This document shows, piece after piece, positions 1-64,000 of a DNA stretch of 64,000 nucleotides (position 1 is its first letter; every line of letters starts with the position of its first letter). Made by a program: the position numbers and the translations under genes. The stretch is from positions 6,820,001 through 6,884,000 of the forward strand of contig NZ_CP019082.1 in the NCBI RefSeq assembly GCF_001956985.1, read 5' to 3'. This DNA comes from Paludisphaera borealis. GTDB lineage: Bacteria > Planctomycetota > Planctomycetia > Isosphaerales > Isosphaeraceae. A model generated the notes under the pieces. That model saw nothing but the letters and a program-made list of their open reading frames with translations, searched no databases and was not told where the DNA came from.

Positions 1-526
1 GCGTGTGGGCCGACAGCGGGCCGCTGACTCGCGAACTCGCCGGCCCCGCAGCGGGACGAGCCAGGGGAGGGGCCGACAGGGGAGTCTGCCGAGGGGCGGT
101 CGACGCCGGCGGCTCCTCGACCGGGGGGGCGATTTCGATCGCAGCGGCGGCCGGTTCGGCTGCTCGCGGCGCGGGGGGTTCGGGCTTGGCGACCGGAGTC
201 GGGGCCGGCGGCGGCGCGACGGGGCGCGATTCGGCCGTGGGCGGGGTCGGAGCCGCAGGTGGGGCCGGGCTCACGGTGGGTTTCACGGGCGGCGGAGACG
301 ATGCCTCGGGGGCCGCTGGAGGCCGCGCCGGCGGCGCTGCGACGCCGGAAGCCTGGGTGCCGGTGGACTGCTGGTTCATAAGCTCCCTGATCCGCTCCAC
401 GGTTGGGGGATCGAGGCTGGCCAGAGGGTTAGCCTTGACGTCCAGCCCCCATTCCTGGACCCGCTCGAGCAAGTCCTGGCTTTTCAAGCCTAGTTCTTTC
501 GCCAACTCGTGAACACGCGTGGACAA
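1..526 (-). CDS. infB: Translation initiation factor IF-2, N-terminal part (runs off window)
   Basis: Open on the minus strand from a TTG at 524-526 to the window edge, about 175 codons without a stop. GGAGG at 535-539 lies 8 nt upstream of this TTG, which decides the start over the TTG at 530-532. The product begins STRVHELAKELG, the IF2_N domain that opens bacterial IF-2, then becomes a long Pro/Ala-rich linker, as usual between IF2_N and the GTPase core. The GTPase and tRNA-binding domains lie outside the window. It follows nusA on the same strand, the common nusA-infB order. Identification rests on IF2_N plus gene order. Confidence 0.85.
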   Translation of the reverse strand, partial: MSTRVHELAKELGLKSQDLLERVQEWGLDVKANPLASLDPPTVERIRELMNQQSTGTQASGVAAPPARPPAAPEASSPPPVKPTVSPAPPAAPTPPTAESRPVAPPPAPTPVAKPEPPAPRAAEPAAAAIEIAPPVEEPPASTAPRQTPLSAPPLARPAAGPASSRVSGPLSAHT

Positions 527-977
527 AGGCAACTCCTCCCGGAGCCGGCTCCGGACGACCGCGGCTGGCACGGCCCTCTAACAAAATTCAGGAATTTGAA
601 TTGTATCGAAGCGACCGACCGCGTGACGAGCCCGTTCAGCGGATCGGGTCAAGCTTTCGGCGGCGAGTCTAGAGCGCCCGCCCGCGGGCCGCGCGGTCTC
701 GGAGACCGGGGCCGATCCGACCGTCGGGCGCGATCGGACGTCGCGGCGGGCGACGTCGACGATGCGCGGGTCCGGTCGACCCGGCTCGGACGGCCAGGGC
801 TGGGGGCGGGTGCTTCGATCCATGGTTTGCAGAATTGGCCGGGCCGGCTTCAAGAAGCCCCCGGCCGTCGTCTCCTAGGGAAAACTCGACGGCGAAATTC
901 GACGGGGTCGTTGGGGCGACCCGCGTCGGCATGGTCTGTCCGGCCTCTCCGGCCTGGTCTTGGGACGGCTGCGGCGG
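527..977. other. Unusually long nusA-infB spacer, no gene recognised
   Basis: About 450 bp between nusA and infB, where many bacteria have almost none or a YlxR-type gene. The minus-strand open frame inside it (578-853) is Arg/Pro-rich, lacks any YlxR-like Cys motif and reads like non-coding DNA. At 584-597 there is a perfect palindrome, AAATTC-AG-GAATTT, in a locally AT-rich patch of otherwise G+C-rich DNA. It could be a hairpin or a promoter region for infB. Confidence 0.5.
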
Positions 978-2714
978 CTACTCGCTGGCCGACGTCCGTC
1001 CCGGCTTCTGGTCTTTCCCACGGGCCCCGTTATCGGGTCGCGACGTGTCCCGCGGCTCCAGCTCGGGTTCCGAGATCGTCGACGGCGCTTCGCCGTTCTC
1101 GACGACGTCGGTCACGATGCGGAGAGTCTCGCTCTGGTCGTCGTCGCTGGGTGGTGAAGTCACTTCATGGCCCTGGGCCGTACGACCCGAGGTCTCCTCC
1201 GCCAAGGCCACGTCGTGATACTCGTCGTCGCTCGCCTCGTCACCCTCCGGTTCCGATTCCGATTCTGATACCGCTCCCTCGTCGAAAGACGAGTCGTCCT
1301 CGACCTCATCGCCACGTTCGGCGGGCAAGGCCGAATCATGCATCCCGGTCGAGTCCGTGAGTTCGTCGATCCCTGACTCGTCCCCCGACGGCCCACCGTC
1401 CGAGGGTCCTGATTCGTCCAGTTCGGCCGCGGCCTCGCCATCGTATTCGCTCGCGAGATCCGAAGCCGTCTCGTCGCCGTTCACCTCGACCGGCGGCGAC
1501 TCGCCGCTATCGCGGCCCTCGGCCAGGGCCGCCGCGGCGCGACCGGCCTTGCGGCGCGGCAGTTCGTCGGTCTGCTCCTCGGCCATGGTCTCGGCCTGGC
1601 TGACGATCGACGAGGCTTGCTCTTCGGTCAAGCCTTCAATTGTATTCACCAGGTCGCTGATTTCCATGACAGAAAGATCGTCGTAGCTGAGGATGCCTTG
1701 CTCCACCAGTCGCTCGGCCAGCTCGGTGTCGACCTCGTCGATCTTCTCGAAGGTCTTGACGGCCTTCTCGATCACCTCGTCAAGCTCCTCGGCGGTCATG
1801 ATCTCGACGTCCCAGCCGACCAGCTTCGACGCCAGCCGGACGTTCTGCCCGCGCCGGCCGATGGCCAGCGAGAGCTGATCGTCGCGCACCAGGACGATGG
1901 CGCGGCCCAGCAGGTGGCAGAGCATGACCTCGTCGATCTCGGCCGGCTGCAACGAGTTGGGAATCAAAACTTGGAGCGACTCGTTCCAGCGGACGATGTC
2001 GATCCGCTCGCCCCCCAGCTCGTCGACGATGTTCTTGATTCGGGTGCCGCGGACGCCGACGCAGGCACCGACCGCGTCGATCTTGGCGTCGATCGAGGTC
2101 ACCGCCACCTTCGAGCGGTAGCCGGCCTCGCGAGCCAGAGCGCGGATGGCGATGACTTGGTCGGCGATTTCGGGGATCTCCAGCTCGAAGAGCCGGCGGA
2201 CGAAGTCGGGATGGGTGCGGCTGAGGATGATCTTGACCCGCTGGCCCACCTTACGGACGTCGAGGATGATCGCGCGAATCCGCTCGTTGGGGTGGTAGCT
2301 CTCGCCGGGGATCTGCTCGCCTCGGGGCAGGATGCCGTCGGTCTTGCCGAGGTTGACGATGACCGCCCCCCCCTCGAACCGCTGCACGGTCCCGGTCACG
2401 AGGTCGCCGCGCTGGTCCTCGAACTCGTCGAAGAGGCTGTCGCGCTCGGCCTCGCGGATCTTCTGGATGATGACCTGTTTCGCGGTCTGGGCGGAGATCC
2501 GGCCGAGCTCGGAGGGGTCCATCTTGACCCCGTCCTTAGTGGCGTCGATCGCGCCGCTGTCGCGGTCGATATGGATCTCGATCTCGGCGGCGTCCGGATA
2601 GTGCTTCCGCGCCGCGGTGGCGAGCGCCGACTGAATTCCATCGAACAGGATCTCCTTGGAGATGTTCTTGTCGCGATGGATGCTATCGACGATCCGGACC
2701 AAATCGACGCTCAT
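978..2714 (-). CDS. nusA: Transcription termination/antitermination protein NusA with long acidic tail
   Basis: 578 residues. Residues 1-130 form the NusA N-terminal RNA-polymerase-binding domain; an S1 domain follows (about 135-200, [20 protein letters not shown]), then two KH domains ([34 protein letters not shown]). A helix-hairpin-helix-like segment lies near 330-390 ([19 protein letters not shown]). From about 400 to the end the protein is Glu/Asp/Ser-rich and looks disordered, longer than typical NusA. NusA binds polymerase and nascent RNA to modulate pausing and termination. It heads the nusA-infB cluster; rimP is not adjacent upstream, where the opposite-strand Fur-family gene begins. 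Start ATG at 2714. Confidence 0.95.
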
Positions 2715-2921
2715 TCCGTTCCTCCGAGGCGTGCAGCTAACAGATCACTCGATGGAAGAAAACCGGGCGGCGTTCGACAGAGCCTTCAAAAGAGGCCGCG
2801 AAAAACAAAGCCGAGCCGCGCCCAGTCACAGGCGGGGCTCGGGTTCATGCCGCGATACCATCGAGTGGGCAACGCCTCCTTGGATCGCACCCGCCCTCGG
2901 CCGCACTCGCCAAGGCGCAGG

Positions 2922-2934
2922 GAACGAACCCAAC
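2922..2934. repeat. Isolated copy of the GAACGAACCCAA motif
   Basis: GAACGAACCCAAC in the nusA upstream region. The same 13-mer recurs at 40985-40997 and in variants to 41304. Flanks are also similar: CAAGGCG lies beside both, and GGCCGAGCCC at about 2943 matches GGCCGAGCCC at about 41031. It looks like a diverged copy of a larger dispersed element. Confidence 0.55.
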
Positions 2935-2987
2935 CCCGCATGGGCCGAGCCCGAATTGGCTTTATCCCTGGTCCCGGCCCAACGTAT

Positions 2988-3017
2988 ATCCTAACAACAG
3001 GTTGACAGCCCTGTCAA
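2988..3017 (-). promoter_or_regulatory. Candidate sigma-70 promoter for nusA
   Basis: On the minus strand TTGACA (3017-3012) is followed after 18 nt by TAGGAT (2993-2988), reading toward nusA about 270 nt away. The -35 hexamer is one half of the palindrome at 3002-3017. Consensus match only. Confidence 0.45.
3002..3017. promoter_or_regulatory. Perfect 16-bp palindrome between divergent nusA and Fur-family genes
   Basis: TTGACAG-CC-CTGTCAA, perfectly self-complementary. Each half contains a TTGACA hexamer, one per direction. It is suited to be an operator bound by a dimeric repressor, possibly the adjacent Fur-family protein; that binding is inferred. Confidence 0.55.
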
Positions 3018-3030
3018 GCGTCCGAACAAT
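3002..3030 (+). promoter_or_regulatory. Candidate promoter for the Fur-family regulator
   Basis: TTGACA (3002-3007), 17-nt spacer, AACAAT (3025-3030, 4/6 match to TATAAT), reading toward the regulator start at 3133. It shares the palindrome with the minus-strand promoter. Confidence 0.4.
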
Positions 3031-3132
3031 GGAAGTGCAATCACCCCCTGGGGATTGGGGGGGGGAGACGTCTTGGCGGTTCGAGCACGTCCCGGCGCGC
3101 CGCCGCGCCAGCCTTCGGGTATTCTCGTAGTG

Positions 3133-3597
3133 ATGATCCAAGCCCCTCTCGACCATGACGCCCTCCGCAAGGCTCTTGAAGCCGCCGGCCTCCGTTCCAC
3201 CTCGCAGCGGCTGGCGGTCTACGACCAACTTGCGGCCATGCCGCACCACCCCACGGCCGAGGAAGTCTTCCAGGCCGTCCGATCGAGCCTGCCCAAAATC
3301 AGTCTGGCGACGGTGTACAAGGCGCTCGAAGCGCTGGTGGCGATCGGCGTGGTCGGCCGGCTCAACGCCGCCGACGGCGCGGGCTCGGCTCGGTACGACG
3401 CGCGGAGCGAAGACCATTACCACTTCCGTTGCCTCCGCACCGGGACCATCCACGACCTCCCCACCGAGTTCGATCCCAAGCTGATCGAGCATCTCGACCC
3501 ACTCCTGGCCGAAGACCTGCGCCGGCAAGGGTTTCAGGTCACCGGCTACCGTCTGGAACTGCTTGGATACCGGCGGACCGACGGGCGCGACGCATGA
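3133..3597 (+). CDS. Fur-family transcriptional regulator with incomplete Cys site
   Basis: From ATG 3133 the product is 154 residues, the normal Fur/PerR length; an upstream in-frame start at 3055 would add 26 low-complexity residues. A winged-helix domain (RSTSQRLAVYDQLAAM; PKISLATVYKALEALV) is followed by the dimerisation domain with HYHFRC. The canonical CxxC is reduced to CLRT, and no second CxxC is present near the C-terminus, so the structural zinc site of Fur/PerR seems absent. Family members repress metal-uptake or peroxide-response genes when metal-bound. It overlaps the TatD gene by ATGA (3594-3597), so the two are co-translated. Metal specificity cannot be read from sequence. Confidence 0.85.
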   Translation: MIQAPLDHDALRKALEAAGLRSTSQRLAVYDQLAAMPHHPTAEEVFQAVRSSLPKISLATVYKALEALVAIGVVGRLNAADGAGSARYDARSEDHYHFRCLRTGTIHDLPTEFDPKLIEHLDPLLAEDLRRQGFQVTGYRLELLGYRRTDGRDA

Positions 3598-4418
3598 CCA
3601 TGACGAAGACGCCGCTCCCGCCGCCATTTGGACCGCTCGTCGACACCCACGCGCATCTGGAAGATGAACGGTTGCGCGCGAACCTCTCTGACGCGCTCGC
3701 CCACGCCCGAGCGGCGGGAGTCGTCCAGGTGGTCGCCATCGGCACGACGGCCGCCGACAGCGCCGAGGTCGTCGCCATCGCGGGGACTCATCCCGGCGTC
3801 TTCGCGGCGGTCGGGGTTCAGCCCAACCATGTAGCCGAGACGGTCGACGGCGATTGGGAGCGAATCGTTGAACTCGCTTCCCGGCCTCGAGTTGCGGCGA
3901 TCGGCGAGACCGGCCTGGATCGCTATTGGGATCGCGTCCCCTTCGACCAGCAGCAAGACTGGTTCGGCCGCCACCTCCGCCTGGCCCACGACCTCGACCT
4001 GCCGGTCGTCATCCACTGCCGCGATTGCGAAGCCGACGTGGTCGCCCAGCTCGCCGCGTTGGGAAGACCAGTGCGCGGCGTCTTGCACTCGTTCACCGGC
4101 ACGATCGACCTCGCCCGGGAATTCGTGGCGCTCGGTCTGCACATTTCGTTCGCGGGGATGCTCACGTTCAAAAACAAGGGGCTCGACGCCCTCCGCGCCG
4201 CGGCGGCCGTCGTCCCGCTCGACCGTCTCCTGGTCGAGACCGACAGTCCCTATCTCAGCCCTGATCCGGTCCGCGGACGTTCCAACCAACCGGCCCACGT
4301 CGCCTGGACCGCCCGCAAGCTCGCCGAGGTCCGGGGCGTCTCGCCCAACGAGATCGCTCGGGCCACGACGGCCAACGCCCGTCGCCTCTTCGCGCTTCCC
4401 GAGACGGACGTGATCTAA
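3594..4418 (+). CDS. TatD-family metal-dependent deoxyribonuclease
   Basis: 274 residues from the ATG overlapping the Fur stop (3594); a second ATG two codons later is possible. TatD metal ligands are all visible: DTHAHL near the N-terminus, GETGLD, VIHCRD, LHSFTG and the terminal ETDSPYL. Family members are TIM-barrel nucleases with 3'-5' DNase activity. Length is typical. The four-base overlap with the Fur-family gene implies one transcript. Confidence 0.92.
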   Translation: MTMTKTPLPPPFGPLVDTHAHLEDERLRANLSDALAHARAAGVVQVVAIGTTAADSAEVVAIAGTHPGVFAAVGVQPNHVAETVDGDWERIVELASRPRVAAIGETGLDRYWDRVPFDQQQDWFGRHLRLAHDLDLPVVIHCRDCEADVVAQLAALGRPVRGVLHSFTGTIDLAREFVALGLHISFAGMLTFKNKGLDALRAAAAVVPLDRLLVETDSPYLSPDPVRGRSNQPAHVAWTARKLAEVRGVSPNEIARATTANARRLFALPETDVI

Positions 4419-4682
4419 TTTAGACTCAGAGCCACGCGCCTCGATCACCCCCGGAACGTCAGCCCAATCCGCGCAACCCGCACGGCCCAAGGTTTGCATA
4501 GGAGGGTGTTGCGAAAAATCGCCAACTTCGTCTCGACGGAGTTTGACTATTCGACTTTAATCCTTGGGCGCGCGTTGAGCCTCGGCGGCCTTCGGGCTTC
4601 GAGACGGGGCGGAAACCGCGCGTGACACTTGTGCTCGCACCTCAAAGACGCCGCATCAAAATAGTGTCCGGGAGTCAGGTTC

Positions 4683-4919
4683 ATGACGAGTCTGGAGCAA
4701 ATCGTTTCGGCGTTGTTCGTCGTCGTCCCGATCATGTTTTTGCTGACCGTGGGCGGTCTCATCGCCCTCAAAAGCGGCGTCACGCAGGTCAGCACCGGCC
4801 AGGACCTTCTCAAGGTCGCGGGTAACTTCTCCCAGTTGCTCCTCCGCGTCGCCGGCTACGTGATCGCCTTGATCCTGCTGCAATACTGCATCGGGATGCG
4901 CCCGTCGCTGGGCTGGTAA
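4683..4919 (+). CDS. Small two-helix membrane protein, unknown function
   Basis: 78 residues starting at ATG 4683. Two hydrophobic segments (about residues 9-29, SALFVVVPIMFLLTVGGLIAL, and 53-69, VAGYVIALILLQY) flank a short polar loop with TGQDLLKVAGN. This suggests a small inner-membrane protein with a helical hairpin. I do not recognise a family. It stands alone between TatD and a methyltransferase, with more than 200 bp on each side. Base composition matches the neighbours. Confidence 0.6.
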   Translation: MTSLEQIVSALFVVVPIMFLLTVGGLIALKSGVTQVSTGQDLLKVAGNFSQLLLRVAGYVIALILLQYCIGMRPSLGW

Positions 4920-5162
4920 AAGTCGTCGCCCTGACGGCCGACGATTTGGTTCTGAGCGGTACGCCGTTCCTTCACGCGGATGCGGCGATCAGCCGTCCGG
5001 GACCAACGGCGCGGAGCAGCCCGATCGTATCAAACGTTCGGAGAGAGACGATTCTGCGTGCACGGGGCGGATCTCCTGAGTTAAACTCGGCCCCTCAGAT
5101 TGCATATTGCATTATGCCTCCTTGACCGATTTCAGCGCCGACGAGCGAATAGGAGCTAGGAG

Positions 5163-5825
5163 ATGCCAGCGCCCGCAACGTCTGCTGAGGGTGAGCAACC
5201 CTACGTCTATCCGGACATGGTGCGTGAGTACATCCTCCGGATGATCCCTCCGGACGGACAGGTCATCGGGTCGATCGGCTGCGGCTACGCGCCGACCGAG
5301 AGCGTCTTGGTCGACCAGGGACGCGAGGTGCACGGGGTCGATCTTTCTCCCCACGCGATTGAAATCGCTAAAACCAGGCTCACTTCCGCTCGGGTTGTTT
5401 CTCCCGACGAAGGCATGCCCTTTGAGCGAGCGTCGCTGGACGGTTTGATCCTGGCCGATGTCATTGAGCATTTGCCGATGGCCTGGAACCGTATGAAGTT
5501 GTTCGCGGAGATGGTAAAACCAGGCGGTTGGGTCGTAATCAGCGTCCCCAACATGCGGTATTGCGAAGCTCTCTGTACGTTGATCGGCGGCGAGTGGCCG
5601 GAGCAACCCATGGGGATCTTCGATGAGACCCACCTTCAGGTCATGACGCACCGGCGATTGCTCCGATGGTGCGAGGGGGCAGGTCTGCGCCTCGATCGTT
5701 GGTTCGACGCCTACCATTACTCTTTCATCAAGCGCAACATCTGCCGAGTCGTGAACTTGGGAAGCTTCAGGCTGCTTCGAGGCTTCATGGTTTTCCAGGT
5801 GATGGGCCGTTTCCGGCGCGTTTGA
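5163..5825 (+). CDS. Class I SAM-dependent methyltransferase (paralogue of 50119-50805)
   Basis: 220 residues. Motif I is GSIGCGYAP, followed by the acidic end of strand 2 (VHGVDLS) and the LILADVIEHLP and KPGGWVVISVPNMR segments typical of Methyltransf_11/23-type enzymes. The substrate is unknown; such proteins often act on quinone, lipid or polysaccharide intermediates. Residues 20-170 align closely with the methyltransferase at 50119-50805, including REVHGVD, LTSARV and SLDGLILADVIEH, so the two are clear paralogues. The gene is convergent with the DUF1569 gene, only 15 bp apart. Confidence 0.85.
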   Translation: MPAPATSAEGEQPYVYPDMVREYILRMIPPDGQVIGSIGCGYAPTESVLVDQGREVHGVDLSPHAIEIAKTRLTSARVVSPDEGMPFERASLDGLILADVIEHLPMAWNRMKLFAEMVKPGGWVVISVPNMRYCEALCTLIGGEWPEQPMGIFDETHLQVMTHRRLLRWCEGAGLRLDRWFDAYHYSFIKRNICRVVNLGSFRLLRGFMVFQVMGRFRRV

Positions 5826-5840
5826 TCATCGAGGTTCCGC

Positions 5841-6323
5841 TCAGGAAACGTCGCTCGACAGGCCGTCGGCGATCGGCCTGGAGACGACGAAGCCGAGATG
5901 ATGTGCGCAGTGCAGACCGTGAAACTTCGCCCATTCGGTCTTGCTCATCGCCCCCAGCATGGGGTGTGAGGCGAACGGCCCGTCGCCGTTTTCGAAGCGC
6001 CTGATCGCCTCGCGCAGGGCCTCGGCCTGTTCGTTGGGGTCGCAGGAATCGGGCGGAATAAGGATCGCCAGCGGCGGATGGGTGTTCTCGGGAAACCGCC
6101 CAGCGCGGAAGAACAGCCTGCGGTGGGCACGCAAGGGGTCGCGCCCATCAACGGGTTCGGCATTCGGCTTCCCCTCCATCGAGAGCCGGACGGCCACCGC
6201 CAGGTGGTAGAGGATCTGCCCCAGGGTCCATCGGCCGATGGTCTCATGAGCCGCCAGAAGCCGTTCGACCTCGGGCATGACGCCGTCGAGACCGTCGAAG
6301 TTCAGAGTTCGGTGCTCGGGCAT
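5841..6323 (-). CDS. DUF1569 family protein (DinB-like four-helix fold)
   Basis: 160 residues from ATG 6323, which has GGAGG seven to eight nt upstream. The sequence fits the DUF1569/DinB-like superfamily: a helical protein with dispersed His (WTLGQILYHLA near 32-42; HGLHCAHHLGFV near 135-147) that could bind a metal. Function is unknown; relatives include bacillithiol/mycothiol-dependent transferases, but no evidence here picks a substrate. It lies 35 bp downstream of queE on the same strand and may be co-transcribed. Confidence 0.75.
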   Translation of the reverse strand: MPEHRTLNFDGLDGVMPEVERLLAAHETIGRWTLGQILYHLAVAVRLSMEGKPNAEPVDGRDPLRAHRRLFFRAGRFPENTHPPLAILIPPDSCDPNEQAEALREAIRRFENGDGPFASHPMLGAMSKTEWAKFHGLHCAHHLGFVVSRPIADGLSSDVS

Positions 6324-6358
6324 GCCGCTTCCTCCATGAAGAGGACGTTCCGTTCCGG

Positions 6359-7123
6359 CTACACGCCGCGCGCCTTCGGGTCCCAGAGGATCTTGTGCTG
6401 CTGGAGCTGGAGCCGAATAGGCAATCGGGATTCGAGAATCCAGGCGGCGAGATCGGTCGGGTTCACCTGGCCGAACACGGCGCTGAAGAGAACAGGGCAG
6501 CGGCGCGTGAGATCGTGGCGGTGGACGACGTCGACGGCCCAGTCGAAGTCGTCGCGGCTGCAAAGGACGAACTTTACCTCGTCGATCGGCTTGAGCCGGT
6601 TCAGATTGCTCCAGACGTTGGCCGCCAGCTCGCCCGAGCCCGGCGTCTTGAGGTCGAGGATCACCCGGACTCGGGGATCGACGAGGCTCGTATCGACGGC
6701 TCCGCTGGTTTCGAGCAGCACCGTCCTGCCGTGGTCGGCGAGGCGGGACATGAGCGGGTACACCTCGTCCTGAAGCAACGGTTCGCCGCCGGTGATCTCC
6801 ACCAGGTCGTCGCCGAGCTTCAGGGCCTGCTCGACCACGTCGTCGAGGCTCAGTGGTTCGCCGTGCTGGAACGCGTGCGGCGTGTCGCAGTACACGCAGC
6901 GCAGCTGGCAGGCGGTCAGGCGGACGAAGACGCACGGAAGGCCGGCGTAGGTGCTCTCGCCCTGGAGGCTGCGATAGATCTCGTGGACGACCAGAACGCC
7001 CGCCGGCTTGTTTTCGAGCGGCTTCAAACGGCGTGCGAGCGCGATCGACGCCGCCGTCTCGGCGCGTGATCCGGCCGCGTTTTCCACGCGAGCCTCAACA
7101 TCTTCGGGGCCAAGTTCAATCAT
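6359..7123 (-). CDS. queE: 7-carboxy-7-deazaguanine synthase, radical SAM enzyme
   Basis: 254 residues. The radical-SAM cluster motif CQLRCVYC (CX3CX2C) follows IYRSLQGESTYAGLPC, the characteristic QueE opening, and EITGGEPLLQ matches the GGEP motif. QueE converts 6-carboxy-tetrahydropterin to 7-carboxy-7-deazaguanine in queuosine synthesis. About 45 residues precede the conserved start (VVHEIYRS), longer than usual, so a downstream GTG start is possible. No other queuosine gene is in the window. DUF1569 follows on the same strand. Confidence 0.92.
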   Translation of the reverse strand: MIELGPEDVEARVENAAGSRAETAASIALARRLKPLENKPAGVLVVHEIYRSLQGESTYAGLPCVFVRLTACQLRCVYCDTPHAFQHGEPLSLDDVVEQALKLGDDLVEITGGEPLLQDEVYPLMSRLADHGRTVLLETSGAVDTSLVDPRVRVILDLKTPGSGELAANVWSNLNRLKPIDEVKFVLCSRDDFDWAVDVVHRHDLTRRCPVLFSAVFGQVNPTDLAAWILESRLPIRLQLQQHKILWDPKARGV

Positions 7124-7230
7124 CGGCGGGTCGACCAGCGTCCTTCCAGGATGACGGCGTACGGGATCGCGCCGCGCGCGCGGCGCGATCCGACCTCCAT
7201 CCTAGCCATTCGGACGATCGGCCGCCCAGA

Positions 7231-9504
7231 TCAACCGGCGGCCGGCGGCTTCGGCTTGTCGAGCAGACGGATCACCCGCGCCGCTTCGGTTTTCAGGAAC
7301 TCGATCTCCAGGAACGGATCGGCGGAGATCCGCTGGAACCGGACGCCGCCGTCGGCGTCGATCAGGAAGGTGCCGTGGAGCGGCTGGTCCTCGAAGTCGT
7401 CGAACGCCCCCCAACGACGGAAGTTTTCGAGCTTGGGGTCGGCCAGGATCGGCATGGGGAAAGAGACGTCGTCGGTGTTGTTCTTCAGTTCGCGGCAGCC
7501 TTTTTCTTCGTCGGTGCTGATCGCCAGCATCTCGATGTTCCGCTTCTTGAGCCCCTGGTACTCCTTGCCGAACAGTTGAAGCTGCTGCATGCAGTGGGCG
7601 CATTTGCCGCCGAGGAAAAACACCACGATCGTCGTCTTCCCCTTCAGGTCCGGGAGCGACCAGCTTTTGCCCGTCGTATCGACGCCCGCGAAGGGCAGGG
7701 CGGGGAAAGGCGACCAGACGAGCGGGCCGAGCGTGGCCAGGTCGATTCGGTCGACGGCCGACTCGTCGGCGCCCGACGACGGCGACGGTTCGGCGGGCTT
7801 CCAGGCGCCGTCGGACTTCCATCGGGCCACGATCGGTTCGAGACGCCGCAGTACGGGGAGGTCATGATCGGCGCGCGCGGTCAGGGGTTCGAGCCGGCGA
7901 TAAGCGTCCTGGGCGTCCTTGTCCTTATCGACGGCGTGGAGGACCTCGACGAGGGCCGCGAGCGGTGGGAGCTGGTCGGGGTTCTGGTCGACGGCCTTCC
8001 GCGCCACGGTCTCGGCGAAGCCGTAATTGCGGACCGAGAGATGGGCGCGGGCGAGCGATTCGCCGCGCATCGAGGAAGCACGGGCGAAGTGCTCGAAGGC
8101 CGGGGCGATCTCGCCCTTCGCCAGCGCGGCGCGGCCTTCAAGTTCGGCGAGGGCCGACTCGTACGGCTTCATGGCGTCGGCCGACTTCTCGGGGGCGGCC
8201 TTCGCCGCTTTCGACTCATCGGCCGCGATCTTCTTGAGGGCCCCGATCTGCTTGGCGAGGTTCGCCGAGTCGTTCCTGGCCGCGAAGGCCAGGCCCAGCG
8301 AATAGGCCTTCTCCTTGCGCTCGATCGGCACGTTCGACCAGTCGAGGGAGCCCGAGGCGTCGGCCGCGATCAAGTCGTCCCACAGTTCGTAGCGGGTAAG
8401 CAGCTCGGTCCATCGAATCCGCCCGCTGCGCTGGGCTGAGCCGCCGTCGTTGGGGCCGTTCTTCTCGGGGTCGCGCGGCTGCTCGACGAGGTTGCGGGCG
8501 ACGGCGATCGCGTCGTGAACGCGACCGATATGGCTGTCGCTGGTGCAGAGCCACTGGTTGTTGTGGGCGTAGTTGTGGATCTCGAACGGCATGACGCGCT
8601 CGCGGGCCATGTAGGCGTGGTCGACCCGGGCCGAGCTTTCCTGCTGATAGGCGGCGTCGGCGAACCGCTTCAGGTTCGTGTACGTGTGGCCGGGCATGTG
8701 CCAGGCGTGGGCGATCCCCGGCGCGGTCTTCGCGTACAGAGCCGCCGACCGCACGGCGCGGGTCGACTTGTTCGAGTCCCAGAGGTGGATGCGGTAGTGG
8801 TGCGCCCCGGGGTGCATGGGCTCGGCTTCGATGACGCGATCGATCAGGAAGTCGACGGCCTGGCGACTGCCGATGCCGTCCTTGTCGCTGTGCTGCCAGG
8901 TGGTCATCGCCAGCCAGGCGAGGGCGTTGAAGTCGTCGGGGAAGTCCTGGACGATCGTCTCAAGACCAGTCACGAGCCCCTGGCGACGATCCTTCTCCTT
9001 GCCTCCCTCGGCGTGGAAGGCTTCAAGGGCCTCGATGTAAAGCTGTTCGCGGCGGCCGATCTTGGCGGCTCGCTTGCGAGCCTCTTTCAGAAAGCCCTTG
9101 GCGCGACGGGCGTTGTTCACGTTGGCCATCGCCATGCCCCAGTAGGCCATGGCGCAGTCGGGGTCGAGGTTGGCGGCCTGACGGAACGACCGCTCGGCCT
9201 CGAAGTAGAAGAACGAGTGAAGCTGGCCGACGCCCTGATCGATGAACGCCTGGGCTTCCGGGCGGCTGGTCGTTACGCCGAACCGGACCTTGCCCATACC
9301 GAGCGTCAGGCTGGCCTGCCGGCGCGGGCCGTCGTTGAACGCCTCGCCGTGGACCGAATGCCCGGCCGCCGGGACGGCGGGGTTCGATTCCGAGGCCGAC
9401 GGCGTCGGCTTCGTGGGCTCGTCGGCCTTGGCGGGCGCATCCGACCAACACAACGATCCGGCGACGACCGCCGCCGCCGCAACCCAGCGCGGGAAATCAC
9501 GCAT
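7231..9504 (-). CDS. Exported TPR protein fused to a thioredoxin/AhpC-like domain
   Basis: 757 residues from ATG 9504 (MRDFPRWVAAAAVVAGSL, a signal peptide ending near APAKA); an in-frame start 23 codons upstream would bury it. Residues about 60-560 hold TPR-like helices (SFRQAANLDPDCAMAYWGMA; ERVMPFEIHNYAHNNQW). The last ~150 residues are an AhpC/TSA-thioredoxin fold with a redox pair in KCAHC (about 635-638) and the FLIDADG strand. Such proteins work outside the cytoplasm, probably as thiol oxidoreductases on bound partners; the partner is unknown. It sits between queE and the kinase gene, all minus strand. Confidence 0.82.
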   Translation of the reverse strand: MRDFPRWVAAAAVVAGSLCWSDAPAKADEPTKPTPSASESNPAVPAAGHSVHGEAFNDGPRRQASLTLGMGKVRFGVTTSRPEAQAFIDQGVGQLHSFFYFEAERSFRQAANLDPDCAMAYWGMAMANVNNARRAKGFLKEARKRAAKIGRREQLYIEALEAFHAEGGKEKDRRQGLVTGLETIVQDFPDDFNALAWLAMTTWQHSDKDGIGSRQAVDFLIDRVIEAEPMHPGAHHYRIHLWDSNKSTRAVRSAALYAKTAPGIAHAWHMPGHTYTNLKRFADAAYQQESSARVDHAYMARERVMPFEIHNYAHNNQWLCTSDSHIGRVHDAIAVARNLVEQPRDPEKNGPNDGGSAQRSGRIRWTELLTRYELWDDLIAADASGSLDWSNVPIERKEKAYSLGLAFAARNDSANLAKQIGALKKIAADESKAAKAAPEKSADAMKPYESALAELEGRAALAKGEIAPAFEHFARASSMRGESLARAHLSVRNYGFAETVARKAVDQNPDQLPPLAALVEVLHAVDKDKDAQDAYRRLEPLTARADHDLPVLRRLEPIVARWKSDGAWKPAEPSPSSGADESAVDRIDLATLGPLVWSPFPALPFAGVDTTGKSWSLPDLKGKTTIVVFFLGGKCAHCMQQLQLFGKEYQGLKKRNIEMLAISTDEEKGCRELKNNTDDVSFPMPILADPKLENFRRWGAFDDFEDQPLHGTFLIDADGGVRFQRISADPFLEIEFLKTEAARVIRLLDKPKPPAAG

Positions 9505-9621
9505 CGTCTTCTCCGAAGTTTCGTCAAGGGGAGGGCGGCAAGCGCAAGGGGGCTCGCCGGGCCGTATTGTCATCGATCAAGCCGCGCGATGCGAGCCTTT
9601 TCCCGGGACCGGGGGCCGGGG

Positions 9622-12600
9622 TCAGGGCCGCGACGCACGCCAGAACCGGATCGCTCCGACGTGATCGACCGAAGCGAGCGTGCGGCCGTCGGGGCTGAAC
9701 GCCACGCCGTTGACGCGCGCTTCGTGGCCGACGAGGCTGAGCATCTCGACGCCTTCGACGCAGTCCCAAATTCGAACAGACCGATCGATGCCGCCGGTCG
9801 CCAGCGAACGGCCGTCGGGTGAGAATGCGATCGAGTTGACGTCGCTGTGATGGCCCAGCAAGGTCGCTCGGGGCTTTCCCGAGGCGACGTCCCACAATTG
9901 GGTCGGCTCGCTGACGTATGCCGCCGCGAGCGTCGCGCCGTCGGGGCTGAACGCCATCCCGATCACCGACGGTCCGGCGGCGAAGCCCCGGCTCCGCAAT
10001 GTGGCGACGTCCCAAAAATCGATGCGTCCGTCGAGCGACGCCGAGGCCATCGTCCCGCCGTTCGGACTGAACGCCAGCGGCCAGACGGCGTCTCCGTGAC
10101 CGGAAAGAACGGCGATGGACAAGCCAGTTCGCGGGTTCCAGAGTCGGATGGTTCGATCATCGCCGGCGGAGGCCAAGATGCGGCCGTCGGGGCTGAACGC
10201 CACGGCGCGGACGAACCCGGTGTGCCCACTCAAAATGGTCCGCCCCCTTCTCCCGCGGACGTCCCAGAGCCGCACGGTCTTGTCGTGGCCGCCCGAGGCC
10301 AGGGTTTCGCCGTCGGGAGCCCAGGCGATCGTACCGACCAGGGACCGGTGCCCCCGAAGCGTCCCGCGCGGAACGCCCGAGTCGGGGTCCCAGAGGCGGA
10401 TCTCGTGGTCGTCGCCCGAGGTCGCCAGGATGCGGCCGTCGGGGCTGTAGGCGACCGACCACGCTTCCTTCGGGGCGTGCCCGACGAGCGACGGCGGCTC
10501 GACCGGCCGGTTCCACCGCCAGAGCCTGATCCGGCGGTCGACGGCCCCGAAGGCGAGCGTTGCGCCGTCGAGCAGGTACGTCATGGCCGTGACCGGGACG
10601 GGGAGGCCGAAGTGGTACGCCGCGCGCTCGCGCTTGCCGGCGGAATCGATCAGGAATGCGCTCGGTCGTAAACTTCCCCAGCGGGCCAGTTGCCCTGCTC
10701 CGGGAGCGTAGACGGCGTCGTGGTTGAGGGGGCTCATCGCTGCCGTCCGCTCGACGTCGAGCCCCAGGCTCGCCTTGACCGGCTCGAGCACTTCGAGAAT
10801 GCGGTCCACGGCCCGATCAACATCGGGATTCTTCGATAGGAAAAAGAGGACCTCTCGGACTCGACCTCGTTCCATCCTGCCGATCGCGATCCGCAGATTT
10901 TCGCGCGCGGCCACGACTTCGAATGTTCCGTCGTCGAGGCCGAGGACGGCGAATCGACCGTCCGACGTGAACGCGAGCCCCGGTTCCCCACGACCGGTCG
11001 TCTCGAAGCCCGATTCGTCGGGGGTCGCTACGGTCGCGGCCGGCCTGGCCTCGAGCAGGTCGACGACGGCCTTGAGGCGGAGTCCCACCCGCGCCGCGTC
11101 GGCCGCGACCGGCCGGGAGTCTCCCGTCTCGACGTCCCAGCACAACCGCCGTCTCGGGTCGTTAAGGGGCGCCTCCTGGATGGCGGACAACGTGGAACCG
11201 TCAACCGAGAACCAGATGCGATGGCAGGTCCCGCGAGCGCCGGCGAGTCGCCGTTTGAGTTTCCCGGTCGCGACGTCCCAGAGCGCGACGCGGCCCGTGA
11301 AGCCCCGACGGCTCGAAGCCAAGGTTCGGCCGTCGGGGCTGAAGGCGAGGCCGATCACGCGGCCGCCGAGTCCGGACGCGAGTACGCGGCAAGTCCCCGC
11401 GCTCAGGTCCCACAACCTGATCTCTCCCGGGTCGTCGCCCGAGGCGAGGGTGCGGCCGTCCGGGGAAGCGGCCAGGAACTCGACCGAAGCCTGATGGCCC
11501 TTCAACACCTGAAGCTCGTCACCCACGCGCCGGCTCAAGTAATCCCAGGCGAACCCGCGCGCGCCAGGGGGTCCCAGTTCGAGCGCGGAGGCGTCGAGCA
11601 GCCGATCAGCCAACTCCAGTTGCTCGGCGTCGACCGCCTGTTGCGCCTGGCGGACTTGAGAGGTCGCCATGTGGCGACGGGTCTGACGTTCACGGTCGTC
11701 CGCCAGCCGCTTCTGGGCGATCGCCTCTTGCTCGTTGCTTCGCGCCAGGACCAGGGCCTCGCCAAGCTCCAGGTTCTTTGCCGAGAGGGCCGCGTTGTAG
11801 CGATTCAGCCCCGCGAAGCCCAAAGCGAGGCCCACGGCCGCCAGCACGATGAACGCGGCCGCCGCCGGCCGCCGCTGGCTCCATTTCCAGGCGCGGTCCC
11901 AGATCGAGGCCGGTCGCGCCTGGATGGGGCGGTTCTCGAGGAAGCCTTCGAGGTCGTCGGCCAGCGCCCCGGCGCTTGCGTAGCGGCGAAGCGGCTGCTT
12001 CGCCAGACTTTCGAGGCAGATCGTTTCCAGGTCGCGCGGGACGTTCGGGCGCAAGCGACGCGGCGGCTGCGGGTCTTCGGTCACGACCTTGCGGATCGTG
12101 TCCAGGCTGCTCTTGCCCCGAAACGGAGGCCGTCCCGCGAGCAACTCATAGAGGATCGCCCCCAGGCCGTAGACGTCGGTCGCCCGGCTGATCCCCTCTC
12201 TCCTCCCCTCCGCCTGCTCGGGCGCCATGTACGAGGGCGATCCCGCGGCGACCACCGTGCGCGAGTCGTCCCCCTCGGCGTCGAGCAGGCGGGACAGGCC
12301 GAAGTCGCAGATCCGGGGAACGAAGGGGAGCGACGTCCGGCCCGACAGGTCGGCTTCGGCGGGTGCCTCGCCGTCGCGATCGGCGTCCTGAAGCAGCACG
12401 TTGCCCGGCTTGAGGTCGAGGTGGAGGATTCCGCGCTGGTGGACGTGGTCGATCGCCCGGGCCAGGACCATCACCAGCCGGGCCGCGAACCGGGGGTGGA
12501 CCGGCTCCCCCCGCCGCGCCAGCCAGACGTCGAGACTGGGGCCTTCCACGTAAACCGAGGCGATGTAACGGATCGGACCGATCTCGCCGGTCTCCAGCAA

Positions 12601-13002
12601 GGGGACCAGATTGGGATGATCGAGTCGCGACGCCGCCTTCGCCTCGCGCAAGAACCGCGCCCACGACTCGCCGTGCGACAAGACCTCGACCCGGGGCACC
12701 TTGAGCGCGACCTTGCGACCGAGGATCGGATCTTCGGCCAGAAAGACGATCCCGAACCCGCCGCGGCCCAGCTCGCTGAGAATCCGGAACCGCCCGAACT
12801 GGTCGGTCCCTCCATCTCGATCCGGAGCCGGATTCAAACGGGGCCAGACGTGGTCGAGGAGGCCGAGACACGCCTGAAGGTCGCGGAATTCCGACGACGA
12901 CACGTCGTCCTCGACGATCTCCGAGAGCTTCTCTTCGCCCGGAACCGAGTCCTCCGGCAATGATTCCGACGATCGAAGCCCCGAGGGGTCAAGGGAGGAC
13001 AT
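9622..13002 (-). CDS. Transmembrane Ser/Thr protein kinase with C-terminal WD40 propeller
   Basis: 1126 residues. The kinase domain spans about 70-345: glycine loop LGRGGFGIV, ATP-binding Lys101 (VALKV), catalytic HLDLKPGN (194-201), DFG (233-235) and APE (260-262). The catalytic loop has Leu where most kinases have Arg (HRD). A membrane helix lies at about 378-399, then a charged coiled-coil segment to about 470. From 490 to the end come many WD40 repeats (AFSPDGRTLAS, IRLWD), probably two propellers. The sigma factor upstream overlaps it by 14 nt, so the two are co-expressed. Substrate unknown; sigma-factor control by phosphorylation is an attractive inference. Confidence 0.9.
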   Translation of the reverse strand: MSSLDPSGLRSSESLPEDSVPGEEKLSEIVEDDVSSSEFRDLQACLGLLDHVWPRLNPAPDRDGGTDQFGRFRILSELGRGGFGIVFLAEDPILGRKVALKVPRVEVLSHGESWARFLREAKAASRLDHPNLVPLLETGEIGPIRYIASVYVEGPSLDVWLARRGEPVHPRFAARLVMVLARAIDHVHQRGILHLDLKPGNVLLQDADRDGEAPAEADLSGRTSLPFVPRICDFGLSRLLDAEGDDSRTVVAAGSPSYMAPEQAEGRREGISRATDVYGLGAILYELLAGRPPFRGKSSLDTIRKVVTEDPQPPRRLRPNVPRDLETICLESLAKQPLRRYASAGALADDLEGFLENRPIQARPASIWDRAWKWSQRRPAAAAFIVLAAVGLALGFAGLNRYNAALSAKNLELGEALVLARSNEQEAIAQKRLADDRERQTRRHMATSQVRQAQQAVDAEQLELADRLLDASALELGPPGARGFAWDYLSRRVGDELQVLKGHQASVEFLAASPDGRTLASGDDPGEIRLWDLSAGTCRVLASGLGGRVIGLAFSPDGRTLASSRRGFTGRVALWDVATGKLKRRLAGARGTCHRIWFSVDGSTLSAIQEAPLNDPRRRLCWDVETGDSRPVAADAARVGLRLKAVVDLLEARPAATVATPDESGFETTGRGEPGLAFTSDGRFAVLGLDDGTFEVVAARENLRIAIGRMERGRVREVLFFLSKNPDVDRAVDRILEVLEPVKASLGLDVERTAAMSPLNHDAVYAPGAGQLARWGSLRPSAFLIDSAGKRERAAYHFGLPVPVTAMTYLLDGATLAFGAVDRRIRLWRWNRPVEPPSLVGHAPKEAWSVAYSPDGRILATSGDDHEIRLWDPDSGVPRGTLRGHRSLVGTIAWAPDGETLASGGHDKTVRLWDVRGRRGRTILSGHTGFVRAVAFSPDGRILASAGDDRTIRLWNPRTGLSIAVLSGHGDAVWPLAFSPNGGTMASASLDGRIDFWDVATLRSRGFAAGPSVIGMAFSPDGATLAAAYVSEPTQLWDVASGKPRATLLGHHSDVNSIAFSPDGRSLATGGIDRSVRIWDCVEGVEMLSLVGHEARVNGVAFSPDGRTLASVDHVGAIRFWRASRP

Positions 13003-13627
13003 GTGAGCCTCTCAACTCCCGGCGCAGGCCCTTGAGCGCCCGCTCCCAGTGCTTGCGCGCGGCCTCGGTCGAGACGCCGAGCCTTCGCCCGATCTCGTCG
13101 AACGGCAGGTGCTCGCGGTGATGCCAGAGGACGACCTCGCGATGATGCTCGGGCAGCCGAGCGACCGCCTCCAGAATCGCCTCTTCAAGCTCTCGGGTCG
13201 CCATCGAGGTGCTGGGCGACGGACTCTCCGCCGGCCACTCGCGTTCGGGCGTCTCCGCAAGCGCGACCTCGCGCTCCAGCCGGCGCTTGACCGTCGCCCG
13301 GTAATGGCGGCGGTGGTTGGCCAGACGATGAATCAGGATGCCACGCAGCCAGAGCCGCCATTCCAAGTCCGTCTTCCCTCGAAACGAACCAAGGTCGTGC
13401 TGGGCGTGCAAGAACGTCTCCTGCACCAGGTCCGATCCGCCGAGCTTCGTCCTCAGGTCGGGGTCCAGCTCTTCGTTGGCGACCAGGAGCAAGTAGGCGC
13501 GGAACGATTCGAGAGCTTTCCCCAGCGCCTCCGCGTCGCCGCGGCGGGCCGTCTCGATCCAGCAAGCCAATCCACCGGCGGCGGAATCGACGGCCGTGTT
13601 CCAAGTCATGCCTGCCGTGCCGTCCAT
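12989..13627 (-). CDS. ECF-type RNA polymerase sigma factor of a kinase operon
   Basis: 212 residues. Region 2 is seen in SDLVQETFLHAQHDLGSFRG and region 4 in RLPEHHREVVLWHHREHLPFDEIGRRLGVSTEAARK, a helix-turn-helix. It belongs to the extracytoplasmic-function sigma factors that planctomycetes encode next to large Ser/Thr kinases. The stop lies 14 nt inside the kinase gene. No anti-sigma gene is adjacent, so the kinase may be the regulator. A good sigma-70 promoter lies 42 nt upstream (13669-13698). ATG 13609 is an alternative start. Confidence 0.88.
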   Translation of the reverse strand: MDGTAGMTWNTAVDSAAGGLACWIETARRGDAEALGKALESFRAYLLLVANEELDPDLRTKLGGSDLVQETFLHAQHDLGSFRGKTDLEWRLWLRGILIHRLANHRRHYRATVKRRLEREVALAETPEREWPAESPSPSTSMATRELEEAILEAVARLPEHHREVVLWHHREHLPFDEIGRRLGVSTEAARKHWERALKGLRRELRGSHVLP

Positions 13628-13937
13628 GAGGTATGCCGATCCCCCGCGTCCGCCATGAGCTGAAGTGGATTATGTTTAACACTGATTGCGCCTGTCAATC
13701 ATGTGATGCGAAGAACCAACCTCACATCAGGGCTCCAAAAAATCGAAATCAACGCGTCCGGTTGGGAGTTTCCTGGTTCCTGGTGAAGCGGAGGGATGAT
13801 TGCATCGACCCGAAACGGTCGTATGATCGACCTCGCGACCACAGCCGAGAACCGCCGCCGTCGAAGGGATCGACGGGCAGAGCGAGTCCGGCGCGCTGGC
13901 TCGCTTCCCCTACTTCGACGATGGAGCCGTTGAGACG
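13628..13937. other. Divergent intergenic region between ECF sigma and GDSL esterase
   Basis: 310 bp, AT-richer than the surroundings around 13660-13760. It holds the minus-strand promoter at 13669-13698. No convincing open frame. Confidence 0.5.
13669..13698 (-). promoter_or_regulatory. Sigma-70-type promoter of the ECF-kinase operon
   Basis: On the minus strand TTGACA (13698-13693), 18-nt spacer, CATAAT (13674-13669), then 41 nt to ATG 13627. The match to -35 is perfect and to -10 five of six. Confidence 0.6.
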
Positions 13938-14903
13938 ATGACTCAGAACACACGTTCAAGGACGCCGTGGCGGACGATGATTCTTGTGGCCGCCCTGGCC
14001 GCGACCGGGCTGGGCGGTTCCGCTCACGCGGGGGGGATCACGGAGATCGTCGCGTTCGGCGACAGCCTCTCCGACGTCGGCAATACTTACCTCGCGATCA
14101 ACTATCCGTCTTCCCCCCCGTACTATCCCGGGGTCTATTCGAATGGGCCGAACTGGATTCAGCTCCTGGCGGGAAAGCTGGGCGTCGCGACCCCGACTCC
14201 CAGCCTCGCGCTGGGCACCGACTACGCCTGGGGAGGCGCGGAATCGGGTGCCGGCCTGTCGTTCATGGGGACGCCGAACCTCGGCCTCCAGGTCGACACG
14301 TTCCTCGCCTCGCACAACCCGAACGCCAGCCAATTGCTCACGGTGTGGGCGGGGGCGAACGACTTCTTGAACGCCGGCCAGACCGATCCCACGGTGGTCG
14401 TCGCCAACATCGCCGGCGCGATCTCGGCGCTGGCCGGCGCCGGGGGGACGCATTTCCTCGTGCCGAATTTGCCGCTGCTGGGCGAGCTTCCCGCGACGAA
14501 CGGGCTGCCGCAGCCGATGCGTGACGCCCTCGACGGGCTGACCTTGGCCTTCAACGGTCTGCTTCAGGCCGAGGTCTCCAATCTCTCGCAGACGCTCGGG
14601 GTCTCCATCACCTATCTGGACGTCAACGGCGAGTTCGGGAAGATCATCGCCGACCCGGCCGCCTTCGGCCTCACGAACGTCACCGATGCGGACCCCCGCT
14701 CGATCGGCGGGGCCGCCGACGGCCAAGCCCACCTGTTCTGGGACACCGTCCACCCGACGACGGTGGTCCACGAGGTCATCGCCCAGGCGGCGTTCAACGC
14801 CGTCGTCCCCGAGCCGTCGTCGTTCGCCTTGCTGGCGATCGCGGGCACCGGGCTCTCGGTGCATCTCGGCGTCGGCGCGGCGCGGCGTCGCAAGGCCGCC
14901 TGA
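13938..14903 (+). CDS. GDSL/SGNH-family esterase with PEP-CTERM sorting signal
   Basis: 321 residues. A signal peptide (about 1-31, ending SAHA) precedes the SGNH hydrolase fold: block I FGDSLSD, block III GAND and block V DTVHPT, giving the Ser-Asp-His catalytic residues. The C-terminus VVPEPSSFALLAIAG plus a terminal RRRK is a PEP-CTERM signal, recognised by an exosortase. The enzyme probably deacylates lipid or polysaccharide substrates outside the cell. No exosortase gene lies in the window, so processing would act in trans. Confidence 0.92.
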   Translation: MTQNTRSRTPWRTMILVAALAATGLGGSAHAGGITEIVAFGDSLSDVGNTYLAINYPSSPPYYPGVYSNGPNWIQLLAGKLGVATPTPSLALGTDYAWGGAESGAGLSFMGTPNLGLQVDTFLASHNPNASQLLTVWAGANDFLNAGQTDPTVVVANIAGAISALAGAGGTHFLVPNLPLLGELPATNGLPQPMRDALDGLTLAFNGLLQAEVSNLSQTLGVSITYLDVNGEFGKIIADPAAFGLTNVTDADPRSIGGAADGQAHLFWDTVHPTTVVHEVIAQAAFNAVVPEPSSFALLAIAGTGLSVHLGVGAARRRKAA

Positions 14904-14924
14904 CGTCGACCACTCACCGGCGAG

Positions 14925-14960
14925 ACGCCCCTCGGCGCGCGAAAAGCGGCCGGGGGGCGT
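14925..14960 (+). terminator. Strong G+C hairpin after the GDSL esterase
   Basis: Arms ACGCCCCTCGGC (14925-14936) and GCCGGGGGGCGT (14949-14960) pair with one wobble/mismatch; inner CGC/GCG close a GAAAA loop. It lies 22 nt after the stop. No U-tract follows, so it may act as a 3' stabilising hairpin rather than an intrinsic terminator. Confidence 0.4.
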
Positions 14961-15094
14961 GCGCGCGCCGAGCGTCCGAAGCGGGAACGCAACCCGGCCT
15001 CCCCTGGAATTCTCGCGCGTGACGCGTTATGAATAGTGTGGTGAGGTTTGCTCAAATTCGGAAGTTGAGGACGCATCGAGGGGAGTCGAGACCC

Positions 15095-15499
15095 ATGAGG
15101 ATCGCCTGCGCCTTGAGCTTGGTCGCTCTCGCGGCCCTTTTCGGGCCGTCCGCCGAGGCCCGCGCCCAGGCGGCCCGGCGAGGTCCCTATTACAGCCGCA
15201 CGGCGACCACCCGGGGACACGCGGGCATGGCCCCCGAACGGGGTGCCGGATCGCTTGAAACCACCGCGGCCGTCTCGGCCGCCAACTACGATCCGCTCCG
15301 TCCCTACTCGTCGCACCCTTCGGACGCGTCGACCCGATACTCGAGCGAGCCGCAGGTCGCGCCCATGCCGAGACCGCAACAACGCCCCATCGCGAGGAAC
15401 TACTATCCCACCGCCAGGATCGGCCAGAGCGCGAACCTGAACGTGGGCGCCGGCCGACGGCATTGCACTCCGTCACGCGCGGGATCGCTCGGTCGTTGA
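15095..15499 (+). CDS. Small exported protein, unknown function
   Basis: 134 residues from ATG 15095, with GGGGAG about 9 nt upstream. It begins with a signal peptide (MRIACALSLVALAALF, ending near AEARAQA). The mature part is rich in Pro, Tyr, Ser and Arg (RRGPYYSRTATTRG, NYDPLRPYSSHPS) and looks unstructured. No family recognised. An upstream in-frame start (15029) would hide the signal peptide. It precedes the GT4 gene by about 60 bp on the same strand. Confidence 0.6.
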   Translation: MRIACALSLVALAALFGPSAEARAQAARRGPYYSRTATTRGHAGMAPERGAGSLETTAAVSAANYDPLRPYSSHPSDASTRYSSEPQVAPMPRPQQRPIARNYYPTARIGQSANLNVGAGRRHCTPSRAGSLGR

Positions 15500-15561
15500 C
15501 CAAGGTCGACCGTTCTTGCTTTTTTCCAATCTCTCCGCAGAGGGTGATCTTTGATCCGCTT

Positions 15562-17844
15562 ATGAACCAGAATTCTGACGTCAGGAAGATCGCGTTCATC
15601 GGCGACTATCTCCCGCGCAAGTGTGGGATCGCCACCTTCACGCACGACCTCTGCACCTCGACGGCCACTCAGTTCCCCGGCGCCGACTGCTTCGTCGTCC
15701 CGGTCAACGACCTTGCGGAAGGGTACGACTACCCGCCGGAGGTCCGCTTCGAGATCGAGGAGCAGGAGCTCGACTCGTACCTCCGCGCCGCCGACTTCCT
15801 CAACTTCAGCAACGCCGACGTCGTCTGCCTTCAGCACGAGTACGGCATCTTCGGCGGCCCCGCCGGCAGCCATATCGTCCGGCTCCTCCGCCATCTCCGG
15901 ATGCCGATCGTCACGACGTTGCACACGGTCCTCGACCGCCCCAGCGAAGACCAGCGCCGGGTCATGGACCAGGTGCTCGACCTGTCGTCGCGAGTCGTGG
16001 TCATGTCGGAGCGGGCGCGGAAATTCCTCCGAGAGATCTGGAAGGTTCCCGAGTCCAAGATCGATCTGATCCTCCACGGCATCCCCGACATGCCGTTCGT
16101 CGATCCGGCCTTTTACAAGGACCAGTTCGGCGTCGAGGGGAAGCACGTCGCGCTCACGTTCGGCCTGCTCTCGCCCAATAAGGGCATCGAGCACATGCTG
16201 CGGGCGATGCCGTCGATCCTCGAGGAGTTCCCGAACTTCGTCTACATCGTGCTCGGGGCGACCCACCCGAGCCTCGTCCGCGAGCAAGGGGAGCGGTATC
16301 GGATCAGCCTGGAGCGGCTGGCGCAAACCCTGGGGATCAAGAAGAACGTCAGCTTCTACAACCGGTTCGTCGAGATCAACGAGCTGATCGAGTTCATCGG
16401 CGTGGCCGACATCTACATCACGCCCTACCTCAACCCCGAGCAGATCACCTCGGGAACCCTGGCGTACGCCTTCGGCTGCGGCAAGTCGGTGGTCTCGACC
16501 CCGTACTGGCATGCCGAGGAATTGTTGGCCGAGGGCCGCGGCGTGCTCGTGCCGTTCGCCGATTCCAACGCTCTGGCGACCGAGATCCGGTCGCTGCTGC
16601 GCGACGACTCCCGCCGCCACGCCATGCGCAAGAAAGGCTACATGCTCGGGCGGGAGATGATCTGGAGCCACGTGGTCCACCAGTACGTCGACTCGTTCCA
16701 TCGCGCCCGGCGGAGCCGGCTCGACGTGCCGATCCGGCCACTCGCCGTGCGGACTCTGGCCGAGCAGTCGATGGACCTGCCCGGCTGGCGGCTCGACCAC
16801 CTGCTCCGCATGACCGATTCGGCCGGCATGTTCCAGCACGCGACCCTGACGATCCCCAACTTCGCCGAGGGCTACTGCACCGACGACAACGCCCGGGCGT
16901 TCCTGCTGACGATCCTGCTCGAACAGCTGGGCCAAAGTTCGCCGCAGATCGCGCAGACGGCCTCGACCTACGCGGCGTTCCTGAATTACGCGTTCGACGC
17001 CCAGAAGGGCCGGTTCCGCAATTTCATGGGCTTCGACCGGCGATGGCTGGAAGACGTGGGCTCCGACGACAGCCAGGGGCGGTCGCTCTGGGTTCTGGGC
17101 GCCTGCGTCCACCGGTCGAAGCGCCGCGACCTCCAGTTCTGGGCCTCGCAGCTCTTCGACCTGGCGCTCCCCGCGCTGCTCGAAACCACCTCGCCGCGCG
17201 CCTGGGCCTTCGGGCTGCTGGGCATCAGCCATTACCTCCAGCGGCTGGCCGGGGCCCGGCCCGCCAGCCAGGCCCGCGACATCCTCACGCAGCGGCTTCT
17301 CGACCGCTTCGAGGCGTCGGCGACGGACGACTGGCGATGGTTCGAGGATCGGCTGACGTATGACAACGCCCGGCTGGCGCAGGGCCTGATCGCCAGCGGC
17401 CGCAACGGCGGCGACCCCGAGGCCACGCGCGTCGGCCTCGACGCGCTCGGATGGCTGGTGCAGCATCACAAGTCCCCGAGCGGTCATTTCCGGCCGATCG
17501 GCTGCAACGGGTTTTACGTCCGCGAGCAGGGCCGCGCCCAGTTCGACCAGCAGCCCGTCGAAGCGCACGCGATGATCTCGGCCAGCCTCGAAGCCTATCA
17601 GGCGACCGAAGACCCGAAGTGGCTCGCCGAGGCCCGCCTCGCCTTCGAGTGGTTCCTGGGGGGCAACGACCTGGGCCTCGAAATCTACGACGCCAAGTCC
17701 GGCGGCTGCTGCGACGGCTTGCAGGAAGACCGGATCAACCAGAACCAGGGCGCGGAATCGACGCTCGCGTTCTTGCTCTCGCTCGCCGAGATGAAGCTGC
17801 TGGAAAGCATCCTGGCTCCGCATCGCCAGGTGCAGACGTCATAA
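15562..17844 (+). CDS. GT4-family glycosyltransferase fused to a C-terminal helical (alpha/alpha-toroid-like) domain
   Basis: 760 residues from ATG 15562; 33 upstream in-frame codons look non-coding. Residues 1-400 are a GT-B fold of family GT4: GDYLPRKCGIATFTHDL at the start, HEYGIFGG, TFGLLSPNKGIEHML at the start of the second Rossmann domain and the donor-binding region with ITSGTLAYAFGCGKSVVSTPYW. Residues about 420-760 are all-helical (GYCTDDNARAFLLTILLEQL; QPVEAHAMISASLEAY), resembling the toroid found in glycosidases and epimerases. It probably transfers a hexose, likely mannose given the GH130 genes next to it; that is inference. The GH130 gene starts 45 bp downstream. Confidence 0.82.
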   Translation: MNQNSDVRKIAFIGDYLPRKCGIATFTHDLCTSTATQFPGADCFVVPVNDLAEGYDYPPEVRFEIEEQELDSYLRAADFLNFSNADVVCLQHEYGIFGGPAGSHIVRLLRHLRMPIVTTLHTVLDRPSEDQRRVMDQVLDLSSRVVVMSERARKFLREIWKVPESKIDLILHGIPDMPFVDPAFYKDQFGVEGKHVALTFGLLSPNKGIEHMLRAMPSILEEFPNFVYIVLGATHPSLVREQGERYRISLERLAQTLGIKKNVSFYNRFVEINELIEFIGVADIYITPYLNPEQITSGTLAYAFGCGKSVVSTPYWHAEELLAEGRGVLVPFADSNALATEIRSLLRDDSRRHAMRKKGYMLGREMIWSHVVHQYVDSFHRARRSRLDVPIRPLAVRTLAEQSMDLPGWRLDHLLRMTDSAGMFQHATLTIPNFAEGYCTDDNARAFLLTILLEQLGQSSPQIAQTASTYAAFLNYAFDAQKGRFRNFMGFDRRWLEDVGSDDSQGRSLWVLGACVHRSKRRDLQFWASQLFDLALPALLETTSPRAWAFGLLGISHYLQRLAGARPASQARDILTQRLLDRFEASATDDWRWFEDRLTYDNARLAQGLIASGRNGGDPEATRVGLDALGWLVQHHKSPSGHFRPIGCNGFYVREQGRAQFDQQPVEAHAMISASLEAYQATEDPKWLAEARLAFEWFLGGNDLGLEIYDAKSGGCCDGLQEDRINQNQGAESTLAFLLSLAEMKLLESILAPHRQVQTS

Positions 17845-17889
17845 ATTCTCACACTCTCATCGACAACGGATTGCCCGGAGCCAACTAGC

Positions 17890-19433
17890 ATGGAAGTCGC
17901 CGCGACCCAGGTCGCCCAGGATTCGCTCGACGCGCGCACCGAAGCCGCCGCCCGGAACGGCGTGTTGAAACGTCCGTCGCAGCCCAACGTCAAGCGGACT
18001 GGCATCGTCCTCCGTCCCAACAACAGCCGGGTCGTGATCCGCCCCTTTGAACCGGCCGACGACCACCGAATCGAACGGATTCTGGGACGGCTCTGCGCCC
18101 TCTCCGAGGCCGAGGTCAACGTCTTGCTCGACGACGTGATGCAGGAGTTTCGCGACCGCCACCTGAAGTCCTGCCAGTTCTTCCTCCAGCGGTTCGAGAA
18201 GGTCAAGCGGCTGATGCTCACCGATCTCCCCCTAAGCGAGAACCGCAAGCTCCTGATCGGGTCGTACTTCACCCAGGAATACGCGCTTGAGTCCGCCGCT
18301 TTGTTCAATCCATCGATGGTCTGGGCTCCCGACCAGTCGGACCTCGCCGAGGGGTCGAAGCGGTTCATCCTCAGCCTTCGGGCCACCGGCGAGGGGCACA
18401 TCTCGTCGATCACCTTCCGTAGCGGGGTGGTCGACGCCCAGAACGACATCCAGATGGACGAGCCGACCCGGCTCGTCACCGCGCCCAATCTCGTGCCCAA
18501 CACGCTTTACGACAAGGTCTTGTTCCTCCGCAAGCTGATCGAGCTGCGGCTCGACGGCCCGTTCGCCGAGCAGGTCCTCGACACCCTCGACGACCAGTTC
18601 ACCAACGAACAGATCGAAGCGGCCGTCGCGCGCACGCTCGTCCAGAGCCGTCCCCGCCACCACGAGCTGGAACCGCTCGCGCAGGGCATGCTCACGCTCG
18701 CCCGAGCGAATTACGAGATCACCTTCAGCCCCGAACTGAGCGTCTCGGAGCGAATCATCTTCCCCTCGTCGCCGACCGAGACCAACGGCATCGAGGACGC
18801 CCGGTTCGTACGATTTCAGGAAGACGACTTCACGGTCCGCTACTATGCGACCTACACTGCGTATAATGGCAAGGTCGTGCTCCCGCAGTTGCTCGAGACC
18901 AACGACTTCCTGCGGTTCAAGGCCAGCACGCTCAACGGCCCCGAGGTCCGCAACAAGGGCATGGCGCTGTTCCCCGCAAGGTCAACGGCCTCTACGCCAT
19001 GATCTCGCGGCAGGACAACGAGAACATCTTCCTGATGTACTCGGACATGCTCCACTTCTGGTACACCAAGGAGCAGATCGCCAAGCCGACCTACTCGTGG
19101 GAGTTCGTCCAGCTCGGCAACTGCGGCTCGCCGATCGAGACCGAGGCCGGCTGGCTCGTCCTCACCCACGGCGTCGGCCCGATGCGCAAGTACGCGATGG
19201 GCGCCTTCCTGCTCGACCTCAACGACCCCTCGCGGGTGATCGGCCGGCTCGAAAGACCGCTCCTGGAACCCAACGCCAACGAGCGTGAAGGCTACGTCCC
19301 CAACGTCGTCTACAGTTGCGGCGCGGTGGTCCATAACGGCGAATTAATCATCCCCTACGCCATGTCCGACTACGCCAGCACCTTCGCCACCGTCCCCGTC
19401 GACGAACTCCTGAACGCGATGGTCAAGACCTGA
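17890..19433 (+). pseudogene. GH130-family glycoside phosphorylase/hydrolase, interrupted by a one-base frameshift
   Basis: The frame from ATG 17890 runs to about 18970 and ends NKGMALFP; the sense then continues in another frame (VNGLYAMISRQDNENIF) to the stop at 19431-19433. The span is 1544 nt, one short of 515 codons. Restoring one C in the CCCC run at 18972-18975 would read FPRKVNGLYAMIS and give a 514-residue protein. Motifs NGIEDARFV, SWEFVQLGNCGSPIET and REGYVPNVVYSCGAV fit GH130 (beta-mannoside phosphorylases). Residues 45-150 are an extra N-terminal helical part. It may be a real null allele or a sequencing error in a homopolymer. Alternatively it may be translated as a truncated 370-residue protein. 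Confidence 0.85.
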
Positions 19434-19941
19434 CCACCAGCTCTCGACGCGGCCTCAAGATCAAGCCGCATCGTCCCAATCGTCGTTCGGCGGGACCTTC
19501 TTGTCGGGGAAAGTCGGCGTACGCTTCCTCGTCGCCTGGATCCAGTATACGACGAGCGGCCCGGCGACCGGGATGATGGAAGACGCGCGTATGAAGCCGA
19601 ATCCTATCCCACGATCGCCAGTCGCCGTCGCCCTCTTGGGTCAGAGCGAATAGGGCCATCGTCACCATCAGGCATATTCCAAAGGCAAATACGGTCCAGG
19701 CCACCCGGTCCATGACCGATTTCGGCCGCGCGGTGGGCTTCCAGATGAGCCAGGCCGCGAGCGGGAAGAGCAGCGACATGCCCAGAAAAACGCTTGCCAT
19801 CAGCGCGACGATCGTCCAGGCGACTCGCAAGGCGACGGATTTTGCGGGCTCTGGATCCCTGACAGGCTTCCAGATGGAGCAGACCGCAATCGCGAAGATT
19901 GGCAGCCCGACGAGGCAGAAGATCCTGAGGAACCCTAGCAT
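19423..19941 (-). CDS. Small three-helix membrane protein, apparently frameshifted at its C-terminus
   Basis: As it stands the frame from 19941 gives 172 residues: three hydrophobic helices (LRIFCLVGLPIFAIAV; WTIVALMASVFLGMSLLFP; WTVFAFGICLMVTMALFAL) separated by IWKP repeats, then an Arg-rich tail from about residue 110 that reads like out-of-frame DNA. In the next frame the same DNA encodes a coherent end (RASSIIPVAGPLVVYWIQAT, then PNDDWDDAA) and stops at 19461-19463. The span 19461-19941 is 481 nt, one base more than 160 codons, so an extra base near 19600-19612 is likely. Function unknown. Confidence 0.6.
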   Translation of the reverse strand: MLGFLRIFCLVGLPIFAIAVCSIWKPVRDPEPAKSVALRVAWTIVALMASVFLGMSLLFPLAAWLIWKPTARPKSVMDRVAWTVFAFGICLMVTMALFALTQEGDGDWRSWDRIRLHTRVFHHPGRRAARRILDPGDEEAYADFPRQEGPAERRLGRCGLILRPRRELVVRS

Positions 19942-19974
19942 CCCCCCTCCAAACCATGCGGCGGGCTCGAACCG

Positions 19975-21039
19975 TCAGACGTCCACGAGCGTCGCCAGCA
20001 ACTCGTCGCGCCGAAACTCGACGACGGCCGAGCACGAGTCGGCGGCGCCGTAGTAGACGAGCCAGCCGTCGGGCGACTCGACGATCCCGGTAGGGAACAC
20101 GACGTCGGGGACGAAGCCGGTTCGCTCGAAGCCGGCGGTGGGCTCGAAGATCGAATCGGGGGTGCGGGCGATCACGCGCGAGGGGTCGGTCGGATCGAGC
20201 AGCAGAACGCCGGTCGAGTAGGCGCCGACCTCGCCGGGCTTCGTCGGCTTCCGGTTGCCGTGGTAGATTTCGAGCCAGCCGCCGTCGACTCGCACCGGCG
20301 GAGTCCCCGCGCCGACGCGGCCGGTCTCCCAGGCGCCTCCGCCGCCGTGCAGGCAGGCGTGGCTCCCCCAGTGCCGGAGGTCGGGCGACCGCGCGATCCA
20401 CATCTCGGGCCGGCAGAACGGCGTCGCCGGATTGGGACGATGGAGCGCCACGAAGTCGCCGCCGATCCGCTCGGGGAATAACACGACGTCCTTGTTCTCC
20501 GAGCAGAAGATCACGCCGTGCCGTTCGAAGTTCACGAAGTCGGTCGTCGACGCCAACGCCGTCGCCGCCCCGTGCCGCGACACCGCCACGTACGTGAAAT
20601 AATAGCGCCCGTCCAGCTCGGTGATCCGAGGGTCCTCGACCCCGAACTCCTCCATCTCGCCCGCCGGCGCGAACCGGACGCCGGTCTTTTCGCGGACCGC
20701 TCGGCCGCCGCCGCAGCGCACGACCTGGATGTGCGACGTGAACGTCAGCCGGACCAGGCCGTCGGCCTTGCGCTCGACGACGCGAGGATCGATCGGCGTC
20801 AGCTCGTCGTTCGGCGTCCAGTCGACCGTAAGGCCCTTGTCGGCGTCCCAATGGGGCAGGGGGGTGTAGCCGGGCCGGACCTCGCGCGGGCGCTCGGCGA
20901 CGCGGACCAGCATCACCACCTCGTCACCGGCCCGGACGACGCCCGGATTGAACGCGCCGACGACCTCGAAATCGTCGCGCGAGGGCTTCAGGTCCGACGG
21001 CTTCAGCAACAGCTTCTCGAAATGTCTCGGCAAGATCAT
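19975..21039 (-). CDS. GH130-family beta-mannoside phosphorylase/hydrolase-like protein
   Basis: 354 residues, the usual length of single-domain GH130. The five-bladed propeller motifs are visible: GAFNPGVV near 28, EEFGVEDPRITELDGRYYFTY near 130-150, RPEMWIARS and GAGTPPVRVDGGWLEIYHG. GH130 enzymes cleave beta-mannosyl linkages, often phosphorolytically to mannose-1-phosphate. It is followed 22 bp later by the Gfo/Idh/MocA gene reading the other way only in position: that gene, on the same strand, lies upstream (start 22180, end 21062). Together with 15562-19433 it marks a mannoside locus. Exact substrate not inferable. Confidence 0.85.
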   Translation of the reverse strand: MILPRHFEKLLLKPSDLKPSRDDFEVVGAFNPGVVRAGDEVVMLVRVAERPREVRPGYTPLPHWDADKGLTVDWTPNDELTPIDPRVVERKADGLVRLTFTSHIQVVRCGGGRAVREKTGVRFAPAGEMEEFGVEDPRITELDGRYYFTYVAVSRHGAATALASTTDFVNFERHGVIFCSENKDVVLFPERIGGDFVALHRPNPATPFCRPEMWIARSPDLRHWGSHACLHGGGGAWETGRVGAGTPPVRVDGGWLEIYHGNRKPTKPGEVGAYSTGVLLLDPTDPSRVIARTPDSIFEPTAGFERTGFVPDVVFPTGIVESPDGWLVYYGAADSCSAVVEFRRDELLATLVDV

Positions 21040-21061
21040 GAAACGTCTCCAGCCAGGTCGC

Positions 21062-22180
21062 TCAAAGCTGGGCGAGCCGGTCGGCCTCGCAGGCGATGGC
21101 CAGTGAGTCGCGGCCGTTGGTCTCGGTGATCCGCCTCGGATGCGAGCGGTCGCGAATCCAGGCGACCTGGTCGGCCATGACGGCGCGGAGCAGCTCGCCG
21201 TAGCGGTGGGATTTGACGACCCCCTCGCCCCAGGTCAGTTCGAGTGTCTGGTAGACGTCGAGCGTCTGGTGCCGCGCCGAGCACGCGCGGTCCTTGGGGG
21301 CGTAGGTCGACGTCGAGTCGAGCCGGGCACCGGGGAACAAATCGCACAAGGCCCGCGTCTGGGCCTCGTCGGCGACCGCGTGGACCTTCACGAGCGTGGG
21401 AATCCAGCCGAACAGCGTGACGTCGCCGCGTTCGAACACCAGGCGCATCTCCTGGCGGTCCATCCGTCCCGGCTGGTGGAAGCCGTGGTAGTAGTTGACA
21501 AGCACGTCATTGGCGTACCGCATCGTGCACTGGACCTGTTCTTCGATCGGCGGTGCCGAGCCCGGCCGGATTCCGCGCTGGGCGGCGACGACCTTGCCGC
21601 GACCGAGCCAGCCTTCGAACAGGTCGAAGAAGTGGACGCCGTGCTCGATGAAGATGCCGCCGCTCTTGGAGCGATCCCAGAACCAGTGGTCGGGGCCGAG
21701 GTTCTCGTCGGAGGCGTAGTTCTCGAAGAACGCGTGGATCGGCTCGCCGAGGATCTTTTCAGAGATCAGCCGCCCTACCGCGTCGCTGACCGGGTTGTAC
21801 CGCTGCATCAGGTTGGCCGTGAGCAGCCGATCGCCGCGACGGGCTTCGGCCAGCATCTCGTCGGCCTGCGCCACGGTCATCGCCAGCGGCTTCTCGCAGA
21901 TCACGTGCTTGCCCGCCCGCAGCGCCTTCATCGCCTGGGGATGATGCAAGAACGGCGGCGTGGCGATGTAGACGAGGTCGACGTCGTCGCGATGGACGAG
22001 CGTGTCGACGTCTTCGATGTCGGGGACGCCGAACCGATGCGCCGCGGCTCGCGAGGCTTCGCGACTCGTCCCGGCCATGGCCGTCAGGCGAACGCCCGGA
22101 ATCTGGACGAATTGCTGGAGTGCGTAAAGGCCGAAGCCTCCGCAGCCGATGACGCCGATCCGGATATGGCCCTGGTCCAT
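21062..22180 (-). CDS. Gfo/Idh/MocA-family oxidoreductase
   Basis: 372 residues. Rossmann NAD(P)-binding start GVIGCGGFGLYAL, then YIATPPFLHHPQAM and the HVICEKPLAMT motif with the conserved Lys. The C-terminal alpha/beta domain includes GGIFIEHGVHFFDLFEGW. Such enzymes oxidise or reduce sugars and inositols using NAD(P). It lies immediately upstream of the GH130 gene on the same strand (22 bp), suggesting joint use in sugar breakdown. Substrate unknown. Confidence 0.9.
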   Translation of the reverse strand: MDQGHIRIGVIGCGGFGLYALQQFVQIPGVRLTAMAGTSREASRAAAHRFGVPDIEDVDTLVHRDDVDLVYIATPPFLHHPQAMKALRAGKHVICEKPLAMTVAQADEMLAEARRGDRLLTANLMQRYNPVSDAVGRLISEKILGEPIHAFFENYASDENLGPDHWFWDRSKSGGIFIEHGVHFFDLFEGWLGRGKVVAAQRGIRPGSAPPIEEQVQCTMRYANDVLVNYYHGFHQPGRMDRQEMRLVFERGDVTLFGWIPTLVKVHAVADEAQTRALCDLFPGARLDSTSTYAPKDRACSARHQTLDVYQTLELTWGEGVVKSHRYGELLRAVMADQVAWIRDRSHPRRITETNGRDSLAIACEADRLAQL

Positions 22181-22307
22181 GAGTCGCTCGCTTCCTTTTT
22201 CGACGTGCTTCGGTCGAGCCTCATTGTGCCGGTTCAGCTCACCCAGGTCAAATCGGGCGAAAGATGGGGTACAATCTTAGGAGTTCGGACGGGGCGCGAG
22301 CCGGCTT

Positions 22308-22468
22308 CCCTTCTCCCCTTGCGGGAGAAGGTGCCCCGAAGGGGTGGATGAGGGGTGTTCGAGTGCCAAGGCGCTCGACGAAGCCCCGTTTTTCCCCCTC
22401 ATCCGGCCGTACCGGCCACCTTCTCCCTCAGGGAGAAGGCATGCTTGCGGCGGCCTGTTTTGATGGCC
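22308..22468. repeat. Dispersed hairpin-rich element, copy A
   Basis: Opens with CTTCTCCCCTTGCGGGAGAAG, then CCCC-GAA-GGGG and GGATGAGGGGTGTTCGA, and ends with CCTTCTCCC-TCA-GGGAGAAGG and AGGCATGCTTGCG. A second copy lies at 40592-40728 in the same orientation. Each end is itself a hairpin, and the two ends are mutually inverted, as in MITE- or REP-type elements. It fills most of the spacer before purE. Confidence 0.75.
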
Positions 22469-22530
22469 GTCCGTGACCCGTGAGTAAACCGCGTCAGCAC
22501 AACGAACCGACGACGAAGGCCGCCAGGAAT

Positions 22531-23024
22531 ATGAGCCAGGATCTCTCCAAATCGCCGATGGTCGGCGTGGTGATGGGCAGCAAGTCCGATTGGGAAACGA
22601 TGCGGCATGCCTCCGAGCTGCTCACCGAGCTGGGAATCGCGCACGAGTCGCGCGTGGTCTCGGCCCATCGCACGCCCGATCGGCTGTTCGAATACGGCCG
22701 CGAAGCCGAGGGCCGAGGGCTCGAACTGATCATCGCCGGAGCGGGAGGCGCGGCGCACCTGCCGGGCATGCTGGCGGCGATCACGATCCTGCCGGTGCTC
22801 GGCGTTCCGGTCGAGAGCAAGACGCTCAAAGGCGTCGACTCGCTGCTCTCGATCGTCCAGATGCCGCGAGGCATTCCAGTCGGCACACTGGCCATCGGCG
22901 CCTCGGGCGCGGCGAACGCGGCGCTGCTCGCGGCGGCGATCCTCGCCCGCAAGTATCCGGCCGTCCGCGAGGCCCTGGCGACTTTCCGCAAGACCCAGAC
23001 CGACGCCGTGGGAGAATCGCCCAC

Positions 23025-23028
<4 letters not shown>
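22531..23028 (+). CDS. purE: N5-carboxyaminoimidazole ribonucleotide mutase
   Basis: 165 residues from ATG 22531, with AGGA five nt before; a GTG at 22480 would add 17 unlike residues. PurE motifs: [11 protein letters not shown] at the phosphate site, [28 protein letters not shown] and [20 protein letters not shown]. It converts N5-CAIR to CAIR in purine synthesis. The stop overlaps the purK start by ATGA, so the two are translationally coupled. Confidence 0.95.
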
Positions 23029-24215
<1,187 letters not shown>

Positions 24216-24230
24216 ACAGAGGGAAAGAGA

Positions 24231-24327
24231 ATTTCACCACGGAGGATGGGAGGAACACGGAGGAAACACGAATTCACGAATTTTCGATTTCCCCCTCTGT
24301 ATTGCTCCGCGTCCTCCGTGGTGAAAT
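24231..24327. repeat. 97-bp inverted-repeat element between purK and batA
   Basis: Perfect 16-bp inverted repeats ATTTCACCACGGAGGA (24231-24246) and TCCTCCGTGGTGAAAT (24312-24327) flank about 65 bp of AT-richer DNA containing CACGAATTCACGAATTTTCG. Size and structure fit a miniature inverted-repeat element. It could also act as a hairpin between the two operons. Confidence 0.7.
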
Positions 24328-24371
24328 CTTCCCCTCCCGTCAAACCTCAGTCGGAGAGGCCTCGACCCGTT

Positions 24372-25379
24372 ATGCGACTCGCGTATCCCGGCTGGCTCAC
24401 CCTCCTGGTCTTCATGTTGCTGCCGATCCTGCGTGAACGCTGGCGGGGGCGGATCGCCTGGCCCAGCCTCGCCGGCTTCCGCCAGCGTGACGCCGGGTTC
24501 TCGCCCTGGGTGCTCGTGCATCGGCTCCCCGTGCTCTTGCGGAGCCTGGCGATCGGCGCGCTCGTGGTCGCCCTGGCCCGGCCGCAGAGCGTCGGCGGCG
24601 TGATCCGGATCGCGGCGAAGGGGGTCGCGATCATGGCGGCTCTCGACCACAGTTCGAGCATGAACACGGTCGATTTCCCCGCCGACGCCGACACCCACAA
24701 GATCAGCCGCCTGGAGGCCGCACTCGCCACGTTCAGCCGGTTCGTCGAGGGCCGCGAGGACGACCTGATCGGCCTGGTGGTCTTCGCCAACTATCCCGAC
24801 CTCGCCTGCCCGCCGACTCTCGACCACCGGTTCCTGATCGAGTCGGCCGCCGCCGTGCGGTCGGCCCGGCCCGGCGACGACGGCACCAACATCGGCGACG
24901 CCCTCGCCTGGTCTCTCGACGCGCTCCGGCGGACGACCCCCGCCAAGAAGGTCTTGATCCTCCTGACTGACGGCAACAACCAGCCGGCCGTGCCCCACCC
25001 GCTCGACCCCGGGCTCGCCGCCGAGCTGGCGCGCGATCTCGGCGTGACGCTGCACACGATCGCGATCGGCAAGGCGGGGGGCGTCGTCCACGGCACCGAC
25101 TCCAAGACCGACCTCCCCGTCATGACCGAGGTCGAGGGGCCGAACATCTCCCTGCTCCAGAAGCTGGCCGAGATCACCGGCGGACGGTCGTTCGTCGCCA
25201 CCGACGCCGATGCGCTCGACCAGGTGTTCGAGACGATCAGCCGCCTCGAAAAGAGTCAGATCCAGAACGAGATCCACACCCGTTACGACGAGCGCTTCCT
25301 CCCCTGGGCGGCCGCGGCGATCGGCCTCTTGACGCTCGATCGGCTGCTCACCAGCGGAAGGCTTCGACGGTTGCCCTGA
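24372..25379 (+). CDS. BatA-like membrane protein with von Willebrand A domain
   Basis: 335 residues from ATG 24372. An N-terminal membrane helix (about 6-21) and a second (about 53-69) precede a vWA domain with the MIDAS residues DHSSS (Asp92, Ser94, Ser96) and, later, LTDGNN. A C-terminal helix (FLPWAAAAIGLLTLDRLL) gives the BatA topology. Bat proteins are envelope proteins studied as aerotolerance factors in Bacteroides; the mechanism is unsettled. The next gene begins 3 bp after the stop. No MoxR ATPase or DUF58 gene, usual partners, lies in this cluster. Confidence 0.85.
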   Translation: MRLAYPGWLTLLVFMLLPILRERWRGRIAWPSLAGFRQRDAGFSPWVLVHRLPVLLRSLAIGALVVALARPQSVGGVIRIAAKGVAIMAALDHSSSMNTVDFPADADTHKISRLEAALATFSRFVEGREDDLIGLVVFANYPDLACPPTLDHRFLIESAAAVRSARPGDDGTNIGDALAWSLDALRRTTPAKKVLILLTDGNNQPAVPHPLDPGLAAELARDLGVTLHTIAIGKAGGVVHGTDSKTDLPVMTEVEGPNISLLQKLAEITGGRSFVATDADALDQVFETISRLEKSQIQNEIHTRYDERFLPWAAAAIGLLTLDRLLTSGRLRRLP

Positions 25380-25382
25380 ACC

Positions 25383-27188
25383 ATGTACTTCGGAAACCCC
25401 CTCTACCTCTGGCTCCTGCTGGTCGCGCCCGTGCTGACGCTCTGGGCGGTGCGCGGTCGCCGCCGCAAGGCGCTCGCTTGGGAGGTCCTGGGACGCTGGG
25501 GCCGGGCGCCGGGCGATCGATCGGTCACGATGCTGACGGCCTTGGCCCTGACGGTCGCGGCCCTCGCGCAGCCGAGGTTCGGCGGCTTGCCCGATTCGCC
25601 GATCGGCCCCGGCCAGGACGTCGTCCTGGTCTTCGACGTCAGCCGGAGCATGGGAGCTGAAGACGCGACGCCGAACCGGTTGGCCCTGGCCGTCGAGACC
25701 GCCAAGAGCCTCGTCCGACACCTCGCCCGCCAGCCCTCCGACCGCTCGGCCGTCGTCGCGTTCGCCGGCCGGGGCGTGCTGCGATGCCCGCTGACCCAGA
25801 ACATGGGGGCGGTCGTCGATGCGATGGAACGACTCCGCCCGGGGGGCGTCCAGCCCGGCGGCACCGACCTCGGCGCGGCCCTCGACGCGGCCCGCGAGGC
25901 GTTCGACCCCAACGAGCCGACTGAGGGGCGGACCATCGTCCTTTTCTCGGACGGCGAGGACCACATCGGCCGCTGGAACGGTCCGCTCGAACGCTTGATC
26001 CAGGCGGGCGTGATCGTCCACACGATCGCCCTGGGCGACTCGACCGAAGGCCGGCCGGTTCCGTCGTCGGCCCCCGGGCAACCGCTCGTGTATCAAGGCG
26101 AGCCCGTGGTCTCGAAGCGCCAGGACGAGGCGCTCGAAGCGATCGCCGAGCGGAGCGGCGGGGCCAGCCTCAAGCTCGGCCTGGCGACGGCCGACCTCGG
26201 CTTGCTCTACCAGGATCGCATCGCCCCCGTCGCCCGCGCCCATCGTCTCGCCGCGCGGGGGGCGGACCGGCCCGAGCGGTTCCCGATTTTCCTGGCGACG
26301 GCCCTCGGCTTCCTGCTGATCGGCTGCCGGCCGGTCGATCGCCTCGGGCCGCTGCGATGGTTCTCGAAGCGGTCGGCCGGCGTCGCGATGCTGGGACTGG
26401 CCGTGCTCGGCCAGCTTGGCGCGGCTGATGATCCGCCGCCGGCCGCGTCGAAGGCCGAATCGGCCGCCGAGGCCGTCATCCGAGGTCAATCAGATTACGC
26501 CGCCAGGCGATTTCCCGAAGCCCTGAGCGCGTTCGAAACGGCCGTCGCTCGGGCCCCGGCTCGACCCGTCCCTTACTACAACGCCGGGGCCTGCCTGTTC
26601 CAGATGGGACGCTACGCCGAAGCGATCGACGCTTACCAGGGGGCGCGGCGGCGAGCCGACGCCGCCTTGCGGACCAAGATCGATTACGCGCTGGGCAACA
26701 CGTTGCTCTGCCTCGGCGACCTGACCGGAGCGGTGCGGTGCTACGACGAGTGCCTGGCCTCGACCGCGCACGGGCCGGGCCTCGACGACGTCCGGCGCGA
26801 CGCCGCCGTCAACCGCCAGTTCGCGATCGAGAAGCTGCAATCGGCCCTCTCGCAGGACAACGAGAACCAGCCCGAAAAAGACCCGTCCCAGAGCCGGAAG
26901 AACAAGTCCCAACCTCCCCGGCGAGGCGACGCTCGCGAGGACGACGGCCCCGGCGACGCGCCGTCGGGCGACGGCCGGGGCGACGAAGGCGACGAAGATC
27001 CCCAGCAGCCCCGTAAAGGCAGGACCGGCGGCGCGGGAGGAGCGAGTCGACGCCCCCCGGCGACCGCCGACGAATCGCCCGGCGAGCGCCTGGACGCGGC
27101 CGTCGACCAAATCCGCGACGCCCAGCGAAGGCGACTCCCCGACGAACCTCCGGCCGACGACCCTCACGTCGATCGCAAGGATTGGTAG
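25383..27188 (+). CDS. BatB/BatC-like fusion: vWA domain plus TPR domain
   Basis: 601 residues. Residues 1-25 and 50-65 are hydrophobic; the vWA domain has MIDAS VLVFDVSRSMGAED (Asp85, Ser87, Ser89) and FSDGEDH. A membrane helix near 300 separates it from a second exported-type region with TPR repeats (about 365-490: YAARRFPEALSAFETAVARA; PYYNAGACLFQMGRYAEA). The last ~110 residues are charged and unstructured. This corresponds to BatB and BatC encoded as one protein. It lies between the BatA-like and BatD-like genes, 3 and 4 bp apart. Confidence 0.85.
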   Translation: MYFGNPLYLWLLLVAPVLTLWAVRGRRRKALAWEVLGRWGRAPGDRSVTMLTALALTVAALAQPRFGGLPDSPIGPGQDVVLVFDVSRSMGAEDATPNRLALAVETAKSLVRHLARQPSDRSAVVAFAGRGVLRCPLTQNMGAVVDAMERLRPGGVQPGGTDLGAALDAAREAFDPNEPTEGRTIVLFSDGEDHIGRWNGPLERLIQAGVIVHTIALGDSTEGRPVPSSAPGQPLVYQGEPVVSKRQDEALEAIAERSGGASLKLGLATADLGLLYQDRIAPVARAHRLAARGADRPERFPIFLATALGFLLIGCRPVDRLGPLRWFSKRSAGVAMLGLAVLGQLGAADDPPPAASKAESAAEAVIRGQSDYAARRFPEALSAFETAVARAPARPVPYYNAGACLFQMGRYAEAIDAYQGARRRADAALRTKIDYALGNTLLCLGDLTGAVRCYDECLASTAHGPGLDDVRRDAAVNRQFAIEKLQSALSQDNENQPEKDPSQSRKNKSQPPRRGDAREDDGPGDAPSGDGRGDEGDEDPQQPRKGRTGGAGGASRRPPATADESPGERLDAAVDQIRDAQRRRLPDEPPADDPHVDRKDW

Positions 27189-27192
27189 CTTC

Positions 27193-28569
27193 ATGCGGAC
27201 GTCGCTCCTGCCCCATCGGTCGAGTCGTCTCGTGGTCGCCGCCTTTCTGGCCGCCGCGCTGGGCTTCCACCTCGATTCGAGTCGGGCGCAAGACGGGGAC
27301 GAGCTGCGGGTGCGGCTCGACGCCGCGCCGGGGCCATACGTCGTGGGACAGGGGATCGACCTGCGCGTTGCCGTCGTGGCGCGCGATCAGCGGCCGAAGC
27401 TGGACTTGCCGACGCTGGCCGACGCCAGGCTCTGGGCCGTCGACACGTCGTTCAAGCCGATCAGCGCCAGCGGCATCGGCCGGAATGTTTCGGGCGACAA
27501 CCTGTTCCTCACCCGGCTCCGCCTCGTCCCCCTCGGCCCCGGAACGCTCGATGTTCCGCCCGTCGTCGCCCGGCTCGACGACCAAGAGGGGAAAAGCAAA
27601 CCGCTCCGGCTGAAGATCGAGAATCCGCCGATTGAAGGCCGCACGTCCGACTTCCTTGGCGGCGTCGGCCCGTTCTCGGCCGAGGCCGAGGCCGACGTGG
27701 GACTAGCGCGGGTCGGTCAGGAGTTCTTGTATCGGATTCGGGTCTCGGGGCCGGCCGCGTGGGGGATGACGTCGCGTCCCGAGCTGGCGCGGCTGCGGGC
27801 GCTGCCGATCGCGGCCCGCGTCGAGGCGCTCGCCGACCAGACGCTCGACGAGCCGCCGGAGCGGACGTTCGTCTTCCGCATACGGCCTTCGCGGCCAGGC
27901 GACGTCGTCTTGCCGCCGGTCTCGATCGCGTCGTTCGACCCCAGGACGAAGCGTTACCTGACGCGCGTGACGCGTGGGGTTCCGCTCAAGGTCGTCGCCG
28001 TGCCGGCGTTTGACGCCTCGAAGCTCGACTACCGGCCCGCCGCCGCAAGCCTGCTCGGCAAGGCGCTCGTCGCCACAGTCTGGTTGGCGGTCGGCGCGGG
28101 AGTCGTGGTGGTCGCGATCGTGGCCGGTCGGCGCATGAAGCGGCGATGGGCCGAGGCGTCGCGCACCGGCCGGGGCGCGGCGCAACGGTTCGCCCGAATC
28201 GCCGCGACGAGCCTCGGCGAACGAGCGGATGAATCACCAGAGGAGACGGCCCGGCGCGCGATCGACGTCCTGGTGGAGTACGCGCGGTTGAGCGTCGGCC
28301 GGCCTCCCGGCGCGTTGACGCCCGACGAGGCGCGCGTGGCGATCGCCCGAGGGAGCGGGTCCGACGAGCTGGGCCGGAGCGCCGCGCGGCTGGCCGCGCG
28401 GTGCGATCGGATTTTGTTCGCCGAGAGCGCCGGTGAGGCGCTGGGCGAGGGGGGCGAGGCCGCCTCACTGTCGCGAGACGCCCGAGACCTCTTCACGGCT
28501 CTCGGGCGATCGGGCGGTTGGAGGAGCCCCGCGCTGGTCAGCGGATGGCGAGATGCGACGACCGCGTGA
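27193..28569 (+). CDS. BatD-like exported membrane-anchored protein
   Basis: 458 residues. Signal peptide (about 1-33, ending SSRAQ), then beta-rich domains (RVRLDAAPGPYVVGQGIDLRV; RIRPSRPGDVVLPPVSIASFD) as in BatD (oxygen-tolerance family), a membrane helix near 285-305 (ALVATVWLAVGAGVVVVAIV) and a cytosolic helical tail. It is the last gene of the Bat-type run. Its 3' end overlaps that of the convergent helicase gene by 32 nt (28538-28569). Confidence 0.78.
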   Translation: MRTSLLPHRSSRLVVAAFLAAALGFHLDSSRAQDGDELRVRLDAAPGPYVVGQGIDLRVAVVARDQRPKLDLPTLADARLWAVDTSFKPISASGIGRNVSGDNLFLTRLRLVPLGPGTLDVPPVVARLDDQEGKSKPLRLKIENPPIEGRTSDFLGGVGPFSAEAEADVGLARVGQEFLYRIRVSGPAAWGMTSRPELARLRALPIAARVEALADQTLDEPPERTFVFRIRPSRPGDVVLPPVSIASFDPRTKRYLTRVTRGVPLKVVAVPAFDASKLDYRPAAASLLGKALVATVWLAVGAGVVVVAIVAGRRMKRRWAEASRTGRGAAQRFARIAATSLGERADESPEETARRAIDVLVEYARLSVGRPPGALTPDEARVAIARGSGSDELGRSAARLAARCDRILFAESAGEALGEGGEAASLSRDARDLFTALGRSGGWRSPALVSGWRDATTA

Positions 28570-29770
28570 CGGCCGTGTTGAACAACTCGCGGGCGGGGGG
28601 GGCGGAGGAAGCGGCCCTGGCCACTTCGAAGCCGTCGACCTTGTGGGCCGGGATCACCTTGTTGATGAGCGTCTCGATGAGGGTCAACGGCTCGCCCTGA
28701 TCCGGGCCGACGAACAGGTAGGCGATCCCGTCCTTGCCCATCCGGCCGGTGCGGCCGATGCGGTGGACGTAGTTCTCGGGATCGTCGGGGATGTCATAGT
28801 TGACGACGTGGCTGATGCCTTCGACGTCGATGCCCCGGCCCACGACGTCGGTCGCGACCAGGATCTGGATGGTCCGCGCCCGGAACCCCGACATGACCCG
28901 ATCGCGGGCCGACTGCGCGAGGTCGCCGTGGATCGCCGCGACGCCGGGGATCGTCCGCCGGAGCCGCTCGGCGAGCCGGTCGGCCCCCCGCTTGGTCCGC
29001 GTGAAGACGATGCACTGACGCGGCTGGTCGCGCTTCAGCAGGTAGGCCAGAAGCTCGAGCTTGCGGTCGTGGTTCACCGAGATGTAATACTGCTGGATCG
29101 TGTCGACCGAGGGCTCGTCCCGCGAGAGGTTGACTTCTTCCGGCTTGTGCATGTACCGCTGAGCCAGCTTGCGGACCTCGGCGCTGATGGTGGCCGAGAG
29201 CAACATGGTTTGGTGCGGCGTCGGCAGCTTGCGAAAGACGCGCTCGATGTCGGGCCGGAAGCCGATGTCGAGCATCCGGTCGGCCTCGTCGAGGACGAAG
29301 TGGAAAATGTCGCCGAGATACAGCGTGCGGCGCTCCATATGGTCGAGCACCCGGCCCGGCGTGCCGACGACGATGTCGACGCCTCGGCTGAGCGAGCGGA
29401 TTTGCCGCTCGATCGGTTCGCCGCCGTAGAGGCCGCAGATCGACACGTCGCCGCGGGTCTGGGCGAGCTTCTGGATTTCGATGACGATCTGCTGGGTCAA
29501 CTCGCGGGTAGGCGCCAGGATGATCGCTTGCGGACCTCGTCCGCGCGGCTCAAGCATCTCGATCAACGGAATGCCGAAGGCCGCCGTTTTGCCGGTGCCG
29601 GTCTTGGCCTGGCCGATGACGTCCAGCCCTTCAAGGGCGAGGGGAATGAGCGAGGCCTGGATCGGGGAGGGGGTGCGATACCTTGCGAGCGTCAGGGCTT
29701 TGAGCATCGTCGGGCTCAGCCCCATCGTGCGGAATCCCGTGGTGGATTCCTCCTTAACTGAACGAATCAA
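28538..29770 (-). CDS. DEAD-box ATP-dependent RNA helicase
   Basis: About 410 residues. Motifs in order: Q motif (RTPSPIQ), motif I AKTGTGKT, Ia PTRELT, GG, TPGR, motif II DEAD in VLDEADRML, motif III SATIS, motif V ATDVVGRGID and motif VI HRIGRTGR. I chose TTG 29770 because GGAGG lies 5 nt upstream and it keeps the conserved Phe before the Q motif; a GTG at 29797 would add nine residues. Family members remodel RNA or ribosome intermediates and are often cold-induced. There is no C-terminal RNA-binding extension. Confidence 0.92.
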   Translation of the reverse strand: MIRSVKEESTTGFRTMGLSPTMLKALTLARYRTPSPIQASLIPLALEGLDVIGQAKTGTGKTAAFGIPLIEMLEPRGRGPQAIILAPTRELTQQIVIEIQKLAQTRGDVSICGLYGGEPIERQIRSLSRGVDIVVGTPGRVLDHMERRTLYLGDIFHFVLDEADRMLDIGFRPDIERVFRKLPTPHQTMLLSATISAEVRKLAQRYMHKPEEVNLSRDEPSVDTIQQYYISVNHDRKLELLAYLLKRDQPRQCIVFTRTKRGADRLAERLRRTIPGVAAIHGDLAQSARDRVMSGFRARTIQILVATDVVGRGIDVEGISHVVNYDIPDDPENYVHRIGRTGRMGKDGIAYLFVGPDQGEPLTLIETLINKVIPAHKVDGFEVARAASSAPPARELFNTAVTRSSHLAIR

Positions 29771-29797
29771 ACAATCCTCCGAGAAAGTCGACTTCAC

Positions 29798-30172
29798 GAC
29801 AGTGGTGGGTAAGCGTCACGGACAACTCACCGCCGTGACCATCGGTTTTTCGTTTCGATTGATTTCTTCATTGTCAAATCTACCAGATCGCCCCGACCGC
29901 GTCAAAGCCAAGTCGGCGGGATCGATGGAATCCTCGGAAATAAGTCTCAAGTCGCGACGCGGCCGGTGTCGCGATCGGGCGATCGCGACCGGCCGGCGGG
30001 CAAATCCGAAGGAAACCGCGTTGGGCGCTTGCTCCGCGAAAATTTGCCGCGCTAGATAAGGAATGGAACAGAGGGCGGCGGGCCGCGCGCTCGATCCGGA
30101 GAGCCCTGAACCGAGCGGCCGCCGCATGGCGTCGAGGCCTTGAAAAACGACTCAGCCCAAGGAGATCCATCC
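29798..30172. other. Divergent leader region between helicase and a small gene
   Basis: About 370 bp. A hairpin GTCACGG/CCGTGAC (29815-29821 and 29833-29839) lies in the helicase 5' leader. Upstream on the minus strand is TTGACA near 29872-29877 without a clear -10. The region is AT-richer than average, with a tract containing CGTTTCGATTGATTTC. No gene seen. Confidence 0.45.
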
Positions 30173-30382
30173 GTGCCCGAACCCACCGACTCGGCCGCCG
30201 AATTGCAACAGAAGTACCGTCAATTTCTTGACTTGCTGCCGTTGACGATCTCCCTGGCCGGGCTTCCCGCCAGCGAGGGGCGGCTGTACAGCGAAGATCA
30301 GATGGAAGGTCGCGGCATCACGGTCAAGATCGCCTACCGCGTGGCGCGGAACGTCGCGAAGGAATGCCTGGGTGGATCGTAA
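30173..30382 (+). CDS. Small soluble protein, unknown function
   Basis: 69 residues from a GTG preceded 8 nt upstream by AAGGAG; a TTG at 30140 is an alternative without such a site. The sequence is mostly helical (ELQQKYRQFLDLLPLTISLAG; VKIAYRVARNVAKECL) with a central YSEDQMEGR. No membrane or signal segment. No family recognised. The strong ribosome binding site and coding-like composition support a real gene. Confidence 0.6.
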   Translation: MPEPTDSAAELQQKYRQFLDLLPLTISLAGLPASEGRLYSEDQMEGRGITVKIAYRVARNVAKECLGGS

Positions 30383-30562
30383 GACCGATGCCGGCCGCGT
30401 CCGCCTTAGCGCCGGGAATCTCGACCCCGGCGCTGTTCGACCCGTGCGGGGAATCCGATAACAAACGCGTGACGAACACGGCCGACGACGTTTGGCGAGA
30501 AGACGTCGTCCGTTCGGCATGCCTTTTCCATCGGCAACCACACGCGAAAGGCCCACTCCGCG

Positions 30563-30955
30563 ATGATCATGACGCAGCCATCGACTTCACGACCGCGACG
30601 CATCCGTGCCGCCCTCATCGGATTCGGATTCGACGGCGCCGACGACCAACAGCGCGTGACGCGAAGTGCGCAGTGCCTGGTGGTCGGAGGTTCCCCCGAG
30701 ACCCATGACGAGCTGCGCGAAGCCATGACGCGGCTCGAAATCGAGCTCGATGAGATGCAGCAGGACCTCGGCGACCTCAACCCTGACGAACTCGCCGAAC
30801 TGGCCTTTCGGATCGACCTTCCGGAGCTGCACCACATCGCCGTCCGCCTCGACGCCGGCCTCGACCTCCAGGGACGCGAATTCGAGGACCTCACCGTCGA
30901 GGAACTGACCGCGTTGCTCAGCTTCGAGGACACCGGCGCGACCGTCGAGACCTGA
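30563..30955 (+). CDS. Hypothetical acidic protein with strong terminator
   Basis: 130 residues; ATG 30563 or 30569. The N-terminus is basic (RPRRIRAALIGFGFDG), the rest acidic and helical (LEIELDEMQQDLGDLNPDELAELAFRI; RLDAGLDLQGREFEDLTVEELTALL). The combination of a short DQQRVTRSAQCLVVGGSPETH segment and acidic helices resembles no family I know. A long intrinsic terminator follows at 31006-31075, which supports expression as a single gene. Confidence 0.65.
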   Translation: MIMTQPSTSRPRRIRAALIGFGFDGADDQQRVTRSAQCLVVGGSPETHDELREAMTRLEIELDEMQQDLGDLNPDELAELAFRIDLPELHHIAVRLDAGLDLQGREFEDLTVEELTALLSFEDTGATVET

Positions 30956-31005
30956 TCGCCACGCGCCGCCTGACTTGCCTCGGCGAGTCGGGCGCGGCTT
31001 CTTTT

Positions 31006-31075
31006 CGACCATCGGCGCGGCCCCGGGCTTCCAGTTACTGGAGAAGCCGAGGCCCCGCCGATGGTCGTTTTTATT
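31006..31075 (+). terminator. Intrinsic terminator after the 30563-30955 gene
   Basis: A long stem starts with CGACCATCGGCG (31006-31017) and closes with CGCCGATGGTCG (31056-31067); the inner arms CGGCCCCGGGCTTCC and GGAGAAGCCGAGGCCCC also pair with few mismatches around a TTACT loop. It is followed at once by TTTTTATT. A classic rho-independent terminator. Confidence 0.85.
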
Positions 31076-31218
31076 GCTTTCAAGGAAAGAAACGCGGCGA
31101 ATCCGCGAATCCCTGAAACGAGTCCCCCGACCGCGGGGTATTCCTCAACGACCGACGCGTGGTCGGAGGCCCCAAGGGACGGACGGGCGGGCGGGTGACC
31201 GGGCAGGCTGACCCACAA

Positions 31219-31776
31219 ATGGACGACCCCGTGCTGGTCGAGGCGATCCGGGCCGGAGATCCGCAAGCGTCGCGCGAGCTGATCGCGCGGTTCCAGGGGG
31301 TCGTCTTCGGCCTCTGCTATCGGATGCTCAACCACCGCCACGACGCCGAAGACGCCATGCAGGAGACGTTCATCCGAGCGATCCGCGGGATCTTCGGCTT
31401 CGATCCGTCGCGGCCGATCCGTCCCTGGCTGCTGGAGATAGCCGCCAACCGCTGCCGCACGGCCCTGGCCCTGCGGGCCCGCCGGCTCCCCTTGTCCGGG
31501 GCCGGCGAGACCGAAGACCGCGTCGACCCCCGGCCCGGCCTCTGCGACCCCGACGACCTGGCCGGCGAGCTGGCGCGGGCCGTCGACCGGCTCCGGCCCG
31601 ATTACCGACTCGTTTTCACCCTCTACCACGAGCAGAACCTGTCTTACGAGGAGGTCGCCCAGGCCGTGGAACGACCCGTTGGAACCGTCAAGACCTGGCT
31701 CCATCGCGCCCGAGCCGAGCTCGCCGAACAGCTCGCGAGCCGCGGCGTCCACGGCCCACCGCTCCCTCATGCGTGA
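31219..31776 (+). CDS. ECF-type sigma factor of the sigma/anti-sigma pair
   Basis: 185 residues from ATG 31219; a GTG at 31195 is possible. Region 2 is in GLCYRMLNHRHDAEDAMQET (with DAEDAMQETF) and region 4 in FTLYHEQNLSYEEVAQAVERPVGTVKTWLHRAR, typical of RpoE-like ECF factors. The next gene encodes a putative zinc-binding anti-sigma protein 38 bp later. It directs RNA polymerase to a regulon probably including the downstream exported protein; target promoters unknown. Confidence 0.92.
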   Translation: MDDPVLVEAIRAGDPQASRELIARFQGVVFGLCYRMLNHRHDAEDAMQETFIRAIRGIFGFDPSRPIRPWLLEIAANRCRTALALRARRLPLSGAGETEDRVDPRPGLCDPDDLAGELARAVDRLRPDYRLVFTLYHEQNLSYEEVAQAVERPVGTVKTWLHRARAELAEQLASRGVHGPPLPHA

Positions 31777-31814
31777 CGGTCCTTGAACTGCTGGAAGTGG
31801 AAGGGCGCTGAATC

Positions 31815-32603
31815 ATGAACTGCCGCGATTTCGATCAAGTCTGGAACCAGTTGCTCGACGTCCGCCGCCGCGACGCCGGCGACCGCCAGGCCGTCGACGC
31901 CGCTCGCGTCGCCCGCGAGCGGAGCCTGCGTGAACACGCCGACGCATGCCCGTCGTGCCAGGTTCGACACCGCCAGTTCGAGACGTTGCGTCAGGCTCTC
32001 GAAGCGTGGACCGCCCGGCCCGAGGCGTCGCCGACGCCGTCGCCCGGACTGACCGAGCGGATCATCGAGGCCGCGGCCCAGCCCGAACTCATCGTCCCCG
32101 TCGCCGGCCGGTCGTGGTTCGTCCGCCCGCGGTTCGCGGCGTTCGCCCTGGCGTCCGCGGCGGCCGCCGCCTTGCTCGTGACGGTCGGCCCGAGGCTTCG
32201 GCCCGAACCGCCGCGACCGTCCTCGGCCCCGGTTCCGGCCGACGGCCGCCGCTTCGGCCGCGGGCTGCTGGACGGCGCCGTCAACGATGCGACCGCCGCC
32301 TCGTGGCAGCTCGCCCGCCTTGCGTCCGAACCCGCCGCTCGGCTCGGCAAAGAGATGATCGACGCCTCGTTCGAGCCGGGGGACGGCTCGTTTCAAAAGG
32401 CCGGCTTCCCATCGTCGAGCGACCTCCCATCACTCGATCCCGAATCGTTCTCGCCGGTTTTACTCAACCAGATGGGCGACCTGCTGGCCGCCGGCGTCCG
32501 TCCGCTCTCGACTTCGGCTCGCCAGGCGTTCGGATTTCTCCTCACGCCGACGTCGGAAAAGCCCGAGCGCCCCGTCGTCCGACCCACCGCCAAGGGAGCC
32601 TGA
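31815..32603 (+). CDS. Putative membrane anti-sigma factor with HxxxCxxC zinc motif
   Basis: 262 residues. The N-terminal part carries HADACPSC (His41, Cys45, Cys48), the HxxxCxxC of zinc-binding anti-sigma domains. A membrane helix follows at about 107-125 (FAAFALASAAAAALLVTVG), then an extracytoplasmic region of about 135 residues, rich in Ser and Pro, without a recognised domain. It lies directly downstream of the ECF gene and upstream of the exported protein (start 32609), 5 bp apart. Release by proteolysis would be usual; none of that is visible here. Confidence 0.8.
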   Translation: MNCRDFDQVWNQLLDVRRRDAGDRQAVDAARVARERSLREHADACPSCQVRHRQFETLRQALEAWTARPEASPTPSPGLTERIIEAAAQPELIVPVAGRSWFVRPRFAAFALASAAAAALLVTVGPRLRPEPPRPSSAPVPADGRRFGRGLLDGAVNDATAASWQLARLASEPAARLGKEMIDASFEPGDGSFQKAGFPSSSDLPSLDPESFSPVLLNQMGDLLAAGVRPLSTSARQAFGFLLTPTSEKPERPVVRPTAKGA

Positions 32604-32608
32604 CCGCG

Positions 32609-34501
32609 ATGCAGCCCGCACTCCTGAGACGTCCACCGGCCGCCTGTTTCCGCTTTTACTTTCACGCCGTGTGCGCGCTGGTCGCGTCGGCCCTCTGTCT
32701 CGGCGCGGCTTCGGTCGTCGTCGGCGAGGAGCCCGCCCCCTCCGACGCGCTGCTCAAGCTGGCGCCGGCCGACGCCGGCGTGATCCTGACGATCGATCAC
32801 CTCCGGGAGCAGTCGCAGGCGATCGTCGGCTCGCTGCTCTCTCAGGACGTTCAGCGGCTGCCCGCAATCAAGGCGTGGCTCGATTCCGACAAGGTCCGCG
32901 ACTTCCTGCGGTCGCGCGAGCAGATCGAGGGGTTCTTCCAGGCGAGTTTCAACCAGATCCGCGACGAGATCTTCGGCGACGCCGTCGTTCTGGCCCTCCG
33001 GCTGCCGACCGACAAGGCCGCCGACCCCGCCGAGGCCCGCGGCGTGCTCATCCTCAAGGCCCGCGACCCGAAGCTGCTCGAACGCCTGGTCGAGCTGATC
33101 AACTCGACCCAGAAGCAGAACGGCGAGATCGCCGAGCTTTCCGAGCGCAAACGCGGCGAGACCGTCTACCACACCCGCGAGTTCCACCCCGGCGACGCCC
33201 ACTTGCCTGAATCGTTCGTGATCTTCGCCGACGGAACATTCGCGTTCTCGAACGCCGAGAGCCTGATCCACGAAGTCATCGACCGCAAGACCGCGCAACT
33301 CGCGCCCGCGAGCGCCTCGGTCGCCGATCTGGCGAGCTTCCGGTCGATGTCCGCCCGGCTGCCGTCGCGGGCCGTCGCGCGGCTGTTCTTCGAGCCCAGG
33401 CTGGCGCGCCGGCTGCTCGGCAACCTACCCGCGCCGGCCTCGGCCGACGACCGCACCATGATGGCGATGGTCGAACAGTACGTCGGGGGGCTCGACTACG
33501 TCGGCGCCGCGCTGGTGGTCCGCGAGCAGGAGATCAAGCTCCAGGCCGTTCAGGCGTTCCAGCCCGACAAGTTCCGTGAGCTGGCGGGCTCGTGGATCAC
33601 GAGCCTGACGGCCGAGCGGTCCGGGTCGAGGCTCTTCGCCGTCCCCACCTCGACGGCGGCCCTGGCCTCGCTCAACGTCGATTTCCCGTCGCTGTATCGC
33701 CTTCTTCTCGGCTTCGTCCCCGAGGCCGACCAGCCCAAGATCGCGAAGCTCGAAACCCTCGCCGACGGACTCTTCCTCGGGCTCGGCGTCCGCCGCCGGG
33801 TGCTGCCGGCGCTCGGCCCCCGGGTCGTCGCCTACCTCGAACCGCCCGACTTCTCGCCCCCGAAGAACGACGCCCTGCCGCGCGGGTTTCCGTTCCCCGT
33901 GGTCGTCGCGGCCGAGATCGACGAGGAGGCCGGCCGGAACGCCACGCGCGAAGGGGGCTCGGCGACCGTGGCCGACGCCCTCGACAACGCCCTGAACACC
34001 CTGCTCGCGGCGCTCTCGCTCGACGAGAAGCGCGTGCCCGCCTCAGCCCACATCGAGATCCGCGACGTCAGCGGCGCCGGCGTGAAGTCGCTGAGCACGC
34101 CTTACCCGTTCGCCTACGCAGTCGACCGGCCGGGCCGCCGGGTGGTGCTCGGCACCTCGGCCGACGCCGTGACCCGCTACCTCGACGCCGGGGCCGACCC
34201 CAAGGCCGGAACGCGGTTCCGAGCGATCCAGGCCGCCGCCTTCCCCGACTGCGCGTCCTACGTCTGCCTCGACCTCGCCGCGATCCACGGGCTCGCCGTG
34301 CAACATCGCGACCGTCTGATCGACGCCGCGGCCAAGAAACAGAAACGACCGGCCGCCGACGTCGGGCATGACCTCGACCAGGTCCTCGGCCTCGTCCAGC
34401 TCTTCGACGCCGCCTTCCTCGCCGCCCGCGTCGACGTCAAGAACGCGACCCTCGAACACACGATCGGCCTGCTCCCCAGACCGACCGCCGCATTACGGTG
34501 A
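32609..34501 (+). CDS. Large exported protein, unknown function (DUF3352-like character)
   Basis: 630 residues from ATG 32609, preceded by AAGGGAG. A signal peptide (about 1-40, ending VVVGEE) leads a long mature region with alternating strands and helices: LAPADAGVILTIDHL, SFVIFADGTFAFSNAESLIHEVIDRK, GSRLFAVPTSTAALASLNVD, YAVDRPGRRVVLGTSADAVTRYL. The checks of a stored flag followed by FSNAESL-type text recall DUF3352-type exported proteins, but I cannot assign it firmly. It is probably co-transcribed with the anti-sigma gene. Its end overlaps the convergent beta-helix gene by 9 nt. Confidence 0.7.
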   Translation: MQPALLRRPPAACFRFYFHAVCALVASALCLGAASVVVGEEPAPSDALLKLAPADAGVILTIDHLREQSQAIVGSLLSQDVQRLPAIKAWLDSDKVRDFLRSREQIEGFFQASFNQIRDEIFGDAVVLALRLPTDKAADPAEARGVLILKARDPKLLERLVELINSTQKQNGEIAELSERKRGETVYHTREFHPGDAHLPESFVIFADGTFAFSNAESLIHEVIDRKTAQLAPASASVADLASFRSMSARLPSRAVARLFFEPRLARRLLGNLPAPASADDRTMMAMVEQYVGGLDYVGAALVVREQEIKLQAVQAFQPDKFRELAGSWITSLTAERSGSRLFAVPTSTAALASLNVDFPSLYRLLLGFVPEADQPKIAKLETLADGLFLGLGVRRRVLPALGPRVVAYLEPPDFSPPKNDALPRGFPFPVVVAAEIDEEAGRNATREGGSATVADALDNALNTLLAALSLDEKRVPASAHIEIRDVSGAGVKSLSTPYPFAYAVDRPGRRVVLGTSADAVTRYLDAGADPKAGTRFRAIQAAAFPDCASYVCLDLAAIHGLAVQHRDRLIDAAAKKQKRPAADVGHDLDQVLGLVQLFDAAFLAARVDVKNATLEHTIGLLPRPTAALR

Positions 34502-36124
34502 AAGCCCGCCGTCGACCCCGGCCGTGTTCAAGGCGAAAACGCCGGTATAGTCAAAGCGATCGTCGTGCGGGCTCGAGATCACCGAACCCGACACGGAGGC
34601 GGTGATGACGCCGCCGTCGAGAACGGTCACGTGGATGTTGGGATCGGTCGCCGTGTCGTAGACGGCCACCCCTTGCGGCTGGCCCGCGCCGAACGATCGG
34701 ATCGAGTAGTTCTTGATCTTCCCATTGGCCCCCTCGGTGATCCCTCCCGGTGCATTGTAATTGCTGAAGCCAGCCGGCGGCGGTCCGGCCGTCCGTGGGA
34801 CGCCGCCGTAGGGGACCGGCGGGGGCAGAGTGCCGTCGCCGCCGAAGGGCGCGACGCTCGCCGCCAGGACGGAGTCGATCAGGCTGCCGTTGATCTGGAC
34901 ATTGTTGAGCTGCCCGTTCGCCTGGAACATGCCGTCGCGCGACTTGCCGGCGATGATCCGCGTCGGGTAGCCGGTCGCCTGCGCGTTGGTGGGGAAGTCG
35001 GATTTCACGTCGCCCTGGGCGGTGACGTTGTTGATGGTCATCACGGCGTCGATCTCGGAGTTGTAGATCGCGGTGGGGACGTCGGGGCCGATCGTGATAC
35101 CATAGATGTTCGCTCCCGCAGTGATCCAGCTCCGGAAGATCCCGTGCGCGACGTCAACGTTTATGATGTTCTTGCCGACGTTGACGTTCGCCGATTGCAA
35201 GCCGCCGAGGTTCTCCGTCCCACCGTTGACGACGAACCCGTTCAGGTCGAGGCCGACCCCCAGGTCGACGGCCGTCGCCGATCCCTGGCCCTGGAAAACG
35301 CCGTCGACGGCCAGACCGTTGAGCGTGCCTCGAACGAGGATGCCGCTCGCCCCTGGATTGACGAGGACGTCGCCCCCGACGTTCAGCCCGAACAGGTTCC
35401 GGCCGACCAGGATCTCCCCCCCCGCCTCCAGCCGGACCGTCCCGCCCACCGTAATCGGCGCGAGCTGGTCGCGGCCGATCGACAGCAGGCCGTTCTGACC
35501 GAGCGTCAGGTCGCCGCTGATCGTGATCGGCGTCACCGAATCGCGGCCGATGACGAATCGGCCGCCGTCGATGGTCATGTCGTCGATCTGCATCGGGGTC
35601 GTCGAGCCGCTGTTCAGGTCGCCGCTGATCACGACGTGGCCCGTCGGACCGAGGTCGATCTCCGGCACGGTCATCAACGCGACCCCGCCGTTCACGTCGA
35701 TCTGGGCCGCCGGCCCGAGCGCGCCGAACGACAACTGGCTGACCGAGTTCGCCAATGGCGACATCGCCCCCGACAGCAGCGCCGAACTCGCGTTGATCGC
35801 CCCAAGCTGGCGCGAGACGACGTTCAGGTCCTGGATCGGCAGAAGCGAGGCGATCTTGTGCGGCCGGGCACGGAGCAGGGCGACCGTCAACGTCGTTCCG
35901 GACGTGGTCCCCAGCAGATTGAGGTCGATGACTCCCTTGGGGAGCTGTTGGACCTTGAGGAATCCCGGCCCGCTGAGCTGGAGCTGGTAGACCCCCGTGT
36001 TCGTCGCCACGTTCCGCATCCGGCTCAGGCCCGAATACCCGGAAAGCAGCGTCCGCCCCTCCAGAGCCTCGACCGAAGGCGCCCGCAGCCCTCGCCGCCT
36101 TCGATCGTCCCCATCCATGAGCAA
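34493..36124 (-). CDS. Surface beta-helix protein with LEPR-XLL-like N-terminus
   Basis: 543 residues. The N-terminus has APSVEALEGRTLLSG, matching the short motif found at the start of large planctomycete surface proteins (LEPR-XLL family). The rest consists of Gly/Asn/Val-rich short strands (VVISGDLNSGSTTPMQIDD; TISGDLTLGQNGLLSIGRD; ITVGGTVRLEAGGEILVGR), as expected for a right-handed beta-helix. No classical hydrophobic signal peptide is evident, so export by the motif is assumed. ATG 36118 is an alternative start. Function at the cell surface is not known. Confidence 0.75.
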   Translation of the reverse strand: MLMDGDDRRRRGLRAPSVEALEGRTLLSGYSGLSRMRNVATNTGVYQLQLSGPGFLKVQQLPKGVIDLNLLGTTSGTTLTVALLRARPHKIASLLPIQDLNVVSRQLGAINASSALLSGAMSPLANSVSQLSFGALGPAAQIDVNGGVALMTVPEIDLGPTGHVVISGDLNSGSTTPMQIDDMTIDGGRFVIGRDSVTPITISGDLTLGQNGLLSIGRDQLAPITVGGTVRLEAGGEILVGRNLFGLNVGGDVLVNPGASGILVRGTLNGLAVDGVFQGQGSATAVDLGVGLDLNGFVVNGGTENLGGLQSANVNVGKNIINVDVAHGIFRSWITAGANIYGITIGPDVPTAIYNSEIDAVMTINNVTAQGDVKSDFPTNAQATGYPTRIIAGKSRDGMFQANGQLNNVQINGSLIDSVLAASVAPFGGDGTLPPPVPYGGVPRTAGPPPAGFSNYNAPGGITEGANGKIKNYSIRSFGAGQPQGVAVYDTATDPNIHVTVLDGGVITASVSGSVISSPHDDRFDYTGVFALNTAGVDGGLSP

Positions 36125-36235
36125 AACTCCTCCGCCCTCCGAGTCGTCCTCCTGAGCTAAAGTAAGATCGACCGCTCGGGGCGTCCCGGTTGAGAAATCG
36201 CCCCGACGATCCTTATTCTCCTTGCAATTCCACCC

Positions 36236-36733
36236 TCACCGCTGCGACGCCGTGCTTTTCCGACGTTGCGACGCGCCGCCTGACTTGGACGTCTTGGGGC
36301 CGTCCTCCATGTTGATGTTGCGCTGGTAGTCCTGATCGCGAAAGACCATCACCGGACTCAGGCCGAGCACGTGATATTGAACGTCCTCGGTTCGTTCGGG
36401 CTTCGCGAGAGTGAGCCGGACGGAGAATTTCTTCTCCGTGGCGCCGGCTTCCTCTTTCTTGAGGATCTCGTACGCCCCCAGAAGCTCGCCCTGACTCCAC
36501 GGCGTGTCGTGAACCTCGACCGGGGGGTCGGTTCCCGCGAGCTTCCCGGGCTTGCCGCCGTCTCGCCAGGTTTTGAGAGCTGATTCGAGCGCGGCGCGAG
36601 CCGCCTCGTCGGACGGCGACGCGCTGACGCCGTTCCCACACCCTCCGCCCGCGAGAAGTAGGAGGAGGGCCGTGGTAGTGAAGATCGCCGGTCGGGCCAG
36701 GTTGCAGGTCCGGAGCATTGTGATGTACCTCAT
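36236..36733 (-). CDS. Small lipoprotein of the DUF1559 pair
   Basis: 165 residues from ATG 36733. A lipoprotein signal peptide (LARPAIFTTTALLLLLAGG, lipobox ending at Cys near residue 31) is followed by a compact domain with ALESALKTWRDGGKPGKL and QYHVLGLSPVMVFRDQDYQ. The start overlaps the DUF1559 stop (TGATG), so the two are translated together. It shares its layout with the lipoprotein at 38661-39167, probably a paralogue. Confidence 0.8.
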   Translation of the reverse strand: MRYITMLRTCNLARPAIFTTTALLLLLAGGGCGNGVSASPSDEAARAALESALKTWRDGGKPGKLAGTDPPVEVHDTPWSQGELLGAYEILKKEEAGATEKKFSVRLTLAKPERTEDVQYHVLGLSPVMVFRDQDYQRNINMEDGPKTSKSGGASQRRKSTASQR

Positions 36734-37788
36734 CAGTAGGCGTCGGACGAGATCACCTCGCCGCCGTTCCGCGTGCCGAGGGCCCGCCAGGTCATGAGCG
36801 CGACGCCGTCCTTGATGAATTTCACGCTGCCGTCGCCGAAGAGCGAGGTCACGCCCCCCGGATGCTGGCTTGAGGGCGGAACCACCATCGGCATGTTGGC
36901 CATGCTGTTGTTGGCGAAGCCCAGCCCGGCGCAAGTCGCGGTGTTGGGCGTCGAAACATGGTTGTACTGGGTGCAGCACATTTCGCCCATCACCCAGCTC
37001 GCGCCCTGGGCGTGAGTCAGTCGCGTGGTCGTCGCGGGGTTCATGGTCTTACAGGTCGTGTAAGTGTCGTTCAGGCTTGTCGGGGCCGCCGTGACCATTG
37101 AGTCGGAGCGGGCGTCCTTGTCGCGCTGGCCGTTGCCGCGGATCTTCTCGCTGAAGAAGCAGGTGTTGCTCGTCCCGTCCGTGATACTTGCGAGTTTGAC
37201 CGAGCTTAAATAGTAGAAGACCCCCTGAGGCGCATCGCTCGGGGAGACGCTGGAGGGGTTGCTGTCGCCCAGATCGCAGGCCCACGTCTGCATATTGCCG
37301 AGGTAGCTGTTGACGCCGGCCCAGTCGGTGCTCGGCATGTTGGCGTCCGAGGGGCAGAGGAACGCCGACACCTGAATCCTCGAAGCGGTCGCGTTCGCCC
37401 GGTTTGTGTTCTGGTACGGCGGCATGAACGGAACGTCGCCCGCCATCCCCGGCGTCTCCGGGGCCAGGTTGAAGTTGATGCTGTTGAAAAGGCTCCCTTG
37501 CTCGATGTAGATCAAAAGCTGACTGTGCGCGGACCATCGCGCGTAGGCGGCCGTGCCGGGGACGAACTGGCCGTAGGTCGGCCCCTTGCCGAACGGCAGA
37601 ACCTGGAAGCTGGAAATGTAGTTGTGGCAAGCGATGCCGATCTGCTTGAGATTGTTCACGCACTGGGCGCGCCGGGCCGCCTCGCGGGCCGACTGCACGG
37701 CCGGGAGCAACAGGGCGATGAGTACGGCGATGATGGCGATCACCACCAGCAATTCAATCAACGTGAATCCAGTTCGTCGAGTCCGCAT
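36733..37788 (-). CDS. DUF1559 prepilin-like protein
   Basis: 351 residues from ATG 37788, with GGAAGG before it. The N-terminus is a type IV prepilin/pseudopilin signal (GFTLIELLVVIAIIAVLIAL) followed by QSAREAARRAQCVNNLKQIG, the conserved DUF1559 entry. The C-terminus has the H-X9-DG-type end (SLFGDGSVKFIKDGV). These proteins are abundant in planctomycetes; they are presumably processed by a prepilin peptidase and surface-exposed. Role unknown. Co-translated with the lipoprotein downstream. Confidence 0.93.
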   Translation of the reverse strand: MRTRRTGFTLIELLVVIAIIAVLIALLLPAVQSAREAARRAQCVNNLKQIGIACHNYISSFQVLPFGKGPTYGQFVPGTAAYARWSAHSQLLIYIEQGSLFNSINFNLAPETPGMAGDVPFMPPYQNTNRANATASRIQVSAFLCPSDANMPSTDWAGVNSYLGNMQTWACDLGDSNPSSVSPSDAPQGVFYYLSSVKLASITDGTSNTCFFSEKIRGNGQRDKDARSDSMVTAAPTSLNDTYTTCKTMNPATTTRLTHAQGASWVMGEMCCTQYNHVSTPNTATCAGLGFANNSMANMPMVVPPSSQHPGGVTSLFGDGSVKFIKDGVALMTWRALGTRNGGEVISSDAY

Positions 37789-38051
37789 AACGGGGCCTTC
37801 CCAATCGAGGAGGGGACGCGGGGAATGAAGGAAATGATGATGAAGCGAACCCGAGGATCGAGCCTTCAAACAACGAACCGGGGGGCGGGTTCACACCCCC
37901 AATCCCATCTAGCGAAAGCGCCGGTGGACGCACGAACTCAATGCGCGTGAGATCGCGGCGAATCAAAATCCATGGAAAGGCGCGGTTCCATTCACCGTGC
38001 GTCCGTGGAACAGTCACGGAGCAGGCGGCTTCGAATGCGAGGAGCGCCGGA

Positions 38052-38489
38052 TCAGCACCACGGCGGGCGGGCGATCGGGTCGACTCGATCCGAGGGGCAA
38101 GGCGTGTCGTCGTCGAACGGGAAGGGGGTGGAATCGGCTCGCGGGACGAACACGCGGAGGTCGAGGCAACACCAGGCGTTGATTCGCGACAGGGCGCGCG
38201 GAACCGTCACGGGCTGCGAAGAGTTGCGCGAGCATCGGGGGCCGGAGCAGGACGGTCCGGGAGATGGGTCGATCGGGACGCTCCGCCGCCAATCGGGCGA
38301 CTGAGCACCGGACCAATCCAGCCGGTCGAGATAGCGGGTCCTGGACAGCGCGGCGTCCCACTTCGTCGTGACGTGCTGGGAACACCCGGCCCAAGAGCGG
38401 GACGGCGCAAGCCATCCGCAGCTCGCGAGCAGGAGACCTGCTACAAGCCAACCATGAGTGCGCCGTCGTTGTGGGACGAGCGACTTCAT
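38052..38489 (-). CDS. Small Cys- and Pro-rich secreted protein
   Basis: 145 residues from ATG 38489. Signal peptide HGWLVAGLLLASCGWLA with cleavage near SRSWAG. The mature part has eight or so Cys (AGCSQHVTTKWD; GPSCSGPRCSRNSSQP; AWCCLDLRVF; DTPCPSD; PPWC), suggesting disulphides. It faces the lipoprotein gene at 38661 across about 170 bp, head to head. No family recognised; coding status is moderately sure because of the clean signal peptide. Confidence 0.5.
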   Translation of the reverse strand: MKSLVPQRRRTHGWLVAGLLLASCGWLAPSRSWAGCSQHVTTKWDAALSRTRYLDRLDWSGAQSPDWRRSVPIDPSPGPSCSGPRCSRNSSQPVTVPRALSRINAWCCLDLRVFVPRADSTPFPFDDDTPCPSDRVDPIARPPWC

Positions 38490-38526
38490 CTGGACCAACT
38501 TCGTGGACCTCGCCGGCTCTGACAGC

Positions 38527-38558
38527 TTGCAACGCACGACACCACGCTCCTATATAAT
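38527..38558 (+). promoter_or_regulatory. Candidate promoter before the 38661 lipoprotein gene
   Basis: TATAAT (38553-38558) in TATATAATATAC, a rare AT-rich patch, with TTGCAA (38527-38532) 20 nt upstream. The spacing is longer than ideal. The next start is 103 nt downstream. Confidence 0.35.
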
Positions 38559-38660
38559 ATACGGCAAGGCATTCTGACAAGGGCTCGATCGCAGGTGTTC
38601 CCTTTTGCGACGGACGGCGGCGGCACCGGGGGACGACCGGAATCGAGAAGGGGGCGATCC

Positions 38661-39167
38661 GTGAACAGACGTTTGTCGAGCCTTCCGCTCGCACGATGGC
38701 TCGTCGGCGGTCTCGCGGTCGGATTGAGCCTGTCTTGCGGCCCGAATCCGCCTCCCGATCCGGATCGCTACCTGCCCGACCCGAAGCTCGCCCGCGAAGC
38801 GCTCGAGAAATCCCTGCAAGCGTGGCGCGCGTCTCCGGGCATCGAGCGGACGGTGACCACGATCCGCCCGATCATGTTCGTGGAGCAACAGCAACCGGCG
38901 GGTCAGCGGCTGCGGACGTTCGAAATCCTGGGCGAGACCGCCGGGTACGAAGGTTATCGTCGCCTCCTGGCGAAGCTCGACCTCGAAGACCCCGACGAGT
39001 CGACCACCGTCGCGTACTACGTCTTCGGTCAAGGCCCGATCTGGGTCTATCGCGCGGAAGACTTCGACATGATCATGCACATGGATAAAACCATGATGCC
39101 GGCCCCCCCTCCAGCCCCCGCCGCGCCTGGAGCCGGGAAGCCGTCCATCGACGACGCTCAACCATAG
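38661..39167 (+). CDS. Small lipoprotein, paralogue of the DUF1559-linked lipoprotein
   Basis: 168 residues from GTG 38661, after GAAGGGGG. The signal ends at a lipobox (VGLSLSC, Cys near residue 26). The body contains REALEKSLQAWRAS, LRTFEILGE and AYYVFGQGPIWVYRAEDFDMI, parallel to ALESALKTWRDGG, AYEILKKE and QYHVLGLSPVMVFRDQDY in the lipoprotein at 36236-36733. It ends in a Pro/Ala-rich tail. Here it has no DUF1559 partner next to it. Function unknown. Confidence 0.78.
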   Translation: MNRRLSSLPLARWLVGGLAVGLSLSCGPNPPPDPDRYLPDPKLAREALEKSLQAWRASPGIERTVTTIRPIMFVEQQQPAGQRLRTFEILGETAGYEGYRRLLAKLDLEDPDESTTVAYYVFGQGPIWVYRAEDFDMIMHMDKTMMPAPPPAPAAPGAGKPSIDDAQP

Positions 39168-39285
39168 TCGCCCTTGACGACGACTGATGATTCCTCTATC
39201 ACCTACCTCCATTGTCTCCAAGCATGGAGCCTTTCCTCCGGGATTGCTCATTGGAGTCGTTGACCGGACGGCCAGGAGGGTCGTG

Positions 39286-40398
39286 ATGTTCTTCGCCCAG
39301 CACCAGATGCGCCGTGTGATCGCGCCGTTGGCGTTCGCAGCCCTTCTGACGCTCGCGGCCTCCGAAGCCCGCGCCGTCCCGATGTACACGATCCGTGACC
39401 TCGGGACGCTCCCCGACAAATCCAACAGCGTCGCCACCTCGATCAACAACCAGGGCCAGGTCGTTGGCATCTCCTACAACGACGCGGACGGCAAGTTTTA
39501 CGTCCCCAGCCAAGGCCCTGGCTACTCCCAGTCCGGGACGGGCACCCAGTCGTTCCTCTACGACAACGGCAAGACCACCCGGATCGACCCCACCGGGGGG
39601 CCCGCCCTCTCTATCAACGACCACGGGCAGGTCGTGGGTGGGGAGTTCGTATCCATCAACAACGTGGGGCAATACGTCGCCTCACCGGGGGTTGGTGTCG
39701 GCAGTTCCAATTCCGGCCCCGCCGAAATCTACGACAACGGAGTTAGGCAAAACGTTGTCATGACAGTCGCCCCGTATGCGATCAACGACTCCGGGGTCGT
39801 GGTGGGAGCGATGATGACCGGTTCGCTCGGCCGCGAGATGCACCCTGCGATGTTTCGGGACGGCCAAACGATCGACCTGATGAATGCGACTCTCCGGTAT
39901 CCTGGTCTGTCGTGGACGGGCCCGCCGCTCCTCCCTCACGGAGTCGCGATCGGGATCAACAACAAGAACGACATCCTCGCGGTCGTCTGGAGTGTGAATA
40001 CCCCGGCGATCCCCGGGGTGCCCCCGACGACCGTCATCTTCAACCCCACAACCGGCGAATGGAAGAACCTCTCCAAGGTGCCAGGCTACGAGGGGGGCCA
40101 GGGGGTCGCGTTGAACAACCTGGGACAGGTCGTCGGCAACGACTTCCTGTACGACGGATCGACGATCCGGAAGCTGACCGAGTTGCTCCCACCGACCAGC
40201 GGCTGGAGCGGCCTGCACCCGACGGACATCAACGATTCGGGCTGGATCGTCGGCCAGGGGATGATCGACGGCAAGCTCCACGCCTTCCTCATGACGCCCG
40301 AGGACGCCCAGGTCCCCGAGCCGTCGACGGTCCTGATCTGGGGCGTGCTGGCGGCGCTGGGCGTGGGATCTCGTCGGGTCGTCGCGAGGAAAGCCTGA
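39286..40398 (+). CDS. HAF-repeat secreted protein with PEP-CTERM signal
   Basis: 370 residues from ATG 39286, with AGGAGGG six nt upstream. Signal peptide (ending SEARA), then repeated units of the type AINDSGVVVGAMM, SINDHGQVVGGE, GVALNNLGQVVGN and DINDSGWIVGQGMIDGKLHAF, the HAF/extracellular repeats that probably form a propeller. The C-terminus QVPEPSTVLIWGVLAALGVG plus RRVVARKA is a PEP-CTERM signal. Secreted and exosortase-processed; role unknown. Confidence 0.88.
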   Translation: MFFAQHQMRRVIAPLAFAALLTLAASEARAVPMYTIRDLGTLPDKSNSVATSINNQGQVVGISYNDADGKFYVPSQGPGYSQSGTGTQSFLYDNGKTTRIDPTGGPALSINDHGQVVGGEFVSINNVGQYVASPGVGVGSSNSGPAEIYDNGVRQNVVMTVAPYAINDSGVVVGAMMTGSLGREMHPAMFRDGQTIDLMNATLRYPGLSWTGPPLLPHGVAIGINNKNDILAVVWSVNTPAIPGVPPTTVIFNPTTGEWKNLSKVPGYEGGQGVALNNLGQVVGNDFLYDGSTIRKLTELLPPTSGWSGLHPTDINDSGWIVGQGMIDGKLHAFLMTPEDAQVPEPSTVLIWGVLAALGVGSRRVVARKA

Positions 40399-40591
40399 AC
40401 CCAACCATTGGGCTCATGGATCAGAATACAAACCATCATGACGCCGTCGGGACACCCGGCCTCATGAGAATGCGAGTGAATCGCGGTCGGTCGGGTCCGG
40501 GTCCTGGTCCGAATACCAGCCCGAAGCGCCAGCGAGTGCATTCCCATAACGCGGTCTACCATTGGATCGCACACAGGCCGAGGCCGAAATC

Positions 40592-40728
40592 TCTTCTGCC
40601 CTTGCGGGAGAAGGTGCCCCGCAGGGGCGGATGAGGGGTGTTCGACCGCCTCGACCCTCGACCAGAGCCTACGACGCGCTCCCCGCAGGCGGGGAGAAGG
40701 CATGCTCGCGACAGCCTGCTTTGATTGT
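40592..40728. repeat. Dispersed hairpin-rich element, copy B
   Basis: Shares with copy A (22308-22468) CTTGCGGGAGAAGGTGCCCC, GCAGGGG, GGATGAGGGGTGTTCGA and a terminal GGGAGAAGGCATGCT followed by GCG-CAGCCTG-TTTGATTG-like text. The central part differs (ACCGCCTCGACCCTCGACC). Same orientation. Confidence 0.7.
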
Positions 40729-41529
40729 TGTGTGCAACTCGAACGCAAACCACCTCGCGGCCTCGCCCTCGACACCGCGATCAAAATCGCCAGATCGCAT
40801 GAAATCGCGAAAATCCTTTCAATCGTCCCGCGCGGTAATCCGTAGCGCCCGGATTCCGATTCCCGATCAACACGGGGGAACCGTCGTAAACTCATGGTAG
40901 GTAATTCTCGAAATCGCCCGAGGTCTTTGACAATCCGGCTGTTGGTGGGTAAGTGACGCGTCCTCTCGTAGGGGAAAAACGCGCGAACGAACCCAACGCC
41001 CCAAGGCGATCGGCCGGCTTCGGCTCGGTCGGCCGAGCCCCGAAATCTCGACGAACGAACCCAATCGCAGGCCCAGAAAGCGGCGGTTTTCGGGGCGAAC
41101 GAAGCCAAACCCAGGACCACCGCCAAACCCCATCAACATAAGGACTTGGACGCATCACACACGCCGATTTCGCGGGTCGAACGAACACAATCCGCCGAGT
41201 GTCGAACCGCGGTCGAAGAAGGTCGGAGCGTGGGCCGTTCAGGGTCGCAACCGCCCGGTCAGAGAGCCGTCGAAGGGCGTGTTTTGGAGACGATCGAACC
41301 CAATTCCGCGAGGGGTGAGGCGAACACCCGTAGGAAGTGGTTGTGCCCAACAGGCGGGTGGAGCGGATTCGCAGGGGATTTCCGGATGCGCCGGCCGACG
41401 CCTCCGAGCCTGGACTTGGGCTGTTTCCAAAGAGCGGCAGGTCGCCCGCGACGCCTTGTCGCGAGCGGCGTCTTGGGGTAGCCTGGGGGATTGAATCCTT
41501 GTTAAACACTCGCGGTCGAGATCCACACC
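40729..41529. other. Gene-free region rich in a 13-bp motif
   Basis: About 800 bp between the HAF-repeat gene and the DUF1549 gene. Both strands carry only short Arg/Pro-rich open frames without signal peptides or motifs. It holds the array at 40985-41304. Confidence 0.6.
40985..41304. repeat. Cluster of GAACGAACCCAA-type motifs
   Basis: Copies at 40985-40997 (GAACGAACCCAAC), 41053-41065 (GAACGAACCCAAT), 41097-41109 (GAACGAAGCCAAA), 41179-41191 (GAACGAACACAAT) and 41292-41304 (GATCGAACCCAAT). Spacings are 68, 44, 82 and 113 nt. A sixth copy is at 2922-2934. Confidence 0.7.
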
Positions 41530-44295
41530 ATGACGTCGCCCGCACGTTCCATGTCGGTGAGATTCGGAACGACCTCGCGCCGGGTTCTGGCATGCCTCGG
41601 GCTGGGGGCGGCGCTCGCTGTTTCCGGTCCGACGGCCGGGGCCGGCGACGCGAAGCCGGTTGACTACTTGCGCGACGTCAAGCCGCTGCTGGACAAGCGC
41701 TGTTTCGTCTGCCACGGAGCCCTCAAGCAGAAGTCGGGGCTGCGGCTCGACACGGCGAAGGCGATGCTCGAAGGGGGCGACGGCGGTCCGGTCGTGGAGC
41801 CGGGCAAGAGCGGCGAGAGCCTGATCGTCGAGGCCGTGACGCGGGACGAGTCGCGGATGCCCCCCGAAGGGGAGGCGTCGGCGCTGTCCAAGGACGAGGT
41901 CGCCATGCTCCGGGCGTGGATCGACCAGGGGGCGAAGGCGCCGGCCGACGAGAAGCCCCAAACCGACCCGCGTAAGCACTGGTCGTTTCGAGCGCCCGAG
42001 CGGCCGGCGGCCCCCGCCGTCTCCGCCGACCGGGCCGGCTGGGTTCGCAACCCGATCGACGCCTTCCTCGCGGTCGAGCACCAGAGGCACGGACTGACCC
42101 CAAGCCCCAGGGCCGAGCCGGCCGTCTTGATCCGCCGGCTCTATCTCGACCTGATCGGTCTTCTGCCCAGGCCCGAGGAGGTCCGGAAGTTCGAGAGCGA
42201 CCCCTCCGACCAGGCGTACGAGGCGATCGTCGACCGGCTGCTGGCCAGCCCCCAATACGGCGAGCGGTGGGGAAGGCACTGGATGGACGTCTGGCGGTAC
42301 AGCGATTGGGACGGCTTCGGCGCCGAGGTCCGCGAGAGCCAGCCCCATATCTGGCGATGGCGCGACTGGATCGTCGAGTCGCTCAACGCCGACCGGGGCT
42401 ACGACAAGATGATCGTCGCCATGCTCGCCGCCGATGAGGACGCGCCGGGCGACGCCGACGCGGTCCGGGCCACCGGATATCTCGTCCGGAACTGGTACCT
42501 GTTCAATCGCGACACCTGGCTCGACGCGACAGTGGAGCACACGTCGAAGGCCTTCCTGGGGATCACCCTCAACTGTGCGAAGTGCCACGACCACAAGTAC
42601 GACCCGATCGCCCAGACCGATTACTACGGGTTCCGGGCCTTCTTCGAGCCCCACAAGGTCCGCACCGACGCCGCGCCCGGCGAGCCCGACGCGACCAAGT
42701 CCGGCCTGGTCCGCGTCTACGACGCCGACCTCGCGACCCCGACGTTCCTGTACACGCGAGGCGATTCCGCGAAGCCCGTCAAGGACCACCCGATCGATCC
42801 CAAACTCCCGAAGGTGCTCCAGACGCAAGTCGCCCTCGCCGCGCCTCAGCCGATCGCCGTGCCCCGGTTCGAGTTCTACCGGGGGCTCGATCCGGCCGTC
42901 CGCAAGACGAAGGTCGACGCCGCACAGGCCGAGTTGGAAGCCCGACATGACGAGGCGAAGAAGGCCGACCAGACCCTTGCCGCCGCGACCAACCCGACCG
43001 CCGCCGCCCGCGCCAAGGCCGGCGTCGAGGCCGCCCGCAAGGGAATCGAAGCCGCCAAAGCGAACCTGGCCAGTCTGACCGAACGGATCAACGCCGACGA
43101 CGCAGCCTTTTCCGAACCGCCCGCGCCCGACGCGACGGCCAGGGCCCAGTCGGCCGCCAAGACCGAGCGCCGGGCCGACCTCCACACGGCCGAATGGAAC
43201 CTGGCGAAAGCCGACCTCGCCCTGGCCGACGCCGACACCGCCGTCGTCGACGCCAAGACGCCTGGCCTCGACGAGCGGAAGAAGGCCGCCGCCGCGACCA
43301 AGGCCCAGCGCGACAAGGCCCGGCTCGATCTCAAGACCAAGGAGCAGGCCGTCCGCCAGGAGGCGAAAGCCTACTCCCCGCTCGCCCCCCAGTACCCTCG
43401 AACGACCTCCGGAAAGCGGCTGGCCCTCGCCCGCTGGCTGACCCATCGCGACAACCCGCTCACCGCACGTGTTTCAATCAACCACATATGGATGCGTCAC
43501 TTCGGAACGCCGCTGGTCGCCTCGGTCTTCGACTTCGGCGTCAACGGCTCAGCGCCGTCGCACCCGGCCTTGCTCGACTGGCTGGCCCGCGAGCTGGTCG
43601 ATTCGGGGTGGAGCATGAAGCCGATCCACCGGCTGATGGTCACCAGCAGCGCCTACCGGATGCGGTCGTCGACCGGGGGCCCCGGCGATCCCAACCTGGC
43701 CGCCGACCCGGGCAACCGGCAGTACTGGCGGATGAACGCCCGGCGGATGGAGGCCGAGACGGTCCGCGACAACCTCCTGTGGCTAACCGGCGGCCTCGAC
43801 CTGGCCCTCGGCGGCCCGGACCTCGACCCCGAGACGGCCATGACCGTCCCTCGCCGGAGCCTCTATTTCCGCCATTCCAAGGAGAAGCGGGTGCCGTTCC
43901 TGCGGATGTTCGACTCCTCGAACGTGACTTCGTGCTACCGCCGGACCGAGAGCGTCGTCCCCCAGCAGGCGCTCGCGCTGGCCAACAGCCCACTCAGCCT
44001 GGCGCAGGCCCGGCGGTTGGCCGCGACCCTGGAGACGACGCCGGTCAACGACGCCGCGTTCATCGCGACGTCCTTCGAGCGAGTCCTCGGCCGCAAGCCT
44101 CGTCCTCAAGAGCAGGAAGCCTGTACGGCCTTCCTGAGAAGCCAGGCCGAGCGACTGGGCGAGCCGGCGAAGCTGTCGGCCTTTCCGCCGAGCCCCGCCG
44201 CGGCGGTGGCCCCGGCGGCCGACAAGGCCCGGCGGGCTCGCGAGGACCTCGTCCACGTGCTGTTCAACCATAACGACTTCGTGATGATTTATTGA
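41530..44295 (+). CDS. Cytochrome-type DUF1549/DUF1553 protein (planctomycete PSD family)
   Basis: 921 residues with a signal peptide. PSCyt1-type haem motif CFVCHG (Cys58, Cys61) opens the mature protein; DUF1549 follows (RRLYLDLIGLLPRPEEV; ASPQYGERWGRHWMDVWRYSD); a second haem-type CAKCHDHKYDP lies near 353. Residues about 470-610 are a long Ala/Lys/Glu coiled coil, an unusual insert. DUF1553 closes it (ISINHIWMRHFGTPLV; QALALANSPLSLAQARRLA). These proteins are thought to be redox or polysaccharide-related envelope enzymes, unproved. The DUF1501 gene starts 13 bp downstream. Confidence 0.9.
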   Translation: MTSPARSMSVRFGTTSRRVLACLGLGAALAVSGPTAGAGDAKPVDYLRDVKPLLDKRCFVCHGALKQKSGLRLDTAKAMLEGGDGGPVVEPGKSGESLIVEAVTRDESRMPPEGEASALSKDEVAMLRAWIDQGAKAPADEKPQTDPRKHWSFRAPERPAAPAVSADRAGWVRNPIDAFLAVEHQRHGLTPSPRAEPAVLIRRLYLDLIGLLPRPEEVRKFESDPSDQAYEAIVDRLLASPQYGERWGRHWMDVWRYSDWDGFGAEVRESQPHIWRWRDWIVESLNADRGYDKMIVAMLAADEDAPGDADAVRATGYLVRNWYLFNRDTWLDATVEHTSKAFLGITLNCAKCHDHKYDPIAQTDYYGFRAFFEPHKVRTDAAPGEPDATKSGLVRVYDADLATPTFLYTRGDSAKPVKDHPIDPKLPKVLQTQVALAAPQPIAVPRFEFYRGLDPAVRKTKVDAAQAELEARHDEAKKADQTLAAATNPTAAARAKAGVEAARKGIEAAKANLASLTERINADDAAFSEPPAPDATARAQSAAKTERRADLHTAEWNLAKADLALADADTAVVDAKTPGLDERKKAAAATKAQRDKARLDLKTKEQAVRQEAKAYSPLAPQYPRTTSGKRLALARWLTHRDNPLTARVSINHIWMRHFGTPLVASVFDFGVNGSAPSHPALLDWLARELVDSGWSMKPIHRLMVTSSAYRMRSSTGGPGDPNLAADPGNRQYWRMNARRMEAETVRDNLLWLTGGLDLALGGPDLDPETAMTVPRRSLYFRHSKEKRVPFLRMFDSSNVTSCYRRTESVVPQQALALANSPLSLAQARRLAATLETTPVNDAAFIATSFERVLGRKPRPQEQEACTAFLRSQAERLGEPAKLSAFPPSPAAAVAPAADKARRAREDLVHVLFNHNDFVMIY

Positions 44296-44308
44296 TCGGA
44301 GCCGCCTT

Positions 44309-45790
44309 ATGAACGATCAAGCCAGTCGTCACTCCCGCCGCACGTTCCTCACCCAGACGGGCCTCGGCTTCGGCCTCGGCGGCGTGGCCCTTTCGGCGAT
44401 GCTCCAGCGCGACCAGGTCGTGAGGGCCGACGCCGATCTGGACTGGCGGCTTCCCGATGGCAAGCCCCACTTTCCGCCCCGGATCAAGAACGTCATCTGG
44501 GTGTTCATGGTCGGCGGCACGAGCCACGTGGAGAGCTTCGATCCCAAGCCGGCGCTCGTCAAGTACGCCGGCAAGACGATCGCCGAAACTCCGTACGCCG
44601 GGGCCGTCACCAACCCGCTGAGCAAGAACGTCCGGGTCCTGGTCGCCGACCAGGCCAACGGCCACATCCGCCAGATCCTCTATCCGCTTCAGGTCGGCTA
44701 TCGCAAGCGCGGGGAGGCGGGGATCGAGATCAGCGATTGGTGGCCGCACCTCAGCGGCTGCGTCGACGACCTGGCCGTGGTCCGATCGATGTGGACCACC
44801 GACAACGACCACGGCGCGCAGCTTCAGTTCCACACGGGCCGGCACATGCTGGAAGGGCCGTTCCCGACGATCGGCTCGTGGGTCCATTACGGCCTGGGCT
44901 CGCTCAACGACGACCTCCCGGCGTTCGTGGTGCTCGGTACTCCGATCGCCGATTGCTGCGGCGGGCTCGGGGGCCACGGGGCCAACTACCTCGGCCCCGA
45001 GCACGACGGCGTCCAGCTCGCCGTCGACCTCAAGAACCCGCTGCCGTTCGCGTCGCCCGGCGGCGACGTCTACCGCGAGGAGCAAGACGGCGAATCGGCG
45101 CTCCTGGGTCGGTTGAACCGGCTGTCGGCGGTCGAGCATCCCGAGGACCAGGCCTTGCAGGCGCGGATCAAGTCGTACGAGCTGGCGTTCCGGATGCAGA
45201 CGGCGGTCCCGGAGGTCATGCAGTTCGGCCAGGAACCGAGGCCGACGGCGGGCCTCTACGGCCTTGACCGCGACGCCTCGCGGCCGTTCGGCGAGATGTG
45301 CCTGACGGCCCGCCGGTTGGTCGAACGCGGGGTCCGGTTCGTCCAGATCTTCCACGGCAGCAACGGCGGCGCGGGCTCGTGGGACGCCCACGGCGGCCTC
45401 CGCCAGAACCACGCCTCGATGTGCGCCCAGGTCGACCAGCCGATCGCCGGCCTGCTCAAGGACCTCAAGCGCCGGGGTCTGCTCGACGAGACCCTGGTCG
45501 TCTGGGCCACCGAGTTCGGCCGGACCCCTGGAGCCCAGGGAGGCGACGGCCGCGACCACCACCCGTTCGGCTTCTCCATCTGGATGGCCGGCGGCGGCGT
45601 CAAGGGGGGGACGGTCCACGGCGCCACCGACGAGCTGGGCTTCCACGCCGTCGAGGACCGCCACTACGTCACCGACGTCCACGCCACCGTCTTCCAGCAG
45701 CTCGGCCTCGATCCTCACCGCCTCGAAGTCCCCGGCCATAAACGCCTGGAAATCGACTACGGCAAGCCGATCTCGGCGATCCTCGCCTGA
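44309..45790 (+). CDS. DUF1501 protein with Tat signal
   Basis: 493 residues. A twin-arginine signal SRRTFLTQTGLGFGLGG starts it, indicating export of a folded protein. The DUF1501 domain contains VFMVGGTSHVESFDPKPA, TGRHMLEGPFPTIGSWVHYGL, FVQIFHGSNGGAGSWDAHG and VVWATEFGRTPG, with metal-binding-type His/Asp as in the alkaline phosphatase/sulfatase superfamily. It always accompanies DUF1549/DUF1553 proteins; the pair's reaction is unknown. Confidence 0.92.
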   Translation: MNDQASRHSRRTFLTQTGLGFGLGGVALSAMLQRDQVVRADADLDWRLPDGKPHFPPRIKNVIWVFMVGGTSHVESFDPKPALVKYAGKTIAETPYAGAVTNPLSKNVRVLVADQANGHIRQILYPLQVGYRKRGEAGIEISDWWPHLSGCVDDLAVVRSMWTTDNDHGAQLQFHTGRHMLEGPFPTIGSWVHYGLGSLNDDLPAFVVLGTPIADCCGGLGGHGANYLGPEHDGVQLAVDLKNPLPFASPGGDVYREEQDGESALLGRLNRLSAVEHPEDQALQARIKSYELAFRMQTAVPEVMQFGQEPRPTAGLYGLDRDASRPFGEMCLTARRLVERGVRFVQIFHGSNGGAGSWDAHGGLRQNHASMCAQVDQPIAGLLKDLKRRGLLDETLVVWATEFGRTPGAQGGDGRDHHPFGFSIWMAGGGVKGGTVHGATDELGFHAVEDRHYVTDVHATVFQQLGLDPHRLEVPGHKRLEIDYGKPISAILA

Positions 45791-45877
45791 CGCCGCTTGA
45801 CGACTCGACGAAACTCCGAGTCTCATGGACGTCCACCCCGTTGAACGGCTTTCGCCTGGACGGAGAGTTCCCCGATC

Positions 45878-46573
45878 GTGAACGTCTACTATCTGTCGAC
45901 CCAGGACGGCCAGCGGTTCTTCTACTACGACGCCTCCGAAACCGCGGCGGACAAGACCGGCGCGGGCGCGTCGAAATCGGCCGGCTTATGGGGGTGGGCG
46001 GAGGGGAAATGGAACACGATCCAGAAGGGGATGGACGACCCGAACGGAGGCGTGACGCGCCGGATCGGCCGGGTCTGGAACTGGCTCCATTCGTTCAGTC
46101 ACCCTGACGAGACGATGCTCGTCCAGTTCGGCTCCGCGAACGAGGTCGTCCTTCACTACCCGGCGACGCTGTCGATCGACCGCGTCCAGAAAGACTGGAA
46201 ACGCTTCCTTAAGCGTCGATCGCGGTCGCACGCCTTCTGGATGGGCGTCAACGCCGTCGCGCTTCCGTTCGGGACCCTGCTCGCGATCTTGCCCGGCCCC
46301 AACGTGATCGGCTTCTGGTTCTTCTATCGGGCGATCTACCACTTCCTCGCCGTGCGAGGCGTCCGTCGCGTCCGCCGGGGGACCGTCCCCACTCGCTGGC
46401 GGGCCGAAGGATCGCTCGACGCGCCGATCTCACACGACGAGAACCGTGGCCCGAGCCACGAAGCCCTGGCCGCCGGGGCCAAACTCGGCGATTATCTCCA
46501 CTGGTCGAGACCCAAGGATTCCGCAACCCATCCCGAGAATCCGAATTCCGACGCCGGACGACCGGGCGGTTAA
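45878..46573 (+). CDS. K+/H+-exchange-related membrane protein
   Basis: 231 residues from GTG 45878 (GGAGAG upstream). Central hydrophobic segment MGVNAVALPFGTLLAILPGP, then NVIGFWFFYRAIYHFLAVRG, fits the Mit_KHE1-type family named from mitochondrial K+/H+ exchange. A preceding basic stretch (KDWKRFLKRRSRS) and an N-terminal soluble part with FFYYDASE are present. Transport has not been shown for bacterial members. It ends 18 bp before the EEP gene. Confidence 0.65.
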   Translation: MNVYYLSTQDGQRFFYYDASETAADKTGAGASKSAGLWGWAEGKWNTIQKGMDDPNGGVTRRIGRVWNWLHSFSHPDETMLVQFGSANEVVLHYPATLSIDRVQKDWKRFLKRRSRSHAFWMGVNAVALPFGTLLAILPGPNVIGFWFFYRAIYHFLAVRGVRRVRRGTVPTRWRAEGSLDAPISHDENRGPSHEALAAGAKLGDYLHWSRPKDSATHPENPNSDAGRPGG

Positions 46574-46591
46574 TCCCTATTATACATCAAC

Positions 46592-47317
46592 ATGCGACTA
46601 CTCAGCTACAACATCCATAAAGGCATCGGCGGGCGTGACCGCCGGTATCGGCTCGACCGCGTGATCCAGGTCGTCGAGCAAGAGAACCCGGATTTGATCT
46701 GCCTTCAGGAGGTCGATCGCCAGGTGGCGCGGACGCGGCACGACGATCAACCGCGACGGTTCGTCGAGGCGTTCCATCCGGCCGACCACCTCTACCAGCT
46801 CAACGTCAAGCTGAAGGAAGGGGGGTACGGCAACCTCGTTCTCTCCCGGTGGCCGTTTCAGGCGCACCACCAGGTCTCGCTGCGGCTCAAGCGACGGAAG
46901 CCCAGGGGTGCCCAGATGTTCGTCGTCGCAACGCCCGAAGGCCCGTTACACCTCGTCCACTGGCATCTCGGCCTCGCCGAGAAGGAGCGCCACTGGCAGG
47001 CCGAGCACCTGTTGCAGCACGCCCTCTTCCGCGAGGGCTCTCACTTGCCGACCCTGATCGTGGGCGACTTCAACGACTGGCGGAACACGCTCGGACCGGG
47101 GGTGCTCGGCCGGGGGGGCTTCCGCCAGTTGACCTCGCCGCGGTCGCGGTTCCGGTCGTTCCCGGCGTACTTCCCGGTCACGGCGATCGACAAGGCGTTC
47201 ACGCGCGGCGGACTGATCGTCCGGCAGGCGCGGATCGCCCATTCGCGGCTCGCCCGCGACGCCTCCGACCATCTCCCGCTGGTGATCGATTTCCACATCG
47301 ATCCGCCTCAGGCCTGA
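46592..47317 (+). CDS. Endonuclease/exonuclease/phosphatase (EEP) family hydrolase
   Basis: 241 residues. EEP motifs: LLSYNIHKGIGG at the start, CLQEVDRQ with the metal-binding Glu, HWHLG, IVGDFNDW and the terminal ASDHLPLVIDF. Family members cleave phosphodiesters in DNA, or lipids such as sphingomyelin and cardiolipin. It is a cytoplasmic protein by sequence, without a signal peptide. Substrate open. Confidence 0.9.
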   Translation: MRLLSYNIHKGIGGRDRRYRLDRVIQVVEQENPDLICLQEVDRQVARTRHDDQPRRFVEAFHPADHLYQLNVKLKEGGYGNLVLSRWPFQAHHQVSLRLKRRKPRGAQMFVVATPEGPLHLVHWHLGLAEKERHWQAEHLLQHALFREGSHLPTLIVGDFNDWRNTLGPGVLGRGGFRQLTSPRSRFRSFPAYFPVTAIDKAFTRGGLIVRQARIAHSRLARDASDHLPLVIDFHIDPPQA

Positions 47318-47335
47318 TCCGAGCGGCCGTCCGCG

Positions 47336-49300
47336 CTAGCGGGTCGCGGACGGCTCGATCGTGGAGAGGACCTCGTCCAGGGCGGTTCGGCAGGCGTCGA
47401 GCACCTGGGAGAGCGCCCCGTTCGCCGACTCGTCCGACGTCTCGCCGGGATCGGTTTCGAGGTTGTAGAGCTGCTCGCAGCCGTCGCCGCGGCGGATGTA
47501 CGCATGGTTCTCGGCGACCACGGCCTTCAGGCTCTTGCGGGCGTCCGTATGCTCCTGGACGTCGCGCTCGTCGACCGGCCCTCGAAGCTCGGAGAAAGGG
47601 GTCGAGATCGCCTGGGACGGCTCGGCCGGCGACGCGCCCCAGGTGGTCGCCAGCGAGGCTCCAGGGAACGGCGAGTTCTTCGCGAGTCCGAGCACGTCGA
47701 GGACCGTGGCGGGCAGGTCGCGCAGGCTCACCGCCTCGGAGACGACGCGGCCCTCGGGGAGCCGGCCGGGCAGGCTGATCAGCAGGGGGACGTGGACCTC
47801 CTCGCCGTGGAGGCTCAGGCCGTGGCCAAAGTCGCCGTGCTCGCCGAACTGCTCGCCGTGGTCGGAGGTCAGAATCAACAGGGTGTGATCGAGTTCGCCC
47901 CGCTCGCGAAGGACGTCGACGAGCGCCCCGATCCGCTGATCGAGGGCTGCAAGGCAGTCGTCGTAGGCGTCGCGGGCGATCCGGACTTCGTCGGGGCCGA
48001 GGGCCTTCTTGTCGATCTTCTGCCAATCGCGAAGCATCGCCGACGCCCGGCTCGACAGGCCTTCCGGCGTGAACCGAGGGGTCTCCCCGCGCGGCAGGAG
48101 GTAGGGGTCGTGCGCGTCGAAGAAGTTGAGGAAGGCGAAGAACGGCTTCGGACCGGTCTTCGCAAGCCAGTCGAGGAACTCGCGGTTGACCGTCGAGGCG
48201 TCCTTGCGCGAGAAGTCGAGGTCGACGTCGCGGACCGAGCCGGCCGGCCGCCAGGCACCCGTCAGCGACTGGGCGCGCATCGCGGCGCGGGTGAGGAACC
48301 AGCCCAACGACGACGATCGGACGACCTCGCCGAGCGTGATCGGGTAGTCGGCGTAGACCTGGAACCCGCGCGACAGGCCCGACTCGTGGCCGCAGAAGAA
48401 CGGGTTGGCGACGAAGCCCCCCGTCGCATAGCCCGAATCGCGCAGGTGCTCGGCGAGCGTCGGATAGCCGCCGTCGAGCCACCCCCTGCGCTCGACGCCC
48501 AGCTCGCTCGGCCACCTCGCCGTAAACATGTTCGAATGCGAAGGCAACGTCCACGACGCGGCGGCGCGGGCGTGGTCGAAGCGGACGCCGCGCTCGGCCA
48601 GCCGCTTCAAATTGGGGGTCGTGTCGCGGTCGTATCCATAGAGGCTCAGTCGATCGGCGCGGACGGTGTCGAGCACAATCAGGAGGACGTTGAGATCGCG
48701 TCCCGCCAGGGCCGCTCGGTCGCCCCGCCGCCAGACCCGCGCCCGAGCGTCGTGCAGGAACACGATCGACCCCAGCGCGGCCAGCGCGGCGAACAGGATC
48801 GGCAGGCTGTGACGGACCACCCGCCGCAGGCCGTCGGCACGGCGTTCGAGCCAGGGCGAGCCGCGGACGGCGAGGCCGCCGGCGAGCAAGACGCAGGTGG
48901 CTGAATGCAAGCCGCGCACCAGCATGAGCTGACAGAGGACGGCCGCGAACAAGAAGATCGCCAGGACCACGCGGTTGGCCGATCGACCGGCGAACTTCGA
49001 GAGGGCGAACGAGCACAGAACGCCCAACCCCAGGAACAGGAGCAGGTCGGACGCGGGAACCATCCAGACGAAATGGCGGCTCCTCAGGAAAAACCCTTTC
49101 TCCTGAAGTTGGACCCGAACCACCAACAGGAGCAATTCAAGGAACCCCGCCGCCAGGCCGAACCACGCGGACGTCGCCAGGACGTCCCGCAGCCTCACGC
49201 CACCGAACGCGCCAACGTCCCTCGTCCCGGTCTCATCCGCAGGTTCCTTGATGCTTCTCTCGGCCGGAGCGCCCAGCTCGTCGCCCTGCAACCTGGTCAC
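47336..49300 (-). CDS. Membrane-bound sulfatase-superfamily hydrolase with Thr in the active site
   Basis: 654 residues from GTG 49300, which overlaps the stop of the 59-residue ORF (GTGA). Four hydrophobic helices between about 45 and 180 (GLAAGFLELLLLVVRVQ; LAIFLFAAVLCQLMLV) lead to the catalytic domain: NVLLIVLDTVRADRLSLYG (metal Asp), ASWTLPSHSNMF at the nucleophile, and TSDHGEQFGEHGDFGHG. The usual formylglycine Cys (CxPxR) is Thr here, so it is more like phospho- or sulfo-transferases with Thr. A longer frame to 49489 reads through the small ORF. Confidence 0.85.
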   Translation of the reverse strand: MTRLQGDELGAPAERSIKEPADETGTRDVGAFGGVRLRDVLATSAWFGLAAGFLELLLLVVRVQLQEKGFFLRSRHFVWMVPASDLLLFLGLGVLCSFALSKFAGRSANRVVLAIFLFAAVLCQLMLVRGLHSATCVLLAGGLAVRGSPWLERRADGLRRVVRHSLPILFAALAALGSIVFLHDARARVWRRGDRAALAGRDLNVLLIVLDTVRADRLSLYGYDRDTTPNLKRLAERGVRFDHARAAASWTLPSHSNMFTARWPSELGVERRGWLDGGYPTLAEHLRDSGYATGGFVANPFFCGHESGLSRGFQVYADYPITLGEVVRSSSLGWFLTRAAMRAQSLTGAWRPAGSVRDVDLDFSRKDASTVNREFLDWLAKTGPKPFFAFLNFFDAHDPYLLPRGETPRFTPEGLSSRASAMLRDWQKIDKKALGPDEVRIARDAYDDCLAALDQRIGALVDVLRERGELDHTLLILTSDHGEQFGEHGDFGHGLSLHGEEVHVPLLISLPGRLPEGRVVSEAVSLRDLPATVLDVLGLAKNSPFPGASLATTWGASPAEPSQAISTPFSELRGPVDERDVQEHTDARKSLKAVVAENHAYIRRGDGCEQLYNLETDPGETSDESANGALSQVLDACRTALDEVLSTIEPSATR

Positions 49301-49476
49301 GTCCTCGAACCTCGGCTCGACGCAACGGCCTTCCAGCGACGGATTCGCTCCTTGGCCAGACGGAACGGAAATGCGCCCGCCATCATCACCAAGCCCACAA
49401 TCGAGCCGACCAGCGAGATCACCGGAAGCTGAACTTCGGGGCCGAAATACGCCAGAACCGTCGAAACATGATTCAT
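49297..49476 (-). CDS. 59-residue membrane ORF coupled to the sulfatase
   Basis: Begins MNHVSTVLAYFGPEVQ at ATG 49476, then a hydrophobic helix LPVISLVGSIVGLVMMAGAF and a basic tail PFRLAKERIRRWKAVASSRG. Single-span, N-out type, positive-inside C-terminus. It ends in TGA overlapping the sulfatase GTG by four bases, so translation is coupled. It is a different frame from the sulfatase and its composition (hydrophobic helix plus basic stop-transfer) argues for a genuine gene. Function unknown. Confidence 0.7.
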   Translation of the reverse strand: MNHVSTVLAYFGPEVQLPVISLVGSIVGLVMMAGAFPFRLAKERIRRWKAVASSRGSRT

Positions 49477-50118
49477 AACAAGATCTCAATAGAGACGACG
49501 AACCACAGTCATGACGATAACAATGCCATCATGACTGGACGATTCGCCTCGTGGGATCGAGACGCATATGCAAATTCAAGCAAGACGCAACACCGCGGGT
49601 GCCGGACGTTCGGCGAAGCGATTCGAATTCAGAAAGTCGGCAGAGAGTGGATGCTCCCCCGAGATCGAACGTGAGACCGTGCAGGATCGGTCTGAAAAAC
49701 GGTGGCGAGAGTCACCGGTAGGTCACTCGGCGCGACGTCCCCAAATCGCCACTCGAAGCAAGGCGCGGACCCGTGGCATGAGGTCCTAGGGAATTGAGCG
49801 TCAGATCGGACCGACCTGGCCCGGTCTTCCGGCACCGTAATTTTTTTTCATCGCGCCTTGCGCGCGGGGCGACTTGAAGGAGCTGTGTTGTGGTCCGCCC
49901 CCGGCCGGGGCCCCGAGGTGATTCTTCGTCGTCGAGTCTTGTCGGCCGCGGAGGCGGGGGGTTACACTTCGAAAGCGGCCGCGTCCTTGGCCGAGTCGAC
50001 GTGGTGTTAATCATGGGATGGAATGGAGATGAGGCCGGCGCGTCGGGTCGAGAACCACGGGACGCGGCAAAGCCCATCGATGGGTTACAACCACCGTACT
50101 GGAGATCGAATAGACGTC
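49477..50118. other. Intergenic region with an orphan T-tract
   Basis: About 640 bp divergent between the small membrane ORF and the second methyltransferase. A weak hairpin (49807-49831) is followed after nine bases by eight T (49841-49848), like an imperfect terminator though no plus-strand gene precedes it. No tRNA or riboswitch pattern recognised. A small RNA between 49500 and 49850 is possible. Confidence 0.4.
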
Positions 50119-50805
50119 ATGTCGCACCTGGAAACGCAAGCCTCGCCGGACACGCCTACCACCCCGACGGAATCGTACCCGTACTTCGATTACGTGCGTC
50201 AGGACATCCTCAGGATGATCCCCGACGACGGCGTGAAGATCGGTTCGGTCGGTTGCGGCCGCGGGGTCACCGAGGCCCTCCTGGTGGAAAAGGGACGTGA
50301 GGTCCACGGGGTGGATGTCAGCGAAGAGGCGATCGAGGTCGCCAAGCGGCGTCTGACCTCGGCACGCGTCATCGCTCCCGACGATCGCCGTCCGTTCGAG
50401 GACGACAGCCTCGACGGCTTGATCCTGGCCGACGTGATCGAGCACATCCCCGCCGCGTGGGACGCGCTGGCGTCTTACGTCCGGGCGGTCCGGCCCGGAG
50501 GTTGGGTCGTCATCAGCGTCCCGAACATGCGAAACCTCAACGTGATCGCCCAGTTCATCATCCTGGGCGACTGGCCTGAGAAATCGATGGGGACCTTCGA
50601 CGCCACCCACATCCAGAACATGAGCCGACGCCGCCTCGAACGGTGGTGCAAGAACGCCGATCTATCGTTCGAAAAGTGGTTCGACAAGTACGAGAGCCAC
50701 TCCTGGCGCGGTCGATGGATCAAGGGGTTCGACACGATCACCTTCCGGCTGTTCCACGACATCTTGTCGTACCAGATTCAGTGCCGATGTCGGAAGCAGT
50801 CGTGA
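50119..50805 (+). CDS. Class I SAM-dependent methyltransferase (paralogue of 5163-5825)
   Basis: 228 residues from ATG 50119. Motif I GSVGCGRGV, then VHGVDVSEE, SLDGLILADVIEHIP and RPGGWVVISVPNMRN; the core matches the protein at 5163-5825 nearly block by block, the tails differ (SLSFEKWFDKYE here). Substrate unknown. Divergent from the minus-strand genes on its left; the MFS gene ends 40 bp downstream on the opposite strand. Confidence 0.85.
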   Translation: MSHLETQASPDTPTTPTESYPYFDYVRQDILRMIPDDGVKIGSVGCGRGVTEALLVEKGREVHGVDVSEEAIEVAKRRLTSARVIAPDDRRPFEDDSLDGLILADVIEHIPAAWDALASYVRAVRPGGWVVISVPNMRNLNVIAQFIILGDWPEKSMGTFDATHIQNMSRRRLERWCKNADLSFEKWFDKYESHSWRGRWIKGFDTITFRLFHDILSYQIQCRCRKQS

Positions 50806-50845
50806 TCGATCGGCCTCGCCGCGCGCTCGACGAGGCGACTCCGCG

Positions 50846-52174
50846 TCACGACGGAGTCGCCTCCAGGTCCGGTGTTGCGGCCGCGCTCGCGGCCGAAGTC
50901 GAGCGGACGGGTTTCGCCGGCCTCCAGAGGATCAAGAGCGCGAGCGCCGCGGCGATCGGGGCCAGGCCGGCGATCAGGGTCACGGCCGCGTAGGAACCCG
51001 TCTGGTCGATCCATCGACCGATGGGCCCCTGCACGGCGGCGACGGAGATCCAGGCCACGAAGCTGAACGCGCCTGTCACCTTCCCCATCCCTCGGGTCGA
51101 GATCTCCTGGGTGAAGGCGTAATAGGTGGGGAATTGGCCGAGCGAGCCGAACCCGACCGCCAGCAGGAGGATCAGCAGCAGTGGCGACGCCGGCAAGTAG
51201 GCCGCCACGCATCCCAGCGCGGTCAGGGCCACGCAGCCGACGAACATCGCCATTCGCGCCCCATGCACCGACCATCCCCGCGACGTAAGGAACTTGGCGA
51301 GGCCCCCCACGACCAGGCAGCCGACGCCCGCGGCGATGTAATAGGCGGACGAGAACCACTGGATCGTCGTCTCGCCATAGCCGTGCTCTTTTTTGAGCAT
51401 CATCGGCATCCAGGCGCGGAAATACTGCCAGCAGATGTTGATGGCGATCACCACCACGATGAGCGCGGCGAACCGTCGCACCCGGGTGGCGCGGTCGACG
51501 TCGGCGGCCTCGCGGTCGTCCTGGCTCGTCGGCGCGGCGCCCTGATCCTTCAGTTCGAGATCGCGGGGCCGGATCAAGATCAGCCAGGCGGCGACCCAAA
51601 CCACGCCCAGGGCGCCGATCACGCGGAACGGCAGCCGCCAGTTGCCGATCACCCCCGGTTGATTCAGCCCGAGGATGACCAAGGGGGTGATGATCGCCCC
51701 CAGCGACGCGCCGCTCTGGAGGATGCTGTTGCCCAGCGCCCGGTTGCTCCGCGACAGCAGCCGTTGCGACGCCGCCAGCGCGCAGGGCCACTGGCCGGCC
51801 TCGGCGAACCCGAGCAAGACGCGGCAGATCATCAACTCGCGATAACTGGTCACCCAGCCGGTGGCGAATCCGACGGCCGACCACAATAGCAGGACCGCCG
51901 GATACATCCAGCGGAGGCTGAATTGGTCGACCAGGAACCCGGTCGCCACGCCGCCGACGGCGAACGCGATCCCAAAGCCGGTCTCAAGGTTTCCGTAGTC
52001 CTCGTTGGTGAGCTTCAACTCGCTCCGGACGTCGGTCGCCTGCTGGGAGAGCGCCTGGCGGTCCATGTAATTAAGCATGGTCGCCAGCAGCATGAGGCCG
52101 CAGACGGCCCAGGTGCGCAGAGAGGTCGGTGGTCGGGTCGAGGCCGGCTCGACGAGCGAAGGGTCCAGGCTCAT
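50846..52174 (-). CDS. MFS transporter (anion:cation symporter type)
   Basis: 442 residues, twelve expected helices. The N-terminus TWAVCGLMLLATMLNYMDRQALS with NYMDR is the signature of the ACS/hexuronate branch of the MFS, which imports organic anions with H+ or Na+. ILQSGASLGAIITPL and PTYYAFTQEI appear in the second half. Its start overlaps the creatininase stop by ATGA (52171-52174), so the two are co-translated; the substrate may be the product or substrate of that enzyme. Confidence 0.88.
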   Translation of the reverse strand: MSLDPSLVEPASTRPPTSLRTWAVCGLMLLATMLNYMDRQALSQQATDVRSELKLTNEDYGNLETGFGIAFAVGGVATGFLVDQFSLRWMYPAVLLLWSAVGFATGWVTSYRELMICRVLLGFAEAGQWPCALAASQRLLSRSNRALGNSILQSGASLGAIITPLVILGLNQPGVIGNWRLPFRVIGALGVVWVAAWLILIRPRDLELKDQGAAPTSQDDREAADVDRATRVRRFAALIVVVIAINICWQYFRAWMPMMLKKEHGYGETTIQWFSSAYYIAAGVGCLVVGGLAKFLTSRGWSVHGARMAMFVGCVALTALGCVAAYLPASPLLLILLLAVGFGSLGQFPTYYAFTQEISTRGMGKVTGAFSFVAWISVAAVQGPIGRWIDQTGSYAAVTLIAGLAPIAAALALLILWRPAKPVRSTSAASAAATPDLEATPS

Positions 52175-52935
52175 TTTTCAGATCCCCACGACCGGCCGTC
52201 CCAGGAGGCCACCCGCTTCAAAAAGGCCGCGACGTCTTCGGAAAATCGGCTGAAGAGGATTTCACCCTTCTCGGCGCTGGCCTGGCGCGGGTCGCCGATG
52301 TGGCCCGGGGCGCTTCGATCCTTGGTGATCCAGCCGCGCGAGGCCGGCTCGAAGGGGTCGCCCATCGACACGGGCTCGATCGCGTCGATCTCGCCGACCA
52401 GGCGCGGCGCGAGCTTGAGGATCATCGAGGTCTCCCACTCGCACGCATGGCCCATGCTGTTCTGAACGAACCCTGGTCCGAGGTCCGTCGGCTGGGAGCC
52501 GAGCAGCCAGTAGGTCGCCGAGAGCAGGAGGAGGTCGGTCCGCTGGCGATGGCGCTGGCGCGCCTCGAAGACGGCCTGGCTCGCGGGGACGATATTGCCG
52601 CCGTGGCCGTTTAAGAGGACGATCCGACGGAATCCATGCGTCAGCATGTTCTCGATCAGGTCGCCCAAAACGTCGAGGTAAGTCCTCGGGGCGGCGGAAA
52701 GCGTCCCGGGAAAATCCATGTGATGGTGCGAATTGCCCAGCCAGAGCAAGGGCGCCCAGACGACCTCGTCGCCCAGAACTTCCGCCGACCGGCGCACGAC
52801 CTCGCCCAGCAGCATGCTGTCGGTGAAGACCGGCAGATGCGCGCCATGCTGCTCGACGGCGGCGATCGGGACCACGACGGCCGCGTCCCGGGAGACCGAC
52901 GACACCGTCGGCCAGCTCATCTCTTCGAGTCGCAC
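52171..52935 (-). CDS. Creatininase-family amidohydrolase
   Basis: 254 residues. Metal-binding EQHGAHLP and the strand VLLNGHGGNIVPA match the creatininase superfamily (creatinine amidohydrolase and mycofactocin- or riboflavin-related homologues); NSMGHACEWETSMIL carries another His/Glu pair. It hydrolyses a cyclic or peptide-like amide, substrate unknown. First gene of a two-gene operon with the MFS transporter. Confidence 0.85.
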   Translation of the reverse strand: MRLEEMSWPTVSSVSRDAAVVVPIAAVEQHGAHLPVFTDSMLLGEVVRRSAEVLGDEVVWAPLLWLGNSHHHMDFPGTLSAAPRTYLDVLGDLIENMLTHGFRRIVLLNGHGGNIVPASQAVFEARQRHRQRTDLLLLSATYWLLGSQPTDLGPGFVQNSMGHACEWETSMILKLAPRLVGEIDAIEPVSMGDPFEPASRGWITKDRSAPGHIGDPRQASAEKGEILFSRFSEDVAAFLKRVASWDGRSWGSEK

Positions 52936-53126
52936 GTGGCTTCCTCTCGCGGGATGGATCGATCGATTCGTCGATCGATCTCGGGACGTTGCGACGAACG
53001 AGCGTCGTCGACCGCATCCAGTGTAGTCGAGCCCGAGGCGGACTCAAAGTCTTTGCAAACCTATGGGCAACTTCATGCCGCCACCTTAATATGAAGTAAA
53101 ATTAATCACGCAATAACGATGACCAT

Positions 53127-53143
53127 TATCTCCTAGTGAGATA
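53127..53143. promoter_or_regulatory. Inverted repeat in front of the two-component operon
   Basis: TATCTC-CTAGT-GAGATA, perfect arms, 27 bp before ATG 53171 in an AT-rich leader (53085-53145). It may be an operator for the response regulator itself. Confidence 0.4.
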
Positions 53144-53170
53144 GGCTGCAAAGTTGCGGAAGGCCGAAGT

Positions 53171-53884
53171 ATGAGCGAGAGCACAGAAAATCGTCGGGGG
53201 CACGACATGCCGCGCCTGCTAGTAGTGGAAGACCAGCCGAAGCTGCTTCAGAGCCTGGAGCGCGGACTTCGTGAAGAAGGCTACGATGTGTTAACCGCGT
53301 CGGACGGTCGCGATGCGTTCGAGCAAGCGAGCACGATCCCCGTCGACGCCGTGATCCTGGACCTGATGTTGCCGGAACGCGACGGCCTGGACGTGCTTCG
53401 GGGGTTGCGGGACGACGGGTTCTCCAAGCCGGTCTTGATCCTGACCGCGCGCGACGGGATCGACGCGCGGGTCGAGGGGCTCGATTCGGGGGCCGACGAC
53501 TACCTGGTCAAGCCGTTCGCCTTCACCGAGCTGCTGGCCCGGGTGCGGGCGTTGCTTAGGCGAGACACGCTGAGCCGAGAGCTTTGCTTTTCGGCCGACG
53601 ACCTCGAACTGAATCTCGTCGCGCGGTCGGTGGTGCGTGGGGGGGTCGAGATCGACCTGACCCGTCGCGAGTTCGAGCTGCTTGAATTCCTGCTCCGCAA
53701 CAAGAACACGCCGGTCACCCGCGAGATGATCGCCCGCGAGGTCTGGAAGGAGACGAGCGGCACGCTGACCAATACGATCGACGTCTACATCACCCTGTTG
53801 CGCAAGAAGGTCGAGCGGCCCGACCGGCCGACGCTGATCCACACGGTGCGCGGGGTGGGCTACGTCTTGAAGGACGTCGTATGA
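53171..53884 (+). CDS. OmpR/PhoB-family response regulator
   Basis: 237 residues. Receiver domain: acidic pair in VVEDQ, phospho-acceptor Asp64 in VILDLMLPERDG, Thr in ILTARDG and Lys114 in YLVKPF. The winged-helix DNA-binding domain is at about 140-235 (DLTRREFELLEFLL; THTVRGVGYVL-type end). Start ATG 53171 has GGAAGG upstream; ATG 53207 is another choice. The stop overlaps the histidine kinase start by ATGA. It activates or represses genes on phosphorylation; targets unknown. Confidence 0.95.
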   Translation: MSESTENRRGHDMPRLLVVEDQPKLLQSLERGLREEGYDVLTASDGRDAFEQASTIPVDAVILDLMLPERDGLDVLRGLRDDGFSKPVLILTARDGIDARVEGLDSGADDYLVKPFAFTELLARVRALLRRDTLSRELCFSADDLELNLVARSVVRGGVEIDLTRREFELLEFLLRNKNTPVTREMIAREVWKETSGTLTNTIDVYITLLRKKVERPDRPTLIHTVRGVGYVLKDVV

Positions 53885-55314
53885 GCCGACTCAGCATCCG
53901 ATTGCGGTTGACGCTGTGGTACGGCGCCGTGCTGGCCACCGTCCTCGCGGTGTTCAGCGTCTCGGTCTACCTCTTGATGGACCGCCTACTGGAATCGAGG
54001 ACCGACCAGGCCCTCGACCACCAGATGGTCGTCATGGAGGGACAGATCAGCCGAGCCGACAACGAGAGGATGCTGAGGGACCACCTGACATGGCAGTTCG
54101 ACCAACACCCGGTCTACGAGATGCAGGTCACCGAGAACGGCGACAACACGTGGCTGCGGAGTGAACGGATCGTCGATATCGGCCTGCCGAAGTCGATCGC
54201 GCCTGGCAATCTGAAGGAGGGCGTCTTTGAGGACGTCGATCTCCCGCTGGAGGGCCGCCATCGGATGCTCAGCAAGGAGATTGCGACGCCGTACGCATCG
54301 CTTCTGGTCCAGATTGCACACGGCTCCACCCAGAACGACAAGCATCTCGGGGAACTGCGCGAGATCCTCCTCTTCACCGGCCCGGCGCTCCTGGTGTGCG
54401 CCCTGGGCTGCGGCTACCTTCTAGCTCGCAAAGCGCTCGCGCCGGTCGACCGCCTGGCCGCCGAGGCCGACAAGATCACCGCGACCCGGCTCGACCTGCG
54501 GCTCGACTCCTTGAACCCCGACGACGAGCTGGGGCGTCTGACGCGGACGCTCAACGGCATGATCGCCCGCCTCGAACGATCGTTCGGCGAGATTCAGCGG
54601 TTCACCGCCGATGCCGCGCACGAGCTGCGAACGCCGCTGGCCGCCCTCCGCAACGAGGCCGAGGTGACGCTGCGGCAAGGCCGCGAGCCCCAGTTCTATC
54701 GACACACGCTTGAGAACATGCTGGAGGAGATCGACCACCTGACCCGGATGACCGAGAACCTGCTGTTCCTCTGTCGCGAGGACGCCGCGGACAAACCGTC
54801 GTTCGCCGATCTCCGTCTCGACGACCTGGCCCGCGGCGTGACCGAGCACATGCGGATCGTCGCAAACGCCGATCAACTGGAGCTCGACCTGGTTGAGCCT
54901 CTGGCCCCTTGCATCGTGCACGGCGACCACGACCGACTCCGCCGCCTGCTGTTCAACCTGATCGACAACTCCGTCAAGTACACGCCCGCCGAAGGTCGCA
55001 TCCGCGTCGGGCTGGACTTCCGCCATGGCCAGGCCCGGCTGTACGTCGAGGACACCGGAATCGGCATCGCCTCGGAGCACTTTCCGAACATCTTCGACCG
55101 GTTCTACCGCGTCGACAGCGCGCGGCCGCGACACTCAAGCGCCACGGGGCTGGGCCTGGCGATCTGCCAATCCATCGCCGTGGCCCACGAGGGCGATCTC
55201 GAAATCGAGAGCCAGCCGGGACGCGGCACGAGGATCACGATGGTCGTCCCCGCGACGCTCGCTGAATCCGACCGCCGCGTGACGACGACGGCTTCAACCG
55301 GCCTGAACGTGTGA
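53881..55314 (+). CDS. Membrane sensor histidine kinase
   Basis: 477 residues. Two membrane helices (about 10-32 and 160-182) enclose a periplasmic sensor of about 125 residues with no recognised domain. Then HAMP (ARKALAPVDRLAAEAD), HisKA with AAHELRTPLAALRNEAE, and HATPase with IDNSVKYTP, DTGIGI and GLGLAICQS. It resembles heavy-metal sensor kinases of the CusS/CzcS kind in domain order. Partner of the preceding response regulator through the ATGA overlap. Confidence 0.93.
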   Translation: MSRLSIRLRLTLWYGAVLATVLAVFSVSVYLLMDRLLESRTDQALDHQMVVMEGQISRADNERMLRDHLTWQFDQHPVYEMQVTENGDNTWLRSERIVDIGLPKSIAPGNLKEGVFEDVDLPLEGRHRMLSKEIATPYASLLVQIAHGSTQNDKHLGELREILLFTGPALLVCALGCGYLLARKALAPVDRLAAEADKITATRLDLRLDSLNPDDELGRLTRTLNGMIARLERSFGEIQRFTADAAHELRTPLAALRNEAEVTLRQGREPQFYRHTLENMLEEIDHLTRMTENLLFLCREDAADKPSFADLRLDDLARGVTEHMRIVANADQLELDLVEPLAPCIVHGDHDRLRRLLFNLIDNSVKYTPAEGRIRVGLDFRHGQARLYVEDTGIGIASEHFPNIFDRFYRVDSARPRHSSATGLGLAICQSIAVAHEGDLEIESQPGRGTRITMVVPATLAESDRRVTTTASTGLNV

Positions 55315-55326
55315 CCCGCGCCCGCC

Positions 55327-55989
55327 TCAGGCGGGCCCTTCCGCCGCCTCCGCCGCTCGCTTCAGCAGGGCGCAAGCCTCGTCGTCGGTCGTCTGCTCGA
55401 AGTTCTCGTACCAGAGCCCGACGGCGCGGAACGGGGTGGGGGTGATCGCGCAGACGCATTCGTCGGCGACCGCACCCATCGCCTCGCAGGTCTCCAGCGC
55501 GGCCGTCGGCGCGGCGACCACGATCGCGGCCGGCTTCTGGGTTCTCAAGGCCGCGACCGCCGCCCGCATCGTCGAGCCGGTCGCCAGGCCGTCGTCCGCC
55601 ACGATCACGATCTTGCCGGCCACGTCGACGGCCGCGCGGTCGCGGCGGTAAATCCGCTCGCGGCGTTCCAGCTCCCGGCGCTCCCGCTCGATCGCCTCGT
55701 CGATCTCCTCGAGGGTGATCCCGAGAGCCTCGATCGCCTCGTCGTTGAGGACCACGGCCCCCCCCGAGGCGATCGCCCCCATCGCCAGCTCTTGGTGGCC
55801 GGGCACCCCGAGCTTGCGAACCAGGAACACGTCGAGGGGCGCGTCGAGCGCCCGCGCGATCTCGAAGGCGACCGGCACGCCCCCCCGAGGGAGCCCCAGC
55901 ACGACCACGTCGGACCGCCCCGCATAATTCGAAAGCTTCTCGGCCAGCACCCGGCCGGCCTCGTAACGATCGGCGAACGGCTTGCTCAT
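55327..55989 (-). CDS. Phosphoribosyltransferase-domain protein
   Basis: 220 residues from ATG 55989; an ATG five codons earlier (56004) is possible. The PRPP-binding loop VIVADDGLATGSTMRAA is near 120; GLPRGGVPVAFEIARAL and VFLVRKLGVPGHQELAMGA complete the fold. Such proteins, often annotated as predicted phosphoribosyltransferases, may act on bases or in regulation; the substrate is unknown. A long helical insert (EEIDEAIERERRELERRERIY) lies in the middle. Confidence 0.85.
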   Translation of the reverse strand: MSKPFADRYEAGRVLAEKLSNYAGRSDVVVLGLPRGGVPVAFEIARALDAPLDVFLVRKLGVPGHQELAMGAIASGGAVVLNDEAIEALGITLEEIDEAIERERRELERRERIYRRDRAAVDVAGKIVIVADDGLATGSTMRAAVAALRTQKPAAIVVAAPTAALETCEAMGAVADECVCAITPTPFRAVGLWYENFEQTTDDEACALLKRAAEAAEGPA

Positions 55990-56038
55990 CGGAGAGCCTC
56001 CCAACGCCCTCGAACCCGACTCGCGCGGTTCCGGGCGA

Positions 56039-57739
56039 TCACCTACGAAGCGAATACAGGCCCATATGCTCGATCATGTCCTGAATCCACGGATTGCTCC
56101 AGGGGCCGCGCGTCGAATAGCCGACCGAAAGGACCGACACGAACAAGGCCAGCATCGCCAGCTTCCTCAGCCAAGGCCGATCGGCGATCGCGTCGAGGGC
56201 CGAGGGGAGCATCAGCAGCCAGAACGGAATCAGCCAGAACAGCCACCGCAGGCCCTGGGTCGCTCCCCCATAGTTGCGGGCTTTCGGGTTCCAGGTATAG
56301 AAGGCGAACAGGATCAAGGTGAGAGCCAGCGTCATCCAGGCGACGGCCGCCATCGGCTTCCCGCCGTCGCGGATCGAGTTCAGCCAGATCACCAATCCGA
56401 GGAGCGCGGTCAGACCGGCGATCACCCAGCCGACCCAGAGGTACGGATGCAGCGCCCCCCCCGACGACAAGAGATCGGGCCGAAACAGATCGACGCCCCA
56501 TACGCCCAGCCCCGCGACCACCAGCCCCACGGCGAGCGCCGCGGCCCCCTTGCCCGAACCTCGCAGGAGACCGACCAACCCGGCCGCCGCGAACAGGAAG
56601 ATCGGCGTGAGAGACCAGAATCCGTGATGCCCGAACGTCATGTGGAACAGGTACAGCCCGTACGACTCGCCGACGATACCGCGCCGGGCCGCTTCCTCGG
56701 GATCGAGCCAGGGGACGTTGAGCGCGTCGAGTTCCAGCGGCGTCTTCCAGAGGCTTCCCTCGAACAGATACGCCTCGGTGCCGAATTCCTCGTAGGCCAG
56801 CGCGAACTTGCCGAAGGCCGCGTACTGCGAGGTCATCAGGGCGAGGATCGGGATGGCGGCGAAGGGGAGGAACCAGGCGAGGGTCTTCGCGGGGAACCGA
56901 AACACGAGGAGCCCGCCGAGCAACGCCACGAACGCCGCCGCCGGCAGCTCGTTGGTCGCCGCGAAGCCCGCCAGGAAACCGACCGTCGCGAACCGCCAGG
57001 CCGAAACCTCGTGCTCGTCCCAGATCCGGAGGAACTGGTAGAGGGCGAAGAACGCGCTGAAGGCGGCCAGCGTGTGGTTGTTGAGCGTCTGCGTGAACGG
57101 CAGCAGGTAGGTCCCGAAGGCCGCGGCGGTCAGGCTGAAGAACCAGGCCCAGTCGGTCTTGGCGTAGCGGTCGAGCAGCCGGCCGAACAGGACGAGGAAC
57201 CCCCAGAACGGCAGGATGTTCAGGGCGATCAGCACCGGCTTGAAATAGAAGATGAAGACCGGCCACTTGACCGGTTGATCGGGGGTCGTCAACACCCCCT
57301 TGACCTTGCCGGGCTTGGTCTCGTCGGGGACCTGCCCCCATCGTGGCTCGCGCTCCTGGAGCACGACCTTTTCGAGCGGCACGCCGGCGATCACCCGCGC
57401 CGGGTAGACCATGGCGGCGATGACGGTCGACAGCAGGGCGGGCTTGCTCGAAAAGTAGTGCTTCTCGCCTTGCCCGTCGGCGCCGATCGCCTTCTGGATC
57501 TTGTCCTGGGTCTCGGACTGCCAGGGGCAGTCGTCGATGACGTAGGTCCCGCGTTCGACCAGGCTCCAGACGGTGCACCAGCGCGAGATGTCGTTGGCGC
57601 CCATCATGGTCGGCTGCCGCAGCAGGATGCCGAGGGCCAGGCCCACGGCCGCGACGATCAGGATCGAACCGGCGATGCGCCGGGGCTCGGGGCGGGGTCC
57701 TCGCGGTTCGACGACGAGGTCAAGATCGGCGTTGCTCAT
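56039..57739 (-). CDS. Polytopic membrane protein, possibly GT-C-like
   Basis: 566 residues with about twelve hydrophobic segments. A loop between the first two helices has MGANDISRWCTVWSLVERGTY, as in GT-C-type glycosyltransferases that carry acidic residues in an exterior loop, but no firm family assignment. It follows the GT2 gene by six bp on the same strand, suggesting work on the same lipid-linked sugar. Function not proved. Confidence 0.65.
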   Translation of the reverse strand: MSNADLDLVVEPRGPRPEPRRIAGSILIVAAVGLALGILLRQPTMMGANDISRWCTVWSLVERGTYVIDDCPWQSETQDKIQKAIGADGQGEKHYFSSKPALLSTVIAAMVYPARVIAGVPLEKVVLQEREPRWGQVPDETKPGKVKGVLTTPDQPVKWPVFIFYFKPVLIALNILPFWGFLVLFGRLLDRYAKTDWAWFFSLTAAAFGTYLLPFTQTLNNHTLAAFSAFFALYQFLRIWDEHEVSAWRFATVGFLAGFAATNELPAAAFVALLGGLLVFRFPAKTLAWFLPFAAIPILALMTSQYAAFGKFALAYEEFGTEAYLFEGSLWKTPLELDALNVPWLDPEEAARRGIVGESYGLYLFHMTFGHHGFWSLTPIFLFAAAGLVGLLRGSGKGAAALAVGLVVAGLGVWGVDLFRPDLLSSGGALHPYLWVGWVIAGLTALLGLVIWLNSIRDGGKPMAAVAWMTLALTLILFAFYTWNPKARNYGGATQGLRWLFWLIPFWLLMLPSALDAIADRPWLRKLAMLALFVSVLSVGYSTRGPWSNPWIQDMIEHMGLYSLRR

Positions 57740-57745
57740 GGCGGG

Positions 57746-58714
57746 TCAGGTCTCGGGGGTGGGGGCGTCCGGATCGATGGTCTCGGCGATGCTGTACATG
57801 TCGGCCGAGCGGATCGAGGACGCGGTCAGAAGTTCGGCGAGGACGCCCAGGCTGAAAAGCTGCACGCCCACCACCAGGAGGGCGATCGAATACAAGAGCA
57901 TCGGCCGGTTGCCGATCGGCCGGTACTCGGGCAGCCAGCTTCCGGCGAGCCAGACGCCCGCGAGGTAGGTCATGCCGAGCAGCCCCAGACCGAGCAAAAC
58001 CAAGCCCGTGCCGCCGAATATGTGCAGCGGGCGATGGCGGAACCGGGTCAGGAAGGTGACGGTCAGGAGGTCGAGGAACCCCTTGAAGAAGCGGGCGACG
58101 CCGTATTTGGAGTGGCCGTGCCGCCTCGGCCGGTGGTTGACTTCCATCTCGCCGACCCGAAAGCCTCGGGCGTGGGCCAGGGCGGGCACGAACCGGTGCA
58201 GCTCGCCGTAGATGCCGACCTCGGCGAGCACCTCGGACCGGTACACCTTGAACCCACAGTTGTGGTCGTGCAAGACGCAGCCCGTCAGGCGGCTGACCAT
58301 CTGGTTGAAGACCCGGCTCGGATAGACCTTGTGCCAGGGGTCGTGCCGCGTCTTCTTCCAACCGCTGACGACGTCGAGCCCCTCATCGAGCCGTTCGAGG
58401 AATCTCGGGATCTCGGCCGGGTCGTCCTGAAGGTCGGCGTCGAGCGTGAAGACCCGCTCGCCGCGCGCGGCCTGGAAGCCGGCCGTCAGGGCCGACGCCT
58501 TGCCGAAGTTGCGGCGGAGCCGGATGGCCGCGACCCGGGGATCGCGGCTCGCGAGGCTGGTTATGACCTCCCACGAGCCGTCGCGGCTGCCATCGTCGAC
58601 GAACAGGAACTCGACCGGCCCCAGCGCTCCTGCCGAGAACACCGCCGAAAGCTCGCGGTGGAGCGCCACGAGGCTGCCTTCTTCGTTGTAAACGGGAATG
58701 ACGACGCTGATCAT
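57746..58714 (-). CDS. GT2-family glycosyltransferase (dolichol-phosphate mannose synthase-like)
   Basis: 322 residues from ATG 58714. GT-A fold: VVIPVYNEEGSLVALHREL, FVDDGSRDGSW and FTLDADLQDDPAEIP (the DxD-type motif), then RRHGHSKYG and two C-terminal membrane helices (GGTGLVLLGLGLLGMTYLAG; PMLLYSIALLVVGVQLFSLG). Such enzymes make polyprenyl-phosphate sugars. It overlaps the YbhN stop by ATGA, and the polytopic protein follows at once. Confidence 0.92.
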   Translation of the reverse strand: MISVVIPVYNEEGSLVALHRELSAVFSAGALGPVEFLFVDDGSRDGSWEVITSLASRDPRVAAIRLRRNFGKASALTAGFQAARGERVFTLDADLQDDPAEIPRFLERLDEGLDVVSGWKKTRHDPWHKVYPSRVFNQMVSRLTGCVLHDHNCGFKVYRSEVLAEVGIYGELHRFVPALAHARGFRVGEMEVNHRPRRHGHSKYGVARFFKGFLDLLTVTFLTRFRHRPLHIFGGTGLVLLGLGLLGMTYLAGVWLAGSWLPEYRPIGNRPMLLYSIALLVVGVQLFSLGVLAELLTASSIRSADMYSIAETIDPDAPTPET

Positions 58715-59748
58715 GACGATCCCGATGTGGAAGGCTGCGGAAGAGGGTTCGGCGGAATGTCGCCGCGCGAGGCCAGCGGCCCGACCGCCAGGGCCGCCAC
58801 GAACTCGGCGGCCACCCAGACGAGCCGCAACACCAGGGCCGCGACCACCGCGAGGTCGACGCCCAGCGCCGGCCCCAAAGCATACATCAAGACGCCTTCC
58901 CGCACGCCCAGGCCGCCGGGAAACACCGCGATTACGAACCCCGCGACCGTCGCCAGCGCCACGCTCGCGACCACCAGCGGATACGTGGCGAGCAGCTCGC
59001 GGTACCCCCACGGGGTCAACCCCCGGACCACCGCGAGCTGGCTCAGCCCCAGCGCCAGCCATGAAAGGCTCGCGCGGGCCAATCCCAGCGCCATCAAGCG
59101 CTTCGTGAAGCGGGGCAGGGCGTCCGGCCCCGCGCCGGGGATCGGCAGGCTCGCCACGAGCGCGATCCGCCGGAAGACCGACGGCCAGACCACCACCAGA
59201 AACCCCAGGCCCAACCCCAGGCTCCCCAGGCTGGCGAGCTGGAAGACCGGAATCGAGGTCGCCCCCAGCACCGGCAGGTTGACCGTCGCCAGCGGCGACG
59301 GCCCCCCCATCGCGAAGCCCGCCGCCGCGATCAGGCCGCCCGACGCCATCATCACGAGCGTCTCGTAGAAGGTCGCGATCGCCGCCGTCGCCCCTCGGGC
59401 GCCGTGCTGCGCCGACATCCCCGCCCGCATCACCACCACCATCGCCTTGCCCGGCACGTACTTGCCCAGGTGGCTGATCAGGTACGCGCGGACCGCCGCC
59501 AAACGCGGGATCGGCGTCGAACTCGCCTTCAAAACGTCGTCGTAAAACAGCGCGCAGAGCGTGAGCCCGACCAGGTAGAGCAGCCCCGAAACCGCCAGGT
59601 AAGCGGGCGAGACCTGAAGCACCAGCTCATGCCGCTTCAGGTCGCTCCACGTCCGCAAGACGTGCCGGCCCACTCCCCACACCACGGCCGCCGCCACCAC
59701 GACCTTGACCGCGAGGATCAACCGCTTTCGCCATCGAACTCGGTTCAT
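58711..59748 (-). CDS. YbhN/lysylphosphatidylglycerol-synthase-like membrane protein
   Basis: 345 residues from ATG 59748; a longer frame to 59904 adds 52 non-coding-like residues. About eight helices with the conserved motif FPGGLGVREG near 300, plus YVPGKAM near 95. The family (UPF0104) includes flippase-like and MprF-type membrane domains. It is the first gene of the YbhN-GT2-membrane run, presumably in lipid-linked glycan handling. Confidence 0.85.
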   Translation of the reverse strand: MNRVRWRKRLILAVKVVVAAAVVWGVGRHVLRTWSDLKRHELVLQVSPAYLAVSGLLYLVGLTLCALFYDDVLKASSTPIPRLAAVRAYLISHLGKYVPGKAMVVVMRAGMSAQHGARGATAAIATFYETLVMMASGGLIAAAGFAMGGPSPLATVNLPVLGATSIPVFQLASLGSLGLGLGFLVVVWPSVFRRIALVASLPIPGAGPDALPRFTKRLMALGLARASLSWLALGLSQLAVVRGLTPWGYRELLATYPLVVASVALATVAGFVIAVFPGGLGVREGVLMYALGPALGVDLAVVAALVLRLVWVAAEFVAALAVGPLASRGDIPPNPLPQPSTSGSS

Positions 59749-60002
59749 GAGGAAGACTTTGCGACGAACACTCGAAACCCGGGGAAACCAGCTCGGCGGG
59801 ACGCGATCGACGTGATCCAAAGTACCGGCCCGTGGAAAACCCGGCAAGTCCCGGGTCGGATCGGCGGCCAGGTGCATCGCTTCGCGCCTGTTTCCGTAAG
59901 ACACCCATCGCCTCCCGACGCGCCCTCGGACTATGATCGATGGAGGTTCGACGTCGACCCCGCCGCGACTCCCCCAACCGACATCCAGCCGAGCTTACTC
60001 TC

Positions 60003-60566
60003 ATGCGAACTTGGTTATCCCAATACATCGAGGCCCAGCATAAGGCCCTCGATTCCGTTCCGCTCGACGCCGTCGAGCGGCTCATCGAGACGGTCCGCCA
60101 GGCGTGGAACGAGGACCGGCAGATCTTCGTGATCGGCAACGGCGGCAACGCGGCCAGCGGGTCGCACTTCGCCACCGACCTGGGCAAGGGGGCGAGCGAC
60201 GTCGCCGGCCGCAGGTTCCGGATCATCACCCTGGCCGACAACGTCGCCTGGCTGACGGCCATCGGCAACGACTACAGCTACGACGACGTCTTCGTCCGCC
60301 CGCTCGAAAACTACGCCCGCCCCGGCGACCTGCTGATCGCCAGCAGCGTCAGCGGCAACTCGCCCAACCTCGTCAAGGCCGTCGAGTGGGCCCGCGCGAA
60401 GGACCTCCGCACCGTCGCCCTGGTCGGCGCCAAGCGCGGCAGGCTGGCGGAACTGGCCGAGCAGACGATCGTCGTCGACGACACGCATTACGGCCGGGTC
60501 GAGGACGTTCAGATGACGATCTACCACCTGATCTGCTACGCCTTCATGGAGAAGAAGCCGGCATGA
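60003..60566 (+). CDS. SIS-domain sugar-phosphate isomerase, GmhA-like
   Basis: 187 residues from ATG 60003. SIS motifs GNGGNAASGSHFATDL near 41-56, SSVSGNSPNLVKAVEWA near 110-126 and VALVGAKRGRLAELA match phosphoheptose isomerase (sedoheptulose-7-phosphate isomerase). It is the first gene of a coupled run; its stop overlaps the next start by ATGA (60563-60566). Confidence 0.85.
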   Translation: MRTWLSQYIEAQHKALDSVPLDAVERLIETVRQAWNEDRQIFVIGNGGNAASGSHFATDLGKGASDVAGRRFRIITLADNVAWLTAIGNDYSYDDVFVRPLENYARPGDLLIASSVSGNSPNLVKAVEWARAKDLRTVALVGAKRGRLAELAEQTIVVDDTHYGRVEDVQMTIYHLICYAFMEKKPA

Positions 60567-61396
60567 AGCCCTCACCGTTCACCTCCGACGTGATCCTCAG
60601 TCCGTCGTTTCAGCCTCGTCCCACCATCAGCCACGTTCTGTTCGATTTCGACGGCACCCTGTCGCTGATCCGCCAGGGCTGGCCCGAAGTGATGGTGCCG
60701 ATGTTCACCGAGATGCTGCCGGCAGTCGACGGCGAGACCGACGACGACCGCCGCCGGTTGGCGTTCGAGGACATCATGCGGCTCAACGGCAAGCAGACCA
60801 TCTACCAGATGATCCAGCTCGCCGACCGGATTCGCGAGCGCGGCGGCGAGCCGCGCGAGCCGCTCTGGTACAAGCACGAATACCTCCGCCGTCTCGACCT
60901 CCGGATCAACGACCGGACCGAGGGCCTGCGCAACGGCACCGTCAAGCCCGAGGCCCACCTCGTGCACGAGGCTCGCTTGCTGCTCGACGATCTCGTCCGC
61001 CGCGGCCTGCCGATGTACCTGGCCAGCGGCACCGACGAGCCGTTCGTGAAGCGCGAGGCCGAGTTGCTGGGACTCACCCATTACTTCGGCCCGCACATCT
61101 ACGGCGCCCAGGACGACTTCAAGACGTTCTCCAAGAAGATGGTCATCGACCGGATCATCCGCGAGAACGACATCCAGGGCGAACAGCTCCTGTCGTTCGG
61201 CGACGGGTACGTCGAGATCCAGAACACCAAGGAAGTCGGCGGCCTGGCCGTGGCGGTCGCCAGCGACGAGGCAAACAACGGCTCGGGCCGGATGGACCCC
61301 TGGAAGCTCGAACGGCTCTCCAGCGTCGGCGCCGACGTCGTCATTCCCGACTTCCGCGACGGCGTCGCCCTCCTGGAGCTGATCCTCGGCTCATGA
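60563..61396 (+). CDS. HAD-family hydrolase
   Basis: 277 residues from the ATG overlapping the SIS stop. HAD motif I DFDGTLSLIRQGW, motif II (LASGTDEPF), motif III Lys in SKKMVIDRI and motif IV FGDGYVEI. The cap is long and helical. It may be the phosphatase step of the same sugar-phosphate pathway, as GmhB is for heptose, but it is not a GmhB orthologue by eye. The stop overlaps the next gene by ATGA. Confidence 0.88.
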   Translation: MKPSPFTSDVILSPSFQPRPTISHVLFDFDGTLSLIRQGWPEVMVPMFTEMLPAVDGETDDDRRRLAFEDIMRLNGKQTIYQMIQLADRIRERGGEPREPLWYKHEYLRRLDLRINDRTEGLRNGTVKPEAHLVHEARLLLDDLVRRGLPMYLASGTDEPFVKREAELLGLTHYFGPHIYGAQDDFKTFSKKMVIDRIIRENDIQGEQLLSFGDGYVEIQNTKEVGGLAVAVASDEANNGSGRMDPWKLERLSSVGADVVIPDFRDGVALLELILGS

Positions 61397-62499
61397 ACAC
61401 CAAGCCCCTCGACCTCACCCGGCTGAAGGTCTTCCCGCTCGAAGAGCGCCAGAGCCTGACCAGGGCCGACGACATCCTCCTCGACCCCGACGCCCCCCCC
61501 GCGCCATGCGCGCCGGCCGTCGCCGACCGCATCGCCGAGTGCGCCCGGCGGATCAAGCGAGCCCGCGAGCAGGGGGCCGGCGTGATACTGATCTACGGCG
61601 CTCACCTGCTGCGGAACGGCACGGCGGCGATCCTGGGACGGATGATGAAGAACGAATGGATCACCCACCTCGCCACCAACGGCGCGGGGACGATCCACGA
61701 CTGGGAATACGCCTGGCTGGGCCGGTCGACCGAGAGCGTGCGGGCGAACGTCCCCACCGGCTCGTTCGGCTCGTGGGACGAGACCGGGCGGAACATCCAC
61801 CTGGCGATCCTCGCCGCCGCGCTTCGGGGTGACGGCTACGGCGTCGGCCTCGGACGGTTCATCGCCGAGGACGGCGTCGACCTCCCCTCGGCCGACGACC
61901 TCGAAGCCGCCATCCGCGCCGAACCCTCGCACCCGCTGACCCCCGCGCGGGCCGACGCCCTGCTGGCGATCCGCGCCCACGGCCTGCCGTCCGGCCGGAT
62001 CGCCGTCCAGCACCGCTGGAAGCACGCCTCGATCCTCGCGCAAGCGTTTCAGCATAGAATCCCGATGACCGTCCACCCGGGCGTCGGCTACGACATCATC
62101 GCCAACCATCCGATCTTCAACGGCGCGGCGATCGGCCGGGCGGCGGGGATCGATTTCAGTCTGTTCGGCGGCTCGGTCGAGACTCTCGATCACGGCGTCG
62201 TCCTGTCGGTCGGCTCGGCGATCATGGGCCCGCAGGTGTTCGAGAAAAGCCTGAGCTGCGTCAACAACCTCCGACTCCAGGACGGCCGCCCGATCGTGTC
62301 GGACCACTCGTTCTACGTGGTCGACCTTCAGGACGGCGGCGGCTGGGACTGGTCGCAGGGCGAACCGCCGAAGACCAACCCGGCCTACTACCTCCGGTTC
62401 TGCAAGAGCTACGCCCGCATGGGGGGCGAGATGCAGTACCTCCAGTACGACAACGCCGCGTTCATCCACAACCTTTACCAGCAGGTCGCCTCCTCATGA
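61393..62499 (+). CDS. Uncharacterised protein of the sugar-kinase cluster
   Basis: 368 residues from the ATG overlapping the HAD stop. No close family recognised. Conserved-looking segments: ILIYGAHLLRNGTAAILGRM, THLATNGAGTIHDWEYAWLG, SFGSWDETGRNIHLAILA and HPGVGYDIIANHP. The glycine-rich NGAGTIHD and GAHLLRNG remind me of deoxyhypusine-synthase-type folds, and it has no signal peptide or membrane helix. Four-base overlaps tie it to the HAD and PfkB genes, so it likely serves the same sugar pathway; its reaction is unknown. Confidence 0.65.
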   Translation: MNTKPLDLTRLKVFPLEERQSLTRADDILLDPDAPPAPCAPAVADRIAECARRIKRAREQGAGVILIYGAHLLRNGTAAILGRMMKNEWITHLATNGAGTIHDWEYAWLGRSTESVRANVPTGSFGSWDETGRNIHLAILAAALRGDGYGVGLGRFIAEDGVDLPSADDLEAAIRAEPSHPLTPARADALLAIRAHGLPSGRIAVQHRWKHASILAQAFQHRIPMTVHPGVGYDIIANHPIFNGAAIGRAAGIDFSLFGGSVETLDHGVVLSVGSAIMGPQVFEKSLSCVNNLRLQDGRPIVSDHSFYVVDLQDGGGWDWSQGEPPKTNPAYYLRFCKSYARMGGEMQYLQYDNAAFIHNLYQQVASS

Positions 62500-63527
62500 C
62501 TCCCGCGCGGTTCCAGGCCGTCACCTCGCAGTATCCGGGGCTCCGAATCGCGGTCGTCGGCGACTTCTGCCTGGATCGATACCTCGAAATCGACCCCGCC
62601 CGGTCCGAGACGTCGATCGAAACCGGCCTGCCGGTCCACAACGTCGTCCGCGTCCGCGCCCAGCCCGGAGGGGCGGGGACGGTCCTGAACAACCTCGTCG
62701 CGCTCGGGATCGGCACAATCGAGGTCGTCGGCTTCCGGGGCGACGACGGCGAGGGCTACGAGCTTCAGCGTGGGCTCGAAGCGTCGCCAGGGGTCTCGAC
62801 CGAGCACTTCCTGACCACCCCCCTCCGCCGCACTTTCACCTACTGCAAGCCCCTGGTCGTCGAGCCCGGCAGGACCCCCGTCGAGCTGAATCGGCTGGAC
62901 TCGAAGAACTGGACCCCGACGCCCGCCGCGATCGAATCCCGCCTGGCCGAGAGCCTCCGGACGGTCGCCCCCCGCGTCGACGCCGTGATCGTCCTTGAAC
63001 AGGTCGACGCGGCCGAGACCGGCGTGGTCACGCGTGGTTTCCTCGAAGCGCTCCGAGCGGTCGCCGAGGCGAACCCCAAGCTGCCGATCCTCGCCGATTC
63101 CCGGCGCGGCCTGGGCGCGTGGCCAAGCGTCGACTTCAAGATGAACGCCGCCGAGCTTTCAGCCCTCCTCGGTCGCGACGAAGTCTCGGCGATCGAGGAC
63201 ATCAAGCGGGCGGCCGTCGACCTGGCCGACCGCAACGGCCGGCCGGTCTTCATCACCCTGGCCGAGCGGGGCATCGTCGCGGCGACTCCCGGCGAGCCGG
63301 CCGAGCACGCACCGGCATTGCCGGTCCGCGGGCCGATCGACGTCGTGGGCGCGGGCGATTCGGTCACCGCCAACCTGGCCGCCGCGCTCGCCGCCGGCGC
63401 GTCGATCCGCGAGGCCGTCGAGCTGGCCGTGATCGCGTCGTCGATCGTCGTTCACCAGCTCGGCACCACGGGCGTCGCCTCCGTGAACGACCTGTCCACG
63501 CTCTTCGACCATCTCAACGCCCCATGA
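62496..63527 (+). CDS. PfkB-family sugar kinase, RfaE/HldE kinase-like
   Basis: 343 residues from the ATG overlapping the previous stop. N-terminal VVGDFCLDRYLEI and GGAGTVLNNLVALG, C-terminal ATP/substrate loop DVVGAGDSVTANLAAAL with the catalytic Asp in GAGDS. The opening resembles RfaE-type heptose-7-phosphate kinase domains; the nucleotidyltransferase domain of HldE is absent, so only the kinase part is encoded. It is a cytoplasmic enzyme. The next gene overlaps by ATGA (63524-63527). Confidence 0.88.
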   Translation: MTPARFQAVTSQYPGLRIAVVGDFCLDRYLEIDPARSETSIETGLPVHNVVRVRAQPGGAGTVLNNLVALGIGTIEVVGFRGDDGEGYELQRGLEASPGVSTEHFLTTPLRRTFTYCKPLVVEPGRTPVELNRLDSKNWTPTPAAIESRLAESLRTVAPRVDAVIVLEQVDAAETGVVTRGFLEALRAVAEANPKLPILADSRRGLGAWPSVDFKMNAAELSALLGRDEVSAIEDIKRAAVDLADRNGRPVFITLAERGIVAATPGEPAEHAPALPVRGPIDVVGAGDSVTANLAAALAAGASIREAVELAVIASSIVVHQLGTTGVASVNDLSTLFDHLNAP

Positions 63528-64000
63528 CCTCCCAACTCGGCCGTCCCCACCCCGCGCGTCTGCCCCTCGACCAGATCGCCGCCGAGTGCGACCTGAAAAC
63601 AACCCGACGATCGGGGCCTGGCGGCCAGAACCGCAATAAGGTCGAGACCGCCGTGGTCCTCACCCACCGCCCGACCGGCCTCGTCGCCGAAGCCTCCGAG
63701 CGCCGGAGCCAGATCGAAAACCGCCGCGAAGCCCTGTTCCGGCTTCGCCTCAAATTGGCCCTCGAAATCCGCTCGCCGATCGAGCCCGAATCCTACGCGC
63801 CTAGCCCCTTGTGGGGGTCGCGGCTGCGCGGGGGCAAGGTCGTCGTCAGCCCCGAGCACGACGACTTCCCGGCGCTTCTGGCCGAGGCCCTCGACGTCCT
63901 GATCGCCCACAAGCTCGAAGTCAAATCGGCCGCCGACGCCCTCGGCTGCTCGTCGACCCAGCTCGTCAAGCTGCTCGCCGCCGAGCCCCGGGCGCTCATC
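63524..64000 (+). CDS. Peptide-chain-release-factor-like GGQ protein (partial at window end)
   Basis: 159 codons from ATG 63524, open to the window edge. TTRRSGPGGQNRNKVETAVV carries the GGQ motif that triggers peptidyl-tRNA hydrolysis, followed by VVLTHRPTGLVAEASERRSQ as in stop-codon-independent release factors of the ArfB/RF-like families. There is no codon-recognition domain seen in the part present. It is attached by ATGA to a sugar kinase, an odd partner, so the fifth gene may simply share the transcript. Confidence 0.85.
   Translation, partial: MTSQLGRPHPARLPLDQIAAECDLKTTRRSGPGGQNRNKVETAVVLTHRPTGLVAEASERRSQIENRREALFRLRLKLALEIRSPIEPESYAPSPLWGSRLRGGKVVVSPEHDDFPALLAEALDVLIAHKLEVKSAADALGCSSTQLVKLLAAEPRALI

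Follow-up and report, generated by a model that had tools for sequence, protein, structure and literature searches.

A recurrent gene cassette of Paludisphaera borealis, with a GSU2086-family protein of deoxyhypusine synthase fold, as a candidate sugar-phosphate pathway

In the 64,000-nt stretch of the Paludisphaera borealis genome analyzed here (the window), four overlapping genes encode a SIS isomerase, a HAD phosphatase, a 368-aa protein of the GSU2086 family, and a PfkB sugar kinase. Taken together, the sequences, the fold model, and the co-occurrence of the genes suggest that SIS, PfkB, HAD, and the 368-aa enzyme, which has a deoxyhypusine synthase (DHS) fold, belong to a single module, which a ROK sugar kinase often joins, and that this module serves an undescribed sugar-phosphate pathway (probability approximately 0.45). 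Among the portions of open-licence papers covered by our literature search, none was recognized as treating this cassette.

Layout and recurrence of the cassette

The initial annotation had described a coupled sugar-phosphate cassette with one uncharacterized enzyme, its four ORFs joined by ATGA overlaps. The overlaps were all found (Table 1), and the description is supported: the cassette recurs in records of Planctomycetota and Verrucomicrobiota, and the Acidobacteria records examined contain the genes in mostly dispersed form. The SIS frame has an alternative in-frame ATG at 59940, and its alignment with the protein of locus L054 begins at 60003. Across the loci compared, a 4-base overlap was possible in 17 of 39 HAD-GSU2086 pairs and in 28 of 41 GSU2086-PfkB pairs.

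Table 1 Features of the cassette
Feature	Coordinates	Strand	Description and basis
SIS	60003..60566	+	187 aa; GmhA superfamily sugar-phosphate isomerase, non-canonical metal site (H-D...E-H); PF13580
HAD phosphatase, helical cap	60563..61396	+	277 aa; PF00702 and structure model
GSU2086-family protein, DHS fold, long type	61393..62499	+	368 aa; NF052581 and model
PfkB sugar kinase, nearest HldA/HldE kinase domains	62496..63527	+	343 aa; PF00294
ATGA overlap, SIS/HAD	60563..60566	+	sequence
ATGA overlap, HAD/GSU2086-type gene	61393..61396	+	sequence
ATGA overlap, GSU2086-type gene/PfkB	62496..62499	+	sequence

The start of a fifth ORF overlaps the PfkB stop codon, also as ATGA, at 63524. This ORF encodes an RF-1/GGQ-type (release-factor-like) protein (PF00472, 63.4 bits) and was matched, among the loci searched, only in L054 and L055, its closest relatives. 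Overlaps alone therefore do not define the functional unit, and we rejected them as proof of a single function.

The cassette genes were located by profile searches at 80 loci, the best 80 of 570 relatives, a sample that leans to close relatives; an earlier, crude gene caller had missed HAD or PfkB in places (e.g., L054). HAD, the GSU2086-type gene, and PfkB were found together in other genomes at 38–83% identity. Among the 68 loci with enough flanking sequence, both HAD and PfkB lay within 3.5 kb of the GSU2086-type gene in 25, five of which also had SIS, and 32 had no partner nearby, which counts against a single module. PfkB-HAD fusions were present upstream of the GSU2086-type gene in L033, L039, and L128. 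Because each protein has a family match and the HAD, GSU2086-type, and PfkB genes recur together in other genomes, the four-gene set is more than a chance association.

Dispersed genes were followed in 31 genomes that were chosen, not drawn, for a GSU2086-type gene without nearby partners: 29 came from 34 lone loci (excluding L042, L049, L052, L098, and L104), and G117 and G089 were added despite loci ending near contig ends. HAD was present in 19 of the 31, and PfkB (E ≤ 1e-45) in 17; the two were adjacent in six genomes and in one frame in three (nine together). In the remaining 12, HAD went unmatched at E ≤ 1e-20, which again counts against a single module. Across 294 Planctomycetota genomes, sorted by hand with gene type assigned mostly from match span and for some from tree or profile, HAD was present in 20 of 28 genomes with the cassette-type gene and in 5 of 266 without it (Fisher test, P = 3e-20, uncorrected for relatedness); with G145 moved into the first set, the counts were 21/29 and 4/265. 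One single-contig genome, G283, contained HAD and ROK with no GSU2086 match found, which also speaks against a single module. The association of HAD, PfkB, and the GSU2086-type gene goes beyond adjacency.

ROK was a recurrent fifth partner. It adjoined SIS in four of seven SIS cassettes and also in L185, L186, and L190, where PfkB was there as well; the arrangement in L243 was PfkB-ROK-SIS. In the present genome, ROK lies beside the second SIS gene, away from the window cassette, and is not found beside the latter.

The encoded proteins

The 368-residue protein, initially called unknown, has a family name: it matched the GSU2086 model NF052581 at 327.9 bits (curated cut-off 250). This family is named in NCBIfam and functionally uncharacterized. 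The suggested structure prediction gave a confident model (pLDDT 94.6) with the DHS/AgrE fold; the top VIA Z score was 19.7, with AgrE, and the DHS entries listed scored 15.7–17.9 over 233–269 aligned residues (rmsd about 4). The fold was shared over most of the chain at 8–18% identity in the structural alignments. Sequence comparisons were fainter: the score against the DHS model TIGR00321 was 12 bits (cut-off 304), phmmer against PDB chains gave no E value lower than 0.59, and its profile reached ArgZ at E = 0.009. With hhalign, the protein was linked to nine bacterial DHS-family proteins (probability 91), and (T/N)GA and HD motifs were common to it and most of these. As to NAD binding, the comparison showed similarity of motifs, and the fold of the model suggests that the protein is probably an NAD enzyme; a shared DHS fold, on its own, is no proof of shared chemistry. 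The long type to which it belongs is marked by an insert of about 45 residues (approximately residues 162–206). The combination named at the outset as fatal to the proposal, a known enzyme of an unrelated pathway together with an unconserved gene order, was looked at and was not what we found.

The catalytic lysine of DHS is Lys329 in the human enzyme, according to PMC7226451. In four of four hhalign runs, not independent of one another given their shared data, K338 of the 368-aa protein fell on the SWGK lysine of the bacterial DHS-family proteins; in the MAFFT alignment, the DHS rows had a gap opposite K338. K338 was kept in 26 of 51 family members and K285 in all 51, and the HldE-linked GSU2086 proteins printed had another residue in place of K338. 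K338 was thus rejected as a universal catalytic residue. In L032/L148, K338 is present, yet the gene adjoins a cytidylyltransferase-PfkB fusion, and no HAD match was found in that genome (G171).

SIS (PF13580, 58.6 bits) had been likened to GmhA. GmhA structures were indeed its nearest solved relatives, but it scored about 111.4 bits against the GmhA model TIGR00441 (cut-off 209), and two of four zinc ligands were changed. These ligands (H64, E68, Q175, and H183) are reported as completely conserved (PMC5705639). In alignments of all seven full-length cassette SIS proteins, both histidines were kept, E68 was replaced by D, and Q175 by E; the L025 SIS, a fragment with Q in place of the first H, was left out of this count. 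The canonical site was present in the SIS of L024, L033, L118, L123, L137, and L145.

A similar qualification applies to PfkB (PF00294, 91.4 bits), initially compared with the kinase half of HldE: its best solved relative was the heptose-7-phosphate kinase 4e84 (E = 1e-14), but it reached only 136.2 bits against the HldE/HldA kinase model TIGR02198 (cut-off 345). Its GAGD motif was invariant across 28 aligned rows. The fused adenylyltransferase domain of HldE was absent from the 343-aa kinase, which matched only PfkB and, below cut-off, Phos_pyr_kin.

HAD (PF00702, 41.2 bits) had an invariant DxDGT motif, K191, and D214 across 31 aligned rows. Its sequence alone had no PDB match at E ≤ 0.1. 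The structure model (pLDDT 94.7; top VIA Z 21.4, 8h5s) has a helical insert behind motif I, and the structural neighbors listed were of beta-PGM and phosphatase types.

Candidate pathway and alternatives

In the pathway that we propose, ROK or central metabolism would supply a sugar phosphate, SIS would interconvert its ketose and aldose forms, PfkB would phosphorylate it a second time, probably on C1 in the manner of HldE (a reaction termed 1-O phosphorylation in the abstract of PMC4691232), and HAD would take one phosphate off. The DHS-fold enzyme may use NAD+ transiently to oxidize, epimerize, or rearrange the sugar phosphate, perhaps through a lysine Schiff base at K338. The steps as listed imply no fixed order, and the cassette has nothing that would put a nucleotide on the product. 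The cassette was correctly said to lack a nucleotidyltransferase; of the new activated-sugar or sugar-phosphate pathway envisaged for it, the latter is retained; the cassette gives no indication of an activated sugar, although GSU2086 relatives at other loci adjoin HldE or cytidylyltransferase-PfkB fusions.

A bolder version is distinctly tentative: the DHS-fold enzyme may have been recruited from amine chemistry, its NAD+ and Schiff-base lysine acting to epimerize or rearrange a (bis)phosphorylated sugar in a five-enzyme pathway (ROK, SIS, HAD, PfkB, and the DHS-fold enzyme) of Planctomycetota, Verrucomicrobiota, and Acidobacteriota. If true, it would place sugar chemistry on the DHS fold and reveal a whole sugar pathway of several widespread phyla that is absent from current maps.

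We rejected simple orthology to the ADP-heptose enzymes as an account of the cassette, given the sub-cut-off scores of SIS and PfkB and the changed zinc ligands. A heptose role is nevertheless possible, because the genome encodes HldE (on C2, the sole TIGR02199 match) and HldD outside the cassette, with no canonical GmhA found: its only two SIS proteins scored 111.3 and 107.7 bits against TIGR00441. In such a variant, which we regard as unlikely, SIS would make heptose 7-phosphate, PfkB and HAD would yield heptose 1-phosphate, the HldE adenylyltransferase would activate it, and the DHS-fold enzyme would epimerize or control an intermediate. The nearest solved relatives, GmhA and HldA, are consistent with this variant, as are the GSU2086 relatives that adjoin HldE and a SIS (L137, L145, and L152), the canonical-site SIS near the gene in the long-type loci L118 and L123 and, more loosely, in L033, and the electrode-growth defect common to Geobacter insertions in hldE, GSU2086, and gmhA (PMC5585712). 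HldE, however, already has its own kinase domain, the two zinc ligands are changed in every full-length cassette SIS, and K338 is missing from the HldE-linked proteins printed. To our knowledge, ROK has no place in the ADP-heptose route, which also counts against the variant.

Catabolism of an unusual free sugar is similarly doubtful. The known allose route comprises AlsK, RpiB/AlsI, and AlsE, and an allose-like series of ROK, isomerase, epimerase (the DHS-fold enzyme), and PfkB, with HAD clearing dead-end phosphates, would suit the loci L185, L186, L190, and L243, where ROK, SIS, and PfkB lie together. The window cassette has no adjoining ROK, however, and no sugar transporter or glycoside hydrolase was present among the ten annotated neighbor ORFs, a set covering a minority of the neighbor clusters; this objection is tempered by a PEP-utilizing (PtsI-type) enzyme near the GSU2086-type gene in the related loci L046, L048, and L051.

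We give still less credence to the view that the four gene products serve housekeeping or metabolite repair, each on a different compound, and share no more than a transcript. The release-factor-like gene and the many loci without partners would fit it, but relocated HAD and PfkB genes stay together or fused, in places accompanied by SIS or ROK, and across Planctomycetota the presence of HAD tracks that of the GSU2086-type gene. The fold of the 368-aa protein might suggest a true DHS relative of the polyamine or protein-modifying kind, but this is very improbable given its TIGR00321 score, a separate DHS-family gene in the genome (C1:4087877; PF01916, 146 bits), and recurrent partners that are sugar enzymes.

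On the sugar-phosphate module reading, a family that was named but functionless gains a fold, a likely cofactor, and pathway partners. The family splits into a mostly HldE-linked type without K338 and a mostly HAD-linked type with it (L148 being the exception seen), and the two are open to side-by-side assay.

Comparison with known systems

The cassette protein resembles the rest of the GSU2086 family in scoring above the cut-off and in having relatives that likewise lie in sugar operons, but differs in the long-type insert and K338. Its partners are HAD and a separate PfkB, whereas those of its HldE-linked relatives include the bifunctional HldE. With DHS, the C-terminal domain of ArgZ-AgrE, and TIGR00300 (LOR/SDH, 3c2q), it shares the fold, but it falls far under their family cut-offs and lies among sugar genes.

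The cytidylyltransferase-PfkB clusters L139 and L148 have a GSU2086 relative and PfkB in common with the cassette, and the L139 SIS shares the H-D...E-H alteration of the metal site; a SIS was not found in L148. Both clusters carry nucleotidyltransferases and transketolase-type genes, whereas the window cassette carries neither. The ADP-heptose pathway (GmhA, HldE, GmhB, and HldD) uses the same enzyme types: an isomerase, a PfkB kinase, and a HAD phosphatase. GmhB is a capless HAD-III heptose-bisphosphate phosphatase; in its model, the cassette HAD has a helical cap and would differ in this. The cassette further differs from that pathway in having no nucleotidyltransferase and an altered SIS metal site, and it adds the DHS-fold enzyme and, often, ROK.

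A conserved four-enzyme cassette

All four ORFs of the initial annotation are present in the sequence as described, as are the three ATGA junctions that join them, and the cassette is real and recurs in other genomes. Pfam and NCBIfam named its proteins SIS_2, HAD, PfkB and GSU2086 family (the 368-aa protein). Together they constitute a four-enzyme module, the chemistry of which we infer. The window lies on contig C1 of a 7.65-Mb genome of three contigs. The PfkB stop also overlaps an ORF with an RF-1 domain that exceeds the window end; among the fetched loci, this ORF had matches outside the window's genome only in L054 (the Paludisphaera soli cassette) and L055.

Positions of the cassette, its neighbors and features of related loci
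Feature	Position	Strand	Remark
SIS	window 60003-60566	+	
HAD	window 60563-61396	+	
GSU2086-type, 368 aa	window 61393-62499	+	
PfkB	window 62496-63527	+	
RF-1/GGQ-type release-factor-like ORF	window 63524-64000	+	extends beyond window; ATGA junction with PfkB
Glycosyltransferase family 2	window 56039-59904	-	divergent neighbor; PF00535
LPG-synthase-TM match	window 56039-59904	-	divergent neighbor; below cut-off
566-aa protein	window 56039-59904	-	divergent neighbor; no Pfam match
ROK-type kinase and second SIS, window's genome	about C1:7221920-7223571 (L239 7920-9571)		adjoining
Methyltransferase-like ORF	L243 2546-3445; L241 3825-4724		by eye; adjoins PfkB-ROK-SIS genes
GSU2086-type match, Chthoniobacter flavus	L116 6872-8102		split over two overlapping frames, as if frameshifted (gene or assembly)
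GSU2086 relatives with cytidylyltransferase-PfkB fusions and transketolase-type genes	L139 1-6000; L148 1131-7757		L139 also with SIS and radical SAM protein

Partners were counted within 3.5 kb of the GSU2086-type gene in the 68 of 100 fetched loci with at least 3 kb upstream and at least 2 kb downstream. HAD and PfkB were found in 20 loci, HAD, PfkB and SIS in five, PfkB alone in nine and HAD alone in two. In total, HAD and PfkB lay close to the gene in 25 of the 68 loci, and 32 had none of the three partners within that distance. The order HAD, PfkB, GSU2086-type was observed in L125, L126 and L131, and PfkB-HAD fusions in L033 (Pfam), L039 and L128 (profile).

Thirty-one genomes were picked for a solitary GSU2086-type gene and then searched for HAD (found in 19) and PfkB (17 at E ≤ 1e-45). 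Weaker PfkB matches, left out of the 17, reach into the HldE range (3e-27 for the HldE of the window's genome). HAD adjoins PfkB in six genomes (G152, G294, G296, G298, G301 and G302) and shares one frame with it in three (G017, G220 and G310); SIS accompanies both in G152 and G294, and HAD in G235.

Across 294 Planctomycetota genomes, the GSU2086 family was above cut-off in 141 and the cassette HAD profile (E ≤ 1e-30) matched 25. HAD occurred in 20 of 28 genomes sorted by hand as cassette-type vs. 5 of the 266 others (P = 3e-20), and in 21 of 141 genomes with any above-cut-off family member vs. 4 of 153 (P = 2e-4), both P values ignoring relatedness. HAD was present with no GSU2086 match in G283 (one contig, completeness 100) and in G232, G271 and G281 (72-83% complete). 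Several partial family matches lie on C22 and C28 of G087, as if the gene were duplicated or broken.

With the ROK-type ORF of the window's own genome as query, relatives adjoined SIS in four of seven SIS cassettes (L056, L109, L116 and L132; PF00480 in L109). ROK was also beside SIS in L185, L186 and L190, and close to HAD or PfkB in L222, L225 and L244; none was found beside the window cassette.

The HAD catalytic aspartates, K191 and D214 were invariant in 31 rows. A helical insert is present in the HAD model, whose likeness to phosphatases and beta-phosphoglucomutases names no substrate.

Fold and candidate residues of the 368-aa protein

The most useful single result is that a DHS-fold protein is tied to a sugar isomerase/kinase/phosphatase set. 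Initially called unknown, the 368-aa protein belongs to the NCBIfam GSU2086 family (327.9 bits, cut-off 250); its closest named relative is from Paludisphaera soli (83%). The structure prediction first suggested for this ORF, made with an alignment of 75 relatives, scored pLDDT 94.6 and pTM 0.92. Foldseek and VIA-align 2 agreed on AgrE/ArgZ, the Methanococcus LOR/SDH protein 3c2q and deoxyhypusine synthases (DHS) as fold matches (best match, Z 19.7, rmsd 3.5, 221 aligned; DHS rows, Z 15.7-17.9). When profiles were compared, residues 56-238 matched nine bacterial DHS-family proteins, taken from other genomes, with probability 91.

K338 was aligned to the SWGK-motif lysine in all four hhalign runs, which share data and were whole-length forced or of low stringency; MAFFT placed a gap opposite K338 in the DHS rows. 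By alignment, the SWGK lysine is human DHS Lys329, described as catalytic in the relevant passage of PMC7226451. K338 is found in 26 of 51 family members, which fit the 21 long ones (insert at about residues 162-206) plus L020, L022, L025, L030 and L032, and is another residue in the HldE-linked L018 and L021; K285 is found in 51 of 51. L032 (L148) is an exception among the K338 carriers, as it adjoins a cytidylyltransferase-PfkB fusion. NAD contacts of an archaeal DHS include Thr-Ala-Gly 101-103 and Asp320, according to the section consulted in PMC7432094. N96-G97-A98 is the stretch matching Thr-Ala-Gly 101-103, and D353 lies opposite E or D in DHS rows. NAD binding by the 368-aa protein is inferred.

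Relation to heptose supply

The resemblance of SIS and kinase to heptose steps, noted initially, extends to their closest solved relatives (GmhA and HldA, respectively), but both scored below the profile cut-offs (SIS vs. GmhA, 111.4 bits, cut-off 209; PfkB vs. HldE kinase, 136.2 bits, cut-off 345), which argues against simple orthology with the ADP-heptose enzymes. A reading of the cassette as a variant ADP-heptose supply stays alive because no canonical GmhA was found in the window's genome, which has two SIS only, so that one of these may be its heptose isomerase. HldE (adenylyltransferase half above cut-off) is on C2, in what reads by eye as a polysaccharide-gene stretch, and HldD (above cut-off) is at C1:5687283.

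Short GSU2086 relatives adjoin HldE in other genomes, some also with canonical GmhA. Electrode-growth values of Geobacter insertions, as excerpted from PMC5585712, were similar for hldE (-3.1), GSU2086 (-3.2) and gmhA (-3.7); polar effects could be an alternative explanation. The L139 and L148 clusters possibly represent another activated-sugar route.

Zinc ligands speak against heptose supply by the cassette. In four further loci (L024, L033, L118 and L123) the SIS close to a GSU2086-family gene keeps the canonical set; the second SIS of the window's genome and the SIS of L139 carry the same changes as the cassette SIS. Taking into account the canonical SIS of L033, L118 and L123, or the L148 exception, left the likelihood of the competing readings as it was. 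Whereas the four ligands are completely conserved in GmhA, as stated in the part of PMC5705639 used here, the cassette SIS changes two of them, E68 to D and Q175 to E, in all seven full-length proteins aligned.
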